64,000 nt of DNA, from the NCBI RefSeq assembly GCF_900129025.1, contig NZ_FQUM01000009.1:1-64000 (forward strand). The letters run 5' to 3'. The position numbers and the translations under genes are program-made. The stretch is from Mariniphaga anaerophila. Lineage in GTDB: Bacteria; Bacteroidota; Bacteroidia; Bacteroidales; Prolixibacteraceae. Positions within the stretch are counted from its first letter, which is position 1. Every line of letters begins with the position of its first letter. Below are positions 1 through 64,000 of this stretch, piece after piece. A model generated the notes under the pieces. That model did not search any database. It saw only the letters and a program-made list of their open reading frames with translations, and was not told the DNA's origin.

Positions 1-530
1 TATACTGCACGGCTTACCACTCGGCCTTCATCCCTGACTTTATAATGCATCGCATCGAGCCAAACAATCGGATACAACGATTCAAGCGGACGACTTTGCC
101 AGGCTTTGACCTGTGGAATAACCCGGTCGGTTATCTCACTTAATGTAGAATGGGAGATTTCTACATCATACATCTCTTTAATATGATTAGAGATGTCCCG
201 AAAGCTCATCCCCAGTCCATATAATCCAATGATTTTAGGGGCAAGGTTATCCGCCAGTACAGTCTCTCGCTTTTTTACAAGTTGTGGTTCAAAACTACTG
301 TTGCGGTCTTGCGGGGTGGTTATCTCAATTTCTCCCGAGTCGGTTTTGAGCGTTTTGCTTTTCTTCCCATTACGTTTGTTGCCTGATAATCGTTCAAAAT
401 CATCCAAATGGGTACTCATCTCTGCTTCAAGGGCACTTTCGATAAACTCTTTCAACAAGGGCGCAAATACGCCATCTTTACCTGTTAGGGATCGTCCACT
501 GCGTAACTGCTCAAGGGCTTTGTCACGCAT
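1..530 (-). CDS. IS256-family (mutator) transposase, partial
   Basis: A DDE transposase that would catalyse movement of the surrounding element. Visible features are the N-terminal motif LRSGRSLTGKDG, the charged helix ending EAEMSTHLDDFERL, and the first catalytic Asp in VWLDAMHYKVRDEG near the window edge. The remaining catalytic residues lie outside. I place the start at ATG 530. A further ATG at 555 would give MESKK followed by the right protein only if one A of a seven-A run (540-546, minus strand) is skipped; read straight it stops after MESKKI. Either 530 is the true start, or the gene carries a +1 insertion or uses slippage in that run. Confidence 0.85.
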   Translation of the reverse strand, partial: MRDKALEQLRSGRSLTGKDGVFAPLLKEFIESALEAEMSTHLDDFERLSGNKRNGKKSKTLKTDSGEIEITTPQDRNSSFEPQLVKKRETVLADNLAPKIIGLYGLGMSFRDISNHIKEMYDVEISHSTLSEITDRVIPQVKAWQSRPLESLYPIVWLDAMHYKVRDEGRVVSRAV

Positions 531-609
531 CGCTTTAAATTTTTTACTTTCCATAATTACTCTGTCTTGCAAAATTAATACTGTTGGACAGAGTTCATTT
601 TACAGTCTC
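1..609 (-). mobile_element. IS256-family insertion sequence, right part, cut by the window edge
   Basis: The sequence holds a mutator-type transposase reading leftwards off the window. The outer boundary is placed near 609 because the string ending there reads GAGACTGTAAAATGAACTCT on the minus strand, which resembles IS256-family terminal inverted repeats. The other end lies outside the window, so the repeat pair and target duplication cannot be checked. The element sits about 50 bp past the stop codon of the GH42-like gene and appears to border the first PUL without breaking a recognisable gene. Confidence 0.75.
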
Positions 610-658
610 TTGAAAATAATTCCATCATCTCTACATAGACAGAAGTTGCGTTTAGTTT

Positions 659-2908
659 TTAATTGTCGAACCGAAAAAACCTAGTTTCTCCAGATGAAGA
701 AAATTCAATTTCAAAAGTTTTATCTGGTTTTAATGTAATCCTTTCCCCTGATCCATATCCTTTATTAGGAACCATTAATTCAATAAGGCTTGCTTGAAAT
801 GGCAGGGAGATTATTTTTTTGCCAGGGCTGGATGCCTTAATTGATAAATAGCTTTGATTGCAATAAAGGACATCCCCATTATTATTATAAATATTCACAC
901 CGGCCTCTAAGGCAAAATGTTGTATTGCCTGCCAAGGCAGGGTTGGATAGCAGGCAAGAATATTTGAATAGTCTTTCATTCTATTTTCTCCAAATATTGC
1001 AAACCCGTCATTAGTGTGTCCATAGATATTGCTAGCCCCACCACTTTTTATGTATATAAAAGGGGAGGCTGCACTACCTTTATATTTCAATTTCCCGGTT
1101 GGAAGGTCTATGATAATGTCTGAAGCTTCTTTTTTATCTTCATATCCCAGCTGCATTCCAACCAGGGAGGATACATTATCCACAGAAATTTTATCGCCTA
1201 TTAGCCCGGGAGCATAAAGCCATAACAACGTTCTGCCACCTGACATACATTTCCTGGATATTAGGTCCCTATCTTGGGAGGAGAGCACAAACGAATTGAA
1301 AAATATCATCATCTTGTATCCCGAGATATCTAAATTCTTAAGGTCTTCCAATAAATAAATATCATAAGGGGTCCCGATTTTATCAATTTGTGCTTTTTGG
1401 TAGTTTAACCATGGTATATTACTTACTCGCTGCCTTTTTAAAGGGGCAAAATACGGAATTGATTTCTCGTCAACGATCACACATACCTCTGCTAATGAAT
1501 CACCTGATTTATGGATACTTTCATCTGCAACTTTTTGTGCTTCACTGAAAAATTTCAATATTCTTTCATGGTCATACCATCCCCCCCACAAGTCATACCA
1601 ATAAAGGGTTGTACCTGTACATATGGCATGTGTAAATTCAGACTTGAGATGTTCCAGAGTTTGATCCAATGTTCCCGGACGTTTCCATATGGGTAAATCA
1701 TATACATGGTATGGGTCAATTTCAGGTCTCATCTCTGAAATCCATTTCCCTAAACATGTTTTTTCGTCCCCTTCATTATAAAAAAGTTTATTTGCTTTTT
1801 TTATTGAATCAATTTCTGTCCTAAAAGTCGTTGATGTAAAAAAATCAACATAAGGGGATTTAAGGAACCGCGAAAAATTCATATGATCCAGCCACTGCGT
1901 AAAAGTGTGCCCATAAAACGTCCCTGTAAGCAGGTTTCCATGGCTTTCTTCTTTTACTGCCCGACAAAGGAATTCAATGCTATCTATAATTTCGTCGCAC
2001 CTGAAAAAACGATAATCAATATTCAGCCTGGACTTTTCTGGATCAAAAAAATTACCGAATTCAGGTTTTTCTCTCTCCACGGGTAATGGGATACTTATTT
2101 GTTCGATGGATTTACCAAAATAGTTTTGGATTAATTCTCTATCGTTATTGTATTTTTGCAATAACCATTCCTTAAATCGGGCCTCCGCAACAATACTATA
2201 GTCGGTATCTCCGAGCCAACCGAGGTGTACAGATTCATTTGTCTCTCCAACACATATATGCATTCCTATAAATCTGTCAGCATAGGTCGATCGATATACA
2301 TGCTGAACAATTTTACGTAATACTTCCGCGGTTTCTTCCCTCCATATCTGAGATGAAAAAGATTGGCACTGAGGTAATCCTGTTTCGTATGTCCTGCATG
2401 TATCTGCAGGATGGAAGCTATCCCACCAACTTGGACTATTACAACTTATCCGAGGAAGAATATAAGCATCGGGAGCTACTTCCAAAATTTCATTGATGCT
2501 AGCGTCCATAATATCAAAGTCAATTTTTCCCGGGGCAATCCATATATTATGCTTATTAAGTCTTACCTTTTGGTTTTTATAGAATCCTGGAAATCTATCT
2601 CCCAAAGAAACATAACATCCAAAAATTTTAGTCCCGTGTTCATACATATTTTTGTATCTGAACTGTTGCGGAAAATGTGATAAGTATGCTGTCGGAAAAC
2701 ATGGCTCATCATTAATGAATACAGTCGGTTTACCCATATACTGTTTAAGGTGGCAAGAAGTTGATGATTTTCCAATATTACCTTCGCGAACCAAATTTCT
2801 CCTAATATTCCCCTCGAAACCTTCCTTTTCCATCCCTAGCAGGTTCATCCCAGTAAATAACGCTCCTCCTCCAGTACTCATTTTTTTTACAAAATTTCGT
2901 CTTTTCAT
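659..2908 (-). CDS. Exported GH42-like protein (putative beta-galactosidase-type hydrolase)
   Basis: 749 residues. The N-terminus KRRNFVKK followed by a Gly/Leu-rich stretch looks like a Tat-type signal, so export is likely. The central part has the TIM-barrel style of GH42 and related uncharacterised hydrolases: HICVGETNESVHLGW, then a helix with FKEWLLQKYNNDRELI, and later TTLYWYDLWGGWYD. The C-terminal third, with VCVIVDEKSIPYF and GGRTLLWLYAPG, resembles a GH42 trimerisation-like Rossmann domain. The classical GH42 acid/base context is not obvious, so specificity is unknown. It is last in the SusC/SusD operon, 60 bp after the DUF4091 gene, which suggests glycan breakdown. The call is at family level only. 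Confidence 0.65.
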   Translation of the reverse strand: MKRRNFVKKMSTGGGALFTGMNLLGMEKEGFEGNIRRNLVREGNIGKSSTSCHLKQYMGKPTVFINDEPCFPTAYLSHFPQQFRYKNMYEHGTKIFGCYVSLGDRFPGFYKNQKVRLNKHNIWIAPGKIDFDIMDASINEILEVAPDAYILPRISCNSPSWWDSFHPADTCRTYETGLPQCQSFSSQIWREETAEVLRKIVQHVYRSTYADRFIGMHICVGETNESVHLGWLGDTDYSIVAEARFKEWLLQKYNNDRELIQNYFGKSIEQISIPLPVEREKPEFGNFFDPEKSRLNIDYRFFRCDEIIDSIEFLCRAVKEESHGNLLTGTFYGHTFTQWLDHMNFSRFLKSPYVDFFTSTTFRTEIDSIKKANKLFYNEGDEKTCLGKWISEMRPEIDPYHVYDLPIWKRPGTLDQTLEHLKSEFTHAICTGTTLYWYDLWGGWYDHERILKFFSEAQKVADESIHKSGDSLAEVCVIVDEKSIPYFAPLKRQRVSNIPWLNYQKAQIDKIGTPYDIYLLEDLKNLDISGYKMMIFFNSFVLSSQDRDLISRKCMSGGRTLLWLYAPGLIGDKISVDNVSSLVGMQLGYEDKKEASDIIIDLPTGKLKYKGSAASPFIYIKSGGASNIYGHTNDGFAIFGENRMKDYSNILACYPTLPWQAIQHFALEAGVNIYNNNGDVLYCNQSYLSIKASSPGKKIISLPFQASLIELMVPNKGYGSGERITLKPDKTFEIEFSSSGETRFFRFDN

Positions 2909-2968
2909 ATCATCTTTATATTATATTCAACCTTATTCGAATTTTAGCTCTCAAGATTTATTTGTCGT

Positions 2969-4723
2969 TTAATAGCTATTCAGTTGCATTTTAGCTTTAA
3001 CCAGTATCTCTGAGGCAGGGATACTATCCAATCTATTTATCTCAAATTCCTTTAGTACTTTGTCCATCCGTTTTAATTTTTCAATTTCTCCCTTATTTAT
3101 GAATTCTTCACGTAATATCTTTATCTTCTCGAAATCTTGTATCCCTTCAATAATTTTCTCGAACCGTATTGAGGTCCTTGGACCAGGATAAATAAGATAA
3201 CATGTCCCAGAAGGCCAATATTTATATCTGGAATCAATCAATGGATTCTCGTTCCATTTATTAAATGCCCAAAAAAGATAGCCTGTATATCCCCTTTTTG
3301 CAGCTAACCATCCTAACCAAGTACATTCGGCTGGAGAAGAAAAAGTATATGGTGCAAGGTGCTTTTCTTTGCACGCCGTATAAAATGTTGCCGGTTTGTT
3401 TTCCTTTTTTCGTATTAATAAAAAATCTTCATCAAAATACAGGTATGAAGCCAGGCAGTAATCGTAGATGTCATTTTCCAATTCAGGATGATATGAATCT
3501 GCCGCCAAAGAAACTTTCCACGATGAATCAATCTGCTTTAAAAGAGATATTACAACCTGAAGACTTTTAAGCGGACGTTCATCAATCGCTATTGTAGTAA
3601 TATCAAACCATCCTTTTGTTTTTAGGTGTTCAGTAAAATCTTTAAGCATAGGAATCCAATATTGTTTGTATTCAGTAGTCCCGGGTTCTGCCTGAAATGT
3701 TATCTCATTTTCTAAAGCTTCATCATAATATGTAAAATATAAATCCCAATTAATCATACTGTAACAATTGATACGTTGGTTTATTCCACAATCCATCAGA
3801 AATGAAATATACTGATCAAACAGGCTATAATCATATTCCCAATTTCCGTCATTCTTTTTTATCCACTTTATAAGACTTGGATCTTCAAACAATTTATGTT
3901 TACGGTTCCATGGCTTTTCAATAATATTAGCAGTAATTACTTTTTGCCCGGCATTTGCCAACAATGTAAAATAAGGCCTCATTAATTCGAAGTGTTCTTT
4001 GCTCCATAATCCTACTCCATGTATCCTGGCAATTCGGGAGGGGTGTTGCCAAATATCCAAATCAAATTTCCATTGGCGTGGTGGTGACAAAACATGCTCC
4101 AGAACGTTTATTGAAATATCTAATTTGTACTCACGGAGTGCATTTATAATTATTGTCCCCTCATAAGTCCCCGCTTGTTGTCCCCTTGGCACTTTTATAC
4201 TCAACCAAATTGGCTGTACCGTATTGGTGCAGACAGGGATTGATTTTATAATATCGATTGGATCTGCCACAAGGGACGAATCATAATCTGAAGGCTCCCT
4301 TCTGTTGCACCCCCCTCCATATTCATCTGCCATGACATACCTTACAAAGGCGGCTTCTATATCTTCACTTTTGAGTCGGTGGCCATCTTTATTATGAAGG
4401 TCACCAATCTCGCAACTTAGTTCAGGTATTTCGGTGTTAGACCAAACCAGTATCTGTGTATGAATTTTTTCCCCTTTCCATACTTTAGCTTCCCATGTAA
4501 AAACTAAAGGGATATCCGGAACTTTTTCTTTATCGTATCTGACATTATCGTCTGCAAAGCTTACATTTACATCATTGCTAAGGAGTTGCCATCCTTCAAT
4601 TATTGTTGCAGTTGGATTAGGAAGTTCCTGGTAATAATTATTGTCTGGGTTGCTGTAACTCAAATTTTGGGCATAAGAGTTTATTCTAACTAAAAAGAAC
4701 ACTATAAAGATTACTTTTTTCAT
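2969..4723 (-). CDS. Exported DUF4091 (glycoside-hydrolase-like) protein
   Basis: 584 residues with an N-terminal signal peptide (MKKVIFIVFFLVRINSYAQN). The C-terminal third carries the DUF4091 hallmark: a Trp/Asn-rich segment with FWAFNKWNENPL, then YLIYPG and SIRFEKIIEGIQDFEKI. The central part has a barrel-like pattern with ITTIAIDERP, where the Asp/Glu pair could be catalytic. DUF4091 proteins are common in PULs and are presumed carbohydrate-active, but I know of no activity that applies here. The gene lies 640 bp downstream of susD, so it may be in the same transcript or have its own promoter. Confidence 0.8.
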   Translation of the reverse strand: MKKVIFIVFFLVRINSYAQNLSYSNPDNNYYQELPNPTATIIEGWQLLSNDVNVSFADDNVRYDKEKVPDIPLVFTWEAKVWKGEKIHTQILVWSNTEIPELSCEIGDLHNKDGHRLKSEDIEAAFVRYVMADEYGGGCNRREPSDYDSSLVADPIDIIKSIPVCTNTVQPIWLSIKVPRGQQAGTYEGTIIINALREYKLDISINVLEHVLSPPRQWKFDLDIWQHPSRIARIHGVGLWSKEHFELMRPYFTLLANAGQKVITANIIEKPWNRKHKLFEDPSLIKWIKKNDGNWEYDYSLFDQYISFLMDCGINQRINCYSMINWDLYFTYYDEALENEITFQAEPGTTEYKQYWIPMLKDFTEHLKTKGWFDITTIAIDERPLKSLQVVISLLKQIDSSWKVSLAADSYHPELENDIYDYCLASYLYFDEDFLLIRKKENKPATFYTACKEKHLAPYTFSSPAECTWLGWLAAKRGYTGYLFWAFNKWNENPLIDSRYKYWPSGTCYLIYPGPRTSIRFEKIIEGIQDFEKIKILREEFINKGEIEKLKRMDKVLKEFEINRLDSIPASEILVKAKMQLNSY

Positions 4724-5362
4724 TTTTGTCTATAAATATTCAAGTTTCCCAATACCCTTATTTTAATCTTTCAACCTCTTTATTGATTTCTTCTAATATT
4801 CGATATACTACTGCTGCAGTATGTTGGATTAATCCGAACTCTCATCAACCCCAATAATCTGTAAAAGAGGATTCGTATGGATGTTATTACCCCATATCAG
4901 TTTGTATTACTAATAGCTACGGTACCATGTTTCCCCTACTTTGTTTTCTATATCAACTGTGAATTGTGCTTTGGGTGTACTCTTTTAAATCGAAACAGGA
5001 AATGCAATCATCGATATAAACTTCCGTTGGTCAACTTTCAACTTCTTGTACAATACTATTTGCAGCATTTCTTTTCAATGTTTTATCACTTCTATTTATT
5101 ACTTACCGCATGCCTCATAATAGGGAGTTGAACGGTTTTAATTTATGGTATTGAATTAGGCACTTTGTTAATAATATCAATGATATTGTTTTTTTGTACA
5201 AAAACAGTTATGGAGTTTTCTCAAACATTGTTACGTTTAGGGATAACACCTAATTCATAAATATATATGAATGAAAAATACCACATCAATCAATTATTAC
5301 TTAAATGCCTAATTCAATTATCTTATTCTATCAAAGATTACAGTAGCTAAATTATTTTGCTT
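4724..5362. other. 639-bp AT-rich intergenic region between SusD and DUF4091 genes
   Basis: No convincing gene was found on either strand. A plus-strand 84-codon frame at 4877-5131 is hydrophobic and Cys-rich but has no family features and no promoter. The right part holds the inverted-repeat structure listed at 5150-5318. The left part may be decayed coding sequence, but no identity could be assigned. Confidence 0.5.
5150..5318. repeat. Inverted-repeat-bounded 169-bp AT-rich segment (MITE-like)
   Basis: Perfect 13-bp terminal inverted repeats, ATTGAATTAGGCA at 5150-5162 and its complement at 5306-5318, enclose 143 bp. Inside are a 15-base palindrome (AATATCAATGATATT, from about 5174) and a dyad ATTCAT/ATGAAT near 5254-5273. 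No coding capacity and no clear target duplication are visible. It could be a miniature element or a large intergenic fold. Confidence 0.45.
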
Positions 5363-7051
5363 TTAATACCCTGGGTTTTGTTCCAAATTAGCATTAATAT
5401 TCGCCTCTATTTCACTGTTTGGAATAGGCCAAAGACTATGATGGTCCTGAATATCATCTGCATTCCAGAAATTATATTCCTTTACCCTACTAATCAGTAA
5501 ACCTAATCTCATTAGAGTTAACCTCCTAGGTGTTTCCAAAACCAACTCCCTTGCTCTTTCATCAAGTATATATTCTATGGTTACGTCTCCTGCGTTAACA
5601 GGCGTGGCATTAGCCCTCTGTCTAACCTCATTAATATCATCAGCCGCTTTGTCTTTTAACCCTTTATTCAAGTAGGCTTCAGCCCGAAGCAGATAACACT
5701 CGGCCAATCTCAGAATATAAGACTCTCTATATGTAGTACCCGCAAAAGAGCTCAAAACATAGTTTGATTTGTCAATATATAGTTCATCAGGGTGGTTTTC
5801 AGGAGTGGTAGCTTTCACAAACCAGGGATACCATCTCCAATCCTGGGCAAGTATAACCGAACCTGGATATTCCAGTCCGCTTTTTCCATAATATGCGGAT
5901 TCCGGATTGGAATAAATAAAGTCCCTGACTATATTATGAGGAGCATTCCTGATGTCATTATTAAAATCACTTTCCCATATTTGATTAATAAGGTAGTCGG
6001 TCGGCATAGCCAGAGAAACTCCCGCACTTCCAACATTATCATCTCCTTCATAACCTCTTACCCCAAGTATACCATCTGGATCATTAAGCGTCCAAATAGC
6101 AGGTATAAAAAAACGTTCAAATGCATGATTATAAGTTGTAGCGGTTGTAACAAGAAATCCACCGGGCAAATCAGTCTCCATTTGAGCAACCCAAATGGCT
6201 TCAATATTTCCTGCACTTCTATTTTGATTCCCTCTTCTAAACAAATCCCAGTACACATCGCCCGGCTCCCTTGATTTACGAGAACCAAACCTTTCTTTCA
6301 TAAGCGCTGTATTCGGATTGTCTATTACGGTAGTCAGGGCTGTTATGGCTTTGTCATCTTCACCCTCACTAATATAAGTTTCTGCCAGGTAATGCAATGC
6401 CACAAGATTCGAAATCCTGCCATCCTGGGAAACTTCATTAAGCTCCGGTAGGTTTGCAGAAGCATATTCCAGGTCATCAATAATCTGAGTCAATATTTGA
6501 TCCTTTGTGGCCCTTGTAAAATCAGTTTCTGGGGAAGTAATTTGTTCTGTGATTAACGGCACCCCTCCAAAAAGGTAAACCAGATGCCTGTATGCAAAGC
6601 CCCTGAAAAACCTTGCTTCAGCTTCAACTTGGTTCGCCTCGTCTTCTGACAATTCAGAACCATTTATGCTCGCTATTATGGTATTGACTTCACTTATCAA
6701 TTTATACCAGTCTCTCCATTCATTCAATGGAACCCTACTATCAGTGGCCATGTTTACGTCATAATGTCCCCATCTACTAATACCTGATGAGACACGTGCA
6801 TCATACCACATATCCGTTCCGTTTCGCATCATCATCATGTGGGAATAATTTGATTCTCTCCCATAATATCTTTCCCTTACAATTGTATAAAGATAATTCA
6901 AAGAAGTTTGAAAGTCATTATTTGTTACATAGGCATTGGAAGGGGTTAAAAAGTCTTTTGCCTCTTCTTTCAGGAAGTCTGCCTCATTACAGGATGTAAA
7001 AAACACCAGCAAAAGAACGATGAAAATTTTGTATTTTTTATTTGTCTTCAT
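5363..7051 (-). CDS. RagB/SusD family outer-membrane lipoprotein
   Basis: 562 residues. A lipoprotein signal ends at FFTSC, placing the lipidated Cys near residue 21. Family features are the N-terminal FLTPSNAYVT region, the TPR-like helices with EAEARFFRGFAYRHLVYLFG, the AECYLLRAEAYLNKG helix and the C-terminal ERARELVLETPRRLTLMRLG. SusD proteins cap the SusC barrel and bind the glycan outside the cell. It follows the STN-type susC by 25 bp in the same operon, so it should be the partner of that receptor. Confidence 0.95.
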   Translation of the reverse strand: MKTNKKYKIFIVLLLVFFTSCNEADFLKEEAKDFLTPSNAYVTNNDFQTSLNYLYTIVRERYYGRESNYSHMMMMRNGTDMWYDARVSSGISRWGHYDVNMATDSRVPLNEWRDWYKLISEVNTIIASINGSELSEDEANQVEAEARFFRGFAYRHLVYLFGGVPLITEQITSPETDFTRATKDQILTQIIDDLEYASANLPELNEVSQDGRISNLVALHYLAETYISEGEDDKAITALTTVIDNPNTALMKERFGSRKSREPGDVYWDLFRRGNQNRSAGNIEAIWVAQMETDLPGGFLVTTATTYNHAFERFFIPAIWTLNDPDGILGVRGYEGDDNVGSAGVSLAMPTDYLINQIWESDFNNDIRNAPHNIVRDFIYSNPESAYYGKSGLEYPGSVILAQDWRWYPWFVKATTPENHPDELYIDKSNYVLSSFAGTTYRESYILRLAECYLLRAEAYLNKGLKDKAADDINEVRQRANATPVNAGDVTIEYILDERARELVLETPRRLTLMRLGLLISRVKEYNFWNADDIQDHHSLWPIPNSEIEANINANLEQNPGY

Positions 7052-7076
7052 TTTTTCAGATTTTGCATTCGATAAG

Positions 7077-10000
7077 TTAAAATTTAATATCCAGCCCTAG
7101 GGTGATACTTTTCATAACCGGGTAACCTCCCATAGCAACACCTTGACCTGTTTCCGGATCCCACCCCAACCATTGTGTAATGGTAATTAAATCTTTGCCG
7201 GTTAAATACACTTTCAGGTTATCAATTCCAATTTTTCGAATAATTTGGTTGTTAAAATCATATGCTAATGAGATGTCCTGCAGGCGCACAAAATTTCGTT
7301 GTTGATAAGTGCCACCTCCGTATTCTCTTGCGTCGCCTCCCTGCCTTCGGTATGTAGCTTCAGGGTTGTAGGGAGTCCAGTAATCGACACCTGCAAACCA
7401 GCTCATGTATGTTAACACTTCACCTCCCCGATGATCAGGCTCATTGAGTTTCATATAACCATTTCTACCACCCTGTATAGATTTAATAAAAAAACTAAGT
7501 GATAAGTTCTTGTAGAAAAATGTATTTTGTATCCCCAAACTATATGCAGGCTCCTGTCTTCCCAATATTCTCCTGTCTTTTTCAGGTGTTATATTCCCGT
7601 CACCATTCAAGTCTTTGTATTTATACATTCCAACTTCCGAATCGCTGGGTACGTCATTCATTTCGGATATTTGCCAGATACCATCTACTTCATAATCATA
7701 AAGTGAATGTATAGCCTCTCCGATAAATAAACCACTTGCGATTAAATCATCTTCCTTTCCATCGCCATCACTATCCAATCCTATCAGTTTATTGATCTTA
7801 TTTCTGTTTGAATCAAAGAAAAGATCAAATGACCACTGAAAGGTCGAGGTATTTAAAATGTTGTTTGCGTGTAAGGACATCTCAATTCCTTTGTTATCTA
7901 TTTCACCCACATTTGAAGTTATCGAACTAAAGCCTGTTAACTGGGGGAGGGATAGGTTCCATATTAAATCGGTAGTTTTAGAAGTATAATAATCAATGTT
8001 GGTCATCACCTTATTATTAAAAAGGCCAAAGTCAACTCCAAAGTTGTACGAGTTTGTTTTTTCCCAGGACAAATCATTGTTTGCCAGGCTTGAGATATAT
8101 TGGCCTAAAACAGACTGGCTATCAAACACATATTGATTAGATCTTGAAACGCGTGCTATACTGCTATATCTGCTTACCGTATTTCCATTGACCCCATAGC
8201 TCGCCCTTAGTTTAACATAATTCAATACATTGTTATCATTCCAAAAGTTTTCTTCAGAAGGGACCCATGCAAGACCGACAGAGGGAAAGTATGCCGATTT
8301 TTTGTTTTTTGCAAAACCGCTAAAGCCGTCTCTCCTGATTGTTCCTGTCAAAAAATACTTATTTTTATAATTGTAATTTCCTCTGGCCATTTGATAGGCA
8401 TATTGCTCCTGCCATCCCGATGAACTTATCGTTTGATTAGCAGCTGTTTCCAAAGCATAATACACTAAAGTCATATCTGTAAAACCAGTACCATTCGCCG
8501 TAAACGAATATCCATCTCTCTTCTCGATACCAGCCAGTAAGGTTGTGTTTATTTTGTGATCTCCAAATTGACCGGAATAATTAATGATGTTGTCAAAAAT
8601 ATATCCTGTGTTATTTGAAAATGCTCCATAAGCCCTACCTGTTAATCCTGCCATATACTCATTTGAATAGACCTGGGGTTGCCATTTGTAATCATAACTG
8701 TAGTTTGCCGTATAAGTCAGATTTTTTATTTTCGGGACCTTGATGACAGCATAGGCCTTTGTCATCAGTTGATTACGAATGTTTTTTTCTTCTGTGGCGC
8801 TGTTCATAAATGGATTTAAGTAAGTGCCATTTGGATATGGCTCATATTCCCCGCTTCCTGCATTCCCCACATAAGGTGTAACCAAGGGGTTCATCCTTGC
8901 AACAACATCAAAATCGGGTGTATCTCCTGAAAAATCAGAAAAACTCAGAAATGAATTTGTACCGATGGTAAGCCATTTTGTAATATCATATTTCAGGTTT
9001 ATCCTTCCTGACTTCCTGTTGTACATATCATTCATTACCCAGCCTTCCTGTTTATTATAATTAAAAGATATCATATAGCTAAAGTCTTCCCCTCCACCTG
9101 TAATACTGAAATCTGTATTGGCTATCCTTCCCGGACTGGTACAATTTCCTACCCAGTCGTAATCAATGCCTTTATTATAACCATCTAAAATATTACCTTG
9201 CCAAGCGACATTGTCAGTTAACACAAAATCAGAATTCTCGGTGAGGTAATTAGGGGGCAAATAGGCTTCCATCCAAACAAAATCTTTTGCAGCCTGAATA
9301 AATTCTTCCCTATTGAGAGTTCTTAATGAATTTACTGGTGTCTGATAAGAATAATAAGTGGAAATATTAAACATCGGTTTCTGTTGTTTGCCTGCTTTGG
9401 TTGTAATAATAATTACACCATTTGCCGCCTGTGCCCCATATACGGCTTTACTGCTGGCATCTTTCAGAATATCTACCGATTCCACGTCGCTCGGGTTAAT
9501 ATCCCCAACATTTCCTCTGTATATCATACCATCCAGTACGATTAATGGGGATGTACTGCCGCTTAAAGTATTTTGTCCTCTTATCCGCATACTAGGTTCG
9601 CTTCCAGTAGTATATGTTTTTCCAACGCTTAAACCTGGCGCACTTCCAGAAAGGGATTGAAGGATATTTGTATTGGGGGAGTTTTCAAATATACCAATAT
9701 TTGCCCTCTGAACAGAGCCTGTTAAATCTGATTTTTTTTGCATACCATATCCTATTGCAACCACCTCTTCTAATCCTATTGTCTCTTCGGCCATTGTTAC
9801 ATTAATATTTGTTTTTCCGGCTACAACTATTTCCTGCGTCAACATCCCAACAAAAGAAAATACCAATGTTCCATCAGATGGAATATTTGAAAGAGAATAT
9901 TTCCCATCGGCATTGGTCACGGTCCCCTGAGTAGTACCTTTCACCACGACTGTTACCCCAGGAAGAGGGAAGCCGGAGGAATCGATGACTTTCCCGGAAA

Positions 10001-10412
10001 CACTGTTTTGTTGGACTTGAGCCAAGCGTTCTTTTGCGCCCGCTTCATTTTCTTTGTGAATAACAATTAACCGGTTATCTACTGTGTAAGTTATGTGGCT
10101 TCCTTTCAAAATTTTGGAGAGAACTTTTTCAACAGACTCATTTTTAAAATCAACATCCACCCTATTACTCAGATCAACTTGTTTTAGGTTATAAAGAAAA
10201 GAGAACTCTGACTGAGCTTCAATCAGCTCGAATACCTCTTCAAGCGATAGGTTTTTCCCTTCGAGGGTTAGTTTTTTCGTTTGAGAATAACTAGAGGCCG
10301 AAACCTGCAGTAAAACAACAAACATAAAGAAACACATTAGCTTCATAGTTCGATAAATTTTGGGAAGGTTGCCCAACGGCCAACTACTCCCGTTAATTGG
10401 TTTTTTTTTCAT
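7077..10412 (-). CDS. SusC/RagA TonB-dependent receptor with N-terminal STN signalling domain
   Basis: 1111 residues. After a signal segment come a secretin/TonB short N-terminal (STN) domain (about residues 45-120, with LSLEEVFELIEAQSEFSFLY), a carboxypeptidase-regulatory-like domain (about 138-212), a TonB-box-like VVAIGYGMQKKSDLTGS, the plug (SMRIRGQNTLSGS, LDGMIYRG, ILKDASSKAVYG) and a beta-barrel ending in Phe. It imports oligosaccharides with SusD using TonB energy. The STN domain is the part that, in known systems, contacts a FecR anti-sigma factor. FecR and sigma genes lie immediately upstream, so this receptor very likely also acts as the sensor. Confidence 0.95.
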   Translation of the reverse strand: MKKKPINGSSWPLGNLPKIYRTMKLMCFFMFVVLLQVSASSYSQTKKLTLEGKNLSLEEVFELIEAQSEFSFLYNLKQVDLSNRVDVDFKNESVEKVLSKILKGSHITYTVDNRLIVIHKENEAGAKERLAQVQQNSVSGKVIDSSGFPLPGVTVVVKGTTQGTVTNADGKYSLSNIPSDGTLVFSFVGMLTQEIVVAGKTNINVTMAEETIGLEEVVAIGYGMQKKSDLTGSVQRANIGIFENSPNTNILQSLSGSAPGLSVGKTYTTGSEPSMRIRGQNTLSGSTSPLIVLDGMIYRGNVGDINPSDVESVDILKDASSKAVYGAQAANGVIIITTKAGKQQKPMFNISTYYSYQTPVNSLRTLNREEFIQAAKDFVWMEAYLPPNYLTENSDFVLTDNVAWQGNILDGYNKGIDYDWVGNCTSPGRIANTDFSITGGGEDFSYMISFNYNKQEGWVMNDMYNRKSGRINLKYDITKWLTIGTNSFLSFSDFSGDTPDFDVVARMNPLVTPYVGNAGSGEYEPYPNGTYLNPFMNSATEEKNIRNQLMTKAYAVIKVPKIKNLTYTANYSYDYKWQPQVYSNEYMAGLTGRAYGAFSNNTGYIFDNIINYSGQFGDHKINTTLLAGIEKRDGYSFTANGTGFTDMTLVYYALETAANQTISSSGWQEQYAYQMARGNYNYKNKYFLTGTIRRDGFSGFAKNKKSAYFPSVGLAWVPSEENFWNDNNVLNYVKLRASYGVNGNTVSRYSSIARVSRSNQYVFDSQSVLGQYISSLANNDLSWEKTNSYNFGVDFGLFNNKVMTNIDYYTSKTTDLIWNLSLPQLTGFSSITSNVGEIDNKGIEMSLHANNILNTSTFQWSFDLFFDSNRNKINKLIGLDSDGDGKEDDLIASGLFIGEAIHSLYDYEVDGIWQISEMNDVPSDSEVGMYKYKDLNGDGNITPEKDRRILGRQEPAYSLGIQNTFFYKNLSLSFFIKSIQGGRNGYMKLNEPDHRGGEVLTYMSWFAGVDYWTPYNPEATYRRQGGDAREYGGGTYQQRNFVRLQDISLAYDFNNQIIRKIGIDNLKVYLTGKDLITITQWLGWDPETGQGVAMGGYPVMKSITLGLDIKF

Positions 10413-10457
10413 AAATTTGACATGTTAATACAATGATTAAATTATTATTGATTATCG

Positions 10458-10487
10458 AAGGTGGTTGTCCTGGCCGACAGCCACCTT
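10458..10487 (-). terminator. Strong hairpin between the fecR-type and susC genes
   Basis: Arms AAGGTGGTTGTC and GACAGCCACCTT form a 12-bp stem, including one G-T pair, with a 6-base loop. It lies 4 bp after the anti-sigma stop codon. There is no T-run after it in the direction of transcription, so it is more likely a partial terminator, a processing site or an RNA-stabilising hairpin than a full stop. Confidence 0.6.
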
Positions 10488-10491
10488 TCTT

Positions 10492-11502
10492 TTATTTCAT
10501 TGGCTTATATATTATTTCAAACTTTCGGAATCCTGTTTTTTTATAGTCTATAGATGTAGTCAATTTTAAACCATCCAGCACCTGCCAGATGGTTTCCTGA
10601 TTTCTGAAATTACCGTTGTAAAGCATTTTTCCCAGCTCGGGGGATGAGTAAGAAAGCTTAACGTCGTACCACCGTTCAAGCCGTTTTAACAATTCAGGAA
10701 AAGCAATTTCTTTAAAGCGAAACTCTCCGTCTTTCCATGATGATTCCATGCCCACATCGCTGTCCAGCACTCTGTACTTTCTCTCTTTTTCATTTAAATA
10801 GAATTGTTGTCCGGGGACGATGTCAATAGCACTGGTGCCTTCCCCAACTAAAACACCAACCTTGCCTTCCAAAAGCGACACCTTGGAAAAGTCGTCATCC
10901 GTGTAGGAACAGACATTAAATTGGGTTCCTGTAACCTGAATATTAAAATGGTCGGTTCTTACAACAAACGGCTCGTTTTCGTTTGCTTTTACGTTAAAAA
11001 AGGCCTCGCCAAGCAGGCTCACTTCACGTTTCCCGCCTGTGAATGTCCCGGGATATGTTAATTCTGAACCGGAGTTCAGAACAACTGTAGAACCATCGGC
11101 CAATGTCACTTCCGACTTTGAGCCAAAAGGCACTTTAAACGACATCATTGTTGTCTCATATGAGCCTTCATGAATTTTCACGGGCTGTTCATTTAAAAAC
11201 AGGATAGTCATCAGCCCAACAATAAAAACAGCAGCGATACCGGCCACAGTTTTCCACAAGCGAAGACTTTTTACAGAAGCACTGTTTTTTGTTGCTTTTT
11301 GCTTGTAAAACCGGAGTAATGCATCTCTGGAATTGTCTTCCTTTTTTAAAGAAGCGTCCCAAACATCCTTCATTTCATAGAAAGTTTTCTGGTTCTTTCC
11401 AGAGCTCTTCAACCAACTGGTGAGTGTTTGCCGATCGGCAATATTACACTCCCCATTTAAGTAGCGAAGAATTATTTGCGTAATATCAGTTTCTTGGTTC
11501 AT
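10492..11502 (-). CDS. FecR-family anti-sigma factor
   Basis: 336 residues. The cytoplasmic N-terminus (LRYLNGECNIADRQTLTSWL) is typical of FecR-like anti-sigma factors. One membrane segment follows at about residues 84-104 (TVAGIAAVFIVGLMTILFL). The periplasmic FecR domain shows VPFGSKSEVTLADGSTVVLN, REVSLLGEAFFNVK and FNIQVTGTQFNV. The C-terminal part (PELLKRLERWYDVKLSY) is the DUF4974/STN-like domain that meets the receptor. It lies between the ECF sigma gene and the STN-type susC, matching the Bacteroidota sigma/anti-sigma/SusC arrangement. Confidence 0.95.
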   Translation of the reverse strand: MNQETDITQIILRYLNGECNIADRQTLTSWLKSSGKNQKTFYEMKDVWDASLKKEDNSRDALLRFYKQKATKNSASVKSLRLWKTVAGIAAVFIVGLMTILFLNEQPVKIHEGSYETTMMSFKVPFGSKSEVTLADGSTVVLNSGSELTYPGTFTGGKREVSLLGEAFFNVKANENEPFVVRTDHFNIQVTGTQFNVCSYTDDDFSKVSLLEGKVGVLVGEGTSAIDIVPGQQFYLNEKERKYRVLDSDVGMESSWKDGEFRFKEIAFPELLKRLERWYDVKLSYSSPELGKMLYNGNFRNQETIWQVLDGLKLTTSIDYKKTGFRKFEIIYKPMK

Positions 11503-11664
11503 TCTCTTTTCCTTCTATTTCTATTACACCCGTGAGGTAAAAAATACGTCACTGAAATAGAAAAAATATTTTTTGCCAGAAAACACACACGTTCAACCTC
11601 ATCGTTTTGGTCAAATTACGAGTGCTCCAATTGCATTATTACTTAATGTTTTGTAGAGTATGCT

Positions 11665-12219
11665 TTATGGGTTATCCGCTTTATGTCGAACGACCAAATT
11701 CAGTAAAATGTAAATCTGTTTACCTGTTAAAACCTTTCGCAGGCCGGATAAGGCGCGGAATAACCTCGTCTCTACCGTGCGCAGTGGAATGCCCAGTTTC
11801 TCTGCAATTTCCTTATTTTTTAGCCCCTCAAACCTGCTTAATTCAATCATTTCTTTCTGCTTTGGAGGCAATGATTCAATAGCGGCATAGATCTCTTTCA
11901 AACTTTCCTTTTCGATTAACGATTTTTCACCGCTTCCGTAAAAGTTCAATTCATTAATCAGTAAAGACAACTCCTGCTTTTCTATGTGCTTATTAACAAC
12001 GGATTGGTGGCGGATGTGATTCAGACAGCCGTTTCGTACCGAATTAAACAAATATGACTTTAAATGAGCATCAGAGAATGTGTATTTTTCTTTTTCCCAC
12101 ACCGTAACAAATACCTCCTGGACAATATCATGAACATCATTCTCATCTCGTATAAATTTTAATCCATACAACAGTAACGAATGATAATATTTCAGAAATA
12201 TTTGGTCGAAAGTACTCAT
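11665..12219 (-). CDS. ECF RNA polymerase sigma factor, FecI-like
   Basis: 184 residues. Region 2 is visible as FDQIFLKYYHSLLLYGLKF and DVHDIVQEVFVTVWEK. Region 4 is visible as LPPKQKEMIELSRFEGLKNKEIAE followed by the helix-turn-helix IPLRTVETRLFRAL. It should direct RNA polymerase to the adjacent PUL once released from the FecR-type protein. The gap to that gene is 162 bp, longer than usual for co-transcribed pairs, and holds no gene. A -7 box lies upstream at 12364-12371. Confidence 0.95.
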   Translation of the reverse strand: MSTFDQIFLKYYHSLLLYGLKFIRDENDVHDIVQEVFVTVWEKEKYTFSDAHLKSYLFNSVRNGCLNHIRHQSVVNKHIEKQELSLLINELNFYGSGEKSLIEKESLKEIYAAIESLPPKQKEMIELSRFEGLKNKEIAEKLGIPLRTVETRLFRALSGLRKVLTGKQIYILLNLVVRHKADNP

Positions 12220-12623
12220 AGAGACGAAATTGGTTCAGCTAAAAATTTTCAACCGGCTCTCTTTATCAATTACAGAAATATACTCTCCTGAATTCCTTCA
12301 AATCAATAAAAGCTTAAACACTTTTCTTAAAATTTATTAACTCTTCTTCGGTTTGACTAGAAACAAATATAAATATTTCTAATATGTATTTTTTATATTC
12401 ACAAATAATTGCACGTTACTATCTCTAATTTTTTTATTTCTCTAAAATCAAACAACACAGTTATTCCTCACATAACAAACTGTTCACAAACCCATTACAA
12501 CCTCAACATAGAGAGGACACCTTTCCTTACGCATCAAAAAGCAAAAAAAACCGATTGTAATGTTTAACAGACAAATCCTGAGGCCCGGAAAAGACAACAG
12601 AAAAAATCAGAAAATTGCACCAA
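12220..12623. other. 404-bp intergenic region upstream of the ECF sigma gene
   Basis: AT-rich, with no supported gene. It contains the -7 box listed at 12364-12371. The stretch near 12460-12600 shows nothing I can identify. It ends at the tRNA-Gln terminator. Confidence 0.5.
12364..12371 (-). promoter_or_regulatory. -7 promoter box for the ECF sigma gene
   Basis: The minus strand reads TATATTTG, an exact match to the Bacteroidota TAnnTTTG element. It implies a transcription start near 12357 and a leader of about 135 nt before the sigma gene. No good -33 TTG sits at the usual spacing. Confidence 0.5.
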
Positions 12624-12656
12624 ATAAAAAAGCCTGAAATCAGTGATTCCAAGCTT
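12624..12656 (-). terminator. Rho-independent terminator of the tRNA-Gln gene
   Basis: On the minus strand AAGCTTGGAATCA and TGATTTCAGGCTT form a stem of up to 12 pairs, with two G-T wobbles and a tight loop, followed directly by TTTTTTATTT. It lies 28 bp downstream of the tRNA. Confidence 0.8.
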
Positions 12657-12683
12657 TCTAATAAATTCTGGTGAACCATTTGG

Positions 12684-12756
12684 TTGTCCCGCCAAGGCTC
12701 GAACTTGGACTCTTCTGAACCAAAATCAGACGTGTTGCCAATTACACCACGGGACA
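12684..12756 (-). tRNA. tRNA-Gln (anticodon TTG)
   Basis: 73 nt, starting TGTCCCG and ending CGGGACA plus discriminator A, which gives a full 7-bp acceptor stem. The anticodon arm is TCTGA-TTTTGGT-TCAGA, so the anticodon is TTG (Gln, reading CAA). The T-arm contains GTTCGAGC. The three bases after the discriminator (12681-12683) read CCA on the minus strand, so the 3' end appears to be encoded. A -7 box lies upstream and a terminator downstream, so it looks like a single-gene unit. Confidence 0.96.
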
Positions 12757-12786
12757 ATCATTCATGCCTTTTTGTTAAAGACGCTG

Positions 12787-12794
12787 CAAAAATA
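12787..12794 (-). promoter_or_regulatory. -7 promoter box for tRNA-Gln
   Basis: The minus strand reads TATTTTTG (TAnnTTTG), which would start transcription near 12780, about 24 nt before the mature 5' end. Confidence 0.55.
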
Positions 12795-12878
12795 TAAATT
12801 TTTTTCATTTCGAGGCTTTTAACGGCCATTTTTTGAGAAAACGTTGTTCCGATAGATCGGTTTCCAAACAATGGATAA

Positions 12879-12908
12879 TTGGGGCGCTTTTTTAAAACCG
12901 TATATTTG
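12879..12908 (+). promoter_or_regulatory. -33/-7 promoter of the DUF2723 gene
   Basis: TTG at 12879-12881, a 19-bp gap, then TATATTTG at 12901-12908. Transcription should begin near 12913-12915. This rules out the in-frame TTG at 12879 as a start codon and supports ATG 12930. Confidence 0.7.
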
Positions 12909-12929
12909 TGGGAATTCATAAAAAACTCA

Positions 12930-15900
12930 ATGAGTCAGTTTAACAAAATCAACAATATTTTAGGGTGGGTAGTATTTCTGGCTGCCTCGACCACTTATTT
13001 GCTCACGCTGGAACCAACGGCCAGTTGGTGGGACTGCAGCGAATTTATTATCAGCGCTTTCAAATTGGAAGTAGGACATCCTCCCGGTGCGCCATTTCAC
13101 ATTATTCTTGGCCGGTTTTTCAGTTTATTTGCCGCAGATACGTCCCAAGTTGCTTTTATGGTAAACCTTTTATCGGCGTTGGCCAGCGCAGGAACCGTTA
13201 TGCTGCTTTACTGGAGCATCGTCCATTTATCCAGAAAACTGTTCCCCAAAGAAGAGTTAACAAAAGCCGAGCAAATTGTAGTTTTAGGAAGCGGACTGGT
13301 GGGCTCGCTTGCTTTTACTTTTACCGATTCATTCTGGTTTTCTGCGGTTGAAGGCGAAGTTTACGCACTCTCTTCATTTTTTACGGCTGCCGTTTTTTGG
13401 GCTATTCTGAAATGGGAAAATGAAGCCGGGCAAAAATATGCAAACCGTTGGTTGATTTTTATTGCCTACCTGCTGGGGCTCTCTACCGGGGTGCACTTGC
13501 TCAACCTGCTTGCCATCCCTGCAATCGGACTGGTATACTATTTCAAGAAATATGAATTTTCATGGAAAGGCTTTGCCTCTGCGCTACTGGTTTCGGGACT
13601 AATACTTGGCAGTATTCAGTATGTTATTATTCCTGGATTACCAAAAATGGCTTTCATTTTCGATCTGTTTTTTGTGAATTCTTTAGGACTGCCGTTCAAC
13701 ACAGGCGTGCTTGCATTTATTGCTCTTCTTGTTGCAGGCTCTGTGTGGGCTGTGCGTTACACACGAAAACGAAACCTGGCGATTTGGAACACAGTGGTTA
13801 CCGCAATTATTGTTATACTGATTGGATACTCCACATTTGCACTAATTCTGATTCGTGCGGCTGCCAATCCGCCCATGAACCAAAATCACCCCGACAATGC
13901 ATTTGCCCTCAGAAGATACCTGAACCGCGAACAGTATGGCGACCGTCCTCTGTTTTACGGCCCCTACTACAATGCCCCGGCAATTGCAAATTCCGGAGAG
14001 AAAAAGTACTACAACAAGGTGAACGGGCGATATGAAGTTACCGGCACCTCGGCTGCAAAAACTGTTTACGACAGCAAAATGGAAAAGATATTTCCGCGAA
14101 TGTACAGCAGCGATCCACGTCATGTTTCTGTGTACGAAAGCTGGGGAAATGTAAAAGGAAAGCCCGTCAGAATTCGGGAAGAGGGCGAAGTTAAAACATT
14201 AATGAAACCCACCTTTACGGAGAACCTGCGTTTTTTCTTCAGCTATCAAGTGGGATACATGTACTTCAGGTATTTTATGTGGAATTTTGTGGGCCGGCAA
14301 AACGATGCACAGGGCTATGGCGATTTTATGAACGGCAACTGGATTAGCGGAATTCAGTTTCTGGATGAACTCAGAACCGGCCCCCGGGACAAGCTCCCCG
14401 AATTCATGAAAAACGAACCTTCAAGAAACACCTACTTTTTTCTTCCTCTTTTGTTTGGGCTAATCGGCCTGTTTTATCAATACAACCACAGCCGCAAAGG
14501 GAAAGAAGGATTTGCGGTAATAATGGCTCTTTTCATTTTAACCGGAATTGCCATTATCATTTACCTTAACCAGACTCCCCTTCAGCCAAGGGAAAGAGAT
14601 TACGGCTACGTTGGATCGTTTTACGCATTTGCCATTTGGATTGGCCTTGCAGTGCCTGCACTCTATTCGTCCATCCGGAAAATAGTAAAAGGAGTTCCCG
14701 GAGCTGTGCTGGTTACCCTGCTTTCTCTGGCTTTGGTTCCCGGAGTACTGGCCAGCCAAAACTGGGACGACCACAACCGATCGAACCGATACATGACACG
14801 CGATTACGCAATCAACTACCTGGAATCGTGCGCGCCGAATGCCATTCTTTTCACCTACGGCGACAACGACACATTTCCGCTATGGTATGCGCAGGAAGTA
14901 GAGGGCGTACGCACCGACGTAAAAGTTGTAAACCTCAGCTACCTGAGCATGGATTGGTACATCAATCAACACCGGAAAGCAACTTACGAAGCTGCACCTG
15001 TGCCATTTTCTTTTAAAGAAGAACAGTATTACCTGGGCGTGCGCGATGGTGCATTTATTCAAAACCGCATCAACAGGGCTATCGATTTACGGGATGCCAT
15101 GCAGTTTATGGGAAGCGACGATGAACGCACAAAAGCGGAAACAATGAGCGGACATAAACTGGACTACTTCCCTTCCAACGAATTTTACCTTCCGGTAAAC
15201 AAACAAAAGGTGCTGGAAACCGGAACTGTTCAACCCGAGGACGAAAATCTGATTGCAGACACAATACGATTCAGCATCAACAAAAGGTACGTCACAAAAG
15301 GCGAATGGGCCGTGCTGAACATTATTGCGGCAAACGACTGGGAAAGGCCGGTGTATATCGACCACAGCCTGCTTTACACCAACAACATATTTTTCAAAGA
15401 CTGGCTTCAGTTCGAAGGGCTGGCATACCGTTTCGTGCCCATAAAAACCGAAAGCCAGGCAATTAACAAAGGGCACGTAAATACGCAGATTCTCTACGAA
15501 AATGTGATGAACAAATTCGTTTGGGGAAATGTGAATGCCCCTGATGTTTTTCTCGACGACTACAACAAAAAAGCCATTCGCATTATTCAGGCGCGATACA
15601 TGTTTTCGCGGCTGGCAGAAGCGCTGGTAACCGAAGGAAAAAAACAGAAAGCAGAAGAAGTTATCGACAAAATGTTTGAGCTTTTCCCCAACGAAAAACT
15701 GCCACTGAGCTACGATTCATTCCCTGCAGTTGAGCAATACCTCAGGGCAGGCGCCACACAAAAAGGCATTGAAAAAGCCAGGCAGTTGGCTGAAAACGGT
15801 TTTGCCATGCTTAACTATTACCTTTCGCTGCCCGAGCGTTTTGCGCGCGCGGTTCAGGAAGAGCAGGAACGGGAAATAGGGAACATTCAAAACCTGCTGA

Positions 15901-15998
15901 TTCTGACGCGGCACTACCAACTTACGGAGCTAAACAAAGAAATTGACGATAAGCTGAAAACAATTATCGACCGGTTGTCCAACGAACTGGACTCATAA
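12930..15998 (+). CDS. DUF2723 polytopic membrane protein (GT117/TMEM260-like)
   Basis: 1022 residues from ATG 12930; a 1039-codon reading from TTG 12879 would begin inside the promoter. The N-terminal half is a multi-pass membrane domain opening with the DUF2723 signature: ASTTYLLTLEPTASWWDCSE, then GHPPGAPFHIILGR. The middle and C-terminal parts are largely soluble, with CAPNAILFTYGDNDTFPLWY and a helical tail (ALVTEGKKQKAEEVIDKMFE) resembling TPR repeats. DUF2723 is the domain of human TMEM260, a protein O-mannosyltransferase of family GT117, so a lipid-sugar-dependent glycosyltransferase role is likely. The acceptor is unknown. The gene is monocistronic, and its end overlaps the convergent gene by 6 bp. 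Confidence 0.88.
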   Translation: MSQFNKINNILGWVVFLAASTTYLLTLEPTASWWDCSEFIISAFKLEVGHPPGAPFHIILGRFFSLFAADTSQVAFMVNLLSALASAGTVMLLYWSIVHLSRKLFPKEELTKAEQIVVLGSGLVGSLAFTFTDSFWFSAVEGEVYALSSFFTAAVFWAILKWENEAGQKYANRWLIFIAYLLGLSTGVHLLNLLAIPAIGLVYYFKKYEFSWKGFASALLVSGLILGSIQYVIIPGLPKMAFIFDLFFVNSLGLPFNTGVLAFIALLVAGSVWAVRYTRKRNLAIWNTVVTAIIVILIGYSTFALILIRAAANPPMNQNHPDNAFALRRYLNREQYGDRPLFYGPYYNAPAIANSGEKKYYNKVNGRYEVTGTSAAKTVYDSKMEKIFPRMYSSDPRHVSVYESWGNVKGKPVRIREEGEVKTLMKPTFTENLRFFFSYQVGYMYFRYFMWNFVGRQNDAQGYGDFMNGNWISGIQFLDELRTGPRDKLPEFMKNEPSRNTYFFLPLLFGLIGLFYQYNHSRKGKEGFAVIMALFILTGIAIIIYLNQTPLQPRERDYGYVGSFYAFAIWIGLAVPALYSSIRKIVKGVPGAVLVTLLSLALVPGVLASQNWDDHNRSNRYMTRDYAINYLESCAPNAILFTYGDNDTFPLWYAQEVEGVRTDVKVVNLSYLSMDWYINQHRKATYEAAPVPFSFKEEQYYLGVRDGAFIQNRINRAIDLRDAMQFMGSDDERTKAETMSGHKLDYFPSNEFYLPVNKQKVLETGTVQPEDENLIADTIRFSINKRYVTKGEWAVLNIIAANDWERPVYIDHSLLYTNNIFFKDWLQFEGLAYRFVPIKTESQAINKGHVNTQILYENVMNKFVWGNVNAPDVFLDDYNKKAIRIIQARYMFSRLAEALVTEGKKQKAEEVIDKMFELFPNEKLPLSYDSFPAVEQYLRAGATQKGIEKARQLAENGFAMLNYYLSLPERFARAVQEEQEREIGNIQNLLILTRHYQLTELNKEIDDKLKTIIDRLSNELDS

Positions 15999-16523
15999 TT
16001 TTTGAATCTGAAAAAAAAGTTTTCGGGCAAGTTTCCTCCCTCTCGACAAAATGCCGGGAGTAGGATGAAACTCCATTTCCTGTTCAATAACCGACAAAAG
16101 CTCCGGTTTGAAATCGGGTTCTGATTCTGAAATATTGAATAAAACCTGCATGGCATGCACCCGGTTGGCAATGGGTTCGCTTGCCGAAGTAAAGCAACCC
16201 AGGCAATAATCAACTAAAAAGGAATAATATTGGGCCGGAAAATCATGCTGGCTGATTAATTTCAGGTAGTGCCTTTTTTTACTGAGGTTGTTTTCAGTTT
16301 TTAATTTAGAAATCATTTGAGGCAGAAAAGGTGCGATCAATTCCGGATGGTCATCATTTATTTTATCGGCAATGTAAGCGGCACGCCAACTTTTTGGGGA
16401 ATCTGACTCCAGTGCCAGATTCATTAGCATTTCTAATTCGTCGGGACCAGACTCCAATTGTTGAATAAGCAGTGGAATATTCTCCCACAAAACAATCATC
16501 TCAAACAATTCTTTTTGGGTCAT
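15993..16523 (-). CDS. Hypothetical helical protein, possibly HEAT-repeat-like
   Basis: 176 residues, acidic and almost wholly helical, without a signal peptide or membrane segment. Repeating helix pairs such as SPKSWRAAYIADKIND, APFLPQMISKLKTENN and RVHAMQVLFNISESEP suggest a HEAT/ARM-like solenoid that could bind a protein partner. I do not recognise a named family. Its -7 box at 16538-16545 leaves a very short leader. It is convergent with the DUF2723 gene (6-bp overlap) and divergent from the Nudix gene. Confidence 0.75.
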   Translation of the reverse strand: MTQKELFEMIVLWENIPLLIQQLESGPDELEMLMNLALESDSPKSWRAAYIADKINDDHPELIAPFLPQMISKLKTENNLSKKRHYLKLISQHDFPAQYYSFLVDYCLGCFTSASEPIANRVHAMQVLFNISESEPDFKPELLSVIEQEMEFHPTPGILSRGRKLARKLFFQIQKL

Positions 16524-16537
16524 TCAATGGTTTTTTG

Positions 16538-16545
16538 CAAATATA
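16538..16545 (-). promoter_or_regulatory. -7 promoter box for the helical hypothetical gene
   Basis: The minus strand reads TATATTTG, an exact TAnnTTTG, 15 bp upstream of the start codon at 16523. The plus strand has TAATTTTG at 16562-16569, only 4 bp before the Nudix ATG, so both divergent transcripts may be nearly leaderless. Confidence 0.55.
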
Positions 16546-16573
16546 TTCGTTTCAATTTAACTAATTTTGAAAG

Positions 16574-16981
16574 ATGATCAAAGTTACCTGTGCCATTATT
16601 ATTCAGCATAAAAAAATACTGATTACCCAACGGGGAAACCATCCGCGCCACCCTTTCCAGTGGGAGTTTCCCGGGGGAAAAACAGAACCGGAAGAAACAG
16701 ACAAGGAGTGCGTTGAACGGGAGCTAAAAGAAGAACTGAACCTGCATATTGAAGCGGTACAAAAATTACATCCTGTTCAATTTGATTACGGATTTCGCGA
16801 AATAGAGCTGATTCCTTTCATCTGCCACATAAAAAGCGGGGAAATACAGTTGAAAGAACACGTGGATTTCAAATGGCTTTCTTTATCGGAAATTAAAAAA
16901 ATCAACCTCTCTGCCGCTGACAAAAAACTGCTTCAACACCCCGTCAACCGCCAAGCCATCGAAAACCGGGCTGCCACTTAG
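16574..16981 (+). CDS. Nudix hydrolase, MutT/NudG type
   Basis: 135 residues, full length for a single Nudix domain. The Nudix box starts at GGKTEPEE (about residue 34) and ends RELKEEL, with the metal-binding RExxEE motif intact. The position usually held by Gly after EE-x is Asn, a common variant. The N-terminus ITQRGNHPRHPFQWEFPGG matches enzymes that hydrolyse oxidised or non-canonical nucleoside triphosphates. The exact substrate is not visible. Its last 4 bases overlap the convergent dehydrogenase gene. Confidence 0.92.
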   Translation: MIKVTCAIIIQHKKILITQRGNHPRHPFQWEFPGGKTEPEETDKECVERELKEELNLHIEAVQKLHPVQFDYGFREIELIPFICHIKSGEIQLKEHVDFKWLSLSEIKKINLSAADKKLLQHPVNRQAIENRAAT

Positions 16982-17928
16982 CCAACCACATTTTGCGGCT
17001 GCCCGTTCAAAAATGCTTTCAAATTTGCAGAAGCGATGTCCATTAATCTTTTTCGCGCATCGGTTGTCGCCCAGGCAATGTGAGGCGTAATGCAACAGTT
17101 TTTGGCTTTTGCCAACGGGTTATTTGGCGACGGCGGCTCGGTTGATAACACATCGAGGCCGGCACCGGCAATCCTGCCATTGTTTAAAGCATCGGCCAAA
17201 TCCTGCTCATTAATCAACGGCCCGCGCCCGGTATTAATCAGCACTGCCGAAGCCTTCATTTTTTCAATGGCTGATTTATTTATGAACCCTTTGTTCTCGT
17301 CAGTCTGAGGGCAATTAATGCTTATAAAATCGCTCGTCGAAAGCAGTGTATCCAAATCAACCTGTCGCGCATTCAGGGGCGTTTCCTTTTTGCTTCTGTT
17401 TTGAAAAATAGTGTTCATTCCGAATGCCAGCCCGATTTGTGCCACCGCCTGTCCAATTTGCCCGAACCCTATTATTCCAAGCGTTTTACCGGCCAGTTCA
17501 ACCTGCGGCGTAATGTGGTAGCTAAAATCGATGCTGGATGCCCACTCCCCTCTTTTTACAGATGCCGCATGTTCCGAAATATTCTGCACAATATTCAGAA
17601 TGTGCGAAAAAACCATCTGCGCCACAGAAGCAGTACTATACGCCGGAATGTTGGTAACCACAATTCCTGCCCGGGCCGCAGCAGCCAAATCCACCACGTT
17701 GTATCCGGTGGCCAAAACACCTATAAATTTCAGCTCGGGCAATTGCTGAATAACTTCGTTGTTAAAAACCACTTTATTGGTAAACACAGCCTGCGCACCC
17801 TGGCAACGCTCCACTGTTTTATCCGGCGACGTGCGGTCATAAACAGTACATTCGCCCTGTTGATTAATGCCCTCCCAGCTTAAATCTCCTGGATTCAACG
17901 TATATCCGTCAAGTACTACAATCTTCAT
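16978..17928 (-). CDS. D-2-hydroxyacid dehydrogenase (NAD-binding, glycerate dehydrogenase-like)
   Basis: 316 residues, the normal length. The NAD-binding loop GFGQIG lies at 154-159. Catalytic residues of the family appear as the Arg in INTGRGPLINEQDL, a Glu in the following helix and the His in ITPHIAWATTDARKR. It interconverts a 2-keto acid and the D-2-hydroxy acid with NAD(P)H. The overall pattern is closest to hydroxypyruvate/glycerate-type enzymes, but the substrate cannot be fixed from sequence. It stands alone on its strand. Confidence 0.92.
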   Translation of the reverse strand: MKIVVLDGYTLNPGDLSWEGINQQGECTVYDRTSPDKTVERCQGAQAVFTNKVVFNNEVIQQLPELKFIGVLATGYNVVDLAAAARAGIVVTNIPAYSTASVAQMVFSHILNIVQNISEHAASVKRGEWASSIDFSYHITPQVELAGKTLGIIGFGQIGQAVAQIGLAFGMNTIFQNRSKKETPLNARQVDLDTLLSTSDFISINCPQTDENKGFINKSAIEKMKASAVLINTGRGPLINEQDLADALNNGRIAGAGLDVLSTEPPSPNNPLAKAKNCCITPHIAWATTDARKRLMDIASANLKAFLNGQPQNVVG

Positions 17929-18041
17929 GTTCTTAAAATATTTAATTTCAGCAATTCAGCATAAAACTCGCAATCGCTTTTAATTATTTTCTGAATGCAA
18001 TTATTCAGATGCTCGTTTCCTATTCTCGAAAATAGAACAAA

Positions 18042-19580
18042 TTACCGGTTCGCCAATTGCCAGCCAACTAAATAACAAAGTTCAGCCACTTTTTTCATTT
18101 TATCAAAATTAATACGCTCCACATCATCGGTTGGCAGGTGATAGTCGGCAGTGTAGCCGGTTGACAAATTCAGAATGGGAACTTCATTCCGATGAAAATT
18201 ATAATGGTCGCTGGAATAAAAAAAGTTTTCCGGCAAAGAAAAATCGGGAGTCAGTTCCAGCCGCTCACATGCAGAACCGGTAATTTCCGGCAAAGACGGG
18301 TCAAAGTTGTTAACCAGTGCATAAATCTCATGAAAAGGTTTTACCACTTTGGGCGAATGATTCCAAACCGAATCGCGCGGTTCGTACACGCGCCCAACCA
18401 TGTCCAGATTAACGCAGGCCACCGTGCTTTTCATGGGGAAAACCGGATTTCTGCTGTAAAATTCGGAGCCAATCAACCCCACTTCCTCGGCTGTTACCCA
18501 CAAAAAAACTATGCTTCGTTTGGGCTTTTCCTTCGAAACCGAAAAAGCCCGTGCAACTTCCAGCAGCGTTGAGGTTCCCGACGCATTATCGTCTGCGCCA
18601 TTGAATATTTCGCCTGTTTTAGTTACCCCAAGATGATCGTAATGCGCCATAAAAACCACGCACTCATTTCTCAGAACTGAATCCGTTCCTTCCACTATCC
18701 CAATAACATTCCGCCCTTCCAATTCATCAACTTTTCTAACCGAGCTTAAACGAATATCTCCTGCTGACTCCACAGGAACGACCGATTCCTTTCTGACAGT
18801 TTTCCGAAGTGCTTTTTTCCAACGTCCCTTTCCTCCTAAAATCGCATCTGCTACCCGGGGTTTGGCAATTACCAGCGTTATTTCATCTTCAGAAACATTT
18901 TTATCGAGGGAATATTTTCGTTGATTTGCCCACTGTGCTATTTCCCTGAAAATTTCGTCATTCCTGTCGCGCACGCCGGTAACTAAAATAACTGTTCGGG
19001 CCCCGGCATCAAAAACCAAATCGGTTTTATCCTTCTCAAGTTTATTGTCCCAATACGATGGAGATGTTCCGGCAAATGACTCGGGCGTTCCAACAGACAC
19101 CAGAACCACTCTGTCTTTTAAAACCGAACTGCTCACACTGTCGTAATTCGAATTGTCGGTATTTAGCCCGAACCCCGCGACAAACGGCTTCCCATCGACG
19201 CGAACTTCCTTTGCTTTTTGATTTACCACAAAAAAATCATCAGACCCGAAAACCTGTTCTTTCCCCTGAAAAACAACCTTCAATAAAGAGTTTTCCTCAT
19301 CGCGCTCCGAAACAAACAACTCAAACTGTTGAGAATAACTATTCCCTTCAAAGTGCAAACCCATTTGTCCGATTTCCTCTTCCAGGTAGTCAGCAGCAAC
19401 ATCCAATGCCCGACTGTTGCCGGCAAAACTCCTGCCCTGCAAACTGTCTGCAGCCAGAAATTCCACATGCTCTTTCAGCTTACTTTTGGATATGCGCGGG
19501 AGCTCCAAATTCTGAGAAAATCCAGAGCAAAATAAAAGTAAAGATATTGTAAAGAGGAATAAATATTTACAGCGTTTCAT
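18042..19580 (-). CDS. Exported M28-family metallopeptidase
   Basis: 512 residues with a signal peptide (LFLFTISLLLFCSGFSQN; a Cys inside is not a clear lipobox). The M28 zinc site is visible: VVFMAHYDHLG (His-x-Asp), GADDNASGTSTLLE, the Glu pair in LWVTAEEVGLIG, and NLDMVGR. The late His lies in a segment ending STGYTADYHLPTDD. The region before the catalytic domain (about 130-250) looks like the PA-domain insert common in such aminopeptidases. It probably trims N-terminal residues from peptides in the periplasm. Confidence 0.93.
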   Translation of the reverse strand: MKRCKYLFLFTISLLLFCSGFSQNLELPRISKSKLKEHVEFLAADSLQGRSFAGNSRALDVAADYLEEEIGQMGLHFEGNSYSQQFELFVSERDEENSLLKVVFQGKEQVFGSDDFFVVNQKAKEVRVDGKPFVAGFGLNTDNSNYDSVSSSVLKDRVVLVSVGTPESFAGTSPSYWDNKLEKDKTDLVFDAGARTVILVTGVRDRNDEIFREIAQWANQRKYSLDKNVSEDEITLVIAKPRVADAILGGKGRWKKALRKTVRKESVVPVESAGDIRLSSVRKVDELEGRNVIGIVEGTDSVLRNECVVFMAHYDHLGVTKTGEIFNGADDNASGTSTLLEVARAFSVSKEKPKRSIVFLWVTAEEVGLIGSEFYSRNPVFPMKSTVACVNLDMVGRVYEPRDSVWNHSPKVVKPFHEIYALVNNFDPSLPEITGSACERLELTPDFSLPENFFYSSDHYNFHRNEVPILNLSTGYTADYHLPTDDVERINFDKMKKVAELCYLVGWQLANR

Positions 19581-19707
19581 TTCAATTCTGAGAAAATAAA
19601 TTGCGATATTGCCAGTTCAAATGGTTAAAAATAATATTTTCTCCCCAAAACAAACAGGCTCAACCATTTTGCGCTGAAAAGTAAAACAGAATAAAAAACA
19701 CAAAATA

Positions 19708-21174
19708 ATGAAATCAACACAGGTAGTTATAAAAACCTTACTTGCATTTGCTGTCATTTTAATGGTTCCTTCGTGCGCTGTAAATCCGGTTACCGGGAAA
19801 AAACAGCTCATGTTGATGTCTGAAGCACAGGAAATTGCAACAGGGAAGCAGTACGATCCACAAGTAGTTGCGTCATTTGGGCAATACCAGAACGACCAGC
19901 TGCTTCGTTTTATCCAGTCGAAAGGAAACGAAATGGGAAAACTCTCGCACAGACCCAATCTGCAATACCATTTCAAAATTCTGGACACACCGGTTGTTAA
20001 TGCGTTTGCAGTACCGGGGGGATACATTTATTTCACGCGCGGAATTTTAGCGCAGTTTAACAACGAAGCCGAACTGATGGGTGTTTTGGGTCACGAGATG
20101 GGCCACATTACCGCGCGCCATACAGCCAGCCAGCAAAGCAAACAACAACTGGGGCAACTGCTGCTGGTTGGCGGGATGATGGCCTCTGAAGATTTTCGGA
20201 ATCTTGCAGGTTACGCAATGCAGGGAATGGAGTTGCTTTTTCTGAAATACAGCCGCGACAACGAGCGCGAGGCTGACCGTTTAGGCGTGGAGTACGCATC
20301 TAAAATCAGGTACGATGCACAAAAAATGGCTGACTTTTTTAGCGTTCTCAATAAAATGAGCGGGGGAAGCGACCACGGTGGAATCCCTTCGTTCCTTTCC
20401 ACTCACCCCGATCCGGGCGACCGCCAGGTTGCTGTTGCCCAACAAACCAACCGGTGGAAAACCAGCCTGGGATATTCCGACTGGCAAGTAAACGAGGACA
20501 GCTACCTGCACATGATCGACGGCATGGTTTACGGCGAAGACCCACGGCAGGGATATGTTGACAGGAATGTATTTTACCATCCCGAACTGAAATTCAGCTT
20601 CCCGGTGCCGGCAGGCTGGAAACTGGAAAACTCTCCCCTCCAGGTTCAAATGGCACCCGAAGACGGACGGGCCATGATGATTTTTATGATGGGAAAACAA
20701 GCCTCCGCTGCCGAAACTGCGGAGACAACACTCAAAGAGCTGAACCTGACGGCAATTTCTTCGAAACAGGCAAAGGTAAACGGACTGCCTGCCATTGCCG
20801 TAATTTCGCAACAGGTATCTCAAAACCAGCAAACCGGCGAGCAACAAGCCATAAAAGTAATGTCTTATTTTATTGAATACGGAGGTGCTGTTTATATTTT
20901 TCACGGTGTTTCAAACGATGCCGATTTTAATACTTTTGCCCGGAATTTTGAATCGACAATGATGAAATTTAACCGGCTGACCGACTCCTCCAAACTGAAT
21001 GTAAAACCCCGGAGAATTCAGGTAAAAAAAGTACAGCAAAACATGACCGTAGCCAATGCATTCAAATATTTTGGCGTACCGCAGGACCAAATGCAGGAAC
21101 TGGCACTGCTCAACAACATGGAACTTACCGACAGGCTGCAAAAAGGCAAACTTATTAAAATAGTCGGAAAATAA
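19708..21174 (+). CDS. M48-family metalloprotease lipoprotein with C-terminal LysM-like region
   Basis: 488 residues. The lipoprotein signal ends VPSC (Cys 23). The family start CAVNPVTGKKQLMLMSEAQE is followed by the zinc motif HEMGH at 129-133 and the third-ligand region RDNEREADRLG. The C-terminal 45 residues (MTVANAFKYFGVPQDQM through LQKGKLIKIVGK) resemble a LysM-like unit. Periplasmic M48 proteases of this type act in envelope protein quality control. It is divergent from the M28 gene with 127 bp between them. Confidence 0.93.
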   Translation: MKSTQVVIKTLLAFAVILMVPSCAVNPVTGKKQLMLMSEAQEIATGKQYDPQVVASFGQYQNDQLLRFIQSKGNEMGKLSHRPNLQYHFKILDTPVVNAFAVPGGYIYFTRGILAQFNNEAELMGVLGHEMGHITARHTASQQSKQQLGQLLLVGGMMASEDFRNLAGYAMQGMELLFLKYSRDNEREADRLGVEYASKIRYDAQKMADFFSVLNKMSGGSDHGGIPSFLSTHPDPGDRQVAVAQQTNRWKTSLGYSDWQVNEDSYLHMIDGMVYGEDPRQGYVDRNVFYHPELKFSFPVPAGWKLENSPLQVQMAPEDGRAMMIFMMGKQASAAETAETTLKELNLTAISSKQAKVNGLPAIAVISQQVSQNQQTGEQQAIKVMSYFIEYGGAVYIFHGVSNDADFNTFARNFESTMMKFNRLTDSSKLNVKPRRIQVKKVQQNMTVANAFKYFGVPQDQMQELALLNNMELTDRLQKGKLIKIVGK

Positions 21175-21302
21175 CCGGGCACAATCAATGCACAGGCCTT
21201 TGTGGTTAAAATTGTTAACTGTTCGTATTACAGAATGATTCCTGTTGGGAAAGCCGGAATCAAATTTTTATCTTAGCCAATTACTTAAAAACATTGAATT
21301 GA

Positions 21303-22412
21303 ATGCTCAAAATTTTGCTCTATCCTTTTGCTTTTCTATACGGCGTTGGAGTTTATGTCCGCAACCGTCTTTACGATTTAAACCTGATTAAATCGAAAGA
21401 ATTCGACCTGCCGGTCATTTCAATCGGGAACATTACTGTTGGCGGAACCGGAAAAACGCCACATGTGGAATACCTGGTCGAGTTGTTGAAAGAAAAATTT
21501 GAGGTTGCCACACTTAGCCGTGGTTACAAAAGAAAAACAAAAGGTTTTAAGCAGGTTGAAATAGATTCTGCCGTTTCGGAAGCAGGCGACGAACCGCTTC
21601 AAATCAAAAAGAAATTTCCGGAAATAACGGTTTCGGTTTGCGAAGACCGGGTGGAAGGCGTGGAAAAACTGCTGGATTCTCCGGACATAAAATCGCCCGA
21701 TGTTGTTTTGCTTGACGACGCATTTCAACACAGGCGAATTACTCCCGGAATAAATATTCTGCTGATTGATTACAACCGGCCAATAAAAAAGGACAATCTG
21801 CTGCCCGCTGGCCGGCTGCGCGAAAGTGCTGTTCAGATGAGAAGGGCAAACATCATTATTTTCACAAAATGCCCGCACGGTGAAGTAACGCCAATTATGC
21901 GAAGGATTCTTCAGAAAGAAGTAAAACTGAAACCGTACCAGGAGCTTTTCTTCACAACTTTTGAATACGAAAAAATTAAACCTGTTTTTTCTGATGCCGG
22001 CACACAACCCGACCTCAGCGAAAAAGGGTTAACCGCCTTTCTGGTTGTTACCGGAGTTGCATTCCCCAGATTAATTCCCCAGTACCTCAGGCAGTTTGCT
22101 TCCGAAACCGATTTTATTCAGTTTCCCGATCACCACTACTATTCAGCAGACGACATTCAGCAGATAATGAACAAGTTTAACAAGCTGAAAACGAGCAAAA
22201 AAATAATTGTAACCACTGAGAAAGATGCTGTTCGATTTGCCGGAATGCCCGAGCTGGACGAGCAGTTTAAATCAGTTCTTTATTACCTTCCCGTAAAAGT
22301 TCAGTTCCTTGACGAAGAAGGAAAAATGTTTAACAAAAAGATTTTAAATTATGTTGGAGAAAATAAAAGCAACCGCGACCTACATAGAAGAAAGAATCAA
22401 AGCCCGGCCTGA
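21303..22412 (+). CDS. lpxK: Tetraacyldisaccharide 4'-kinase
   Basis: 369 residues. LpxK phosphorylates the 4' position of the lipid A disaccharide at the inner membrane. The P-loop is in ISIGNITVGGTGKTPH (about residues 40-55). It is preceded by an N-terminal hydrophobic helix and followed by the conserved LSRGYKRKTKGF and DVVLLDDAFQHRR. The length is slightly above the usual 330-350. Its last 62 bases overlap the start of the purine nucleoside phosphorylase gene in another frame, so the extra C-terminal tail (GENKSNRDLHRRKNQ) is probably not functionally important. Confidence 0.95.
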   Translation: MLKILLYPFAFLYGVGVYVRNRLYDLNLIKSKEFDLPVISIGNITVGGTGKTPHVEYLVELLKEKFEVATLSRGYKRKTKGFKQVEIDSAVSEAGDEPLQIKKKFPEITVSVCEDRVEGVEKLLDSPDIKSPDVVLLDDAFQHRRITPGINILLIDYNRPIKKDNLLPAGRLRESAVQMRRANIIIFTKCPHGEVTPIMRRILQKEVKLKPYQELFFTTFEYEKIKPVFSDAGTQPDLSEKGLTAFLVVTGVAFPRLIPQYLRQFASETDFIQFPDHHYYSADDIQQIMNKFNKLKTSKKIIVTTEKDAVRFAGMPELDEQFKSVLYYLPVKVQFLDEEGKMFNKKILNYVGENKSNRDLHRRKNQSPA

Positions 22413-23163
22413 CACAGGAATTATACTGGGCACAGGGCTTGGCGGACTGGTAAATGAAATTGAAATTATTGATTCCATCCCCTACAACGAGATTCCGAAT
22501 TTTCCGGTTTCAACAGTGGAAGGGCACGCCGGGCGTCTGATCTTCGGGAAGCTTGGAAACCGCGAAATACTGGCCATGCAGGGCCGTTTTCATTTTTACG
22601 AAGGGTATTCCATGCAGGAAGTTACATTCCCCGTGCGGGTAATGAAATTCATCGGAGTCGAACGGCTTTTTGTATCCAACGCTTCGGGCGGGTTGAACCC
22701 CGACTGGAAGGTGGGAGATATTGTGCTGATAAACGACCACATTAACTTTTTCCCCGAACATCCGCTTCGCGGAAAAAACAACAATGAACTCGGGCCGCGT
22801 TTCCCCGACATGAGCAAGGTGTACGACGAACGCCTGCGCAACAAAGCAAAACTTATTGCGCTGGAACATAACATCAGCATAAAAGAAGGAGTTTACATTG
22901 GCGTTTCGGGTCCTACTTTCGAAACTCCGGCAGAATACAAAATGTTCCGCATTTTTGGAGCCGACATCGTGGGCATGTCAACAGTACCGGAAGTAATTGT
23001 AGCGCAACATTCGGGAATGAAAATTTTTGGAATTTCCATTATTACCGACAGCGGAGTACCCGGCGAAATTGTGGAGATTTCGCACGAAGAAGTGCAGGAA
23101 GTGGCCATGAAAGCAGAGCCAAAAATGACCCTGATTTTAAAGAAGCTCATAGAAAGCCTCTGA
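22351..23163 (+). CDS. punA: Purine-nucleoside phosphorylase, PNP type I
   Basis: 270 residues, a normal trimeric PNP length. The phosphate-binding region GIILGTGLGGLVNEI is near the N-terminus. Family motifs are MQGRFHFYEGYSMQEVTFPV, VSNASGGLNPDWKVGD, LINDHINFFPEHPLRG, GVSGPTFETPAEYKM and GADIVGMSTVPE. It splits purine nucleosides with phosphate for salvage. The start codon lies 62 bp inside lpxK, implying translational coupling and one operon. Confidence 0.96.
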   Translation: MLEKIKATATYIEERIKARPDTGIILGTGLGGLVNEIEIIDSIPYNEIPNFPVSTVEGHAGRLIFGKLGNREILAMQGRFHFYEGYSMQEVTFPVRVMKFIGVERLFVSNASGGLNPDWKVGDIVLINDHINFFPEHPLRGKNNNELGPRFPDMSKVYDERLRNKAKLIALEHNISIKEGVYIGVSGPTFETPAEYKMFRIFGADIVGMSTVPEVIVAQHSGMKIFGISIITDSGVPGEIVEISHEEVQEVAMKAEPKMTLILKKLIESL

Positions 23164-23232
23164 TGCATTTGTTGCATTCTCAGAAATCGTGTTTCTGAAA
23201 ATGCTTTGGTAAAAATTTATAGTCCGGGAAAA

Positions 23233-24177
23233 ATGAAAAACATTCTGTTAATACTGTCTGTAACTGCTTTGTTAATGAGTTGTTCAACCCCAAAAAAAGA
23301 TACTGTGGAACTGGTACTCGATACTAAATCAGCGCTGGGAGAAGGAGCCATCTGGAACCCGAAAACCGGGGAATTAATCTGGGTCAACATCACCGAAAAA
23401 ATTCTGAACATTTACAATCCGAAGCTAAAAAACAACAAAGAAATGTTTACCGGGCAGATGATTGGAACTGTGGTACCTGCCGATTCGGGCAAAATGATTG
23501 TTGCCCTCGAAAATGGTTTTTACCAATTCGACTCCAAAACAGGATCCAAACAACTGATTGCAGATCCGGAAGCAGACAAGCCCGGAAACAGATTTAACGA
23601 TGGCAAATGCGACCCGGCCGGCCGCTTTTGGGCAGGCACCATGAGCAAAGAAGGGAAACAGCAGGCAGGCGCACTTTACCGGCTCGACACAGATGGTTCG
23701 GTTCATAAAATGATTGAAAACGTAACCACATCCAACGGCATTGTGTGGTCGCCTGATGCCACAAAAATGTACTACATTGATACGCCAACCCAAAAAGTTG
23801 TTGCATGGAATTACGACAACGAAACCGGGGAAATCAGCAATCCCAAAACAGCCATTGAAATACCGGGCGAAATGGGCTACCCCGACGGAATGACCATTGA
23901 TGCTGACGGAAACCTTTGGATTGCCCTTTGGGGAGGATCGGCAGTGGGCTGCTGGAATCCGGAAACCGGCGAACTGCTTCGCACTGTTGATGTGCCGGCA
24001 AAAAATGTTACATCGTGCGCTTTTGGCGATGACGATTTGGGCACGCTGTACATTACCACCGCCACCCAGGGAACAAGCGCAGAAGAGCTGGAAAAATTTC
24101 CTCATGCCGGCGGTGTTTTCAAAATCCGCCCGGGCGTAAAAGGCGTGGAAGCATTTTTCTTTAAAGGAAACTTTTAG
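23233..24177 (+). CDS. SMP-30/gluconolactonase-family lipoprotein
   Basis: 314 residues from ATG 23233, chosen because it gives a clean lipoprotein signal (ILSVTALLMSC, Cys 18). An upstream TTG 27 bp earlier would spoil the signal. Motifs of the six-bladed propeller family are ALGEGAIWNPKTGELIWVNI, NRFNDGKCDPAGRFWAGTM, TSNGIVWSPDATKMYYIDT and YPDGMTIDADGNLWIALWGG. Asn and Asp in NDGKCDP and SPD are the usual metal ligands. It would hydrolyse a sugar lactone in the periplasm. It follows the PNP gene by 69 bp on the same strand. Confidence 0.92.
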   Translation: MKNILLILSVTALLMSCSTPKKDTVELVLDTKSALGEGAIWNPKTGELIWVNITEKILNIYNPKLKNNKEMFTGQMIGTVVPADSGKMIVALENGFYQFDSKTGSKQLIADPEADKPGNRFNDGKCDPAGRFWAGTMSKEGKQQAGALYRLDTDGSVHKMIENVTTSNGIVWSPDATKMYYIDTPTQKVVAWNYDNETGEISNPKTAIEIPGEMGYPDGMTIDADGNLWIALWGGSAVGCWNPETGELLRTVDVPAKNVTSCAFGDDDLGTLYITTATQGTSAEELEKFPHAGGVFKIRPGVKGVEAFFFKGNF

Positions 24178-24263
24178 CAAAAAGCCTTCCCGGAAACATT
24201 GTAACCCACTTGTTCTTTTCGCATTTTCGTTAATTAGTTGCACAGAAAATAAAGTTGAACCGT

Positions 24264-25211
24264 ATGAAATTCTTACCGGAATACTCAGACATTGAACAGG
24301 CACACCAGAATATTCAGAAATACATTCACCGCACGCCGGTGCTAACCTCGTCAGGCATCAATAAAATTGTTGGAGCCAGCCTGTTTTTTAAATGCGAAAA
24401 CTTTCAGAAAGTCGGGGCATTTAAATTTCGCGGAGCGTGCAATGCCGTGTTTTCGCTTACCCGGGAGGAAATGAAAAAAGGCGTGGCCACACATTCATCG
24501 GGAAACCACGCTGCTGCGCTGGCGCTGGCTGCCCAAATGCGCGGAATTCCGGCTTACATTGTAATGCCCGAAACTTCGCCCCAAATCAAGAAAAAAGCAG
24601 TGGCCGGATACGGGGCGCAAATTACTTTCTGCAAACCCACACTGCAGGCCCGCGAAACAACTCTGGCCGAAATTGTAGCAAAAACAGGAGCTACCGAAAT
24701 TCATCCGTACGACAATTTTAATGTTATTGCCGGCCAGGGGACTGCTGCCAAAGAACTAATTGAAGATGCAGGGGAATTTGACGTTATTCTGGCTCCGGTG
24801 GGCGGTGGCGGACTGCTCAGCGGAACAGCCATTTCAGCAAAACATTTAGTGCCAAGCTGCAAAGTAATTGCCGCAGAGCCGGCCGGTGCCGACGATGCGT
24901 TCCGGTCGTTCCGCTCGGGAAAACTAATTCCTTCTGAAAACCCTAAAACCATTGCCGACGGACTGCTCACTTCGCTGGGGAAACGAAATTTTGAAATCAT
25001 CACCAGCAAGGTAGATGATGTTGTTACCGTTTCCGAAGAAAAAATTGTGGAAGCCATGCGCCTCATCTGGGAGCGGATGAAAATAATTATTGAACCGTCG
25101 TCTGCTGTTCCGCTAGCCGCCATCCTGGGAAAAAAAGTGGATGTAAACGAAAAAAAAGTCGGGATTATCCTTTCTGGAGGAAATCTCGACTTAGGGAATC
25201 TGCTGTTTTAA
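24264..25211 (+). CDS. PLP-dependent threonine/serine dehydratase or serine racemase
   Basis: 315 residues from ATG 24264; a TTG 9 bp earlier is also in frame. It is a fold-type II PLP enzyme: the Schiff-base Lys is K54 in GAFKFRGA, the substrate loop SSGNHAAALALAA follows, and the phosphate-binding Gly-rich loop is PVGGGGLLSGTA. There is no C-terminal ACT regulatory domain, so it fits catabolic threonine/serine dehydratase or serine racemase rather than biosynthetic IlvA. These two cannot be separated from sequence alone. It converts Thr/Ser to the 2-keto acid plus ammonia. Confidence 0.9.
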   Translation: MKFLPEYSDIEQAHQNIQKYIHRTPVLTSSGINKIVGASLFFKCENFQKVGAFKFRGACNAVFSLTREEMKKGVATHSSGNHAAALALAAQMRGIPAYIVMPETSPQIKKKAVAGYGAQITFCKPTLQARETTLAEIVAKTGATEIHPYDNFNVIAGQGTAAKELIEDAGEFDVILAPVGGGGLLSGTAISAKHLVPSCKVIAAEPAGADDAFRSFRSGKLIPSENPKTIADGLLTSLGKRNFEIITSKVDDVVTVSEEKIVEAMRLIWERMKIIIEPSSAVPLAAILGKKVDVNEKKVGIILSGGNLDLGNLLF

Positions 25212-25212
25212 A

Positions 25213-25229
25213 TTACTAATTTTTAGTAA
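25213..25229 (+). terminator. Weak AT-rich hairpin after the dehydratase gene
   Basis: TTACTA and TAGTAA arms with a 5-base loop, followed by ACTATTTTTATTC. The stem is short and AT-only, so this is tentative. It lies between two convergent genes. Confidence 0.35.
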
Positions 25230-25311
25230 CTATTTTTATTCTGTTTTCTTTATCTCCGAATTGTTTTCCATTTCTGTTTCCGGTAGCAGATCAATAAACT
25301 ACGGTTCATTT

Positions 25312-27834
25312 TCAAGGTTCTTGCAACATAAATTTCACTTGAATTTTCACCGTTTTCCCTTTCATTTCGGGAACATCTATTGCCTGGCATTCGTTCATTA
25401 CCCTTTTTACCTCTTTCATAAGAAGTGGGTTATTTTTAACGAATTTGCTTTCTGCAACAGACGCATTCGCTGAGCTGCCATTTTTTTCATCACTGTAAGC
25501 AACAACAACAATCTCGTCTATGGGAACAACTGTTCCCTGTGGCTGCTTTTCGTAGAAGCTGCTTATTTGTCCATCCGGCTCAATCACCGCCCAAAGGTCA
25601 ACGGTACCCTGAATATTGTTTTCCCGTGCTCCAGCCGGGTATTTAATGGATTTGGCAATAAACTTCCGAAAATCCAAGTCAGATGTAATTCTGTTCTGCG
25701 CGGCATATTTCTTTGTTGTAACAACAATCACCCCGTCTTTCGCTTTATCACCATATATTGCGGTGGCCGAAGCATCCTTCAAAACTTTAATGCTCTCAAT
25801 ATCTTCCGGAAGAATGTCATCAATACCATCCGCTTTCTGTCCATCTACAACAAAAAGTGGTTTTTGTGATGCCAAATCGCTTGTTACTTTTTTTACTTTG
25901 GAGGGACGCCCTTTCAACACAAAATTCACGGGAACGGTGAAAGAAACATCCACCGGCTTTCCATCATTGGTACCGGGAGTCCAGTCAGGCAACGAATTTA
26001 CCACACGCAACGCTTCTTTGTCCAGAGCAGGGTCAACGCCACGCGCAACTTTTGTCTGGGTTACCTCGCCGGTTTTCGAAACAACAAAAGTCACAAACAC
26101 ACGTCCTTGTATCCCGTTTTCTTTTGCAACTTCAGGATAGCGTTTGTTTTGCTCAATAAAATCTCTCAAAGCAGTTGCTCCTCCGGGAAACTCCGGCATT
26201 TCAGACACGGACAAAAATACTGCATCGCTTTCTTTCTCCGTGTTATATGGTGTTTTGGTATTAATTACTACAATTCCGTTTTTAGCTTTATCTTCATCCA
26301 AGCCGGCCAAATGGGAGTCCCCGTCTTTTACTACCGAAACATTGGCAATAACATTTGGCGGAATTTCGGTCAGCCTCCCTTCAAATTTCTTTCCGTCAAC
26401 TACAATCAGCGAGTTTTCAGGCAACGTTTCTTGGGCGGCACCTTCCGCTTTTTTGGTAGAAATAAACACCAACCCGTTTTTTGCCTTATCCCCGTATATT
26501 GCGGTGGCCGATGCATCTTTTAAAACATCTACCTGTTTTATGTCGTCCGGAGAAATTTGGTTAATATCTTCTATAATCTTTCCGTCGACCACATAAAGCG
26601 GGTCTGTTGAAAATGCCGGATTGAACGAGCCGGGAACAAAAGCAGAACTCTTCTTCGCTTTATCTGCTTCTTTTTGTATTGATTTTTCCGGATTATCCGG
26701 CGTCAAACTAACGTCTATTTTCTGTTTTCCACCAACCTCGATTTCCTGTTTTTCATACCCCATCATAATAAATACGAGGGTTTCGTTCTTATTTTCCAAC
26801 TCAAGTTGATAGTTCCCTTCCAGATCGGAAACCGTTCCAACCGTTTTCCCTTTTATTAAAACAGCTACGCCAATAGCAGGCTCACTGTTTTCTGCAGTAA
26901 TTTTCCCGGTAACAGTAAAGCCTTCCTGCATTTCGGCAACTTCACGTTCAGGCTGAACAATCTCTGTTTTCACCTCGCGGCCGGAAAGACCCATAACCAG
27001 AACGGCCAGCAACGGAAGAACAACCAATTGTTTCAAAAGAGAAAATTTGTTTTCAGTTTTCTTTTTCATCATAATAATTCGGGTTTTAAGTTGTGAGCCA
27101 TTTAAGGCAGTTAAAAATGGTGCCACCCCTTTTTTTGCAGCCAGCGCAACCATTGCCATCTGGTATGTTCTAGGGTCGCTGTTTTTTATTATTTCATTGT
27201 CAGTTTTATATTCCAGGTTGTTTTTAGCGGCATCTTTAATGAGCCAGGCAAACGGATTGAACCACTGAAACAGAAAAAGTATCTCGGTAACAAGAATATC
27301 CAACGTGTGCTTTTCTTTTACGTGAATGCTTTCGTGTTCAACAATCATGCTTAAATCGGGAGTGGAGAGTATCTTCTCGGAAATTACAATTTTGTTGAAA
27401 AACGAAAACGGGTGCACGTCCTCTTCCGTAATATTGACTCGATTGCCAAAGAGCATTTCCTCCCTGCTGTTACGAACTATTTTTAACGCTTTAAAATGCC
27501 CCAGCAGCAAATAAAACAGAAAGCCGGCAACTCCCAGAATATACAATCCAAACAGGTAGTGATACCATTCCATGCTAAATGCAGACTGCTGCAATTCGGC
27601 TGCTTCGGGAAGCCAGACAAGCCCATTAAAATCAGAGGGAGCATCGGCATTAATATAACGCACGGTGGTAAAAGTTATAACCGGAATCAGGAAACTGACT
27701 GCCAGCGAAACAGGCAGGTAGAGCCGGTTAAAAACAAACTGTTTCCGGTTTTGAAACAAAACCAGGTACGCCAGAAAAAAGGCTCCGGCAGCAATGGCTG
27801 CTTTTCCGATATACAAAAGGTAACTTTCCATCAC
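25312..27834 (-). CDS. M56 (BlaR1-type) metallopeptidase fused to plug-like repeats and TonB C-terminal domains
   Basis: 840 residues. The N-terminal third has membrane segments at about 12-28, 40-58 and 92-112 and the M56 zinc motif HESIH at 167-171. Another membrane helix lies near 268-285, ending LLAVLVMGLSG. It is followed by a carboxypeptidase-regulatory-like domain (about 303-385) and three segments resembling TonB-receptor plug ends. Each of these begins VVDG and two share VLKDASATAIYGDKAK. A TonB C-terminal domain (FPGGATALRDFIEQNKRYP through DVSFTVPVNF) sits between the second and third, and a second, less clear TonB_C-like segment is at the end. The gene overlaps the BlaI-type repressor by 4 bp (ATGA). 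It is likely a membrane sensor that cleaves the repressor or itself; the exterior part may touch outer-membrane partners. Confidence 0.9.
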   Translation of the reverse strand: MMESYLLYIGKAAIAAGAFFLAYLVLFQNRKQFVFNRLYLPVSLAVSFLIPVITFTTVRYINADAPSDFNGLVWLPEAAELQQSAFSMEWYHYLFGLYILGVAGFLFYLLLGHFKALKIVRNSREEMLFGNRVNITEEDVHPFSFFNKIVISEKILSTPDLSMIVEHESIHVKEKHTLDILVTEILFLFQWFNPFAWLIKDAAKNNLEYKTDNEIIKNSDPRTYQMAMVALAAKKGVAPFLTALNGSQLKTRIIMMKKKTENKFSLLKQLVVLPLLAVLVMGLSGREVKTEIVQPEREVAEMQEGFTVTGKITAENSEPAIGVAVLIKGKTVGTVSDLEGNYQLELENKNETLVFIMMGYEKQEIEVGGKQKIDVSLTPDNPEKSIQKEADKAKKSSAFVPGSFNPAFSTDPLYVVDGKIIEDINQISPDDIKQVDVLKDASATAIYGDKAKNGLVFISTKKAEGAAQETLPENSLIVVDGKKFEGRLTEIPPNVIANVSVVKDGDSHLAGLDEDKAKNGIVVINTKTPYNTEKESDAVFLSVSEMPEFPGGATALRDFIEQNKRYPEVAKENGIQGRVFVTFVVSKTGEVTQTKVARGVDPALDKEALRVVNSLPDWTPGTNDGKPVDVSFTVPVNFVLKGRPSKVKKVTSDLASQKPLFVVDGQKADGIDDILPEDIESIKVLKDASATAIYGDKAKDGVIVVTTKKYAAQNRITSDLDFRKFIAKSIKYPAGARENNIQGTVDLWAVIEPDGQISSFYEKQPQGTVVPIDEIVVVAYSDEKNGSSANASVAESKFVKNNPLLMKEVKRVMNECQAIDVPEMKGKTVKIQVKFMLQEP

Positions 27835-28190
27835 TTTTCTTCTTGAATCATTTTAACCAACTCGTCCAACTCTTCGGGAGACAAGCCCTTTTCCTTGACA
27901 AAAAAGGCCACTGCACTTTTGTAAGAATTATCGAAATAATCACTTACCACCTGCTTCATAAACGACCGGCGATATTCTTCTTTCGACAGCAAAGGAAAGT
28001 ACTGGTAAGTATTTCCATATTGTTTGTAACCAACAATTCCTTTGTCCTGCAGCAGCCGCACCAACGACGAAATGGTGTTGTAATGCGGTTTCGGATCATC
28101 ATATTCTTCAATAATATCTTTTACAAACGCTCTTTTTAAATCCCAGAGGATTTTCATCACCTCTTCTTCTTTTCGTGTAAGTTTTTTCAT
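27831..28190 (-). CDS. BlaI/MecI/CopY-family transcriptional repressor
   Basis: 119 residues, typical length. A winged-helix domain (LTRKEEEVMKILWDL; PHYNTISSLVRLLQDKGIVGY) precedes a dimerising helical C-terminus (YRRSFMKQVVSDYFDNSY, LSPEELDELVKMIQEEK). In this family an M56 sensor triggers proteolysis of the repressor and frees the promoter. The partner sensor gene follows with a 4-bp overlap. Upstream lie a -7 box and three phased operator-like dyads, so the operon is almost certainly autoregulated. Confidence 0.95.
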   Translation of the reverse strand: MKKLTRKEEEVMKILWDLKRAFVKDIIEEYDDPKPHYNTISSLVRLLQDKGIVGYKQYGNTYQYFPLLSKEEYRRSFMKQVVSDYFDNSYKSAVAFFVKEKGLSPEELDELVKMIQEEK

Positions 28191-28210
28191 TGTTGCTGAT
28201 TTTTACTTTA

Positions 28211-28309
28211 AACACTGTATTGAAACAGTATCTAAAAGACAGAACAAACATACAACTGATTTTTCAGTTATGCAACTATTTTTTCAGTTATAAAACTGAA
28301 AAGTACGTT
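28211..28309 (-). promoter_or_regulatory. Promoter and phased operators of the BlaI/M56 operon
   Basis: Minus-strand promoter: TTG at 28273-28275, a 20-bp gap, then TATGTTTG at 28245-28252. Overlapping it are AACTGA-N4-TCAGTT at 28254-28269 (perfect dyad), AACTAT-N4-TCAGTT at 28274-28289 and an AACTGA half site at 28294-28299. All are spaced exactly 20 bp, about two helical turns. A different dyad, ACTGT-N6-ACAGT, lies at 28214-28229 just inside the transcript. The arrangement fits repressor dimers stacking on one face of the DNA and blocking the -33 element. Confidence 0.75.
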
Positions 28310-28447
28310 TTCCGCCACTTTGGCACTAAGAAAAACAGAAAATAATGAAATAGAAGAAGAATATTACATTGAATATAAATACAGAAAAATCAGCAAATTA
28401 AATCGATTCAAAACAAATTTGTTTCAACAAAAAAAAAGCAGAAGAAA

Positions 28448-29899
28448 CTAGAGAAGCGGACTTACCAGATGCGCCAGCGACTCCCTGAGTTTAAAACGCC
28501 AACTGCGCTGTTTCCATTCGTCGAGTTTTATCTCGTAACTGTTTTTTAAATCGTTTTTAAACAGCGTCGCCAAATCGGCATTAAATGCTTCTTCGTACAC
28601 AAATGCATTTACTTCGAAATTTGTTTCGAGGCTTCGGAAATCGAGGTTGGTTGTTCCGATTGACGAAAACACATCATCAACAACCAGGTACTTACTGTGT
28701 ATAAATCCGCTTTGAAAAAAGAAAACCCGCACTCCGGCTTCGAGCAGCTCTTCGATGTACGAGAAAGAACTCCAGCGCGGGATGATGGAATCTGACTTTT
28801 CGGGCATTAAAATGCGGACATCCACATTGCTTAATGCCGCCGTTTTTAAAGCGTAGATGATTTCCAGAGGCGGCATCAAATAAGGGGTTACAATATATAT
28901 TTTTGATTTTGCACTGCCCAGCGCCGCAAAAAACGCCTGCCCTATGCTGTCCCAGTCGGAATCCGGACCACTTGCAGAAATTTGCACCGGAGTTCCCGGA
29001 TACTCTTTCAGCGGCGGAAAGTAATTTTCGCCGTTCAGATTTTCGTTAACCACAAAAAACCAATCGGCAGCAAACACCACCTGCAGGCAATTAACTGCAT
29101 CTCCGGTTATTTGCAAATGAGTATCGTGCCACGGCCCAATTCTCTTTAATCCGCGCAAATAGCGGTCAGCAATGTTCAGTCCTCCGGTAAATCCTATTTT
29201 CCCGTCAACCACCACAATTTTTCTGTGGTTCCGGTAATTCACCTGCGAAGTAAGCCGTGGAAACCGAACCTCCATAAACGAGTATATTTCAACGCCTTTT
29301 TCGCGAAGCTCAGTCATGTACTTTTTACCCAGACCCCAGCTCCCCACGTCATCCACAATCATTCTGACTTCAACGCCTTCTCTTCGTTTTTCAATCAGTA
29401 AATCTTTAAGCTGATTTCCTATTTTATCATTATCAAGAATGTAGTACTCGAGATGAACGTGATGACGGGCCGCTTTAATTGCACCAAAAATTGCGGTAAA
29501 TGTTTCCTCTCCGTTATTTAGTATCTGCAACTCGTTACCGGTTGTTAACAGTGCATTTGAATTTTTCAGCAACAACCTGATGATATTCTCTTTTCCGCGC
29601 GCCGTGGGGTTCAGCTTATCAAGCGAATGCTCAAACTGCCGAATCTGCCTGAATGAAAGTTTGCGGTACACGTTGAGGCTTTTTAGTCCTTTTCTTGAAA
29701 ACAACTTCTTTTTCCGGTATTCCTGGCCAAAAAACAGGTAAAAAACAACACCGAAAACAGGCAACAAAATAAGAGCAAGAACCCAGGCTGCCGTTTTAAA
29801 CGGAGAGCGTTTCTCCAGAATAATCATGATTGCAACCGGGATGGCAGTTACCAGAAAAATTAATGAAAAGACAGTCCAAAAATCAACTCCTGGGTGCAT
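28448..29899 (-). CDS. cls: Cardiolipin synthase (phospholipase D family)
   Basis: 483 residues. Two N-terminal membrane helices (FWTVFSLIFLVTAIPVAIMI and AAWVLALILLPVFGVVFYLF) precede two PLD catalytic motifs: HRKIVVVDGKIGFTGG and HSKYLVVDDVFSSIGTTN. Both have the His-x-Lys-x4-Asp signature. The enzyme joins two phosphatidylglycerols, or related donors, to make cardiolipin at the inner membrane. The length matches ClsA-type enzymes. It stands alone on the minus strand, with 257 bp to the BlaI operon start. Confidence 0.95.
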   Translation of the reverse strand: MHPGVDFWTVFSLIFLVTAIPVAIMIILEKRSPFKTAAWVLALILLPVFGVVFYLFFGQEYRKKKLFSRKGLKSLNVYRKLSFRQIRQFEHSLDKLNPTARGKENIIRLLLKNSNALLTTGNELQILNNGEETFTAIFGAIKAARHHVHLEYYILDNDKIGNQLKDLLIEKRREGVEVRMIVDDVGSWGLGKKYMTELREKGVEIYSFMEVRFPRLTSQVNYRNHRKIVVVDGKIGFTGGLNIADRYLRGLKRIGPWHDTHLQITGDAVNCLQVVFAADWFFVVNENLNGENYFPPLKEYPGTPVQISASGPDSDWDSIGQAFFAALGSAKSKIYIVTPYLMPPLEIIYALKTAALSNVDVRILMPEKSDSIIPRWSSFSYIEELLEAGVRVFFFQSGFIHSKYLVVDDVFSSIGTTNLDFRSLETNFEVNAFVYEEAFNADLATLFKNDLKNSYEIKLDEWKQRSWRFKLRESLAHLVSPLL

Positions 29900-30009
29900 A
29901 ACACAATTGGTATTTTGATATTTTCGTGTTAAAATTCATAAAAATTAACCGTATAAACAATTTTGGAATAATATTCGTAACATTAAATGTTCGGAAAAAG
30001 GAGAAAAAC

Positions 30010-30444
30010 ATGAAACAGTTACTATTTATTACGGGTGTATTGCTTTTTGTATGGGCCTGTTCCACCCAAAAAGGGGTTGTTAAAATCGAAGAAAACAAAG
30101 ACGATATTATTGATGTGCAGGATTCTGTTGAGCAAGATTCGTTGCAATATGAATTGGAGACTTTCGACGCAAAATTCAAAACCTGGTATGCATTGCACGA
30201 CAATCCTTCGCAATACCGCTCCCAGGAATATTACGAAAACTGGAACCGGCAATACGTGGTTGCATGGAACAGCAAATCCACCCAGCCGGGGAAAAGTTCA
30301 TTTTTTGAACCGATTGTGGGTTACGAGCCAAACATCGACTACGGGTTTGAATTAAACCACAAGCTGTTTTACTATTTTCAATATGTGGAGCGGGTTCTGA
30401 AAATTAAAATTATGCCGGGCAGCCCGCAGGGAATCGCACTATAG
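30010..30444 (+). CDS. Small lipoprotein, probably DUF6146 family
   Basis: 144 residues from ATG 30010, preceded by GGAGAAAAAC. This start gives a lipoprotein signal ending VWAC (Cys 16). An in-frame upstream extension to 29926 lacks signal character. The mature protein is acidic at first, then has WYALHDNPSQYRSQEYYENW and YGFELNHKLFYYFQYVER, matching my memory of DUF6146 lipoproteins in Bacteroidota. The function is unknown. It is divergent from the cardiolipin synthase gene and ends before a strong hairpin. Confidence 0.8.
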   Translation: MKQLLFITGVLLFVWACSTQKGVVKIEENKDDIIDVQDSVEQDSLQYELETFDAKFKTWYALHDNPSQYRSQEYYENWNRQYVVAWNSKSTQPGKSSFFEPIVGYEPNIDYGFELNHKLFYYFQYVERVLKIKIMPGSPQGIAL

Positions 30445-30470
30445 GTGCAGAACCAAAAGCATTAAATAAC

Positions 30471-30502
30471 AATACCTGTCAACTCAAAAGCTGACAGGTA
30501 TT
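30471..30502. terminator. Bidirectional rho-independent terminator between the lipoprotein gene and the second PUL
   Basis: AATACCTGTCA and TGACAGGTATT form a perfect 11-bp stem with a 10-base loop. ATTTTAAT follows on the plus strand and TGTTATTTAATG on the minus. It lies between convergent stop codons at 30444 and 30521 and can serve both. Confidence 0.85.
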
Positions 30503-30520
30503 ATTTTAATCAAACAACAA

Positions 30521-32155
30521 TTAAAAGAATAGTATATACATTCCGAAACAAGCTATTACAAGGAGAAGCGACAACACCCGATAGTTTTTGTACCAAACAA
30601 CTCCTTTTAACTCTTCTGTTTCCTCTTTCCAGATTTTTACCGACCATGTGTTATGGGCTACCTTTTCGGCATTGGGTAACCCGGTTGACAGGCTGACCAC
30701 AACATTAACACAAACGCTGAAAAGCATTACTATTGGCGCAATCAGCAAGAAATGGAAAGGAATTTCCATTCCCAAAGCATATTTAGAAATCATAATTAGC
30801 GCAGCAACCAAAATTCCGGACACCAGTCCCCAAAGTGCACCTTTTTCATTGGAACGTTTCCAAAACAAGCCCAAAAAGAACGTGCCCACAATTGGAGGAG
30901 CCAGGTAGGAAATCACTTCCTGGTAATAAGCCACCAGCGAATCGAATTGCTGAATAAACGGCGCCCACAATATGGCAATTACCAACACCACAAGCGATGT
31001 AATCCGGCCAACTCTCACCAGCTTTTTGCCATCCGCTTTTTTATCTATCCTGGAATAAAAATCCATGGTAAAAAGCGTGGAAACCGAACTCAAAGTGGCG
31101 CTCAAGGTTGAAGTCAAAGCAGAAATCATAGCCGCCAGAATCAACCCGATTAAACCAACCGGCAATAGTTTTACAATTAACCTCGGATACACCTGGTCAG
31201 TATTAATTCCGTAAGCCGATTTTAACGTGCTCCCGTCAATAATTTCGGTGGGGAGGTTGTCTACTCCAAACAAGTTAATTCCCCGGCCAATTAACCCGGG
31301 AAGAATAAAAATAAACAGTGTAAACAAGTACAGGAATCCAACAAATAACACCCCTTTTCGTCCGTGGTCAATTGATTTTGCCGAAAGCACACGCTGTACC
31401 ATTACCTGGTTATTGGCCCAAAAGTAGAATCCCAGAATCGGGATTCCCACCCACATGCCCAGCCAGGGCACTGTAGGATCGTCGAGCGGACGGGTGAGTT
31501 TCAACCACACTCCATCGCCAAACCGGTTATAAAGTTCTTCCCAGCCACCAATTTCGTCTAATGCAAAAAAGTAAAGAATGGCAGAGCCGATAATCAAAAT
31601 AGTTGCCTGAATCATGTCTGCGTTAATGGCAGATGACAAACCTCCTACAATGGTGTACGAACCTGCAACCACGGCCATTATCAGAATAATCCAGAACAAA
31701 TCGGCTTCCGGAAAAATCAGCTTTATTATTAATGCGCCGGTGTACAAAGTTGCGGCTGCATCTAAAAAAACATTTCCGAAAATTGTGATGAACGAAAAAT
31801 AGTACCTTGAACGTTTATCGAACCGCTTTTCCAAAAATTCAGGCATGGTAAAAATACCCGACTTGATGTAAAACGGCAGAAAAAACAGAGCAAAAAACAC
31901 CATCACCAGTACCGAAATCCAATTGTAATTAAACACTGCAATCCCGGTAATGAAGCCTTCGCCCGAGTGCCCCATTAATGTAGAGCTGGACACACTGGCT
32001 GCAAACAACGACAAACCTACCACAGGCCATTTCATGTTACGTCCGGCCAGGAAGTAGGAAGTCGAATCAGAACTTTTTCCATTTCGAAGAGCCCACCATA
32101 CAATTCCGATTATAAAGAAGGCTAATATGATAATATCTATTGTACTAATATTCAT
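30521..32155 (-). CDS. Sodium:solute symporter (SSS family), sugar type
   Basis: 544 residues with about 13-14 predicted membrane segments, starting IDIIILAFFIIGIVWWALRN. The SSS signature region FLAGRNMKWPVVGLSLFAAS and the sodium-site motif LMGHSGEGF are visible, as are GSYTIVGGLSSAINADMIQ and the cytoplasmic loop MDFYSRIDKKADGKKLVRVG. It would carry a mono- or disaccharide across the inner membrane with Na+. It is last in the mannoside-type PUL, 21 bp after a glycoside hydrolase gene, so its cargo is probably the disaccharide used by the GH130 enzyme. Confidence 0.93.
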   Translation of the reverse strand: MNISTIDIIILAFFIIGIVWWALRNGKSSDSTSYFLAGRNMKWPVVGLSLFAASVSSSTLMGHSGEGFITGIAVFNYNWISVLVMVFFALFFLPFYIKSGIFTMPEFLEKRFDKRSRYYFSFITIFGNVFLDAAATLYTGALIIKLIFPEADLFWIILIMAVVAGSYTIVGGLSSAINADMIQATILIIGSAILYFFALDEIGGWEELYNRFGDGVWLKLTRPLDDPTVPWLGMWVGIPILGFYFWANNQVMVQRVLSAKSIDHGRKGVLFVGFLYLFTLFIFILPGLIGRGINLFGVDNLPTEIIDGSTLKSAYGINTDQVYPRLIVKLLPVGLIGLILAAMISALTSTLSATLSSVSTLFTMDFYSRIDKKADGKKLVRVGRITSLVVLVIAILWAPFIQQFDSLVAYYQEVISYLAPPIVGTFFLGLFWKRSNEKGALWGLVSGILVAALIMISKYALGMEIPFHFLLIAPIVMLFSVCVNVVVSLSTGLPNAEKVAHNTWSVKIWKEETEELKGVVWYKNYRVLSLLLVIACFGMYILFF

Positions 32156-32176
32156 TCAACTAAATTTCTCAATTTT

Positions 32177-33697
32177 TTAATCATCCAATGTTGTAAGCAA
32201 TACAAAGCTGTTTGAAGGAACGGCTACCTTCAATGCCTTTTTCGCTTTAATATTTTTCTCTGCAGCAACCGGAAATCCGTTGTCATCCAATTTGCTTTCC
32301 CCTTCGACATACAAAAACTTTTGCATTGCTTTTGAAGTTGGGATATTCAGTGAAATAACGTTATCCACATCCGAATTATTTACTACGGCCACGGTAACAT
32401 CATCTTCAAAAACGCCGGCGGTTAATCGCACTCCGTCGATTCCGGTGCTATCGGTTTTTACAATGCTGGTTCCACCCGGAAAATAGCGGCACACCAGCGA
32501 CCAGGGATAAAACCACGGCCTGATGTTTTCGTCGTCAGGGTTGTTGCAGATTTCGGTTCCCAGGGAATTCCACATTCCCCACCTTTTTAATTCGTTTTTA
32601 TTGCCAAGGTCGTTCATTGTGTGCATGGCATCGTCGAGCGCCCAGGCGGCTGCACCCGAAAATCCGGCATTCATGCTCTGAATAACAGCATCGGCCATAT
32701 AAACTCCGTAGCTGTGGTCGTACACTTCCATCTGGCTGTCTTCGCTGGCATAAGGGTCTGCTTTTGCGCGGTCCTGATTGAGCTGTCCACTTCTGTTCAT
32801 GCCCAGTTCGCCAAAAATAATCTGCTTATTTTTCGAAGCAGCAATATCAGCCGCCTTTTTATGAAACAGCTCAAATTCGCCACTTTTCACCAGGTCGTGC
32901 GCCGTGTAATCGTGAATCTCGTAAATGCCGATATTTTCGTCAATTTGCCGGGCTGTTTCTTCTACCCAGCCCAACCCGGAGTAGGTTGACCGAGGATTAT
33001 CGTAACGAGTAACTGCATCGGGTCCTGCGACAGAAATGTGCCTATCCAGCCCTTTATCTTTTAATGCTTTGCTAAGCAGTATAACACCATCGCGCCATTC
33101 GTTAAAATCACCTTTGGTACTTGCCCAGTCGCCATTTGGTTCGTTCACCAGATTGTAATACTTCAGGCAGGTGTAGCCTTTGGTGTTAATCAGGTAATCG
33201 AGGTATTCAACAATGGCATTAATCCATTTCGGGTCGTTTGCCCCGGTGAACTTATCTGAATTTCCCTGGTCTTTATCGTGCATTTTATACGGCGTGCCCC
33301 ACTCTCCCAACAAAACCGTGATGTTGTTCTTTTGGGCGTAATCCAAAATTTTCTCAACCGCTTTTACTTCGGGCGTATCAAAATCAAGAATTGGTTCACC
33401 TTTTTCATCAAACCCCACCATATAACGCCAGTTTGCCTGGTCGAGTACACGAAAAAGTTTCGGTTGCATGTAATCCAGCCTTTTGTAATTCATGTCCCAT
33501 TTTCCGTCAGTCATCAGTTTTCCCCACTCCGCATTTTCAGTATCGGCATGCGGATAGGCAGACCACTGAACTCCATTCCCTATATAATCAGTAGAAATCG
33601 GTTGTTCAGGATAAATCTTAATTCCATTATCGGTGTGGGAGGTGCAGCCGATGTTCAACACCATTAAAATAACAGCCAGCCAACTAGTCGCCTTCAT
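32177..33697 (-). CDS. Clan GH-A glycoside hydrolase lipoprotein (GH5/GH39-like), copy 2
   Basis: 506 residues. The lipoprotein signal ends NIGC (Cys 18). It has a TIM-barrel hydrolase pattern: the acid/base Glu in YNLVNEPNGDW (about E186) and the nucleophile Glu in IIFGELGM (about E297), about 110 residues apart, as expected for retaining clan GH-A enzymes. The C-terminal part (VTVAVVNNSDVDNVISLNI) looks like a beta-sandwich. It is a paralogue of the gene at 34881-36398, with matching blocks such as DYAQ-N-I, GYTC-K and ALIQ/VIQSM. It abuts the GH130 gene with a 1-bp gap. A mannan- or mannooligosaccharide-cleaving role is inferred only from the neighbours. Confidence 0.85.
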   Translation of the reverse strand: MKATSWLAVILMVLNIGCTSHTDNGIKIYPEQPISTDYIGNGVQWSAYPHADTENAEWGKLMTDGKWDMNYKRLDYMQPKLFRVLDQANWRYMVGFDEKGEPILDFDTPEVKAVEKILDYAQKNNITVLLGEWGTPYKMHDKDQGNSDKFTGANDPKWINAIVEYLDYLINTKGYTCLKYYNLVNEPNGDWASTKGDFNEWRDGVILLSKALKDKGLDRHISVAGPDAVTRYDNPRSTYSGLGWVEETARQIDENIGIYEIHDYTAHDLVKSGEFELFHKKAADIAASKNKQIIFGELGMNRSGQLNQDRAKADPYASEDSQMEVYDHSYGVYMADAVIQSMNAGFSGAAAWALDDAMHTMNDLGNKNELKRWGMWNSLGTEICNNPDDENIRPWFYPWSLVCRYFPGGTSIVKTDSTGIDGVRLTAGVFEDDVTVAVVNNSDVDNVISLNIPTSKAMQKFLYVEGESKLDDNGFPVAAEKNIKAKKALKVAVPSNSFVLLTTLDD

Positions 33698-33698
33698 A

Positions 33699-34715
33699 TC
33701 AGCAATTTTTTAAATAATCCAGAAGTTCTTTTACATCATACGTTGCCAGGCCTATGTATTTATCGGCGCCGCCGTAATATACGTATAAAGTGCCGTCAAC
33801 AATTGCATTTCCTGTAGGAAAAACACACCCTTTGTAAAATCCTTCAAGTTCGTAATCATATTCGGGTTCCATAACGAAATTTTCACAGCGCGCAATTACT
33901 TTTGTCGGGTCTTCCAAATCGAGCAACGCAACACCAACACGATAGTAGCCGGTACCTCCGTTTGCAACGCCGTGGTAAATAAGCAACCAGCCCTCTTCAG
34001 TTTTCAGCGGCGGAGTGGAACCACCTATTTTTTCTTCCCATGTTCCGGGGCGCCCGGTCATAAGCAATTTACTGGGGCCGTTCCAAACCATCAAATCATC
34101 AGTTGACTGAATCCAGATGGCCGGTTCATTTGTTCCAAACCCATTTCCGACCCATTGTTTAGGACGGTGCAACATCCAGTATTTGCCGTTAATTTTTTCT
34201 GGGAAAAGAATCACGTCACGGTCGTCGAGATTTGTTTGGGTAACTCGCCCCAACCGACGCCAGTTTTTAAAATCTTTAGTTACTGCCAAACCTGAGTTGG
34301 CAATGTTTTCTTTCAGCACTTCCGGCGAATGTTCTCCTGTTTCAGGAAGCAAAATCACATCGTGGGCAAATTTCCAATATTGTCCCGGATAATGCGGGCG
34401 AAAAGCGTAAGTCACGTAATATTCGTCGCCGAACTTCACAATACGCGGGTCTTCAACACCACCCTGGTCGGGGCCGTCAACACTTGGCCCGAAAGCCGGT
34501 TCATCAGAAACCCTTTCAAAATTAACACCGTCGTTACTTTCTGCAAGCCCCATCCGGATGTAATGCTGCTCATCGTCGCCGGCAGCGCGGTAAAGCATTG
34601 TAAATTTTCCATTTTCGTACCAAACCCCGGGATTACACACGGCAAGGTTTTCCCAGCAGTTTGTGGGGTGAGGTTTCAGAATTGGGTTATTGGGATGCTT
34701 TTTGAACTTTATCAT
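33699..34715 (-). CDS. GH130-family mannoside phosphorylase or mannosidase
   Basis: 338 residues without a signal peptide, so cytoplasmic. The five-bladed propeller starts FKKHPNNPILKP, with CNPGVWYENGKFTMLYRAAG. The family motif GGVEDPRIVKFGDEYYVTY carries the catalytic Asp. LIYHGVANGGTGYYRVGVAL is the C-terminal hallmark. GH130 enzymes phosphorolyse beta-mannosides such as mannosyl-glucose or mannobiose to mannose-1-phosphate, and some members hydrolyse instead. Phosphate-binding residues cannot be judged without alignment. It lies between two paralogous hydrolase genes and upstream of a transporter, a fit for intracellular disaccharide use. Confidence 0.95.
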   Translation of the reverse strand: MIKFKKHPNNPILKPHPTNCWENLAVCNPGVWYENGKFTMLYRAAGDDEQHYIRMGLAESNDGVNFERVSDEPAFGPSVDGPDQGGVEDPRIVKFGDEYYVTYAFRPHYPGQYWKFAHDVILLPETGEHSPEVLKENIANSGLAVTKDFKNWRRLGRVTQTNLDDRDVILFPEKINGKYWMLHRPKQWVGNGFGTNEPAIWIQSTDDLMVWNGPSKLLMTGRPGTWEEKIGGSTPPLKTEEGWLLIYHGVANGGTGYYRVGVALLDLEDPTKVIARCENFVMEPEYDYELEGFYKGCVFPTGNAIVDGTLYVYYGGADKYIGLATYDVKELLDYLKNC

Positions 34716-34880
34716 TTTTAATTTCTTCTTTCTTGGTTTTTATTTTTTTGATTTGATTCTCCTTTTCGATTTACCTGATAGTGCTACTTCTTTTTGAAAA
34801 AAAAGCGCCACTCCAAAACAGAATTATCTTCATTTTTAAAAGGCTGTTTCAGCAAAAAGAAAAATACTTTTCGAGATTGG

Positions 34881-36398
34881 CTAATTCATGTTTGTATACA
34901 GAATAAACGACTGCCCTTCCAGTGTGATGTCAACGCCATTTTCAAAATCAAGGTCGATGTTTTTTTCTGATGGAGTTGCAAAACCGTTTTCATCCTGAGC
35001 TCCAATAAACGAGCCGTCAGTATTCGATTTATAACTGTACTTATTTGCTGTGAGATTGCTGATTGACTCCGATTTCAGAACCAATTCGTAGTCGGTAACA
35101 TGCGAATTAACCAGGGCAATGGTGTATTTTCCGTCTTTTTCGGCCCAAACTGCACGCACGCCTTTTTTATCGGGCAATTCGATGTTGTAAATATCGCTAC
35201 CGGCCGGGAAATACCGGCAAAGCAAAGAAACCGGGTAAAAGAAAGGTCGGATTTCCTCATCGCTTGCATCGCCGCAAAGCTCTTCTCCCAGAATATTCCA
35301 GAACCCCCAGCGTTTTAGCTTTTCCGTTTGGTAATTGCCATCGTCGGGACTGTTGTACATAGCATCGTCCATATCCCAGATTAACGCGCCGGAATAACCT
35401 TCGCGCATTGCCTGAATTAAGGCATCGGCCATGTCGATACCATAAAATGCTTTGTACACCATCATGTTTGAATCGTCGCCGGCATAAGGGTCGTTTGCAA
35501 TGGCTTCTTTGTTTTCCTTTTGCAACTCTGCATCTACCTCAGTGTATTTAAACCCTATTTCGCCTAAAACAATGCGCTTGTCAGCCGGAGTTACTTTTCG
35601 GTACACTTGCAGCATTTCGCCAAATTCGCCATTTCGAACAAGTTGCTGTTTGGGATAAACATGCACATCGTAAAGTCCCATGTTATCGCCCAAATCGGCT
35701 GTTGTTTTTGTTAGCCATTCCACCTGATTTGCAGCGTTAAAAATGGCAATATCCGGCCCCATCAGTTTCACGTTAGCCAACGCATATTTTGCCATTTCGG
35801 CGAGGTAAAGTTCCTGAACCTTTTTATAAACGTTGTAATCGCCATTGGCAGTTGACCAATTTCCGTTGGGTTCGTTAATAATATTTACGGTTTTAATGCA
35901 GGTGTACCCTTTTTCGTTTATCAAATGATTGAGAAACCGAACTGAATTGGCAATCCACTCGGTGCCAACGTCAATACGATTACCGGTGTAACTGTGCCCC
36001 CATTCTCCGTAAGTAATTTCAATGTTTCTGCTTTGTGCATAATCCAGCATTTTAAAAAGCGATGTTGTTTTAGCACTTTCGTTGTACTGCCCGTCATTCA
36101 TATATGCCCAACCCGAGCTGGTCATTATTCGCAAAAACGGAGGACGCATAAAATCAATCCGCTGAAAAAGCTTATTCCAGTCAGCTTCGCTTAACGTTTC
36201 TGTTCCCAGCCACGTGGGAACCAAATCGTAACCTCCCCACTGCGCTCCGTTTCCTACAAATTCTGAAGAAATAAGTTTGTTCGTAATGTTCAGCACTCTG
36301 TTCTGTTTAATTATATCGGGGGTAGAATCGTCTTTGTCGCATGCCACCGACGACAACAAAAGAGAAAGCATTACGGTTATTATGAGTCCTGTTTTCAT
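34881..36398 (-). CDS. Clan GH-A glycoside hydrolase lipoprotein (GH5/GH39-like), copy 1
   Basis: 505 residues from ATG 36398, which gives a lipoprotein signal ending SVAC (Cys 20). A longer reading from 36443 adds 15 residues without signal character. The acid/base Glu lies in VNIINEPNGNW (about E176) and the nucleophile Glu in RIVLGEIGFKY (about E280). The barrel region ends with SGALIWDMDDAMY and RWGFWNILG, shared with copy 2. A C-terminal beta-domain follows. A surface or periplasmic location fits a first-step endo-acting enzyme. It is separated from the upstream lipoprotein gene by 183 bp and from GH130 by 165 bp, gaps that might hold processing sites. Confidence 0.85.
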   Translation of the reverse strand: MKTGLIITVMLSLLLSSVACDKDDSTPDIIKQNRVLNITNKLISSEFVGNGAQWGGYDLVPTWLGTETLSEADWNKLFQRIDFMRPPFLRIMTSSGWAYMNDGQYNESAKTTSLFKMLDYAQSRNIEITYGEWGHSYTGNRIDVGTEWIANSVRFLNHLINEKGYTCIKTVNIINEPNGNWSTANGDYNVYKKVQELYLAEMAKYALANVKLMGPDIAIFNAANQVEWLTKTTADLGDNMGLYDVHVYPKQQLVRNGEFGEMLQVYRKVTPADKRIVLGEIGFKYTEVDAELQKENKEAIANDPYAGDDSNMMVYKAFYGIDMADALIQAMREGYSGALIWDMDDAMYNSPDDGNYQTEKLKRWGFWNILGEELCGDASDEEIRPFFYPVSLLCRYFPAGSDIYNIELPDKKGVRAVWAEKDGKYTIALVNSHVTDYELVLKSESISNLTANKYSYKSNTDGSFIGAQDENGFATPSEKNIDLDFENGVDITLEGQSFILYTNMN

Positions 36399-36581
36399 CT
36401 GCTTTAATTTTGAAATTTTTATGGCAACAGATGGAATTCGCATGAGATTTTAATCGTCTCACCTAGTGTAAATTCCATGCTTTTGCTCATTTTATAAATT
36501 ATAAAAAAGAAAGGCTGCCGCAAAAGTAACTGCCGCCCGTAAGAGGCCGCAACTACTCGTGCAACAGCTTCCTCTTCTCTG

Positions 36582-38285
36582 CTATTGTTTATTCAAGTTA
36601 TACCACATTTTTTTCGACATGTGGGCTACTTCTTCGTAACTGTAGTTCTGTGCATCCCAGTCGAAACTATCGGATAAGAATTCCAGTTCTGAAACCAGCG
36701 AAACTTCTGTTTCTGATTTTACTTCCAGTGTTAATATGTATTCAACACCTCCTTCATCGGTTATTTTAACCGTTTCTCCATCGAGCACCCAGGTGCCTTT
36801 TCCGGTTGGTACTTTTCTATACCGACTGTTGAAATCGGTTTCCGGCCAGCTGGTATCATCCGATACAAAACCGGCATATTCGCCATCGGCGCCTGCATTG
36901 TTTTCAAAAGTACCGTAGGGCTGGTCCTGTTCGTTTTTGCCGTCTACAGAAAATGTGATGGTGTTATCCAACTCGGCAGATGCCTGAGGCAAATAATTGG
37001 TCAGCGTTTCGCTTTTGTCCCATCCCCAGTCTTCCCAACTGAACAAGTCGCAGTAGACTCCGATTTGTCCGACTGTCCATGTTCCGGCAATGGAAACATC
37101 GTCGGCAGCAAAGTCAATCTGCAACTTAATGGTCCAGGTAACTGCTTCTCCGGATTCGGAAGTAACAACTATTTCGGCGGTGTTGTTATTGGAGAAATTC
37201 AGTGTTTCGCCAACAGTTTTATCGGCAGTTGCCATGTACGAAGTTGTAAGTTCTGTAATTTCAATTGCAGACACGTCGGCTCCGTTATTTTCAACAACTA
37301 CTGATATTTCCTTATTTTCAGCATCAATTGCAGCATCTCCAACCTGACTGGCAACACCTAACGAAACAATGCTGTTCCCGGTTTGAATTTCGCGCTCTTT
37401 TGTAAGTGTGTACCACATCGGATTCGACATGTGAGCCAGCTTTTCATAATTCCAATCGGTGTCGGTCCAGCTGAATTCACTTGACAGGTATGGAATTTCT
37501 GCTTTCAGTGTTACCTCTTTTGTTTCGGCATTCAATTCCAGATCGAGTTCGGTAACCTTGCCGTTTGCATCAGTTATTACAACTTTGTTGCGGTCGAAAT
37601 CGCGCAACCAGGTTCCTTCCCCTACCGGAATTTTCCGGAATCGGGTGTTAAAATCCCAGCCGTTTGCAGCGTCTGTAAAATCAGAATAAGCTCCATCAGG
37701 ACCAACAGCATGAATATAATTACCGAAAGGATTTCCTTTTTCATCGGCGCCTTCAACAACAAAAGTTAAAATGTTATCCATTTCTGCAAAGGCCGATGGC
37801 AGAAGGTCGGGCACATTCACGTACTCCTCCCACCCCCAGCTTTCCCAGGTGAACATGTTGCAGTACAAACCAATATTTTTGATGTACCATGTTCCTTCGA
37901 GGTCTGACACAAAAGGTGTTAAAGTTACTTCCCAGTCCAGTGTTTCACCGGCGCCAGAAACCACAGAAATGGTTGCAGTTCCGTCAGAAAAATCAAGCGT
38001 TGAACCGACGGTGTTCTGAGACGAAGCCCCGTAAGACAATTCAATACCTTTAATCTCTACTTTGGTAATGTCAGCAATATTTTCCTCTTTGGCATACACA
38101 TTAATTGTTGCCTTGTCGGCAGTACGTTCAATAACAGCCGTTCCGATTTGCCCTTCCAGCAATACGGAAAGAATATTGCGTTCTTTCTGCCAGCCGGTTC
38201 CTTTTAAGTCCTCAAAAGGGTCGGCTGTGCAGGCAGTCATTACAACTGCCAGCCCAACTAAAAATATATTAAATAACTTCTTCAT
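36582..38285 (-). CDS. Surface lipoprotein with tandem-duplicated halves (SusE-position glycan-binding protein)
   Basis: 567 residues. The lipoprotein signal ends VMTAC (Cys 19). Two halves of about 250 residues repeat the same order. First is an Ig-like domain (ADITKVEIKGIELSYG; ADVSAIEITELTTSYM). Next is a lipocalin-like domain with NIGLYCNMFTWESWGWEE or QIGVYCDLFSWEDWGWDK, FNTRFRKIPVGEGTW or FNSRYRKVPTGKGTW, and finally HMSNPMWY or HMSKKMWY. It sits 10 bp after susD, the place of SusE/SusF-type glycan-binding lipoproteins. The conserved Trp-rich loops are good sugar-binding candidates. No enzyme motif is seen. Confidence 0.85.
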   Translation of the reverse strand: MKKLFNIFLVGLAVVMTACTADPFEDLKGTGWQKERNILSVLLEGQIGTAVIERTADKATINVYAKEENIADITKVEIKGIELSYGASSQNTVGSTLDFSDGTATISVVSGAGETLDWEVTLTPFVSDLEGTWYIKNIGLYCNMFTWESWGWEEYVNVPDLLPSAFAEMDNILTFVVEGADEKGNPFGNYIHAVGPDGAYSDFTDAANGWDFNTRFRKIPVGEGTWLRDFDRNKVVITDANGKVTELDLELNAETKEVTLKAEIPYLSSEFSWTDTDWNYEKLAHMSNPMWYTLTKEREIQTGNSIVSLGVASQVGDAAIDAENKEISVVVENNGADVSAIEITELTTSYMATADKTVGETLNFSNNNTAEIVVTSESGEAVTWTIKLQIDFAADDVSIAGTWTVGQIGVYCDLFSWEDWGWDKSETLTNYLPQASAELDNTITFSVDGKNEQDQPYGTFENNAGADGEYAGFVSDDTSWPETDFNSRYRKVPTGKGTWVLDGETVKITDEGGVEYILTLEVKSETEVSLVSELEFLSDSFDWDAQNYSYEEVAHMSKKMWYNLNKQ

Positions 38286-38295
38286 TTCTGATTGA

Positions 38296-39798
38296 TTAAT
38301 TGATGTTAGGATTCAAATCGATTTCGCGTTGCGGAATTGGGAAAAATGCAACTTTTTCGGGCGACAAACCTGCAGCCTTGGTTACATTTTGCTGAACGGT
38401 ATTTGTACGCCTCAAATCCCAAAGCCGGTCGCCTTCAAAAGCCAACTCGCGCTGACGTTCTTCCACAACCAGTTTACGGAAGTCTGCTTTTAACAAACCG
38501 GCAAGGCTTGGCAATTCTTCAACACCTGCACGGCGGCGGATTTGATTGTATTCTGCCAAACCCGATTCGTCTGCGGCAGCTTCAGCATAAATCAACTGAA
38601 CATCGGAATAACGCAGCAAATACGGACGGGTGCTGGTTTTATCGCCCTCGTAATTCGGGTCGATGTATTTACGACAAAACGGGTATTCAACAACACCATT
38701 TGAAACTGTACCGAGCGAATTTCCAGCTGCATCGAACACTTCGCTAACAAACAGTTCGGAAAAACGTTTGTCGGCCGGCTCGTAAGCGGCAGCCAATTCG
38801 TTGGAAGTCTGAAATACGCTCCATCCATCGTGAGTTTTTGTCAGAGAGCCGTCGGCATTTTTCAGATAAACTGCCGAACCACCAATCCAGGGAATAAAAT
38901 ATTTTGAAAGTTTTGAGTAATCGCCTTCCTGAGTTCCCGAGCGGTCCATTGACATAATAAAAATATGTTCGGGCCCGTTTGGCACTGTGTTGTCGTAGAT
39001 ATTCTGCAAGTCCGTATCGAAATAGTATTCCGACTGTCCGGTTAAAACAGCTCCGGCATATTCTGCGGCTTTTGCATACATGTCATCCACACTTTCGGTA
39101 AGCGCATCGTATTTGGGCACTCCGCTTTCTTTTGCCGATGCTGCAAACAGATAAACTTTTGCCATCAGCGCTTCGGCAGCCACTTTATCAGCACGCCCTA
39201 CCACACGATTTACTTCCAGAAAATCGATTGCTGTTGTTAAGTCGTCAATTATAAACGAATACACTTCTTGCATGTCTGCGGGCAAGCTGGCTGTTGTTTC
39301 GTCCAGCCTGTCGATTAACGATTTCTGAATTGGTGCCAAGCCAAAAGCCCTTACTATATTGAAGTTGTTCCAGGCTCTCAGAAAATAAGCTTCGCCCATC
39401 AAACGTTTTTCATCGGCTTCATTAAATCCTTTTCCAGGTACATTTTCGATAACAGCATTGGCGCGATTAACGGCAATGTAGGCACAACGGTAGTACTGAA
39501 ACAGCAACTGGTTTTGAGAAGTTACTTCCCAATTTACAAAAGCCTGTGCATCGGCTCCTTCACTTGGTTTTACATTTGCGTTATCAGACGCCAGTTCGGT
39601 CAGGTAATACGTAATAGGCGCATAACTTACCAGCGTTAATGCGTCGTATGCATATAAAACTGATGCTTCGGCGTCTTCTACTGTGTTATAGAAGTTTTCG
39701 TCAGAATAGAAACCATAAGGTTCCACATCCAGACTTTCGCATGAAACCAGCCCGATTACGAAAGCCAAACCCACTATTAATTTATTTAGTTTTTTCAT
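38296..39798 (-). CDS. RagB/SusD family outer-membrane lipoprotein
   Basis: 500 residues from ATG 39798; a TTG two codons earlier is also in frame. The lipoprotein signal ends GLVSC. The family pattern is YGFYSDENFYNTVEDAEASV, EAYFLRAWNNFNIVRAFG, LIYAEAAADESGLAEYNQIR and ERQRELAFEGDRLWDLRR. It is the partner of the SusC encoded 40 bp upstream and should bind the mannoside-type glycan at the cell surface. Confidence 0.95.
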   Translation of the reverse strand: MKKLNKLIVGLAFVIGLVSCESLDVEPYGFYSDENFYNTVEDAEASVLYAYDALTLVSYAPITYYLTELASDNANVKPSEGADAQAFVNWEVTSQNQLLFQYYRCAYIAVNRANAVIENVPGKGFNEADEKRLMGEAYFLRAWNNFNIVRAFGLAPIQKSLIDRLDETTASLPADMQEVYSFIIDDLTTAIDFLEVNRVVGRADKVAAEALMAKVYLFAASAKESGVPKYDALTESVDDMYAKAAEYAGAVLTGQSEYYFDTDLQNIYDNTVPNGPEHIFIMSMDRSGTQEGDYSKLSKYFIPWIGGSAVYLKNADGSLTKTHDGWSVFQTSNELAAAYEPADKRFSELFVSEVFDAAGNSLGTVSNGVVEYPFCRKYIDPNYEGDKTSTRPYLLRYSDVQLIYAEAAADESGLAEYNQIRRRAGVEELPSLAGLLKADFRKLVVEERQRELAFEGDRLWDLRRTNTVQQNVTKAAGLSPEKVAFFPIPQREIDLNPNIN

Positions 39799-39838
39799 TT
39801 TCAATCAATTAAAATTGTAACTACTTTTTAAAATGAAA

Positions 39839-42800
39839 CTAAAAAGTTAACTCAACTCCTAAAGTCCATTTTCTCAACTTCGGATATCCACCCCAATAAA
39901 TTCCATCTGTTCCTATTTCGGGGTCGTACCCTTCAAAGTCGGTAATGGTAAACAGGTTGGTTGCGTTCAGGTAAACACGGCCACGCTTAAACCACGACAG
40001 GTTAAGCTCGTTAATGTTGTACCCTAAACTAACGTTTTGCAAACGCAGGTAACTTCCGTTCTGAATAAACCAGTCTGACATATAATAATTTCTGCCGTCG
40101 CGCAAGCTCGGGTAATCGTTTGTCTGATTGTCCAAAGTCCAGCGCAAAGGCATATTGCTGGGCTGGTCAAATGCTTTTGTATTCAAAATATCCTGGCCGA
40201 AACTTCCGTTGAAAAACATGGCCAAATCGAAATTTTTATACCGAACATTCATGTTCAAACTTGCAATCAGGTCCGGGTTCGGGTCGCCTATAACCGCACG
40301 GTCGTCTTCATCAATAGTTCCGTCTTCGTTCAGGTCGACATACCTGAATTCGCCGGCTTGTGCCAGTTTTCCATCCAATCCGGCAGCCAACCCTTCTTCT
40401 TCACTCTGAATAATCCCGTCAACAGTGTATCCGTAAAAAACATTTACAGGCTGGCCAACTGCCAGAATGTTAGGAATTGCGCGGAAAGCCTCAATCTGAC
40501 TACCCGAAAATTCGTATTGCATTCCGGTTATTGCATCGGTATTCAGCCCCGAAGCAAGTTTGTCTCCAAGGCTTACCACTTCGTTTTTGTTTTTCGACAA
40601 AATCAGTGCAGCAGTTACTCCCCAGTCTTTTGTATTTACGATGTCGCTGTCGAAGGTCAACTCAATTCCCCGGTTTTTAATTTCGCCGTCGTTCACCCAC
40701 ATCCTGTCGTACGAAGACGACGGGGAAAGCAAACGTTCGCGAAGTAAATCGGTTGTGTATTTATTGTAGTAATCGAAAATTACACGTAAGCGGCGGTTGA
40801 AAAATGCCATATCGGTTCCGATGTTTAACTGGCGTGTTGTTTCCCACCTTAAGTCAGGATTTGGAATACCACCCCAGATTTTTTTACCGGTGTGGCTTTC
40901 CCAGTCGACAACATATCCGGGGCCGATTGCAGTTTGCCATCTGCCGTCAACGTAGTACTGGTCTTGCCCGTAGCGGCTGTTAATCAGGTAAGGAGAAATC
41001 CCCTGGTTTCCTGAAATACCAAAACTACCACGTAATTTTAATTCGTCGAACACATTAAGATTTTTAATGAAATCTTCGTGGTGCATTTTCCAGCCCAAAG
41101 CTCCCGACGGGAACATTGCCCACTGGTTGTTGGGGCCGAATTTTGAAGAACCATCGGCACGCATTGTAAATGTTGCCAGGTATTTATCGTTGTAGGTATA
41201 ATTCAAACGTCCCAGCCACGAGTACATCACTATTTCGGTGAGGCTGTTTGAAACCGATTGTTTTTCAGGGTCGCCTGCTGCAAGGTTTTCATTCCCCAAA
41301 GATTCGTTCAGAAAATCGTATGCTTTCAAATCAGAAGAACGGCTTGTGTAATACTGATAAGAAAAACCGCCCATGGCCGTAAACTGATGTTTTTCGGCAA
41401 ACAGCTTGTCGTAGGTAAGGAACGTTTCAGAAACAGTTTCTTTGCTTTCCCAGTTTTTTATTCCTCCCGAGCCATTATTAAAGGTACCATCTTGTGTATA
41501 AATTTTCGGATTGTAGTAATCATTTATCGAGCGTCCGAATTTATAATTGACCTGTGATTTCAATTTCAACGACGGCAAAACCTGCGCTTCGGCGAAAGCA
41601 GAACCGATAAAATCGAGAAAATCACTTGTGTTTGTTTTGTTTTCCGTCAGGGCAATCGGATGCGAATAATCCTGTACTCCGGCCATGTAATATCCTTTTG
41701 TCGGGTCATTATCGATATAAACCGGAAAAACCGGGTTACGCCAATAAGCCAGGCCACCGTTATTGTTGCGGTTTCCTTTTGAGAAAATTACGTTTGTGCC
41801 AACGGTAAGTTTGTCGTACACTTTGTGAATTACGTTCAGATTTGCATTTAACTTTTCGTAGTCGTCTTCGATGTACACACCTTCGTCGGTAAAATATGTT
41901 CCACTCAGGCTAAACTGTGTCTTTTCATTCTGGCTACGAACCGCAATATTTGTATTGTTTGATACCGGATTGCGGAAAACCACGTCGTCCCATTCAGTAT
42001 AATACGGCCAACTGCCGCTCGAAAGTTCGTTAACTGACGGATAGTAAACTCCGTTTGCGTTTTCAGCGCCAATATACAACGGCACAAATCCGCCATTAAT
42101 ACGGTTTTCGTTACTCAGTCGCGCCATCAAAACAGGGTCGCGCCACAAATTCAGTTCCGAAGTAAATTCGGAAACCGTACTTTGTTGCGAAACAGTAATT
42201 TCGGTTGTGTTTTTTGAACCTTTTTTAGTGGTAATCATGATTACGCCGTTGGCACCACGAGAACCGTAAATAGCTGATGCTGATGCATCTTTCAGAATTT
42301 CCATGGACGCAATGTCTGATGGCGATATCTGTTTTAAATCGCCGGCATAGCCAATCGGGAAACCATCAACAACAACCAGCGGGTCGTTACCACCACGAAG
42401 CGAACTGCCCCCGCGAATACGAATGGTTGAGCTTGCTCCCGGATTATCAGATGATGTGGTTACCTGCACTCCGGCACTTTGTCCCTGCAACAACCCATCA
42501 ATAGAGTTTGAAGGTTTCATGGGAATATTATCCATTTTTACCGAAGAAACAGCGCCGGTCAGGTCACTTTTCTTAACCGATCCATAACCAACCACAACCA
42601 CTTCGTCGAGTCCTTCAACTTCCTGACTCAGTGTTACATTAATTAAGTTTTTGCCATTAACAGGTATTTCCTGCGCTTTAAAACCAATAAATGAAAAAAT
42701 CAAAGTTGCGTTTGAATCGTCTAACTTAATAACATAGTTACCATCCAAATCAGTGATGGCTCCGGTTGCAGTTCCTTTAACTACAATATTTACTCCCGGA

Positions 42801-42925
42801 AGTGTTTCACCACTTTCACTTTTTACCAGTCCTTTCACCACAAAGTTCTGAGCAAACAATATGCTCGTGCTCAGGGCAAAGAAACAGGTAAATAACAGTT
42901 TAAATAAATAAGTGTTCTTATTCAT
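39839..42925 (-). CDS. SusC/RagA TonB-dependent receptor without STN domain
   Basis: 1028 residues. A signal peptide (FFALSTSILFAQN) leads straight into a carboxypeptidase-regulatory-like domain (about 28-108), the TonB-box region LDEVVVVGYGSVKKSDLTGA, the plug (STIRIRGGSSLRGGNDPLVV; ILKDASASAIYGSRGANG) and a barrel ending in Phe. Unlike the first SusC it has no STN domain, which fits control by the divergent AraC regulator rather than by sigma/anti-sigma. It heads the PUL operon that runs down to 30521. Confidence 0.96.
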   Translation of the reverse strand: MNKNTYLFKLLFTCFFALSTSILFAQNFVVKGLVKSESGETLPGVNIVVKGTATGAITDLDGNYVIKLDDSNATLIFSFIGFKAQEIPVNGKNLINVTLSQEVEGLDEVVVVGYGSVKKSDLTGAVSSVKMDNIPMKPSNSIDGLLQGQSAGVQVTTSSDNPGASSTIRIRGGSSLRGGNDPLVVVDGFPIGYAGDLKQISPSDIASMEILKDASASAIYGSRGANGVIMITTKKGSKNTTEITVSQQSTVSEFTSELNLWRDPVLMARLSNENRINGGFVPLYIGAENANGVYYPSVNELSSGSWPYYTEWDDVVFRNPVSNNTNIAVRSQNEKTQFSLSGTYFTDEGVYIEDDYEKLNANLNVIHKVYDKLTVGTNVIFSKGNRNNNGGLAYWRNPVFPVYIDNDPTKGYYMAGVQDYSHPIALTENKTNTSDFLDFIGSAFAEAQVLPSLKLKSQVNYKFGRSINDYYNPKIYTQDGTFNNGSGGIKNWESKETVSETFLTYDKLFAEKHQFTAMGGFSYQYYTSRSSDLKAYDFLNESLGNENLAAGDPEKQSVSNSLTEIVMYSWLGRLNYTYNDKYLATFTMRADGSSKFGPNNQWAMFPSGALGWKMHHEDFIKNLNVFDELKLRGSFGISGNQGISPYLINSRYGQDQYYVDGRWQTAIGPGYVVDWESHTGKKIWGGIPNPDLRWETTRQLNIGTDMAFFNRRLRVIFDYYNKYTTDLLRERLLSPSSSYDRMWVNDGEIKNRGIELTFDSDIVNTKDWGVTAALILSKNKNEVVSLGDKLASGLNTDAITGMQYEFSGSQIEAFRAIPNILAVGQPVNVFYGYTVDGIIQSEEEGLAAGLDGKLAQAGEFRYVDLNEDGTIDEDDRAVIGDPNPDLIASLNMNVRYKNFDLAMFFNGSFGQDILNTKAFDQPSNMPLRWTLDNQTNDYPSLRDGRNYYMSDWFIQNGSYLRLQNVSLGYNINELNLSWFKRGRVYLNATNLFTITDFEGYDPEIGTDGIYWGGYPKLRKWTLGVELTF

Positions 42926-43010
42926 AAGTGCCTATCATTTAAAATTAATTTTTACAAATGCAAAATTTGTTCTTAATCCTCCGCAAAACAAGTATTTTAA
43001 TGCTTCTTAC

Positions 43011-43115
43011 CAATACTATTATGAATTCCATTATATAAATAAGGAAAACAAACTACCAACCAAACTAAAATACAACACCTTACAAAATCTATTATCAATA
43101 CTATTATGAATTACA
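43011..43115. promoter_or_regulatory. Pair of 20-bp direct repeats, candidate AraC-regulator operators
   Basis: CAATACTATTATGAATTCCA at 43011-43030 and a copy differing at one base at 43096-43115, 85 bp apart (about eight helical turns). The second copy ends 8 bp before the regulator's -7 box and covers its -33 position. The first lies 86 bp upstream of the susC start. AraC-family proteins bind direct repeats, so these are natural operators for both autoregulation and PUL activation. Confidence 0.65.
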
Positions 43116-43123
43116 ATAATTAC

Positions 43124-43131
43124 TATATTTG
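43124..43131 (+). promoter_or_regulatory. -7 promoter box of the AraC-family regulator gene
   Basis: TATATTTG, an exact TAnnTTTG. Transcription would start near 43137, which excludes the upstream in-frame ATG at 43106 and leaves ATG 43175 as the start. No canonical -33 TTG is present; its place is taken by the direct repeat, as in activator-dependent or autoregulated promoters. Confidence 0.65.
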
Positions 43132-43174
43132 CAGAATAATACCACAAATATGGTCTAATGAAAATAATTGTCCG

Positions 43175-44044
43175 ATGAACACCATAGAAAGAGAAATTAC
43201 CCCATTAACCGACGAGGACTTTTTTATTGTCTTAAATAACTTTCACGCCAAATTTGACTTCCCGGTACATTACCATCCCGAATACGAATTAAATTTTGTT
43301 TTCAACTCAAAAGGGAAACGGATTGTTGGAGATTCAATTCAGGAATACGACGACATGGACATGGTTTTAATAGGCCCAAACACTCCGCACGCCTGGACCG
43401 GCAACAACGACCACGACGATGTAAGGGTTATTACCATTCAGTTTCAGCAAGACATTTTATCGGAAACAACACTCAACAGAAAAGTAATGACTCCCATAAG
43501 AGACATGCTTTTCAAATCGTACCGGGGCATTGAGTTCTCCAAAGGAATTCAGAATAATTTCAAATCCCGGCTCGTAGAACTGTCCGACAAATCGGGATTC
43601 GACTCACTACTGGAACTCCTGTCAATACTGTATGATTTATCCATTTCCCGAAACCAAAAGCTGCTGAGCAGCTCGTCGTATGTAAACAAATACGAAAGCA
43701 GCAAAAGCCGCCGCATAAAAAAAGTTACCGACTACATTTACGAAAACTACCACAACCAGATTAAACTAAAAGAAGTGGCCGAAATTGTTAATATGTCGGA
43801 TACTGCATTTAGCCATTTTTTCAAAAAAAGAACTCACCGCTCGTTCTCCGATTTTGTAAACGATGTTCGCGTGGGAAATGCCACCCGCCTGTTAATCGAG
43901 TCGGAAAGAACCATGGCAGAAATCGGCTACGAATGCGGATTTAACAACCTTTCTAACTTCAACCGTATTTTCAAAAAGAAGAAAGGCTGCACGCCGAGCG
44001 ACTTTAAAAAAAGCCAACAGATGATTTCAAAACATCAGGTTTAA
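43175..44044 (+). CDS. AraC-family transcriptional regulator of the mannoside-type PUL
   Basis: 289 residues from ATG 43175. An earlier ATG at 43106 lies upstream of the inferred transcription start. The N-terminal cupin domain has FPVHYHPEYELNFV and the later GPNTPHAW, typical sugar-sensing jelly-roll features. The C-terminal DNA-binding domain has two helix-turn-helices: IKLKEVAEIVNMSDTAFSHF and MAEIGYECGFNNLSNFNRIF. It is divergent from susC with two direct repeats in between, so it most likely controls the PUL and itself. Confidence 0.94.
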   Translation: MNTIEREITPLTDEDFFIVLNNFHAKFDFPVHYHPEYELNFVFNSKGKRIVGDSIQEYDDMDMVLIGPNTPHAWTGNNDHDDVRVITIQFQQDILSETTLNRKVMTPIRDMLFKSYRGIEFSKGIQNNFKSRLVELSDKSGFDSLLELLSILYDLSISRNQKLLSSSSYVNKYESSKSRRIKKVTDYIYENYHNQIKLKEVAEIVNMSDTAFSHFFKKRTHRSFSDFVNDVRVGNATRLLIESERTMAEIGYECGFNNLSNFNRIFKKKKGCTPSDFKKSQQMISKHQV

Positions 44045-44265
44045 AACTTTTAAAGCAGTTGCAAAATTAACTAAACACACCACAAAACAAGCCAACACGC
44101 TGTCTTTCATCATTCTGAAGACACAAAAATAACAACCAAAATATGTCTCTTTATTTAGGCGACAAACCACTGTCAGCCCCACCCTCAAAATGCATTGAAC
44201 TTAACCCGTTCGATTGCGTTATTGTTGGTACTTATTAAAGCCAGGCAACACATTGCCCGTTAAAA

Positions 44266-44652
44266 ATGACAAGAACAAGAATACATATCAATACATTACA
44301 CCTGAGCACAATATTGCTGACAATATTTGCTTTGTTTCCGTGCGATGTGAAAGAGCCTGTATTCCAGTCGCTGGGGATTGAGTACAATCGCCCGCTCAAC
44401 AAAAATAAAACCGTACAAAAATTAACGGACACTTGCGAGACAACGCTTTACGGCAACTTTGAAGCAAGCATCCCGGCAAACGACGAAGTTCATTTTCCGG
44501 CCGCCATTCATTCTCTTTTTTCGCCGGCAGCACCTCACACAGAAGACCAACATTTCATTTTCGCAAATACTGCGTTATTACCCGCAGACACCAAGCCGCC
44601 CATGTACATTCTGTACCAGCGGCTAAAGCTTGACCTTACCTTAAAAGCCTAA
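44266..44652 (+). CDS. Small exported hypothetical protein next to the DoxD/DoxA gene
   Basis: 128 residues. A hydrophobic N-terminal segment (HLSTILLTIFALFPC) could be a signal peptide or lipobox. The rest is polar, with no motif I know. The gene is 211 bp upstream of the DoxD/DoxA gene on the same strand. Real coding is supported by the lack of overlapping alternatives, the signal-like start and coding-like composition, but not by any recognised family. A role with the DoxD/DoxA protein is a guess from position. Confidence 0.55.
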   Translation: MTRTRIHINTLHLSTILLTIFALFPCDVKEPVFQSLGIEYNRPLNKNKTVQKLTDTCETTLYGNFEASIPANDEVHFPAAIHSLFSPAAPHTEDQHFIFANTALLPADTKPPMYILYQRLKLDLTLKA

Positions 44653-44863
44653 CAAAAAAAAGAGACCGGCTTCTCTTAATCAAAACAGCTTTTACAAACT
44701 CAGGAAGCACACTAAAAAACGATTTTAGCATCATTGCAAAAACCGGCAATGTTCGGATTGCAACAACAAAATGTACTGCCGGCAAAACAAACAGCACATT
44801 GCGCAATCGGTATGTCAGAATGCTTCTTTAGTACTTCAACACAAATTAAAAAATACAATTCAA

Positions 44864-45892
44864 ATGAAAAACAATTCAAAAATATACTCCACCGAAATGG
44901 CTGGACTATTCAGCCTTTCAATTCGCTTAGTTGTAGGCTGGACCTACTTTTCGGCGTTCTGGCGCAGAGTTGTTCTGGCCAACAAACTAGACCCGGAAAT
45001 TGCCGGCTACATTGGCGAAAAATTCAACCACTTTCTTCCCAATGCACTTGGAATCAAACCAATTATTGAATACCTGGTAACAAACCCCGACATGCTTTGG
45101 CTGTCTATGGTTATTTTTACGGTTATTGAGGCCATTGTCGGGCTATTTGTGATGCTCGGGTTATTTACGCGACTAATGGGAATCGGTGTTTTCTCTTTGG
45201 CAATGGGAATTCTACTGGGCTCAGGATGGATTGGCACGACCTGCCTCGACGAATGGCAAATAGGCGTTTTGGGCGTTGCAAGCGGATTTGCCCTGTTTTT
45301 GAGCGGCAGCAGTTCTTACTCGTTCGACCAGTATTTTATCAACAAAAACTTTGGATTCACTCGTCAAACCTGGTTTCGCTGGCTGGGTTCCGGCAGCTTC
45401 CCTATAAAAAACCCCAAACGACTGGCATTAACCGGATCATTGGCCATTCTGTTTCTAACGTTGTTCACCAATCAATATTTCCATGGCGGCATTTTTGGCA
45501 CCCTGCACAACAAGTCAGTAAAACCCAAAATTGAAATCAGCAACACCTCAATAGCAGACAATTCGCTGCATTTTGAAATATACAGAACCGAAGGAGTTGA
45601 TGTTTACGGCTCGTTCCTAATTGGCATCCAGGTTTTAGACGAAAAAGGGAATATCATTATCAAAAAAGACGGAACAGACCTTTCCAAATTATCGACAAGC
45701 AATATCAACAACCATTATGTTGCAAACGTAAAGCCCGGCAAACACAGCCTAATTGTGCCATTGGGAGCAAAGGCTGATTTAACCATCGACATGGATAACA
45801 TTGCGTTGGATGAGAAAAAACAATACACGCTAAAACTTATCGACATTAGCGGCATCGAATGGGAAGTTCCCATAAACACTTTTCAACAGTAA
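44864..45892 (+). CDS. DoxD/DoxA fusion (thiosulfate:quinone oxidoreductase-like) membrane protein
   Basis: 342 residues from ATG 44864; a 31-residue in-frame extension to 44771 is polar and Cys-containing, unlike a membrane-protein start. The N-terminal half has four membrane helices of the DoxD/DoxX type (SIRLVVGWTYFSAFWRRVVL, MVIFTVIEAIVGLFVMLGLF, GIGVFSLAMGILLGSGWIGT, GVLGVASGFALFL). A further helix near 190-205 leads to an exported beta-rich domain resembling DoxA (FEIYRTEGVDVYGSFLIGIQ). In Acidianus DoxA and DoxD are separate subunits of thiosulfate:quinone oxidoreductase. Whether this fusion oxidises thiosulfate is unproven. Confidence 0.85.
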   Translation: MKNNSKIYSTEMAGLFSLSIRLVVGWTYFSAFWRRVVLANKLDPEIAGYIGEKFNHFLPNALGIKPIIEYLVTNPDMLWLSMVIFTVIEAIVGLFVMLGLFTRLMGIGVFSLAMGILLGSGWIGTTCLDEWQIGVLGVASGFALFLSGSSSYSFDQYFINKNFGFTRQTWFRWLGSGSFPIKNPKRLALTGSLAILFLTLFTNQYFHGGIFGTLHNKSVKPKIEISNTSIADNSLHFEIYRTEGVDVYGSFLIGIQVLDEKGNIIIKKDGTDLSKLSTSNINNHYVANVKPGKHSLIVPLGAKADLTIDMDNIALDEKKQYTLKLIDISGIEWEVPINTFQQ

Positions 45893-45933
45893 CACAAAAC
45901 CATAATAACTACAACAAAACGGTGTATCTTTTT

Positions 45934-46044
45934 ATGGTATGGTGTCGTGCGGGAACACATGGCAATTTGCAGTCAGTTTACTCCAACTTGTTTTACAAGC
46001 CACAAACACTCGCATACCCCTAAAACCCGCATGCACTATACCAT
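45934..46044. repeat. Long imperfect inverted repeat between convergent genes
   Basis: The arm at 45934-45953 (ATGGTATGGTGTCGTGCGGG) pairs with the arm at 46026-46044 (CCCGCATGCACTATACCAT) with a few mismatches and one bulge. The loop is 72 nt and contains a further small dyad, CTTG-N5-CAAG. No gene lies inside. It may be a folded bidirectional 3' end, a non-coding RNA or a small mobile hairpin. Confidence 0.55.
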
Positions 46045-46187
46045 CTGTTAGAGGCAGACATTACTTCATTCTATTCCCAACATAGAACACATAGCCATAA
46101 ATTGCTTCTTTTTTATCACTCATATGCTATCACAATTAGCATTATCTAATCTCCAGGAAACACCGTTTTTTTTTCGCAGCAACTGAA

Positions 46188-46964
46188 CTATCTTTTCAAT
46201 TCCACAAGTGCACTAATTGGCAAATGATCCGACAGTTGAATCTGATGTGTGGTTGCTTCAATTGTTTTCCAACTATTTTTTGGATAACCGAATATGTAGT
46301 CGATTTTGCTTTCAGGATTTTTTACCGGAATCGTCAATCCGCCGTCATCCAATATTTTCCAGGACGCCATTCCAACAGCAATCTCTTCTGATTTGGGACG
46401 CGCATTAAAATCGCCACACAGCAGAACAGGAGTTGTTTTATCAAGCAACACCTCGTTCAGTTTATGCACCTGAACCTGCCGTTCTTCGGTATTTGTGTAA
46501 TCTAAATGAGTACACGCAAAAGTGATGTATTGGTTTTCCGAGAACTCAACATCAGCAACCAAAACAGCACGCTGTTCTTTGCCGTTTTCTGTTTTTGGCA
46601 GATAAATCCGCTCAACAGAAGCCATTGGAAACTTCGACAAAATACCGATTCCATAATACCCGCCGGCGTAAGGAATTGTTTTCCCGTAAGCAGACAACAA
46701 ACCGGTACGGAAACCCAACTCTGTAATAAAGTCCTTTCCATTTTGCATAGGCGCGCCCGTACGATAAGTTTTACAATCGACTTCCTGCAATGCAACCAAA
46801 TCAGGATCCTGCTCCCAGATAAACTCCGCAAGCTCTTCCAACGATGCCAACTCACCAAAACGCAGGTTGTAACAGAGTATTTTTAAGGTGTCGGCTTTTT
46901 CCTGCGCATGCAAAAAAGGCACAATAAACAAAATAGAGATTCCAATAAAGAATGCTTTTTTCAT
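46188..46964 (-). CDS. Exported endonuclease/exonuclease/phosphatase-family protein
   Basis: 258 residues with a signal peptide (AFFIGISILFIVPFLHAQ). Motifs of the EEP superfamily are in order: LCYNLRFG, the metal-binding Glu in DLVALQEVDCKT, YYGIGILSKFPM, FACTHLDYTN, LLCGDFNARP and the late catalytic His in IQLSDHLPISALVEL. Exported members include nucleases and sphingomyelinase-like phosphodiesterases, and the substrate is not evident. The upstream leader contains the 67-bp repeat at 46961-47027 and, farther out, a terminator and a -7 box, which suggests leader-level control. Confidence 0.92.
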   Translation of the reverse strand: MKKAFFIGISILFIVPFLHAQEKADTLKILCYNLRFGELASLEELAEFIWEQDPDLVALQEVDCKTYRTGAPMQNGKDFITELGFRTGLLSAYGKTIPYAGGYYGIGILSKFPMASVERIYLPKTENGKEQRAVLVADVEFSENQYITFACTHLDYTNTEERQVQVHKLNEVLLDKTTPVLLCGDFNARPKSEEIAVGMASWKILDDGGLTIPVKNPESKIDYIFGYPKNSWKTIEATTHQIQLSDHLPISALVELKR

Positions 46965-47027
46965 CTGTATAAAATTTTTTGATTTCTAAATATTCAAAAA
47001 ATGTTGAAGACATTCAGGAATTCACAT
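46961..47027. repeat. 67-bp repeat, copy A (leader of the EEP-family gene)
   Basis: Spans the start codon of the EEP gene and the 63 bp upstream. About 94 % identical to 63365-63430: three substitutions plus one single-base deletion. Both copies keep a dyad (TTCAA...TTGAA, 46993-47008 in this copy). Confidence 0.8.
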
Positions 47028-47097
47028 GAAAGATCAATCCTCTCTCCTGACGTAAAATCCACTCTCCTGCTCATTTCATGTTGCTAAATAAATTATT

Positions 47098-47141
47098 GCA
47101 AAAAGAAAACAGGCAGGCATCATCTTTTATACCTGCCTGTT
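47098..47141 (-). terminator. Strong rho-independent terminator upstream of the EEP-family gene
   Basis: On the minus strand AACAGGCAGG and CCTGCCTGTT form a perfect 10-bp stem with a 14-base loop, followed by TTCTTTTTG. It lies 220-250 bp past the DEAD-box stop codon and 134 bp before the EEP start codon. It could end the helicase transcript, an intergenic small RNA, or act as an attenuator in the EEP leader. Confidence 0.85.
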
Positions 47142-47243
47142 TAATAGCTATTGAAATATTAAATTATTTCTACTTTATCCCCTCCATTTGCAACTCAGTT
47201 TCTTCTCCTGAATCCGCAGCTTTTTCGCCGCACAATCAGCAAA

Positions 47244-47251
47244 CAAACATA
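47244..47251 (-). promoter_or_regulatory. -7 promoter box inside the helicase-EEP intergenic region
   Basis: The minus strand reads TATGTTTG (TAnnTTTG). Transcription would start near 47238, giving a product of about 135-140 nt up to the terminator at 47098-47141, or a leader of about 275 nt to the EEP gene. No open reading frame of note lies in it and no clear -33 element is seen. Confidence 0.45.
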
Positions 47252-47316
47252 CAAACAAAACAAAAGCCAGAACTGCTTTTCAAACCCCAATCCTGACTTT
47301 TAATGTATTTTTTATA

Positions 47317-47338
47317 ACCCGCCTTTTATTCAGCGGGT
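47317..47338 (-). terminator. Short hairpin after the DEAD-box helicase gene
   Basis: ACCCGC and GCGGGT form a 6-bp GC-rich stem with a 10-base loop, 22 bp past the helicase stop codon. There is no T-run downstream, so it may be a processing or stabilising hairpin rather than a full terminator. Confidence 0.45.
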
Positions 47339-47359
47339 AAGCAAGTGTAACCTGCCAAT

Positions 47360-49036
47360 TTATTTCCCCTTTGCAATGTCGATACCGACTCTCTGTCCTT
47401 TGTAAGTAGCTTTTGAGAAAGCTTTCAACAATTGTTTTTCGTATCGTTTGTCCACTTCAAAAAACGAAAAATTCTTCATCACCTCAATGTCACCAATTTC
47501 CACGCTTTTGCCGGGCATGTACTGGTTTACCATATCAATAATCGTCCGTTTATTAACTCCGCTTTTCTTTCCGAGGGTGAAAAACATACGCGAGAATTCG
47601 TATCCTTTACGCCTTTTCCCGGGCCTTTCGTTACCCCGACTGCGTTCCTGTCTTCTTCCGCGTCTTCCCCGGTCATCGAATTCAAAATCTCCACCACCGG
47701 AACGTGACTCGTCAACATTAATATCGGGCGCATTTTCATAATATTGAAGGAAACGGTTGAACTCGAGCGAAACAAATCTTTTAATAAGTTCTTCGCGCTC
47801 AAGCCATGCCAGCTTCTTGTAAATTACAGGCATAAACTGTGCAATTTCAGTCTCGTTCACTTCAATGTTTTCCATTTTATCAATGAGGCTAAAAAGCTGT
47901 TTCTCACAAATTTCCTTTCCGGAAGGAACCTGTTTCTTAACAAACTTTTTGTTCACTTTCTTCTCAACCTGATTCAACTTCCCTTTTTCGCGAAGATGAA
48001 TAAGCGTTACCGAAACGCCTTTTTTCCCGGCACGCCCGGTACGTCCGCTGCGGTGAATATACACCTCCGGATCATCAGGCAGGTTATAGTTGATAACATG
48101 GGTAAGATCGTTTACATCGAGCCCGCGGGCTGCAACATCGGTTGCCACCAACATTTGCAAATGCTTGCTCCGGAAACGTGACATCACATGGTCGCGTTGT
48201 GCCTGCGACAAGTCTCCATGCAGCGCATCGGCATTGTAACCGTCCTGCATTAACTTATCAGCAACATCTTTGGTTTCTGCGCGGGTACGACAAAAAATAA
48301 TGCCGTAAATATTCGGATTAACATCGGCTACCCTTTTTAATGCGATGTACCTGTTTTTGGCATTAATCACGTAATAATGGTGCTCCACATTTTCTGCTCC
48401 GGTATTCTTTTTTCCTACAGAAATTTCGAAAGGATCAGTCATGTACCGTTTTGCAATACCAACAATTTCCTTTGGCATTGTTGCAGAAAAAAGCAAAGTC
48501 TGCTTTTCCTTCGGAGAAGTTTCCAAAATGGAGTCAAGGTCATCCTTGAAACCCATGGAAAGCATTTCGTCAGCTTCGTCGAGAACGAGCCACTTTATTT
48601 CGTTTACGTGAAGTTTTTTTCGTTTAATCAAGTCGAGTGTCCGGCCAGGAGTTCCAACCACAATAGAAGCACCCTTATCCAGTTGTTTCATTTGCCCTCT
48701 TATATCGGCACCACCATAAACAACAACAGTAGTAATATTTTTACTGAATTTGGAAAAATTGCTTAAATCGTTTGCAATTTGAAGTGCAAGCTCCCTGGTA
48801 GGACTCAAAATTAATGCTTGCGTGTGTTTGTTTTCAGGGGAAATCTGCTGAAGAATTGGCAACCCGAAAGCAGCAGTTTTACCGGTTCCGGTTTGTGCAA
48901 GTGCTACGATATCAGTGTTGTTTTCCAGCAAGAAAGGAATGGTTTTCTCCTGAATAGGGGTAGGCGCCTGAAATCCCAATTCTTCAACAGCCTGTTGAAT
49001 TTCCGGACTGAGGCCCATCTCGTTAAATAATGTCAT
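47360..49036 (-). CDS. DEAD-box ATP-dependent RNA helicase with DbpA-type RNA-binding domain
   Basis: 558 residues. The helicase core has the Q motif (GFQAPTPIQ), Walker A AQTGTGKT (47-54), PTRELALQIA, VLDEADEMLSMGF, LFSATMP, VATDVAARGLDV and HRSGRTGRAGKKG. An Arg/Gly-rich linker (about 445-470) precedes a C-terminal domain (RMFFTLGKKSGVNKRTIIDM) of the DbpA RRM type. It is a DeaD/CsdA-like enzyme for ribosome assembly and structured RNA, often cold-induced. A -7 box lies 27 bp upstream. Confidence 0.95.
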   Translation of the reverse strand: MTLFNEMGLSPEIQQAVEELGFQAPTPIQEKTIPFLLENNTDIVALAQTGTGKTAAFGLPILQQISPENKHTQALILSPTRELALQIANDLSNFSKFSKNITTVVVYGGADIRGQMKQLDKGASIVVGTPGRTLDLIKRKKLHVNEIKWLVLDEADEMLSMGFKDDLDSILETSPKEKQTLLFSATMPKEIVGIAKRYMTDPFEISVGKKNTGAENVEHHYYVINAKNRYIALKRVADVNPNIYGIIFCRTRAETKDVADKLMQDGYNADALHGDLSQAQRDHVMSRFRSKHLQMLVATDVAARGLDVNDLTHVINYNLPDDPEVYIHRSGRTGRAGKKGVSVTLIHLREKGKLNQVEKKVNKKFVKKQVPSGKEICEKQLFSLIDKMENIEVNETEIAQFMPVIYKKLAWLEREELIKRFVSLEFNRFLQYYENAPDINVDESRSGGGDFEFDDRGRRGRRQERSRGNERPGKRRKGYEFSRMFFTLGKKSGVNKRTIIDMVNQYMPGKSVEIGDIEVMKNFSFFEVDKRYEKQLLKAFSKATYKGQRVGIDIAKGK

Positions 49037-49062
49037 GTAAATACGTGTAAGATTTGTGGACG

Positions 49063-49070
49063 CAAAGTTA
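49063..49070 (-). promoter_or_regulatory. -7 promoter box of the DEAD-box helicase gene
   Basis: The minus strand reads TAACTTTG (TAnnTTTG), giving a leader of about 20 nt before the start codon at 49036. Confidence 0.6.
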
Positions 49071-49190
49071 ATCTTTTAAAATGAAATTCAGGGGATTATG
49101 GAAAAATCTTCGGCATCTTAACAAATACATAATTCTGTTATCTCTTTTCACTTTTAACCCGACAAAAACAGTATTTCAACCTAAATGCTT

Positions 49191-49198
49191 TACATTTG
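49191..49198 (+). promoter_or_regulatory. -7 promoter box of the beta-barrel gene at 49230
   Basis: TACATTTG (TAnnTTTG), with transcription expected near 49204, about 26 nt before the start codon. Unlike its paralogue at 58953, this gene shows no ECF-type promoter. Confidence 0.6.
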
Positions 49199-49229
49199 TT
49201 TGTTTTAAAAACCAATTCAGAGGAATTGT

Positions 49230-50060
49230 ATGAATAATAAAAGCCTGAAAACATCTGTTCTTTTTGCAATCCGGCTGATATTTACAGGATTGGTACTTAC
49301 TCTCTGCACTTTAAGTTTAAAAGCCCAGCAAGACACCATAGTGCCTGTAAAAAAAGATCCAGAAAAAATTCTGAGAAAAACCAACATTCGAAACTTTACC
49401 CACAATGGGTTTAACTTTTGGTACGACAAATTTTCCGGCCACTGGGCAGGAATAGATTTCGGATTTAACATGCTTGTTAATCCCGATTACACCGGTTACT
49501 CGTCGGAATTTATGGAAAACGATGTTTTTCGTTCCAATACAACCTATCTGAATATTATCCAACAAAGTATCGGACTTCAGAAAAACCGAAATACCATTGG
49601 TTTGGTAACAGGATTAGGCCTGCAATTAAAAAGCTACCGGCTTGAACGAAATACCACCATTCAACGGCTCGACAACGGAAGGATTGAACCCCAAACGCTT
49701 TACTTTGATCACAATCAGAAATCGAAACTGTCGGTGGTATCAATTGTTGTTCCCCTGCTTGCCGAATTTCAAATACCGGTAAACCACTACAAAAACAGGC
49801 TGTTTATTTCCGGTGGCGCTTACGGCGGAATAAGAATTGACAGTCATACAAAAATAAAATACCGCGCCGACGGAAAAAAAGAAAAGCTGAAAACCCCGGG
49901 GCATTACTCTCTTCAGGACTTTAGTTACGGATTAATGATAAGAACAGGATACCGTTGGATTAACCTTTTTGCAACCTACGATTTGGTTCCACTTTTTAAA
50001 GAGGACAAAGGACCGGAACTCACTCCGGTAACATTTGGAATAACACTAATCAGTTTTTAA
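49230..50060 (+). CDS. Outer-membrane beta-barrel protein, paralogue of the ECF-operon barrel
   Basis: 276 residues with a signal peptide (IFTGLVLTLCTLSLKAQQ). The mature part follows the same pattern as the protein at 58953-59882: HWAGIDFGFNM, GLVTGLGLQ, LFISGGAYGGIRIDSHTKIK and a terminal LFKEDKGPELTPVTFGI. These are repeated amphipathic strands of a PorT/OmpW-like barrel. It lacks the hydrophilic N-terminal repeats of the paralogue. The function is unknown. It is followed after 9 bp by the creatininase-family gene, so the two are likely co-transcribed. Confidence 0.85.
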   Translation: MNNKSLKTSVLFAIRLIFTGLVLTLCTLSLKAQQDTIVPVKKDPEKILRKTNIRNFTHNGFNFWYDKFSGHWAGIDFGFNMLVNPDYTGYSSEFMENDVFRSNTTYLNIIQQSIGLQKNRNTIGLVTGLGLQLKSYRLERNTTIQRLDNGRIEPQTLYFDHNQKSKLSVVSIVVPLLAEFQIPVNHYKNRLFISGGAYGGIRIDSHTKIKYRADGKKEKLKTPGHYSLQDFSYGLMIRTGYRWINLFATYDLVPLFKEDKGPELTPVTFGITLISF

Positions 50061-50069
50061 AATAACGAT

Positions 50070-50837
50070 ATGAGGCCTTACATTTTAGAAGAAACCAACT
50101 GGAAACAGGTAAAAAACCAAAAATATGATGTGGCAGTGCTCCCCTGGGGCGCCACCGAACCACACAACTATCACCTCCCCTTTGGCACCGACTCGCTCGA
50201 AACCAAATGCATTGCAGCCGAAGCCGCCGAAAAAGCATGGAACAAAGGGGCCAAAGTAATGGTGTTGCCAACCATTCCGCTGGGCGTACAAAACCCCGGG
50301 CAGGTTGAAATGCCGTTTTGTCTTCACACGCCCCCGTCAACCCAGCTAATTATTTTGGAAGATATTGTAAGGGCACTTTTTAACCAGGGCATCAAAAAGC
50401 TGGTTATTATGAACGGCCACGGCGGAAATGACTTCAAACCACTGATTCGCGAAACGCTGGCTAAGTTTCCGGGTATGTTTATTGCCCTGAGCGAATGGTT
50501 TCGGCTGTTTCCCAATTCTGATTTTTTTGAAGAAGAGGGCGACCATGCCAACGAAATGGAGACCAGCGTTATTATGCACTATTTTCCGGAACTGGTACTG
50601 CCGCTGAACGAAGCCGGAGACGGAAAGGCAAAAAAATTCAAACTTAAAGGGCTGGCCGATAAAACTGCCTGGACACCGCGCCAATGGGATAAAGTAACTG
50701 AAGATACCGGCGTGGGAAACCCCAAAAAGTCTACTGCAGAAAAAGGAAAAATTTTTCTGGAAGCAGTAACCGACCGAATTGGAGATTTTCTGGCAGAACT
50801 GGCAGAATGCAACCCCGAAGATTTGTATTCGGAATAA
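50070..50837 (+). CDS. Creatininase-family amidohydrolase
   Basis: 255 residues, typical length. Metal-site motifs are LPWGATEPHNYHLPFGTDS, with the Glu and His ligands and an Asp, then MNGHGGNDFKPLIRE and GDHANEMETSVIMHYFP. Members include creatinine amidohydrolase and the formamide hydrolase of riboflavin/F420 pathways, and the real substrate here is not visible. The enzyme is cytoplasmic and zinc- or manganese-dependent. It sits 9 bp after the beta-barrel gene and 73 bp before pepE. Confidence 0.92.
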   Translation: MRPYILEETNWKQVKNQKYDVAVLPWGATEPHNYHLPFGTDSLETKCIAAEAAEKAWNKGAKVMVLPTIPLGVQNPGQVEMPFCLHTPPSTQLIILEDIVRALFNQGIKKLVIMNGHGGNDFKPLIRETLAKFPGMFIALSEWFRLFPNSDFFEEEGDHANEMETSVIMHYFPELVLPLNEAGDGKAKKFKLKGLADKTAWTPRQWDKVTEDTGVGNPKKSTAEKGKIFLEAVTDRIGDFLAELAECNPEDLYSE

Positions 50838-50910
50838 AATAAAAACCAATAATTATCATTTCCTAAGCAGTGAATTTTTCTGTAATTGCAGCGAAATAAA
50901 AAGGAGAAAC

Positions 50911-51627
50911 ATGAAACTTTTACTGATTAGCAACTCAACCATGGCAGGGGAACCCTATTTGGATTACCCAAAATATGAAATCCAAAAATTTCTGGGAGAA
51001 AAACCGGTTACAGCACTATTTATTCCTTTTGCAGCCGTCACTTTTTCGTTCGACGATTATTGCGCAAAAGTAGAAGAACGCTTTGCCGAGGTTGGCCATC
51101 ACATTGTCGGGATTCACACGTTTTCAGACCCGATAAAAGCCATAGAAGATGCTGAAGCAATTGTGGTTGGCGGAGGAAATACCTGGCAACTGGTGCGCAT
51201 GATGCACGATCAAAAACTGATGAACCCGATTCGTGAAAAAGTATTTAACGAAACTCCATATATTGGCTGGAGCGCCGGCTCAAATGTAGCCTGCCCCACG
51301 CTCCGCACAACCAACGACATGCCCATTGTTGACCCTCACGGTTTCGAATGCATTGGCCTGGTGCCTTTTCAGATAAACCCGCACTACCTCGATGCCAATG
51401 CCGAAGGCCATGCCGGGGAAACACGCGAACAACGTATTGAAGAGTTTATTGAAGTAAACCCGAATTTATACGTGGTTGGGCTACGGGAAGGCTCCATACT
51501 GAAACTGGAAGATGAAAAGCTGGAGTTAATTGGCGATCGTATGTGCCGCATATTTAAAAAAGGAGAAAAACCGATGGAAGTCACCCGCGAAAGCGATTTC
51601 AGTTTTTTGATAAAAAACGGCTTTTAA
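50911..51627 (+). CDS. pepE: Dipeptidase E (peptidase S51)
   Basis: 238 residues from ATG 50911, which has AAAGGAG 5 bp upstream, a rarely clear ribosome site for this organism. A longer in-frame reading from 50779 overlaps the preceding gene and is rejected. The nucleophile Ser lies in YIGWSAGSNVACPT. EAIVVGGGNTWQLVRMM and the His in IPFQINPHYLD-type context complete the family pattern. PepE splits dipeptides with N-terminal Asp in the cytoplasm, fitting use of imported peptides. Confidence 0.95.
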   Translation: MKLLLISNSTMAGEPYLDYPKYEIQKFLGEKPVTALFIPFAAVTFSFDDYCAKVEERFAEVGHHIVGIHTFSDPIKAIEDAEAIVVGGGNTWQLVRMMHDQKLMNPIREKVFNETPYIGWSAGSNVACPTLRTTNDMPIVDPHGFECIGLVPFQINPHYLDANAEGHAGETREQRIEEFIEVNPNLYVVGLREGSILKLEDEKLELIGDRMCRIFKKGEKPMEVTRESDFSFLIKNGF

Positions 51628-51731
51628 GGTCATTTTTTAACATAAAATTAGGGTTCACATAAACCTCACTTTAAATTAGAAAGTAAGGGAGCACCTTTCT
51701 GCCCAAAAAAAATAGATAGTGAACAATTCAC

Positions 51732-51739
51732 TACCTTTG
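51732..51739 (+). promoter_or_regulatory. -7 promoter box of the AspT-type transporter gene
   Basis: TACCTTTG (TAnnTTTG). Transcription should begin near 51745, downstream of the in-frame alternative start at 51719, so ATG 51761 is preferred. Confidence 0.6.
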
Positions 51740-51760
51740 CTACTTAAAATTGGACAGAAA

Positions 51761-53347
51761 ATGGAACTTTTATCAAACAGTTACTTTGCACTATTTCTTA
51801 TTGTTGCTCTGGGTTTTATCCTGGGCAGGATTAAAATTTTGGGACTATCTCTCGATGTGTCGGCAGTTATTTTTGTCGCATTGGTTTTCGGCCATTTCGG
51901 GATTGTTATACCCAAAGATTTTCAGTACCTCGGACTGGTGCTATTCATCTTTACCATTGGTATTCAGGCGGGTCCGGGATTCTTCGAATCATTCAAAAGA
52001 GAAGGCAGGCAGCTGGCTTCGTTTGCGACTCTGCTTATTCTCATTGCAGCCGGTATTACAGCTGCTATAATTTATGTTTTCAACATCGACAAAAATATAG
52101 CCATCGGGTTATTTACAGGTGCCCTCACAAGTACGCCCGGACTGGCTTCAGCTATTGATATTACAGGTTCTCCCCTGGCATCAATCGGGTACGGTGTAGG
52201 ATACCCGTTTGGCGTTATCGGCGTAATTCTTTTTATCCGCTTTTTACCGAAAATGCTGAGAACTTCTGTAAAGAAATCGGAAGAAAACTACCACGCAAAA
52301 ATGAAAGAGGAGTTCCCCGAGATTGCCCGCAAAAACTTTATTGTGGAAAACGACAACGTAATGGGAAAGTCCATTGGGGAACTGCGCATCAGGTACATGA
52401 CCAAAGCTGTTGTTTCAAGAGTTATGCACGCCGGAATTGCAATTACTCCCAGCAGTGACACCATTCTTCACAAAGGCGACGTAATTAAAGCAGTGGGAAC
52501 CGAAGAGGCACTCAACCGCGTTGAACTGCTCATTGGCCCTTTCACCGAAGAAGAAATTCCGCTGGACCCGAATTACGATGTAAAATCGGTTTTGGTAACC
52601 AACAAAGATGTGGTGAATAAAACAATCGGGCAAATTAACCTTTTGCACACCTACAACGCTACCATTACCCGAATCCGCAGGTCGGGGATTAATATTTCGC
52701 CCACTCCCAACTCAAAACTTCAGTTTGGAGACAAACTCATAATTGCCAGCAGTAAAGCCAATATGGAAATTGTGGCCCGCACATTTGGCGACGACCACAA
52801 ACGGCTTTCCGACACCGATATTTTACCGGTTTCGCTGGGAATTATACTTGGTGTTTTAGTTGGAAAAATAAATATTGCAATCGGCAGTTTCAACTTCAGC
52901 CCCGGGTTAACGGGAGGAGTGCTTATTGTTGCTCTGGTAGTGAGCCGCCTCGGTAAAACCGGCCCCATTCTCTGGACCATGAGCGGTGCCGCCAACCAGT
53001 TGCTGCGCCAGCTTGGACTTATCTTTTTCCTGGCATCTGTAGGAACTTCGGCGGGTGCAGAAATAATCGATACGTTCAGAAAATACGGATACCAACTTTT
53101 CCTTTACGGTGGAGCAATTACGTTGCTGCCAATGATTTTTTCGGTTATCGCTGGTAAGTGGATTTTTAAAATGAACCTTTTAAGCATGCTTGGCGCAATT
53201 AGCGGAAGTATGACCAGTACTCCCGGGTTGGCCGCTGCCGATTCAATGACCGATACCAACGCACATTCTATTGCATACGCAACAGTTTACCCGGTGGCAA
53301 TGGTTCTACTTATTGTTATGGTGCAGCTAATTTCGGTACTTATGTAG
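51761..53347 (+). CDS. AspT/YidE-family transporter with two RCK_C (TrkA-C) domains
   Basis: 529 residues from ATG 51761. Five membrane segments (first FALFLIVALGFILG) are followed by two cytosolic TrkA-C domains (about 195-275 with KSIGELRIRYMTKAVVSRVM, and 285-365 with NKTIGQINLLHTYNATITRI). A second membrane block follows. The motif GALTSTPGLASA in the first half is mirrored by GSMTSTPGLAAA in the second, the internal duplication of aspartate:alanine-exchanger-type carriers. The cargo is likely an anion such as an amino or dicarboxylic acid, but it is unproven. It ends 0 bp from the convergent GH32 gene. Confidence 0.92.
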   Translation: MELLSNSYFALFLIVALGFILGRIKILGLSLDVSAVIFVALVFGHFGIVIPKDFQYLGLVLFIFTIGIQAGPGFFESFKREGRQLASFATLLILIAAGITAAIIYVFNIDKNIAIGLFTGALTSTPGLASAIDITGSPLASIGYGVGYPFGVIGVILFIRFLPKMLRTSVKKSEENYHAKMKEEFPEIARKNFIVENDNVMGKSIGELRIRYMTKAVVSRVMHAGIAITPSSDTILHKGDVIKAVGTEEALNRVELLIGPFTEEEIPLDPNYDVKSVLVTNKDVVNKTIGQINLLHTYNATITRIRRSGINISPTPNSKLQFGDKLIIASSKANMEIVARTFGDDHKRLSDTDILPVSLGIILGVLVGKINIAIGSFNFSPGLTGGVLIVALVVSRLGKTGPILWTMSGAANQLLRQLGLIFFLASVGTSAGAEIIDTFRKYGYQLFLYGGAITLLPMIFSVIAGKWIFKMNLLSMLGAISGSMTSTPGLAAADSMTDTNAHSIAYATVYPVAMVLLIVMVQLISVLM

Positions 53348-54802
53348 TTACTTAGAAGGAACCCAGGCGGAATTTAGTTTAAAAATATCGAGCTTGTTTA
53401 CCTTCAGCTCGCCACCATTATTGAAAAGAACCAGGTTTTCTGCGCCCTCTTCCGGATTAAAGCAGTTTGAAATAACCGTTTGTCCGCCGTTGGCAAAAAC
53501 TTCTATGGAGGCTCTGTCTACCAGTATCTCCAGGGTAATTTTGTTGTCAACCGGCATTACAGGCGCCGAAGTACCAAGCACAGACAAAACGCCTCGTTTT
53601 ACGTCGTAAAGCAGTTCGGTGCCTGCTGTTTTTTTCCCGTTTCGAATAAAAAAACCAAAGTTATTGCAGGTTTTCAAGTCGAATTCGCCAATAATGTGCA
53701 AGCAGTCGCCTTTTGCCTTTTTAATAATATTCTGGTTTATCCCGGGAATTTGTGTTTCGTTTTCCCAGGAATACTGTTTGTCGTGTAACAGCTCAATTTC
53801 GGCAACCGGCTTGCGGGTTACTTTATAACCGAAACTAAATTTGGTAAGCTGCAGCTCCGCAGGGAAAGTCATTTGCCCGTTAAACGGCATATCCGGAAAC
53901 GTACCGCCGCGCATCCAGGCAATTTGAATCACCCGCCCGTCTTCTTCCGGAATATTACTCCAGGTTTGGGTAGCGTAGTAATTTTTACCAAAATCGCTTT
54001 TCATTTTTGCCGATTCCGGTGCGAACTTTTCGCCGTCGAAATTTCCGATAAGGTAGCTGCCATCGCCGTCGAAAAGCACCCATTTGGTTTCTTCCGGACG
54101 GTTACTCACCTGCATTGGAATCAAATCGGGGCATTCGTAAAAACCAAAAACATGGCTTTTGTATTCCCAGTCCACGAGGTTTTCCGAAGTATAAAACGAA
54201 ATTCCTTTTGACTTGTCGTCGTCCAGCGTTTTGCGGTACAATACCATAACATACTTTTGCGTAGGCTCATGCCATATTACTTTGGGATCGCGGGCGTCGT
54301 CGGTCTCATCGTACGCAATGACCGGGTTGCCTTCGTATTTTTCCCAGGTCCGGCCGCGGTCGGTGCTGTAGGCAATTCGTTGCCCGCAACTCTTGCTGGT
54401 GTAAAAAGCCACCAGCGTTTTTTCGTCGCCCTGCTGTTTTCCCAGCAAATTTCGATCATCTACAATGGCCGACCCCGAAAATGCTGTGCAATATTCTTTG
54501 TCTTCAGAATTTTCATCGGGATAAATTGCAACCGGAAGGTGTTCCCAATGCACCAAATCGGTACTTACTGCATGCCCCCAATGCATGTAGCCCCATTCGT
54601 TTCCTTTCGGATTGTACTGATAAAACATGTGGTACTCGCCATCGTAATACACCAGCCCGTTGGGGTCGTTGTGCCAGTTTTTTTCGGGGGTAAAATGAAA
54701 TTGTGGACGATAAAGCTCGTTGTAATATTTTTTATCCGGTTTTGAAGCGGTTAACAAAAAAAGAAAAATCAATGTAAATAAAGAAAACGATACACTCTTC
54801 AT
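53348..54802 (-). CDS. Exported GH32 fructan hydrolase (levanase/inulinase type)
   Basis: 484 residues from ATG 54802, chosen for its signal peptide (FSLFTLIFLFLLTAS); a 15-residue upstream extension is polar. The nucleophile motif WHNDPNG is at 43-49 (Asp 46). The transition-state stabiliser lies in DDARDPKVIW and the acid/base in FYECPDLIP. A C-terminal beta-sandwich with VDRASIEVFANGG completes GH32. It cleaves fructosyl linkages in inulin, levan or sucrose-type sugars. No fructan transporter or SusC/D pair is adjacent, so it is an orphan here. Confidence 0.95.
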   Translation of the reverse strand: MKSVSFSLFTLIFLFLLTASKPDKKYYNELYRPQFHFTPEKNWHNDPNGLVYYDGEYHMFYQYNPKGNEWGYMHWGHAVSTDLVHWEHLPVAIYPDENSEDKEYCTAFSGSAIVDDRNLLGKQQGDEKTLVAFYTSKSCGQRIAYSTDRGRTWEKYEGNPVIAYDETDDARDPKVIWHEPTQKYVMVLYRKTLDDDKSKGISFYTSENLVDWEYKSHVFGFYECPDLIPMQVSNRPEETKWVLFDGDGSYLIGNFDGEKFAPESAKMKSDFGKNYYATQTWSNIPEEDGRVIQIAWMRGGTFPDMPFNGQMTFPAELQLTKFSFGYKVTRKPVAEIELLHDKQYSWENETQIPGINQNIIKKAKGDCLHIIGEFDLKTCNNFGFFIRNGKKTAGTELLYDVKRGVLSVLGTSAPVMPVDNKITLEILVDRASIEVFANGGQTVISNCFNPEEGAENLVLFNNGGELKVNKLDIFKLNSAWVPSK

Positions 54803-55123
54803 AGCGAATATTTTTTCTGAATTTCGGCTTGTTATTATGACCCGCAAGATAGGAATTTATTAGTATTCTTCTTTGTTAGCACCGCGGATTTGAATGACAG
54901 GAAACACAAAATAATTGTGCACACAAGCGTAATCCGGCCATCTTTTTAAATTCCGTTTTATTCATTTTTCTTCACAGAACACAGCCAACAAAGTTAAGGC
55001 GCAGGCACTCTAACAATATCCCGGCGTTATTTTTACAGGAGTATTGATAACTTTTTGCGTAAAACTTGCTTCATCGCAGACAACTTTTGTATTTTTCTGG
55101 TTTCAATCACAAAATAATTCGGG
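54803..55123. other. 321-bp intergenic region between divergent GH32 and DUF2797 genes
   Basis: Presumably holds both promoters. I see no exact TAnnTTTG box with good placement on either strand, no strong hairpin and no coding frame. Confidence 0.4.
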
Positions 55124-55927
55124 ATGAACTACGAAGGCAACATCATAAAAATGCGTACCGAGCTGGCACAACCGGTAAATTATTTTTTGTATGTGGGAGG
55201 CCGGGAGATCGATATGAACAGCCTGATTGGAAAAGAAATTACCCTGAAGTTCACCGGGCAAATCAACTGTATTTCGTGCGGAAAAATTACCAAAACATCG
55301 TTTAACCAGGGTTTTTGCTACAACTGCCTTCAAACTGCTCCCGAGGCCAGCGAATCGGTAGTGCGCCCGGAGTTGTCGAAATCACAATTTGGCATTGCCC
55401 GCGATTTGGAATGGGCAAAAAAAAACGACCTGATTGAGCACATTGTTTACATGGCAGTAACCAGCGGGCTCAAAGTTGGGGTTACCCGCTGCCATCAAAT
55501 ACCTACGCGCTGGATCGACCAGGGCGCCAGCTTTGCCATTCAGCTTGCTAAAACTCCCAACCGCCACATTGCCGGAATTATTGAAGTTTTTCTGAAAAAA
55601 TATTTTGCCGACCGAACCAACTGGCAAGCCATGTTAAAAAGCGAAGGAAATACAGATATAAACCTTCAGGAAGAAAAGAAAAACGCGTTGCATTTTCTGC
55701 CTGCAGAACTGCAAAAATACTACTGCAACGACAATACAATTACAACCATAGAATATCCATTATCTGCCCCGCCGGAAAAAGTAAAAAGCGTTGGATTCGA
55801 TAAAACACCTGAAATTTCAGGAACGCTGAAAGGCATCAAAGGGCAGTACCTCATTTTCGAAAACAACACCGTTTTAAATATCCGAAAACACAACGGGTAT
55901 TATTTGAAAATTCAGGCATCCGGATGA
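55124..55927 (+). CDS. DUF2797 protein with zinc-ribbon-like Cys motif
   Basis: 267 residues, cytoplasmic. Family features are the Cys pairs in CISCGK and CYNC (about residues 46-70, a probable zinc site), a segment RDLEWAKKNDLIEHIVYMAV, and the conserved VGVTRCHQIPTRWIDQGA. The function of DUF2797 is not known to me. The pattern suggests nucleic-acid or small-molecule binding. An internal ATG at 55151 is an alternative start with little effect on the domain. Confidence 0.88.
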   Translation: MNYEGNIIKMRTELAQPVNYFLYVGGREIDMNSLIGKEITLKFTGQINCISCGKITKTSFNQGFCYNCLQTAPEASESVVRPELSKSQFGIARDLEWAKKNDLIEHIVYMAVTSGLKVGVTRCHQIPTRWIDQGASFAIQLAKTPNRHIAGIIEVFLKKYFADRTNWQAMLKSEGNTDINLQEEKKNALHFLPAELQKYYCNDNTITTIEYPLSAPPEKVKSVGFDKTPEISGTLKGIKGQYLIFENNTVLNIRKHNGYYLKIQASG

Positions 55928-56091
55928 ATTCGGGTAAATCATGTAAATCGAAATAAGCTGTTTATTAAAATAACTGGTTTTTTGATATTTACCTGATAAT
56001 TCTTTTTTTTGTCCAAAATAAAAATTGCTTTCTTTGCCTAAAGAAAAGATTGTGAGGTATTCTTCTGAAAAACCATCAAAAGTATTGACAA

Positions 56092-57111
56092 ATGGAAAAC
56101 ATTGAGTGGCAAAACTTGGGATTCGGTTACCGTAAAACCGATTACAATATCCGCTGTTATTACCGCAACGGAGAGTGGGGCGAGCTTGAAACCAGTTCGT
56201 CAGACATCATAAACCTGCACATGGCAGCCACTGCGCTCCATTACGGGCAGGAAGCCTTTGAAGGACTGAAAGCGTTCAAAGGAAAAGACGGTAAAATTAG
56301 GGTTTTCAGAATGGATGAAAACGCCAAACGCCTGCAGAATTCCTGCGACGGAATTTTAATGCCTCAGCTTCCGGTGGAAAAATTTATGGAAGCAGTAAGA
56401 ATGGCCATTAAAATGAATAAACATTTTGTTCCGCCTTACGAAAGCGGCGCTGCACTGTACATTCGTCCGTTACTGATTGGCACAGGCCCGCAAATTGGCG
56501 TTAAGGCTGCCGACGAATTTTTGTTCATCGTATTTGTAATGCCCGTTGGCCCTTACTTCCCTGAAGGTTTTAAACCAACCGACCTGGTAATTATTCGCGG
56601 ACAGGATCGTGCCGCACCGCAGGGAACAGGCAAGTACAAAGTAGGTGGAAATTACGCCGCCAGCATGGGCGCCGGTAAACTGGCCAAGAAAAAAGGCTTT
56701 TCGGCCGTGCTTTACCTCGACAGCAAAGAGAAAAAATACATCGACGAATGCGGCCCTGCCAACTTCTTCGGAATAAAAAATAAAACATACGTTACCCCGC
56801 TTTCCGAATCAATTCTGCCTTCTATTACCAACAAAAGCTTGATGATGCTGGCCGAAGAACTGGGATTGAAAGTGGAACGCAGAAAGGTACCTTACGAAGA
56901 ACTGGCTACTTTTGAAGAAGTAGGTGCTTGTGGTACCGCAGCCGTTATTTCTCCGGTAAAAGGTGTTTACGATGCCGACAACGACAAATGGTTTAAATAC
57001 GGCGATCAGAAAGAAGCCGGCGAATGGTCAACCAAATTATACAACAAACTGCGCTCAATACAATACGGCGATGAGCCCGACAAATTTAAATGGGTGGAAG
57101 TTGTCGAATAA
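56092..57111 (+). CDS. ilvE: Branched-chain amino acid aminotransferase
   Basis: 339 residues. A fold-type IV PLP enzyme: the substrate-side ALHYGQEAFEGLKAFKG, the Schiff-base Lys in GTGKYKVGGNYAAS, and the signature EKKYIDECGPANFFG. It exchanges amino groups between Leu/Ile/Val and 2-oxoglutarate in the cytoplasm. It is monocistronic, with a rho-independent terminator 36 bp downstream. A near-consensus -7 box (TTTCTTTG, about 56030) lies about 55 bp upstream. Confidence 0.96.
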   Translation: MENIEWQNLGFGYRKTDYNIRCYYRNGEWGELETSSSDIINLHMAATALHYGQEAFEGLKAFKGKDGKIRVFRMDENAKRLQNSCDGILMPQLPVEKFMEAVRMAIKMNKHFVPPYESGAALYIRPLLIGTGPQIGVKAADEFLFIVFVMPVGPYFPEGFKPTDLVIIRGQDRAAPQGTGKYKVGGNYAASMGAGKLAKKKGFSAVLYLDSKEKKYIDECGPANFFGIKNKTYVTPLSESILPSITNKSLMMLAEELGLKVERRKVPYEELATFEEVGACGTAAVISPVKGVYDADNDKWFKYGDQKEAGEWSTKLYNKLRSIQYGDEPDKFKWVEVVE

Positions 57112-57146
57112 ACCCACAGTTTTCGACACGTTGAAATAATATTTAA

Positions 57147-57175
57147 AAGCTTCGGTAAACCCGGAGCTTTTTTTT
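57147..57175 (+). terminator. Rho-independent terminator of ilvE
   Basis: AAGCTTCGG and CCGGAGCTT form a 9-bp stem with one T-G pair and a 5-base loop, followed by eight T residues in total. Confidence 0.9.
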
Positions 57176-57180
57176 GGTTA

Positions 57181-57210
57181 ATTCTGTAACATCCGGGGCA
57201 CTCGTTCGTC
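57181..57210 (+). promoter_or_regulatory. Putative ECF-type promoter of the sigma/anti-sigma operon
   Basis: ATTCTGTAAC at 57181-57190, a 16-bp gap, then CGTC at 57207-57210. The same ATTCTGTAAC with CGTC 17 bp later precedes the beta-barrel gene at 58953. GTAAC -35 and CGTC -10 elements are classical for ECF sigma factors, so the encoded sigma factor probably transcribes its own operon. Confidence 0.6.
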
Positions 57211-57241
57211 ATATGCTATGAACAATGTTCGCAAATAGCCA

Positions 57242-57727
57242 ATGACAGTAAACGAATACAACGAGGCAATCGACTTATACTCTGACAGTCTGTACCGGTT
57301 TGTGCTGAAAAGCATAAGAGACACGTACACGACTGAAGACATTGTACAGGACAGCTACGAAAAACTATGGAAAAACATTGAAAATGTTGATGGCGCAAAA
57401 GTAAAAGCGTACTTGTTTACCACTGCCTATCATACCATGATAGACCGTATTCGCAAAGAAAAACGTTCTGCTTACACAGAAGACCTCAACCTGCCCGAAG
57501 AAGGCCGGGAAAACAATTACAGCGACCTGGGTGAGGTTTTAAAAGAAGCCGTAACCCGGTTGCCCGAAATTCAGCGAATGGTTCTGCTGTTGCGCGATTA
57601 CGAAGGATACTCGTACGCAGAAATCGGAAAACTGACCAATTTAAACGAATCGCAGGTAAAAGTCTACATTTATCGTGCGAGGGTATTTTTAAAGAATTAT
57701 ATTGGTAAAATGGAAACGGTGGTTTAA
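57242..57727 (+). CDS. ECF RNA polymerase sigma factor
   Basis: 161 residues. Region 2 includes LYSDSLYRFVLKSIRDTYTT and EDIVQDSYEKLWKNIENV. Region 4 includes LPEIQRMVLLLRDYEGYSYA followed by EIGKLTNLNESQVKVYIYRA. It is not of the FecI/SusC-linked kind; its partners are the membrane protein starting 1 bp after its stop codon and the outer-membrane barrel at 58953. Two matching ECF-like promoters bracket the unit, suggesting a small self-activated envelope response. Confidence 0.94.
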   Translation: MTVNEYNEAIDLYSDSLYRFVLKSIRDTYTTEDIVQDSYEKLWKNIENVDGAKVKAYLFTTAYHTMIDRIRKEKRSAYTEDLNLPEEGRENNYSDLGEVLKEAVTRLPEIQRMVLLLRDYEGYSYAEIGKLTNLNESQVKVYIYRARVFLKNYIGKMETVV

Positions 57728-57728
57728 A

Positions 57729-58775
57729 ATGAAGATTACGAGAAATAATTACGAAGAATACTTTCTGGATTATCTGGAAGGTGAACTGGAAGAAACACTG
57801 GTGGATGATTTTATTGATTTCCTCCGGCAAAACCCCGATCTAAAAGCCGAGCTGGAAATGGTAGCTCCCATAAAAGTTGAAATGGAAAATATTTCCTTTA
57901 AAGGAAAAGAGAAGCTTTACAAAGAAAAATACGACCTAAAAGCAGAATTCGACCATGCAGCAGTTGCCCGCATGGAAGGGGATCTCTCTGAAAAAGATGA
58001 AAAAGAATTCCGGAACTACCTCGCAAAACATCCTGAAAAACAAAAAGAAGCATCCCTTTTTGAAAAGACAAAACTAAAAGCCGACCAATCTATTATTTTC
58101 AGCAAGAAAAAAAGACTCTATCATCGCTCGGGCGGAAAAACAATTTTGCTCTGGGCAACCAGAATTGCTGCGGTTCTCATCCTGGCATTTATTGCGTACC
58201 ATGCAACCGACTTCATTTCCACAGAAAATATTATTCCTGAAAACCAGATTGCAGTTTCGCAAAATGAGACAAACACCGGGCAGGAAAAACCTGTTGCCCA
58301 AAAAGAAACTGAAAAAGAAAAACCGGAAGAACAGGATAAAAACAAAACCACAGAACCTGTAAAAAAAGCAAAGACCAAAACAGAGCCTGTAAAAAGCCTG
58401 CGCGAAAACACAAAAGGACGAATGGAGCACGAAAAAATTGCAGAAGCCCGCATGCCGGTTGAAATCCCCGAAAAACTATCGGGACTAAATGCATCGCTTA
58501 CTGTTCTGCAACCAAATGTTGGTCTGGCTCAAACAAAAACCGTTATTAACGAAGCTCCGGCAAAGTTTGACGACGAGCGCCTGCTGGCAGAAACAATCCG
58601 GGAAAAAACCGGAATTGGCAATCTATCGCTGAACAAAGTAGCCAAAGCCGGACTCACTCTGGTTTCCAATGTTTCTAACGAAAAATTCAGTTACCAGACA
58701 AACTCCAGAGGAGAAATCACCGAATTAAATTACGACTCACGTCTGCTGGCCTTTTCCATTCCTACAAAAAACTAA
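57729..58775 (+). CDS. Membrane anti-sigma-factor-like protein
   Basis: 348 residues from ATG 57729, 1 bp after the sigma stop codon; an in-frame start at 57702 lies inside the sigma gene. The cytoplasmic part has two copies of a short helical motif, YFLDYLEGELEETLVDDFID (11-30) and AVARMEGDLSEKDEKEFRNY (78-97). Each is followed by a segment like FLRQNPDLKAEL, a pattern common in Bacteroidota anti-sigma proteins without a zinc site. One membrane helix lies at about 138-157. The exported part starts with a Lys/Glu-rich low-complexity stretch (about 175-235) and ends in a folded tail. It is the likely anti-sigma factor of the preceding gene. Confidence 0.85.
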   Translation: MKITRNNYEEYFLDYLEGELEETLVDDFIDFLRQNPDLKAELEMVAPIKVEMENISFKGKEKLYKEKYDLKAEFDHAAVARMEGDLSEKDEKEFRNYLAKHPEKQKEASLFEKTKLKADQSIIFSKKKRLYHRSGGKTILLWATRIAAVLILAFIAYHATDFISTENIIPENQIAVSQNETNTGQEKPVAQKETEKEKPEEQDKNKTTEPVKKAKTKTEPVKSLRENTKGRMEHEKIAEARMPVEIPEKLSGLNASLTVLQPNVGLAQTKTVINEAPAKFDDERLLAETIREKTGIGNLSLNKVAKAGLTLVSNVSNEKFSYQTNSRGEITELNYDSRLLAFSIPTKN

Positions 58776-58890
58776 CAGTCGTCTGCACCCTCGTAAATCA
58801 CCGATAAAAATTGATGATTGACTTCACGATGTATTTCCTGTTGCATATCCCGAAGTTATTGTCCACACTTTTTCAGAATTAAATTTTCAT

Positions 58891-58921
58891 ATTCTGTAAC
58901 TTTCTATTACCTCTGCCCGTC
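58891..58921 (+). promoter_or_regulatory. Putative ECF-type promoter of the beta-barrel gene
   Basis: ATTCTGTAAC at 58891-58900, a 17-bp gap, then CGTC at 58918-58921, matching the promoter upstream of the sigma gene. A partly overlapping TAACTTTC (58897-58904) differs from the housekeeping -7 box at one base, so dual use is possible. Confidence 0.6.
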
Positions 58922-58952
58922 TGAATAGCAAAACGTTTAAAAACAGAAAAAA

Positions 58953-59882
58953 ATGAAACAATTAATCAGCTTCGTTTTATGCAGCATACTGGCCATGAAT
59001 CTTTTTGCACAATCTGACACAACAAAAGTTAAGATTGCAAAGAAAAACGTTGTAACCGTTGTTGAAGATGGAAAAACCACACACGTAAAAGTTGGCAACG
59101 ACCGCGGAGTGGAGGTTCTTACAGATGACTGGGGAGATACAACGCATGTGCGGGTTGGCCGCCGTACATTTAAAGTTATTGACGACGGAAACGGCACTTA
59201 CGTAAAAGTGGACAAAGAAGAAAAGCAAAAAAAATGGACCGGAAGTTTTAACCCGCACTGGGCCGGGCTGGAGTTTGGAATGAACATGTACCGTCAAACA
59301 GACTATTCGTTGTACAACCATTTTGGCCCCCTGGTACCGGAAGATTTTATGGATCTGAACTACGGAAAATCCATTACCGTAAACCTGAATTTTGCCGAAT
59401 GGGCTTTTAAAAACGAAGCCAAAACCTTCGGGCTTGTTACAGGGTTGGGTTTAAGTTTTATGGATTTAACTTTTGACCAGCCGATTACCATTACAAAAGC
59501 AGGAGGTGAAGGAATTATTATGCCGGTTAGCCTGGACCCCGACGGACTAAAAAAGACCAAGCTTAGTATATCCTATCTTACGGCTCCACTACTGCTCGAA
59601 GTAAAAACACCACTGCGCATGGGAAGTTCCAGGCTGTACCTTGCCGGAGGAGTAATCGGAGGATTAAACATCGGCTCTCACACCAAATACAAATATCGTA
59701 AGGACAAAGAAAAAGCACGCAGCAACTTCAATCTCAACCAGTTTAAATACGACCTGACCGGACGAATTGGATTTGGCGACTTCTGCATTTTTGTGAACTA
59801 CGGAATGACCCCGCTTTTCAAAAGTGATCGTGGCCCCGAACTGGTGCCGGTTACCTTTGGTTTCTCATTCCCAAACATTTAA
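58953..59882 (+). CDS. Outer-membrane beta-barrel protein with N-terminal hydrophilic repeats
   Basis: 309 residues with a signal peptide (LISFVLCSILAMNLFAQ). Residues about 25-90 contain three short repeats: VVEDGKTTHVKVGN, LTDDWGDTTHVRVGR and IDDGNGTYVKVDKE. They are followed by a barrel with NPHWAGLEFGMNMY, GLVTGLGLSFM, YLAGGVIGGLNIGSHTKYKY and the end LFKSDRGPELVPVTFGFSF. It is paralogous to 49230-50060. It is third in the ECF sigma/anti-sigma cluster and has its own ECF-like promoter, so it is probably the main target or sensor of that system. Confidence 0.88.
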   Translation: MKQLISFVLCSILAMNLFAQSDTTKVKIAKKNVVTVVEDGKTTHVKVGNDRGVEVLTDDWGDTTHVRVGRRTFKVIDDGNGTYVKVDKEEKQKKWTGSFNPHWAGLEFGMNMYRQTDYSLYNHFGPLVPEDFMDLNYGKSITVNLNFAEWAFKNEAKTFGLVTGLGLSFMDLTFDQPITITKAGGEGIIMPVSLDPDGLKKTKLSISYLTAPLLLEVKTPLRMGSSRLYLAGGVIGGLNIGSHTKYKYRKDKEKARSNFNLNQFKYDLTGRIGFGDFCIFVNYGMTPLFKSDRGPELVPVTFGFSFPNI

Positions 59883-59969
59883 CAGAAAACAAAACGATTT
59901 TATAAATCAACACTGTCTCATCCTTCACGAAAACAAAAAACTTTTACTTTTAATGCTCAAAAGCCGGTT

Positions 59970-60572
59970 ATGGATATTTTGAGCATTTTTCCTTTTTTAA
60001 GCTTTCTTTATCTGATTGCGTCAGTTGCCTCCAGAGTTGTTCTTTTGCGCAAAAAAGGAGTTGTGATAAGCGCACAAAACAAAAAAGAACAGCTGAAACT
60101 GCTGCTGCTTTATCCGGTTTTTGCCCTGCTTTTTTTGATTTGGCTGACCGAACTAACAAAACCGCTGTTTCAGTTTTCGTGGTCAGTACTTCCCGAGTTT
60201 CTCACTAAAATTCAAATGAAACACAACATACTGAATAATATCGGGGTAACACTAATTATTACTGCGCTCGTTCTGTGGTCATTTACACTCGTCCATTTCC
60301 GGCATTCTTTACGATTTGGACTCAGCAACAACAACCAGGGACAACTCATCACAAAAGGCGTTTTTTCCTTTTCGCGAAATCCATTTTTCCTTTCCATCGA
60401 CCTTTATTTTGCCGGTCTGGCGCTGTTTTTCCCCAGTATTTTCTTTCTGGTCATGGCTTTGCTAACACTGGTCAGCATTCATTTTTTTATTCTGAAAGAA
60501 GAAAAATTTTTAGAAAAATACTATGGCAAAACTTACCTGGATTACAAGAAAAAAGTAAGGCGGTACTTTTAA
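59970..60572 (+). CDS. ICMT/PEMT-type membrane methyltransferase family protein
   Basis: 200 residues with about four to five membrane helices (ILSIFPFLSFLYLIASVA; LKLLLLYPVFALLFLIWL; NNIGVTLIITALVLWSFTLV; FAGLALFFPSIFFLVMALLT). The C-terminal catalytic pattern is visible: GQLITKGVFSFSRNPFF, then EEKFLEKYYGKTYLDYKKKV, where the RNP and E-x-x-Y segments bind S-adenosylmethionine in the family. Bacterial homologues methylate lipids or unknown acceptors. The gene stands alone, 88 bp after the barrel gene. Confidence 0.88.
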   Translation: MDILSIFPFLSFLYLIASVASRVVLLRKKGVVISAQNKKEQLKLLLLYPVFALLFLIWLTELTKPLFQFSWSVLPEFLTKIQMKHNILNNIGVTLIITALVLWSFTLVHFRHSLRFGLSNNNQGQLITKGVFSFSRNPFFLSIDLYFAGLALFFPSIFFLVMALLTLVSIHFFILKEEKFLEKYYGKTYLDYKKKVRRYF

Positions 60573-60769
60573 ACCAACTCCTCCTTCTATGCTACCTCAA
60601 AAAGCCACATTTCTACTGAAAAAGAAGAACAACATCTCAGCAAATCTATCGGTCACTTGTATAATTAATAGCAGATTGCGTGGCAGTTTCTTGTCAAACC
60701 ACTACACAATTTGAGCGGGCTGAAAACCTTGATATTTTGCACTTTTCCTGCCATTACTTATACAAAACC
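60573..60769. other. Intergenic region between convergent methyltransferase and ExbB-like genes
   Basis: No coding frame or strong hairpin. With the tail region at 60770-60877 it makes a 301-bp space between annotated stop codons. Confidence 0.4.
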
Positions 60770-60877
60770 TCAGTTATTTTTTTTCACTTTAAGACCTTCG
60801 ATTCTTTTCTTGTAATAATCGTTACCACTTAATTCAAAAGCTTTAGTTACATTTTTATAATGTAAGTTTTCGTTTAT
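60770..60877 (-). other. Possible 35-codon extension or small gene after the ExbB-like gene
   Basis: Immediately past the ExbB-like stop codon, the -1 frame reads INENLHYKNVTKAFELSGND and on to a Lys-rich end at 60770. This looks like genuine helical protein sequence. There is no ATG, GTG or TTG in frame near its start. The junction is a run of six A (CTG AAA AAA TAA), where a -1 slip would join the two frames. It may be a frameshifted C-terminus of the ExbB-like protein, a separate small gene with a rare start, or chance. Confidence 0.35.
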
Positions 60878-61227
60878 TTTTTCAGTGCCACTAAAATAAC
60901 GATGAGAACGCGGGCAATTAAAAATGTAAGAAGCCCAACCAGCGGGCCAACCAAAGCCATTTTTAAATGACTTGCAAACATGCTTGGGCTGATATCGCCG
61001 GCAGCCTGAATTTTGTCGAATGCCGAAATCAAACCGATGGTTCTCCCTAAGTAACCCCACGCAATGCAAAACCACGAAATGGAAACGATGAGCGATTTTG
61101 TTTTTTCAAAATCTGCTTTTCCCTGTGTTGCCCGAACAAACAACACAACCATAACAAGCAATAAAATCAGAATTGGATACGTAATATAAACACCTCCGTC
61201 GTTGAGAATTTCAATAAGATGCGACAT
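60874..61227 (-). CDS. MotA/TolQ/ExbB-family proton-channel-like protein, short
   Basis: 117 residues with three membrane helices: VYITYPILILLLVMVVLFVR, SLIVSISWFCIAWGYLGRTI and the last LVGPLVGLLTFLIARVLIVIL. The order short exported end, helix, cytosolic loop (GKADFEKTKS), two helices fits the ExbB/TolQ core, with GLISAFDKIQAAGDISPSMF before the last helix. It is shorter than typical ExbB (about 230), and no exbD-type gene is next to it. Its energising partner is unknown. It may extend through a frameshift into 60770-60877. Confidence 0.85.
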   Translation of the reverse strand: MSHLIEILNDGGVYITYPILILLLVMVVLFVRATQGKADFEKTKSLIVSISWFCIAWGYLGRTIGLISAFDKIQAAGDISPSMFASHLKMALVGPLVGLLTFLIARVLIVILVALKK

Positions 61228-61418
61228 AACTTTGTTTTTTGTGAATACTGAATCGAATGTACAGAATATTTAATACCCAATTTTTTTATTGCGACAGGGT
61301 TACCGATTCCGTTGCTTTTCAACGGATTTAAAGGTATAAAATGAAATTCAACTTAAAAACTGCAAAACATCGCAAAAAACAGTTCATTGGTCTATAAAGA
61401 GCCTGCGATTCAAAGAAA

Positions 61419-62501
61419 ATGCGTAACATTGTTTGTATGAATTTGTTGCGATTTATTAAGGCCAGGTTGGTGCTGGTACACCTGTTGTTGTGGGTAGCCG
61501 TGTGGTTTTTCTTCGTATACTTTTTTAGTTACAACAACGATAATACACGCTACATCCTTTGGTTCTCAAGTCTTTTGCTTCCGCTTACCATGGGCGTTAC
61601 TTATTTTATGGTTTATTTTTTAATTCCGCGATATTTGCTCACAAAAAAATACTGGAAGTTTGGTCTTTACACCTTTTACCTGGTTGTATTTACCTCGTAC
61701 GAAATTGTCTTGTTGCTATACGGTTGTCTTTATTTCCTTCTGAATTTTGATATAACCAATATGCCGCCCATGAGCAAGAATTTTACGTTTGTATTAGTGC
61801 TTGTCATTTTGGTGGTGGGTTTCGTAAGTTTTGCAAGCTTGTTGAATCATAATTTCAAAACACTATCGAAAAACAAGGAACTTCAGAATAAAATTCTGGA
61901 AACGCAACTTCAGCTAAAAGAACAGGAGTTGCATTATTTGAAGCGGCAAATTCATCCGCATTTCCTCTTTAATACTTTGAATACGATTTATGGTTTCGCG
62001 CTAAAACAGTCGGTACAAACTCCCGAAATAATTCTGAAGCTGTCGAACTTGCTCGATTATATATTATACCAGATTGACAAACCACGAGTAAGCTTGAAGG
62101 AAGAAGTGCTGCATATAAAAGAATATATCGATCTGGAAAAAATCCGCTTTAAAGATACGCTGAAAGTAATCTTCCTGTCTGATGAAATTGATGAAAGCAT
62201 TGAAATTGCGCCAATGTTGCTGATTCCCTTTGTTGAGAATGCATTTAAACACGGTAATTTAGTGGATGGTTTCTTGCAGATTAAAATTGAAATCAGGCTT
62301 GTAACCCGGCAACTCCGTTTTGAAATTGCAAATACCTATCTGAACCAGGAAGAAGAGAAGGGCGGCGGAATAGGATTAAAAAATACGGAAAAACGACTGG
62401 AACTGAATTACAAAGGAAGGTATACTTTGAACAGCCGAACAGAGAACAACTGGTATTACAGTAAATTAATTATAACTGAACTAAGGAAGCCAACAGAATG
62501 A
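61419..62501 (+). CDS. LytS/YpdA-type sensor histidine kinase
   Basis: 360 residues; ATG 61437 is an alternative start 6 codons in. Four membrane segments in the first 145 residues (LVLVHLLLWVAVWFFFVYFF; LLPLTMGVTYFMVYFLI; GLYTFYLVVFTSYEIVLLL; FVLVLVILVVGFVSFASLL) precede a coiled coil (KNKELQNKILETQLQLKEQE). The His_kinase box RQIHPHFLFNTLNTIYGFAL and the ATPase motifs FVENAFKHG and GGIGLKNTEKRLEL follow. It autophosphorylates and passes phosphate to the LytTR regulator encoded with a 4-bp overlap. A TAnnTTTG box (TAACTTTG) at 61227-61234 could serve it with a long leader. Confidence 0.95.
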   Translation: MRNIVCMNLLRFIKARLVLVHLLLWVAVWFFFVYFFSYNNDNTRYILWFSSLLLPLTMGVTYFMVYFLIPRYLLTKKYWKFGLYTFYLVVFTSYEIVLLLYGCLYFLLNFDITNMPPMSKNFTFVLVLVILVVGFVSFASLLNHNFKTLSKNKELQNKILETQLQLKEQELHYLKRQIHPHFLFNTLNTIYGFALKQSVQTPEIILKLSNLLDYILYQIDKPRVSLKEEVLHIKEYIDLEKIRFKDTLKVIFLSDEIDESIEIAPMLLIPFVENAFKHGNLVDGFLQIKIEIRLVTRQLRFEIANTYLNQEEEKGGGIGLKNTEKRLELNYKGRYTLNSRTENNWYYSKLIITELRKPTE

Positions 62502-63211
62502 CAACAAAAACCAGGTGTATAATTGTAGATGACGAACCGGTAGCGCGGGAAATCCTCGAAAGCCATATTGCCAAAATTGATACGATTGAAGTTGTGGCAA
62601 GTTGTAAAAATGCGTTGGAGGCTTTCCAGGCGATCGGTACAAAACAGGTTGATCTGATTTTTCTGGACATTAATATGCCCGAAATTTCAGGATTGTCACT
62701 TGCGCGCTCGATTAACAAAAACATTAAAATTATTTTTACTACTGCCTATCGCGAATATGCTGTTGAAGGCTTTGATTTGCAGGCCGTAGATTATTTGTTG
62801 AAGCCAATTTCGCTGGAGCGATTGTTACAAAGTGTAAATAAATACCTGAGCGAAAATACACAGATACAAAATCCTGTTTTTGATGATGCTGAAGACGAAA
62901 AAACGGAATCGTTTTTTGTGCGTTCCGAACGGAAAATGGTGAGGATTAATTTCAGTGAAATTTTGTACATCGAGAGCCTGGCAGACTACATCAAAATATA
63001 CCTTCAGGATAAAAATGTGGTCACGCGTGAAACCATAAGCAGCATTGAAGCCAAATTGCCTCGCCACGATTTTCTTCGGATTCATCGTTCATACATTGTA
63101 GCCAAAAAGTCGATCGATTCTTTTACTTCGGAATACATCGAAATAGGGAAAAAACAATTACCGATAAGCCGTGGGTACAAAGAGCAGGTAATGAAACAAA
63201 TTGAGAATTAA
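62498..63211 (+). CDS. LytTR-family response regulator
   Basis: 237 residues. The receiver domain has acidic IIVDDEPVAR, the phospho-acceptor Asp in VDLIFLDINMPEISGL, the Thr in IIFTTAYREYAVEG and the Lys in DYLLKPISLERLL. The C-terminal LytTR DNA-binding domain has FVRSERKMVRINFSEILYIE and RHDFLRIHRSYIVAKK. The ATG overlaps the kinase stop codon (ATGA), so the pair is translationally coupled. Targets are not evident; the adjacent partial gene downstream is a possibility. Confidence 0.96.
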   Translation: MTTKTRCIIVDDEPVAREILESHIAKIDTIEVVASCKNALEAFQAIGTKQVDLIFLDINMPEISGLSLARSINKNIKIIFTTAYREYAVEGFDLQAVDYLLKPISLERLLQSVNKYLSENTQIQNPVFDDAEDEKTESFFVRSERKMVRINFSEILYIESLADYIKIYLQDKNVVTRETISSIEAKLPRHDFLRIHRSYIVAKKSIDSFTSEYIEIGKKQLPISRGYKEQVMKQIEN

Positions 63212-63253
63212 TATCATGTCAGGCATGATCTTTTGGAAATGGCTGCCGGGTTT

Positions 63254-63306
63254 GTTTCGACTACGCTCAACATAACCCCGGATTGTCAGACTGAGCGGAG
63301 TCAAAG
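63254..63306. repeat. REP-like extragenic palindrome
   Basis: GTTTCGACTACGCTCA at 63254-63269 faces TGAGCGGAGTCAAAG at 63292-63306. The arms match apart from one substitution and one single-base bulge; the loop is 22 nt. Sequences of the type TTCGACT(A/C)CGCTCAG are familiar as repetitive extragenic palindromes in Bacteroidota genomes. It follows the response-regulator stop codon. Confidence 0.65.
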
Positions 63307-63364
63307 TCTTGACTATTTCAATTATTGAAACACAGCGATTCCAGTTCTTCCATTGTTTTTCGTT

Positions 63365-63430
63365 TCATCTGTATAAAATTTTTTGATTTCTGAATGTTCA
63401 AAAAATTTGAAGACATTCAGGAACTCACAT
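63365..63430. repeat. 67-bp repeat, copy B
   Basis: About 94 % identical to 46961-47027, the leader of the EEP-family gene, in the same orientation. Differences are three transitions and one deleted base. The internal dyad becomes TTCAAA-AAA-TTTGAA, a perfect palindrome, so the symmetry is kept. No EEP-like coding follows it. Confidence 0.8.
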
Positions 63431-63676
63431 AAATTTTAATCATTTCTCTTGTAAATTTTGAATGAAGAAAATTCATGTTCGTTTCATATTATGGCTTAAG
63501 CCTAAATGGTTGAGTGCTTCTTTTAGAACCTTTCGCTCACTAAACCGCAACACATTGACATATCTCAATATATTGGTTGATGTTTGAGTTCAAACAATTT
63601 ATTTGTTGAAACCGTTAAACAATTATCCAACTTATTTTTTATACATTAGCGCATTACCAAGACAAAAAGAAACGAA

Positions 63677-64000
63677 ATGTTCACAATCGGCATTTTCACC
63701 ACGCATATCCCATACATTGCTTTTGCAGTGTTCTATGCTTTCTTTTTGCTTTTTGGAGTAAACAAGGCCTCTTCGGGTGAAATCGACTGGGGAGAAAACA
63801 ACATCGTTTTCAAAGCACAGGCTGTAGATATATTTTCAGAAGCCGACACAGCAAATTTCTCCAATTTTCATTACTCACAAGGAGCCGGGCTTTTTTCTCC
63901 GGGTACCTGTTTTTTTGCTGATAAGAAGAACATTTCATATACTTCATTTTTCCCGGAAAACATCCGGAAGTGCTATTATTCACAAGCACTGTTCAATCGT
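63677..64000 (+). CDS. Hypothetical membrane-anchored protein, partial (runs off window)
   Basis: The first 108 codons from ATG 63677 are open to the window edge. An N-terminal hydrophobic segment (YIAFAVFYAFFLLFGV) would anchor or export it, followed by a polar region (SSGEIDWGENNIVFKAQAVD). I do not recognise a family. It lies 465 bp after the LytTR regulator on the same strand, past a REP-like dyad, so it likely has its own promoter. Confidence 0.6.
   Translation, partial: MFTIGIFTTHIPYIAFAVFYAFFLLFGVNKASSGEIDWGENNIVFKAQAVDIFSEADTANFSNFHYSQGAGLFSPGTCFFADKKNISYTSFFPENIRKCYYSQALFNR

Follow-up and report, generated by a model that had tools for sequence, protein, structure and literature searches.

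Bacteroidota genomes encode dozens of ECF sigma factors, few of which have known promoters or regulons. The RpoE/RseA system of Enterobacteria combines a self-regulated ECF sigma factor with a membrane anti-sigma factor, a link to outer-membrane proteins and a broad RpoE regulon. In Bacteroidota, an ECF sigma factor accompanied by an outer-membrane protein often stands for iron or polysaccharide signalling at the cell surface, as with FecIR or SusC. Closer in design are Dma/Das and EcfO/Reo, sigma/anti-sigma pairs of Bacteroides and Phocaeicola, for which the excerpted reports name NigD as a known target (PMC13088901, PMC9308784, PMC13114119). As described in these papers, the ECF gene of the Dma/Reo systems lies beside the gene of an anti-sigma factor whose N-terminal domain is cytoplasmic and which has a single membrane helix and a long disordered tether; the C-terminus of the same chain forms an outer-membrane barrel, and the systems are strongly self-induced. 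The CirY/CirZ-spy operon of Phocaeicola vulgatus is a single induced unit of an ECF sigma factor, an anti-sigma factor and one envelope protein, a periplasmic Spy-like chaperone (PMC13114119, in part); the excerpt of that paper yielded no promoter motif for the operon. In Porphyromonas gingivalis, expression of a member of the PG0214/GFO_1088 family and of the putative anti-sigma gene PG_0215 rose roughly 10-fold in a mutant in the HPS condition of the study (PMC10101095, in part).

The locus described here resembles the Dma/Reo anti-sigma systems in the arrangement of its sigma and anti-sigma genes, in the involvement of an outer-membrane barrel, and in a self-induction suggested here by the conservation of a promoter site. 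It differs in that the barrel is a separate protein with its own promoter and the anti-sigma protein ends in a small helix/strand module. The barrel takes the place of the Spy-like chaperone of CirY/CirZ-spy as the third gene product. With RpoE/RseA the locus shares the self-regulated ECF sigma factor, the membrane anti-sigma factor and the link to an outer-membrane protein; in contrast to the broad RpoE regulon, one barrel is the firm target. Titles and abstract beginnings in the literature searched, which lay outside most subscription journals, contained no description of this circuit, and in the search for the motif none dealt with a Bacteroidota ECF promoter. The excerpts of PMC8103513, PMC12596196 and PMC5378342 likewise hold nothing on the circuit.

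Organization of the locus

The window analysed is a stretch of 64,000 nucleotides from Mariniphaga anaerophila, and the features of the locus are collected in Table 1. The sigma protein is short and contains regions 2 and 4 only (PF04542, 49.8 bits; PF08281, 61.4 bits), as is characteristic of ECF (group IV) sigma factors. Its stop codon TAA (57725-57727) is separated from the next start codon, the ATG at 57729, by the single base pair noted in the first-pass annotation.

Table 1. Features of the sigma/anti-sigma/barrel locus (positions in the window)
Feature	Coordinates	Strand	Basis
Class IV aminotransferase gene, upstream neighbour	56092-57111		Pfam
Intrinsic terminator-like hairpin and T run, 3' of the aminotransferase gene	57145-57171	+	Pattern match only
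ECF-type promoter, sigma/anti-sigma operon	57185-57210	+	TGTAAC 57185-57190, 16 bp, CGTC 57207-57210, then ATA
ECF sigma factor, 161 aa	57242-57727	+	Sigma70_r2 and Sigma70_r4_2, both Pfam above cut-off
Predicted membrane-anchored anti-sigma factor, 348 aa	57729-58775	+	Position, 1-bp gap, AlphaFold2 model
Conserved C-terminal module of the anti-sigma protein, ends DSRLLAFSIP	58572-58763	+	Alignment of 39 proteins
ECF-type promoter, barrel gene	58895-58921	+	TGTAAC 58895-58900, 17 bp, CGTC 58918-58921, then TGA
Outer-membrane beta-barrel protein, 309 aa	58953-59882	+	AlphaFold2, Foldseek, Pfam of fused orthologs

The 348-aa protein is the putative anti-sigma factor. Its AlphaFold2 model has a low overall confidence (mean pLDDT 71.9, pTM 0.29). 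The model predicts tandem helical modules at residues 8-43 and 71-113, a stretch of low confidence at about 170-280, and a C-terminal helix/strand module at 282-345 composed of two helices and three strands, with pLDDT of about 83-91 from residue 301 onward. The hydrophobic helix at about 135-165, judged by eye from the sequence, is a putative membrane helix. The tandem modules resemble each other in an hhalign profile comparison (probability 96.9), and a plain BLAST between them gives no match. Neither Pfam nor NCBIfam gives an above-threshold match to the protein, and in Pfam FecR is absent even among matches up to E 1. Foldseek returned no significant match to the model, RslA being the single anti-sigma factor listed (E 6.1). 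Among 103 orthologs the length ranges from 317 to 440 aa; the structural description applies to the window protein.

The barrel protein is predicted to consist of an N-terminal helix resembling a signal peptide, a hydrophilic beta-repeat head and a C-terminal barrel at residues 105-307 (mean pLDDT 81.5; barrel blocks 75-97, head blocks 47-70). The hydrophilic repeats claimed earlier thus correspond in the model to the head at residues of about 22-88 (59016-59216). Foldseek lists Ail first, followed by OmpF- and OmpA-type barrels, with query TM-scores of 0.11-0.32, which are low and generic. OMP_b-brl_2 (PF13568) gives no match to the window protein up to E 1, and four distant orthologs in which DUF2807 is fused to this barrel score 55.7, 29.4, 41.1 and 36.9 bits (L059, L067, L186 and L197; cut-off 27). 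A gene of about 236 aa after the second barrel, considered as a DUF2807 protein, belongs to peptidase S51 by Pfam.

The promoter sites and their conservation

Autoregulated ECF promoters typically carry AAC at -35 and CGTC at -10. This form appears to be present and conserved at the sigma gene, and the matching boxes reported ahead of the sigma and barrel genes, with spacings of 16 and 17 bp, are found in the window as described. ATTCTGTAAC begins at both 57181 and 58891, and a genome scan for the bipartite motif finds ATTCTGTAAC-N14-20-CGTC exactly twice in 5.05 Mb, the reversed pattern not at all. The shorter core TGTAACN16-17CGTC occurs twice in the window against 0.08 expected, a number reached in 0 of 100 shuffles. 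The ATT of ATTCTGTAAC varies among orthologs, and what is conserved is YTGTAACWWW and CGTCNNA. A site of the form YTGTAACWWW-N13/14-CGTCNNA is called class A below. As for the TAnnTTTG boxes proposed elsewhere, the one form examined, TTTG-N17-23-TAnnTTTG, matches the window 4 times, where chance predicts 5.4.

A sigma ortholog (E <= 1e-34) is present in 41 of 60 genomes, the own genome included. Of 24 further families in the order, each sampled with one genome, 13 have it. The 41 include a truncated ortholog in genome G044, which was left out of the fetched loci (40 of 41). For a second set, 577 confirmed relatives were cut to the best 80 and 8 duplicates were removed, leaving 72 loci. The sigma-gene site lies within 120 bp upstream in 109 of the 112 ortholog loci, compared with a mean of 0.10 and a maximum of 2 in first-order shuffles; it is missing in L069, L153 and L154. 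In the first set GTAAC-N16/17-YGTC precedes the sigma gene in 40/40 loci, once at -330, and in the second set the site is found in 70/72 (reversed control 0/72). Even orthologs of only 42% identity retain it. Draconibacterium orientale (L133) and Mariniphaga sediminis (L129) are among the relatives with the circuit. Counts over related genomes do not represent independent events.

The anti-sigma gene is complete in 103 of the 112 loci, and 102 have enough sequence behind it. A second site follows in 64 of these 102 (shuffle mean 0.23). It is present in 61 of the 64 loci in which a barrel gene comes next (all but L065, L071 and L072) and in 3 of the 38 others, a contrast mostly with loci that have nothing to drive, since in 28 of the 38 no ORF of 150 aa lies on the same strand within 900 bp. 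In two of the three, L169 and L177, a barrel homolog follows at a short distance. Counted more crudely, with tblastn estimates of the barrel starts, no more than 27/38 new loci have the second site close to the barrel. Among 649 other ORFs, 56 have a site within 120 bp upstream: 51 occupy the slot of the barrel (1.3-2.6 kb after the sigma start) and the 5 outside it are all barrel homologs. The base directly after GTAAC is A or T in 172 of 173 class-A sites.

The site also accompanies the barrel when the gene lies elsewhere. Four barrels on another contig or far from the sigma gene were examined, those of G024 and G055 being left out, and the site precedes three of them (L326, L332/L371 and L370, not L377). 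It is found ahead of 28/30 orthologous barrels and of 0/13 barrel paralogs. For L367, one of the two orthologs counted as lacking a site, the start is wrongly set too far upstream, and its site is seen as L045. A barrel homolog is present in 41/41 genomes with the sigma factor and in 9/19 without it. With the cut at E <= 1e-42, set once the scores were known, 4/19 of the latter remain.

Because the same arrangement is kept in relatives, this looks like a real circuit of envelope control. The suggestion that the two promoters belong to one circuit is supported by their conservation over 112 loci and by the motif ahead of barrels elsewhere.

Proposed circuit and the role of the barrel

These observations make it likely that the locus is an ECF circuit that regulates itself and has a single dedicated outer-membrane barrel as its output. 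The co-transcribed inner-membrane protein would hold the sigma factor in the cytoplasm. An envelope signal would release it, and the free sigma factor, which probably is the one that reads the class-A sites, would bring RNA polymerase to its own operon and to the single barrel gene. More sigma and anti-sigma factor would then be made, resulting in a fast rise and in self-limitation, and the newly made barrel protein would be inserted into the outer membrane. The barrel presumably bears on the outer-membrane state that is being sensed. A role in envelope stress or surface sensing, as first proposed, is reasonable for such a set of proteins. Since conservation ties together a promoter, its likely sigma factor and a fixed target, the circuit is directly testable.

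The hairpin upstream of the operon (11 pairs, of which 5 are G-C, a loop of 5, then TTTT) fits an independent transcription unit; such patterns have 7 matches in the region against a shuffle mean of 4.3. That the circuit is "self-contained", as the first-pass annotation has it, is less certain, as the core also precedes dispersed genes.

It is conceivable, at somewhat under an even chance, that the barrel is an ordinary structural target with no part in sensing, the anti-sigma factor being signalled by regulated proteolysis as in RpoE/RseA. Such a layout is very common among ECF systems, and contact between the barrel and the anti-sigma factor is a proposal only. The specificity for one barrel and its co-occurrence with the sigma factor in all 41 genomes exceed what a generic target would need, yet they are compatible with it.

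A split version of the Dma/Reo design is rather unlikely. In it, the disordered tether of the anti-sigma factor would span the periplasm and let its conserved C-terminal module bind the beta-repeat head that the separate barrel would expose to the periplasm. Presence and state of this one barrel would then directly set the activity of the sigma factor, which in turn makes exactly that barrel. If true, the two proteins would form a trans-envelope gauge with a homeostatic loop of its own. Communication between the barrel and the anti-sigma factor would also show how the one-chain Dma/Reo sensors could have come from two proteins or been divided into two.

Core sites elsewhere in the genome

The single-output circuit has to be weighed against the possibility, which we consider doubtful, that the sigma factor controls a dispersed envelope regulon of secreted WM-repeat proteins, DUF2807 proteins, a secreted protein of 156 aa and a MacB-like ABC operon, the barrel being one target of many. 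The core has 25 matches in the whole genome against 19 for the reversed control; YTGTAACN16-17CGTC has 56 in seven relatives (reversed 122), and the core 28 in the genomes of further relatives (reversed 69). With counts near or below those of the controls, the core alone says little genome-wide, and the case for the sites rests on placement and conservation. Nine of the 25 matches are intergenic and upstream of a same-strand gene, and in eight cases the distance to the start codon is 11-70 bp; the core thus precedes six other genes of this genome within 70 bp and one more at 156 bp. The gene families concerned recur together with the motif in the seven relatives, though not every family in every genome, which speaks for a dispersed regulon, as does the fusion of DUF2807 to the barrel in distant orthologs. 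The context was viewed for 52 of the 56 sites (30 loci and 22 sites), and for 30 sites from each of two further pattern searches (44 sites, reversed 20; 31 sites, reversed 17).

In seven genomes of the same family that lack the sigma factor, the site persists at the divergent ECF2/DUF6249 pair in four, and also at one DUF2807 gene, one ABC operon and one 157-aa gene. The base after GTAAC is C in 14/14 sites classed as ECF2 or DUF6249, unlike class A, and G at the ECF2-like gene L317 of the more distant genome G042. Only 1/7 DUF2807 sites has A three bases after CGTC. Assignment of the dispersed sites to this sigma factor is therefore unsafe. The core lies within 300 bp upstream of only 2 of the 53 ECF-like matches of this genome and is common to at least one other ECF gene, that of the ECF2/DUF6249 pair, so that it could be read by a different sigma factor. 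Several of these sites persist without the sigma factor and deviate from class A in the base behind GTAAC or in the extension of the -10 box; this points to a paralogous sigma factor, by which some of the dispersed sites are probably served. The base after GTAAC may help to tell neighbouring ECF regulons apart.

The WM-repeat genes may be true additional targets. They have the site in 19/30 loci, all 19 with CGTC[AT]TA, and in 0/2 loci from genomes without the sigma factor, a weak contrast because the frame of one (L268) is interrupted and the other (L273) is a distant match. In 15 of the 19 sites G follows GTAAC, which departs from class A.

Cell-surface signalling in the manner of FecIR or SusC, suggested by the pairing of an ECF sigma factor with an outer-membrane protein, is very improbable for this locus. 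The anti-sigma protein lacks a FecR domain, the barrel protein has no TonB-receptor match and is only 309 aa long with a barrel part of about 200 residues, and the flanking genes encode an aminotransferase and a PEMT-type methyltransferase. With no FecR and no TonB-dependent receptor gene beside the circuit, FecR/TonB signalling is rejected on gene content. A chance resemblance of the two boxes, for which the genome-wide counts of the core might be taken to speak, is refuted by the position and conservation of the sites.

The best NCBIfam model for the sigma factor is NF058625, the PG0214/GFO_1088 family, at 113.4 bits, which is below the family cut-off of 130. Two other genes of this genome score above that cut-off; the products of the genes next to them seem to resemble DUF4252 proteins, and upstream of one of the two TGTAAC is replaced by TGTAAT.

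Operon layout and its two promoter-like sites

The coordinates of the operon are collected in the table. The 1-bp spacing between the sigma and anti-sigma genes, read in the first-pass annotation, is borne out by the predicted anti-sigma start. The motif it described before both the sigma and the barrel gene is also present: ATTCTGTAAC begins at 57181 and 58891, with a TGTAAC-to-CGTC distance of 16 and 17 bp, respectively.

Features of the ECF sigma operon in the window
Feature	Position	Length	Remarks
Terminator-like hairpin	57145-57171		Between the upstream aminotransferase gene and the operon
ECF sigma gene	57242-57727	161 aa	Pfam matches to Sigma70 regions 2 and 4, both exceeding the cut-off
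Anti-sigma gene (predicted)	57729-58775	348 aa	Starts 1 base past the sigma stop
Barrel gene	58953-59882		177 bp beyond the anti-sigma gene

A genome scan for the bipartite motif had also been proposed. In a pattern search, the full string (ATTCTGTAAC plus CGTC) has exactly 2 matches genome-wide and its reversed control has 0, but the core, TGTAAC-N16/17-CGTC, is matched 25 times against 19 for its reversed control; 16 of the 25 matches lie within ORFs and 9 are intergenic. The 64-kb window contains 2 core matches versus 0.08 expected by chance, and none besides the sigma and barrel sites. Assignment of the window's sigma factor to the PG0214 family was rejected (113 bits against a 130-bit cut-off).

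Conservation of the sigma-gene site

A protein search at E <= 1e-34 finds a sigma ortholog in 41 of 60 genomes, the own genome counted, and the next paralogs appear only at 1e-18, leaving a score gap below the orthologs. The first locus set comprises 40 of these 41 loci, the truncated ortholog of genome G044 being excluded. GTAAC-N16/17-YGTC is found upstream of sigma in all 40 (CGTC in 38; one site at -330), and 31 of them carry a second copy at the barrel gene, 1.5-1.9 kb past the start of sigma. The second set was taken from the best 80 of 577 relatives in a named collection, 72 of them new. The closest among these 80 are Tangfeifania, Mariniphaga, Draconibacterium and Maribellus; Marinilabilia, Labilibaculum, Marinifilum and Carboxylicivirga are also included. 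The sigma site is located within 120 bp upstream in 70 of the 72 new loci, the reversed pattern in none.

When all loci are pooled, with every genome weighted equally despite kinship, the sigma site is present in 109 of 112 versus a shuffled mean of 0.10; no site occurs within 120 bp at L069, L153 and L154. Sigma and second sites share the consensus YTGTAACWWW, then CGTC, and an A three bases past CGTC in 108/109 and 64/64 cases, respectively.

Linkage of the second site to the barrel gene

Where the barrel is the next gene after the anti-sigma gene, the second site is present in 61 of 64 loci (absent from L065, L071 and L072), versus 3 of 38 loci with no barrel in that position. This contrast is softer than it appears: at 28 of those 38 loci no 150-aa ORF lies on the same strand within 900 bp, and among the three exceptions, L169 and L177 are followed shortly by a barrel homolog. 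A cruder count on the second set, using tblastn-estimated barrel starts, gives 27/38. Among 649 other ORFs, 56 have a site; 51 of these lie 1.3-2.6 kb past sigma, and the remaining 5, positioned elsewhere, all encode barrel homologs. The site precedes the orthologous barrel in 28/30 cases and barrels away from the sigma operon in three of four examined (L326, L332/L371 and L370; L377 is without it), and is found in 0/13 cases at a barrel paralog that adjoins the operon in many genomes.

A barrel homolog is encoded in 41/41 sigma-bearing genomes versus 9/19 sigma-less ones, or 4/19 at E <= 1e-42, a cut picked after the scores were known. Fisher tests of this co-occurrence give p-values that are merely a guide, because the genomes are related.

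In the window, the barrel paralog (276 aa) belongs to a three-gene stretch at 49230-51627, 7 kb upstream of the operon; many other genomes have it directly behind the sigma operon. The paralog is followed by a 255-aa gene for a putative creatininase and a 238-aa gene for a putative peptidase S51; the gene corresponding to the latter in locus L042 is a peptidase S51.

Extent of the candidate regulon

The first-pass annotation regarded the circuit as self-contained. Sigma and barrel are its firm candidate targets, but the core also precedes dispersed genes. Besides these two, the nine intergenic sites include those of two genes for secreted proteins with E-x-W-M repeats (WM), a secreted 156-aa protein, a DUF2807 protein, the divergent pair of a DUF6249 gene and another ECF sigma gene (ECF2), and an ABC ATPase gene (at 156 bp). 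Pfam was run on six non-circuit genes, with no match for the two WM-repeat proteins; "secreted" and "ABC" were called from sequence. The same gene families and motif recur among seven relatives, although the 56 sites in total are below the 122 of the reversed control. Seven same-family genomes without the sigma gene have 28 sites versus 69 for the reversed control; they retain them at the ECF2/DUF6249 pair in four of seven, and at one DUF2807, one ABC and one 157-aa gene. Some of these sites must therefore be read by another sigma factor, for which ECF2 is the simplest candidate. Among 53 ECF-like matches in the genome, only the window's sigma gene and ECF2 have a core within 300 bp upstream.

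The site groups can be told apart by the base that follows GTAAC. This base is A or T in 172/173 sigma and barrel sites, C in 14/14 sites classed as ECF2 or DUF6249 (an ECF2-like gene of a more distant genome, L317, has G), and G in 15/19 WM sites. At WM genes the site is present in 19 of 30 loci, always with CGTC[AT]TA; neither of two WM loci in genomes that lack the sigma gene, each a weak case, has it. On the basis of this base, the WM sites and the sigma-less genomes, sigma and barrel form the firm candidate regulon, the WM genes are possible further targets, and the remaining core sites are probably served by another sigma factor.

At L094 (G000:C44:238124-238205), a divergent ECF sigma gene and DUF6249 membrane protein gene each have an outward TGTAACC-N15-CGTC site, and at least six relatives, some without the window's sigma, have such a pair. 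The WM proteins (L077, L097, L256-L285) are small and apparently secreted, many with an upstream TGTAACG..CGTC[AT]TA. Three of their genes (L261, L268 and L280, in genomes G003, G007 and G012) contain in-frame stop codons in the matched frame, possibly a sign of decay. A PG0214-family ECF gene (L346, G000:C32:356163) is preceded by TGTAAT-N16-CGTCTTA, identical to the circuit site at -10 and one base different at -35, a difference that may help separate Bacteroidota ECF regulons.

Predicted proteins and comparison with known systems

In the anti-sigma model, two tandem three-helix modules are followed by a long hydrophobic helix, a stretch of low confidence (about residues 170-280) and a better-defined C-terminal module; at a pTM of 0.29, the placement of these domains relative to one another is without meaning. 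The two tandem modules are mutually related (hhalign probability 96.9, E 1.4e-10), with no match between them by plain BLAST. Apart from the N-terminal region, the strongest conservation by inspection is in the C-terminal module, which ends in SRLLAFSIP. The barrel model shows a signal-like helix, a low-confidence beta-repeat head and a well-defined barrel, for which the top solved fold is Ail (E 8.1e-4), followed by OmpF- and OmpA-type barrels, all with low TM-scores. The barrel may interact with the anti-sigma factor, and an envelope signal could act on the circuit.

Dma and Reo proteins combine in one chain a sigma-binding domain at the N-terminus, a helix that spans the membrane, a disordered tether and, at the C-terminus, a barrel; an ECF21 sigma adjoins Dma1 and Dma2 (PMC13088901, PMC9308784, PMC13114119). 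The present circuit, as predicted from sequence, is alike in outline. Its anti-sigma factor and barrel are separate chains, whereas the one-chain design is defining for Dma/Reo, and the circuit is therefore not classed as Dma.

In four distant orthologs (L059, L067, L186 and L197), a DUF2807 domain (head GIN) is fused ahead of the barrel, and a promoter resembling that of the circuit precedes stand-alone DUF2807 genes at other places.
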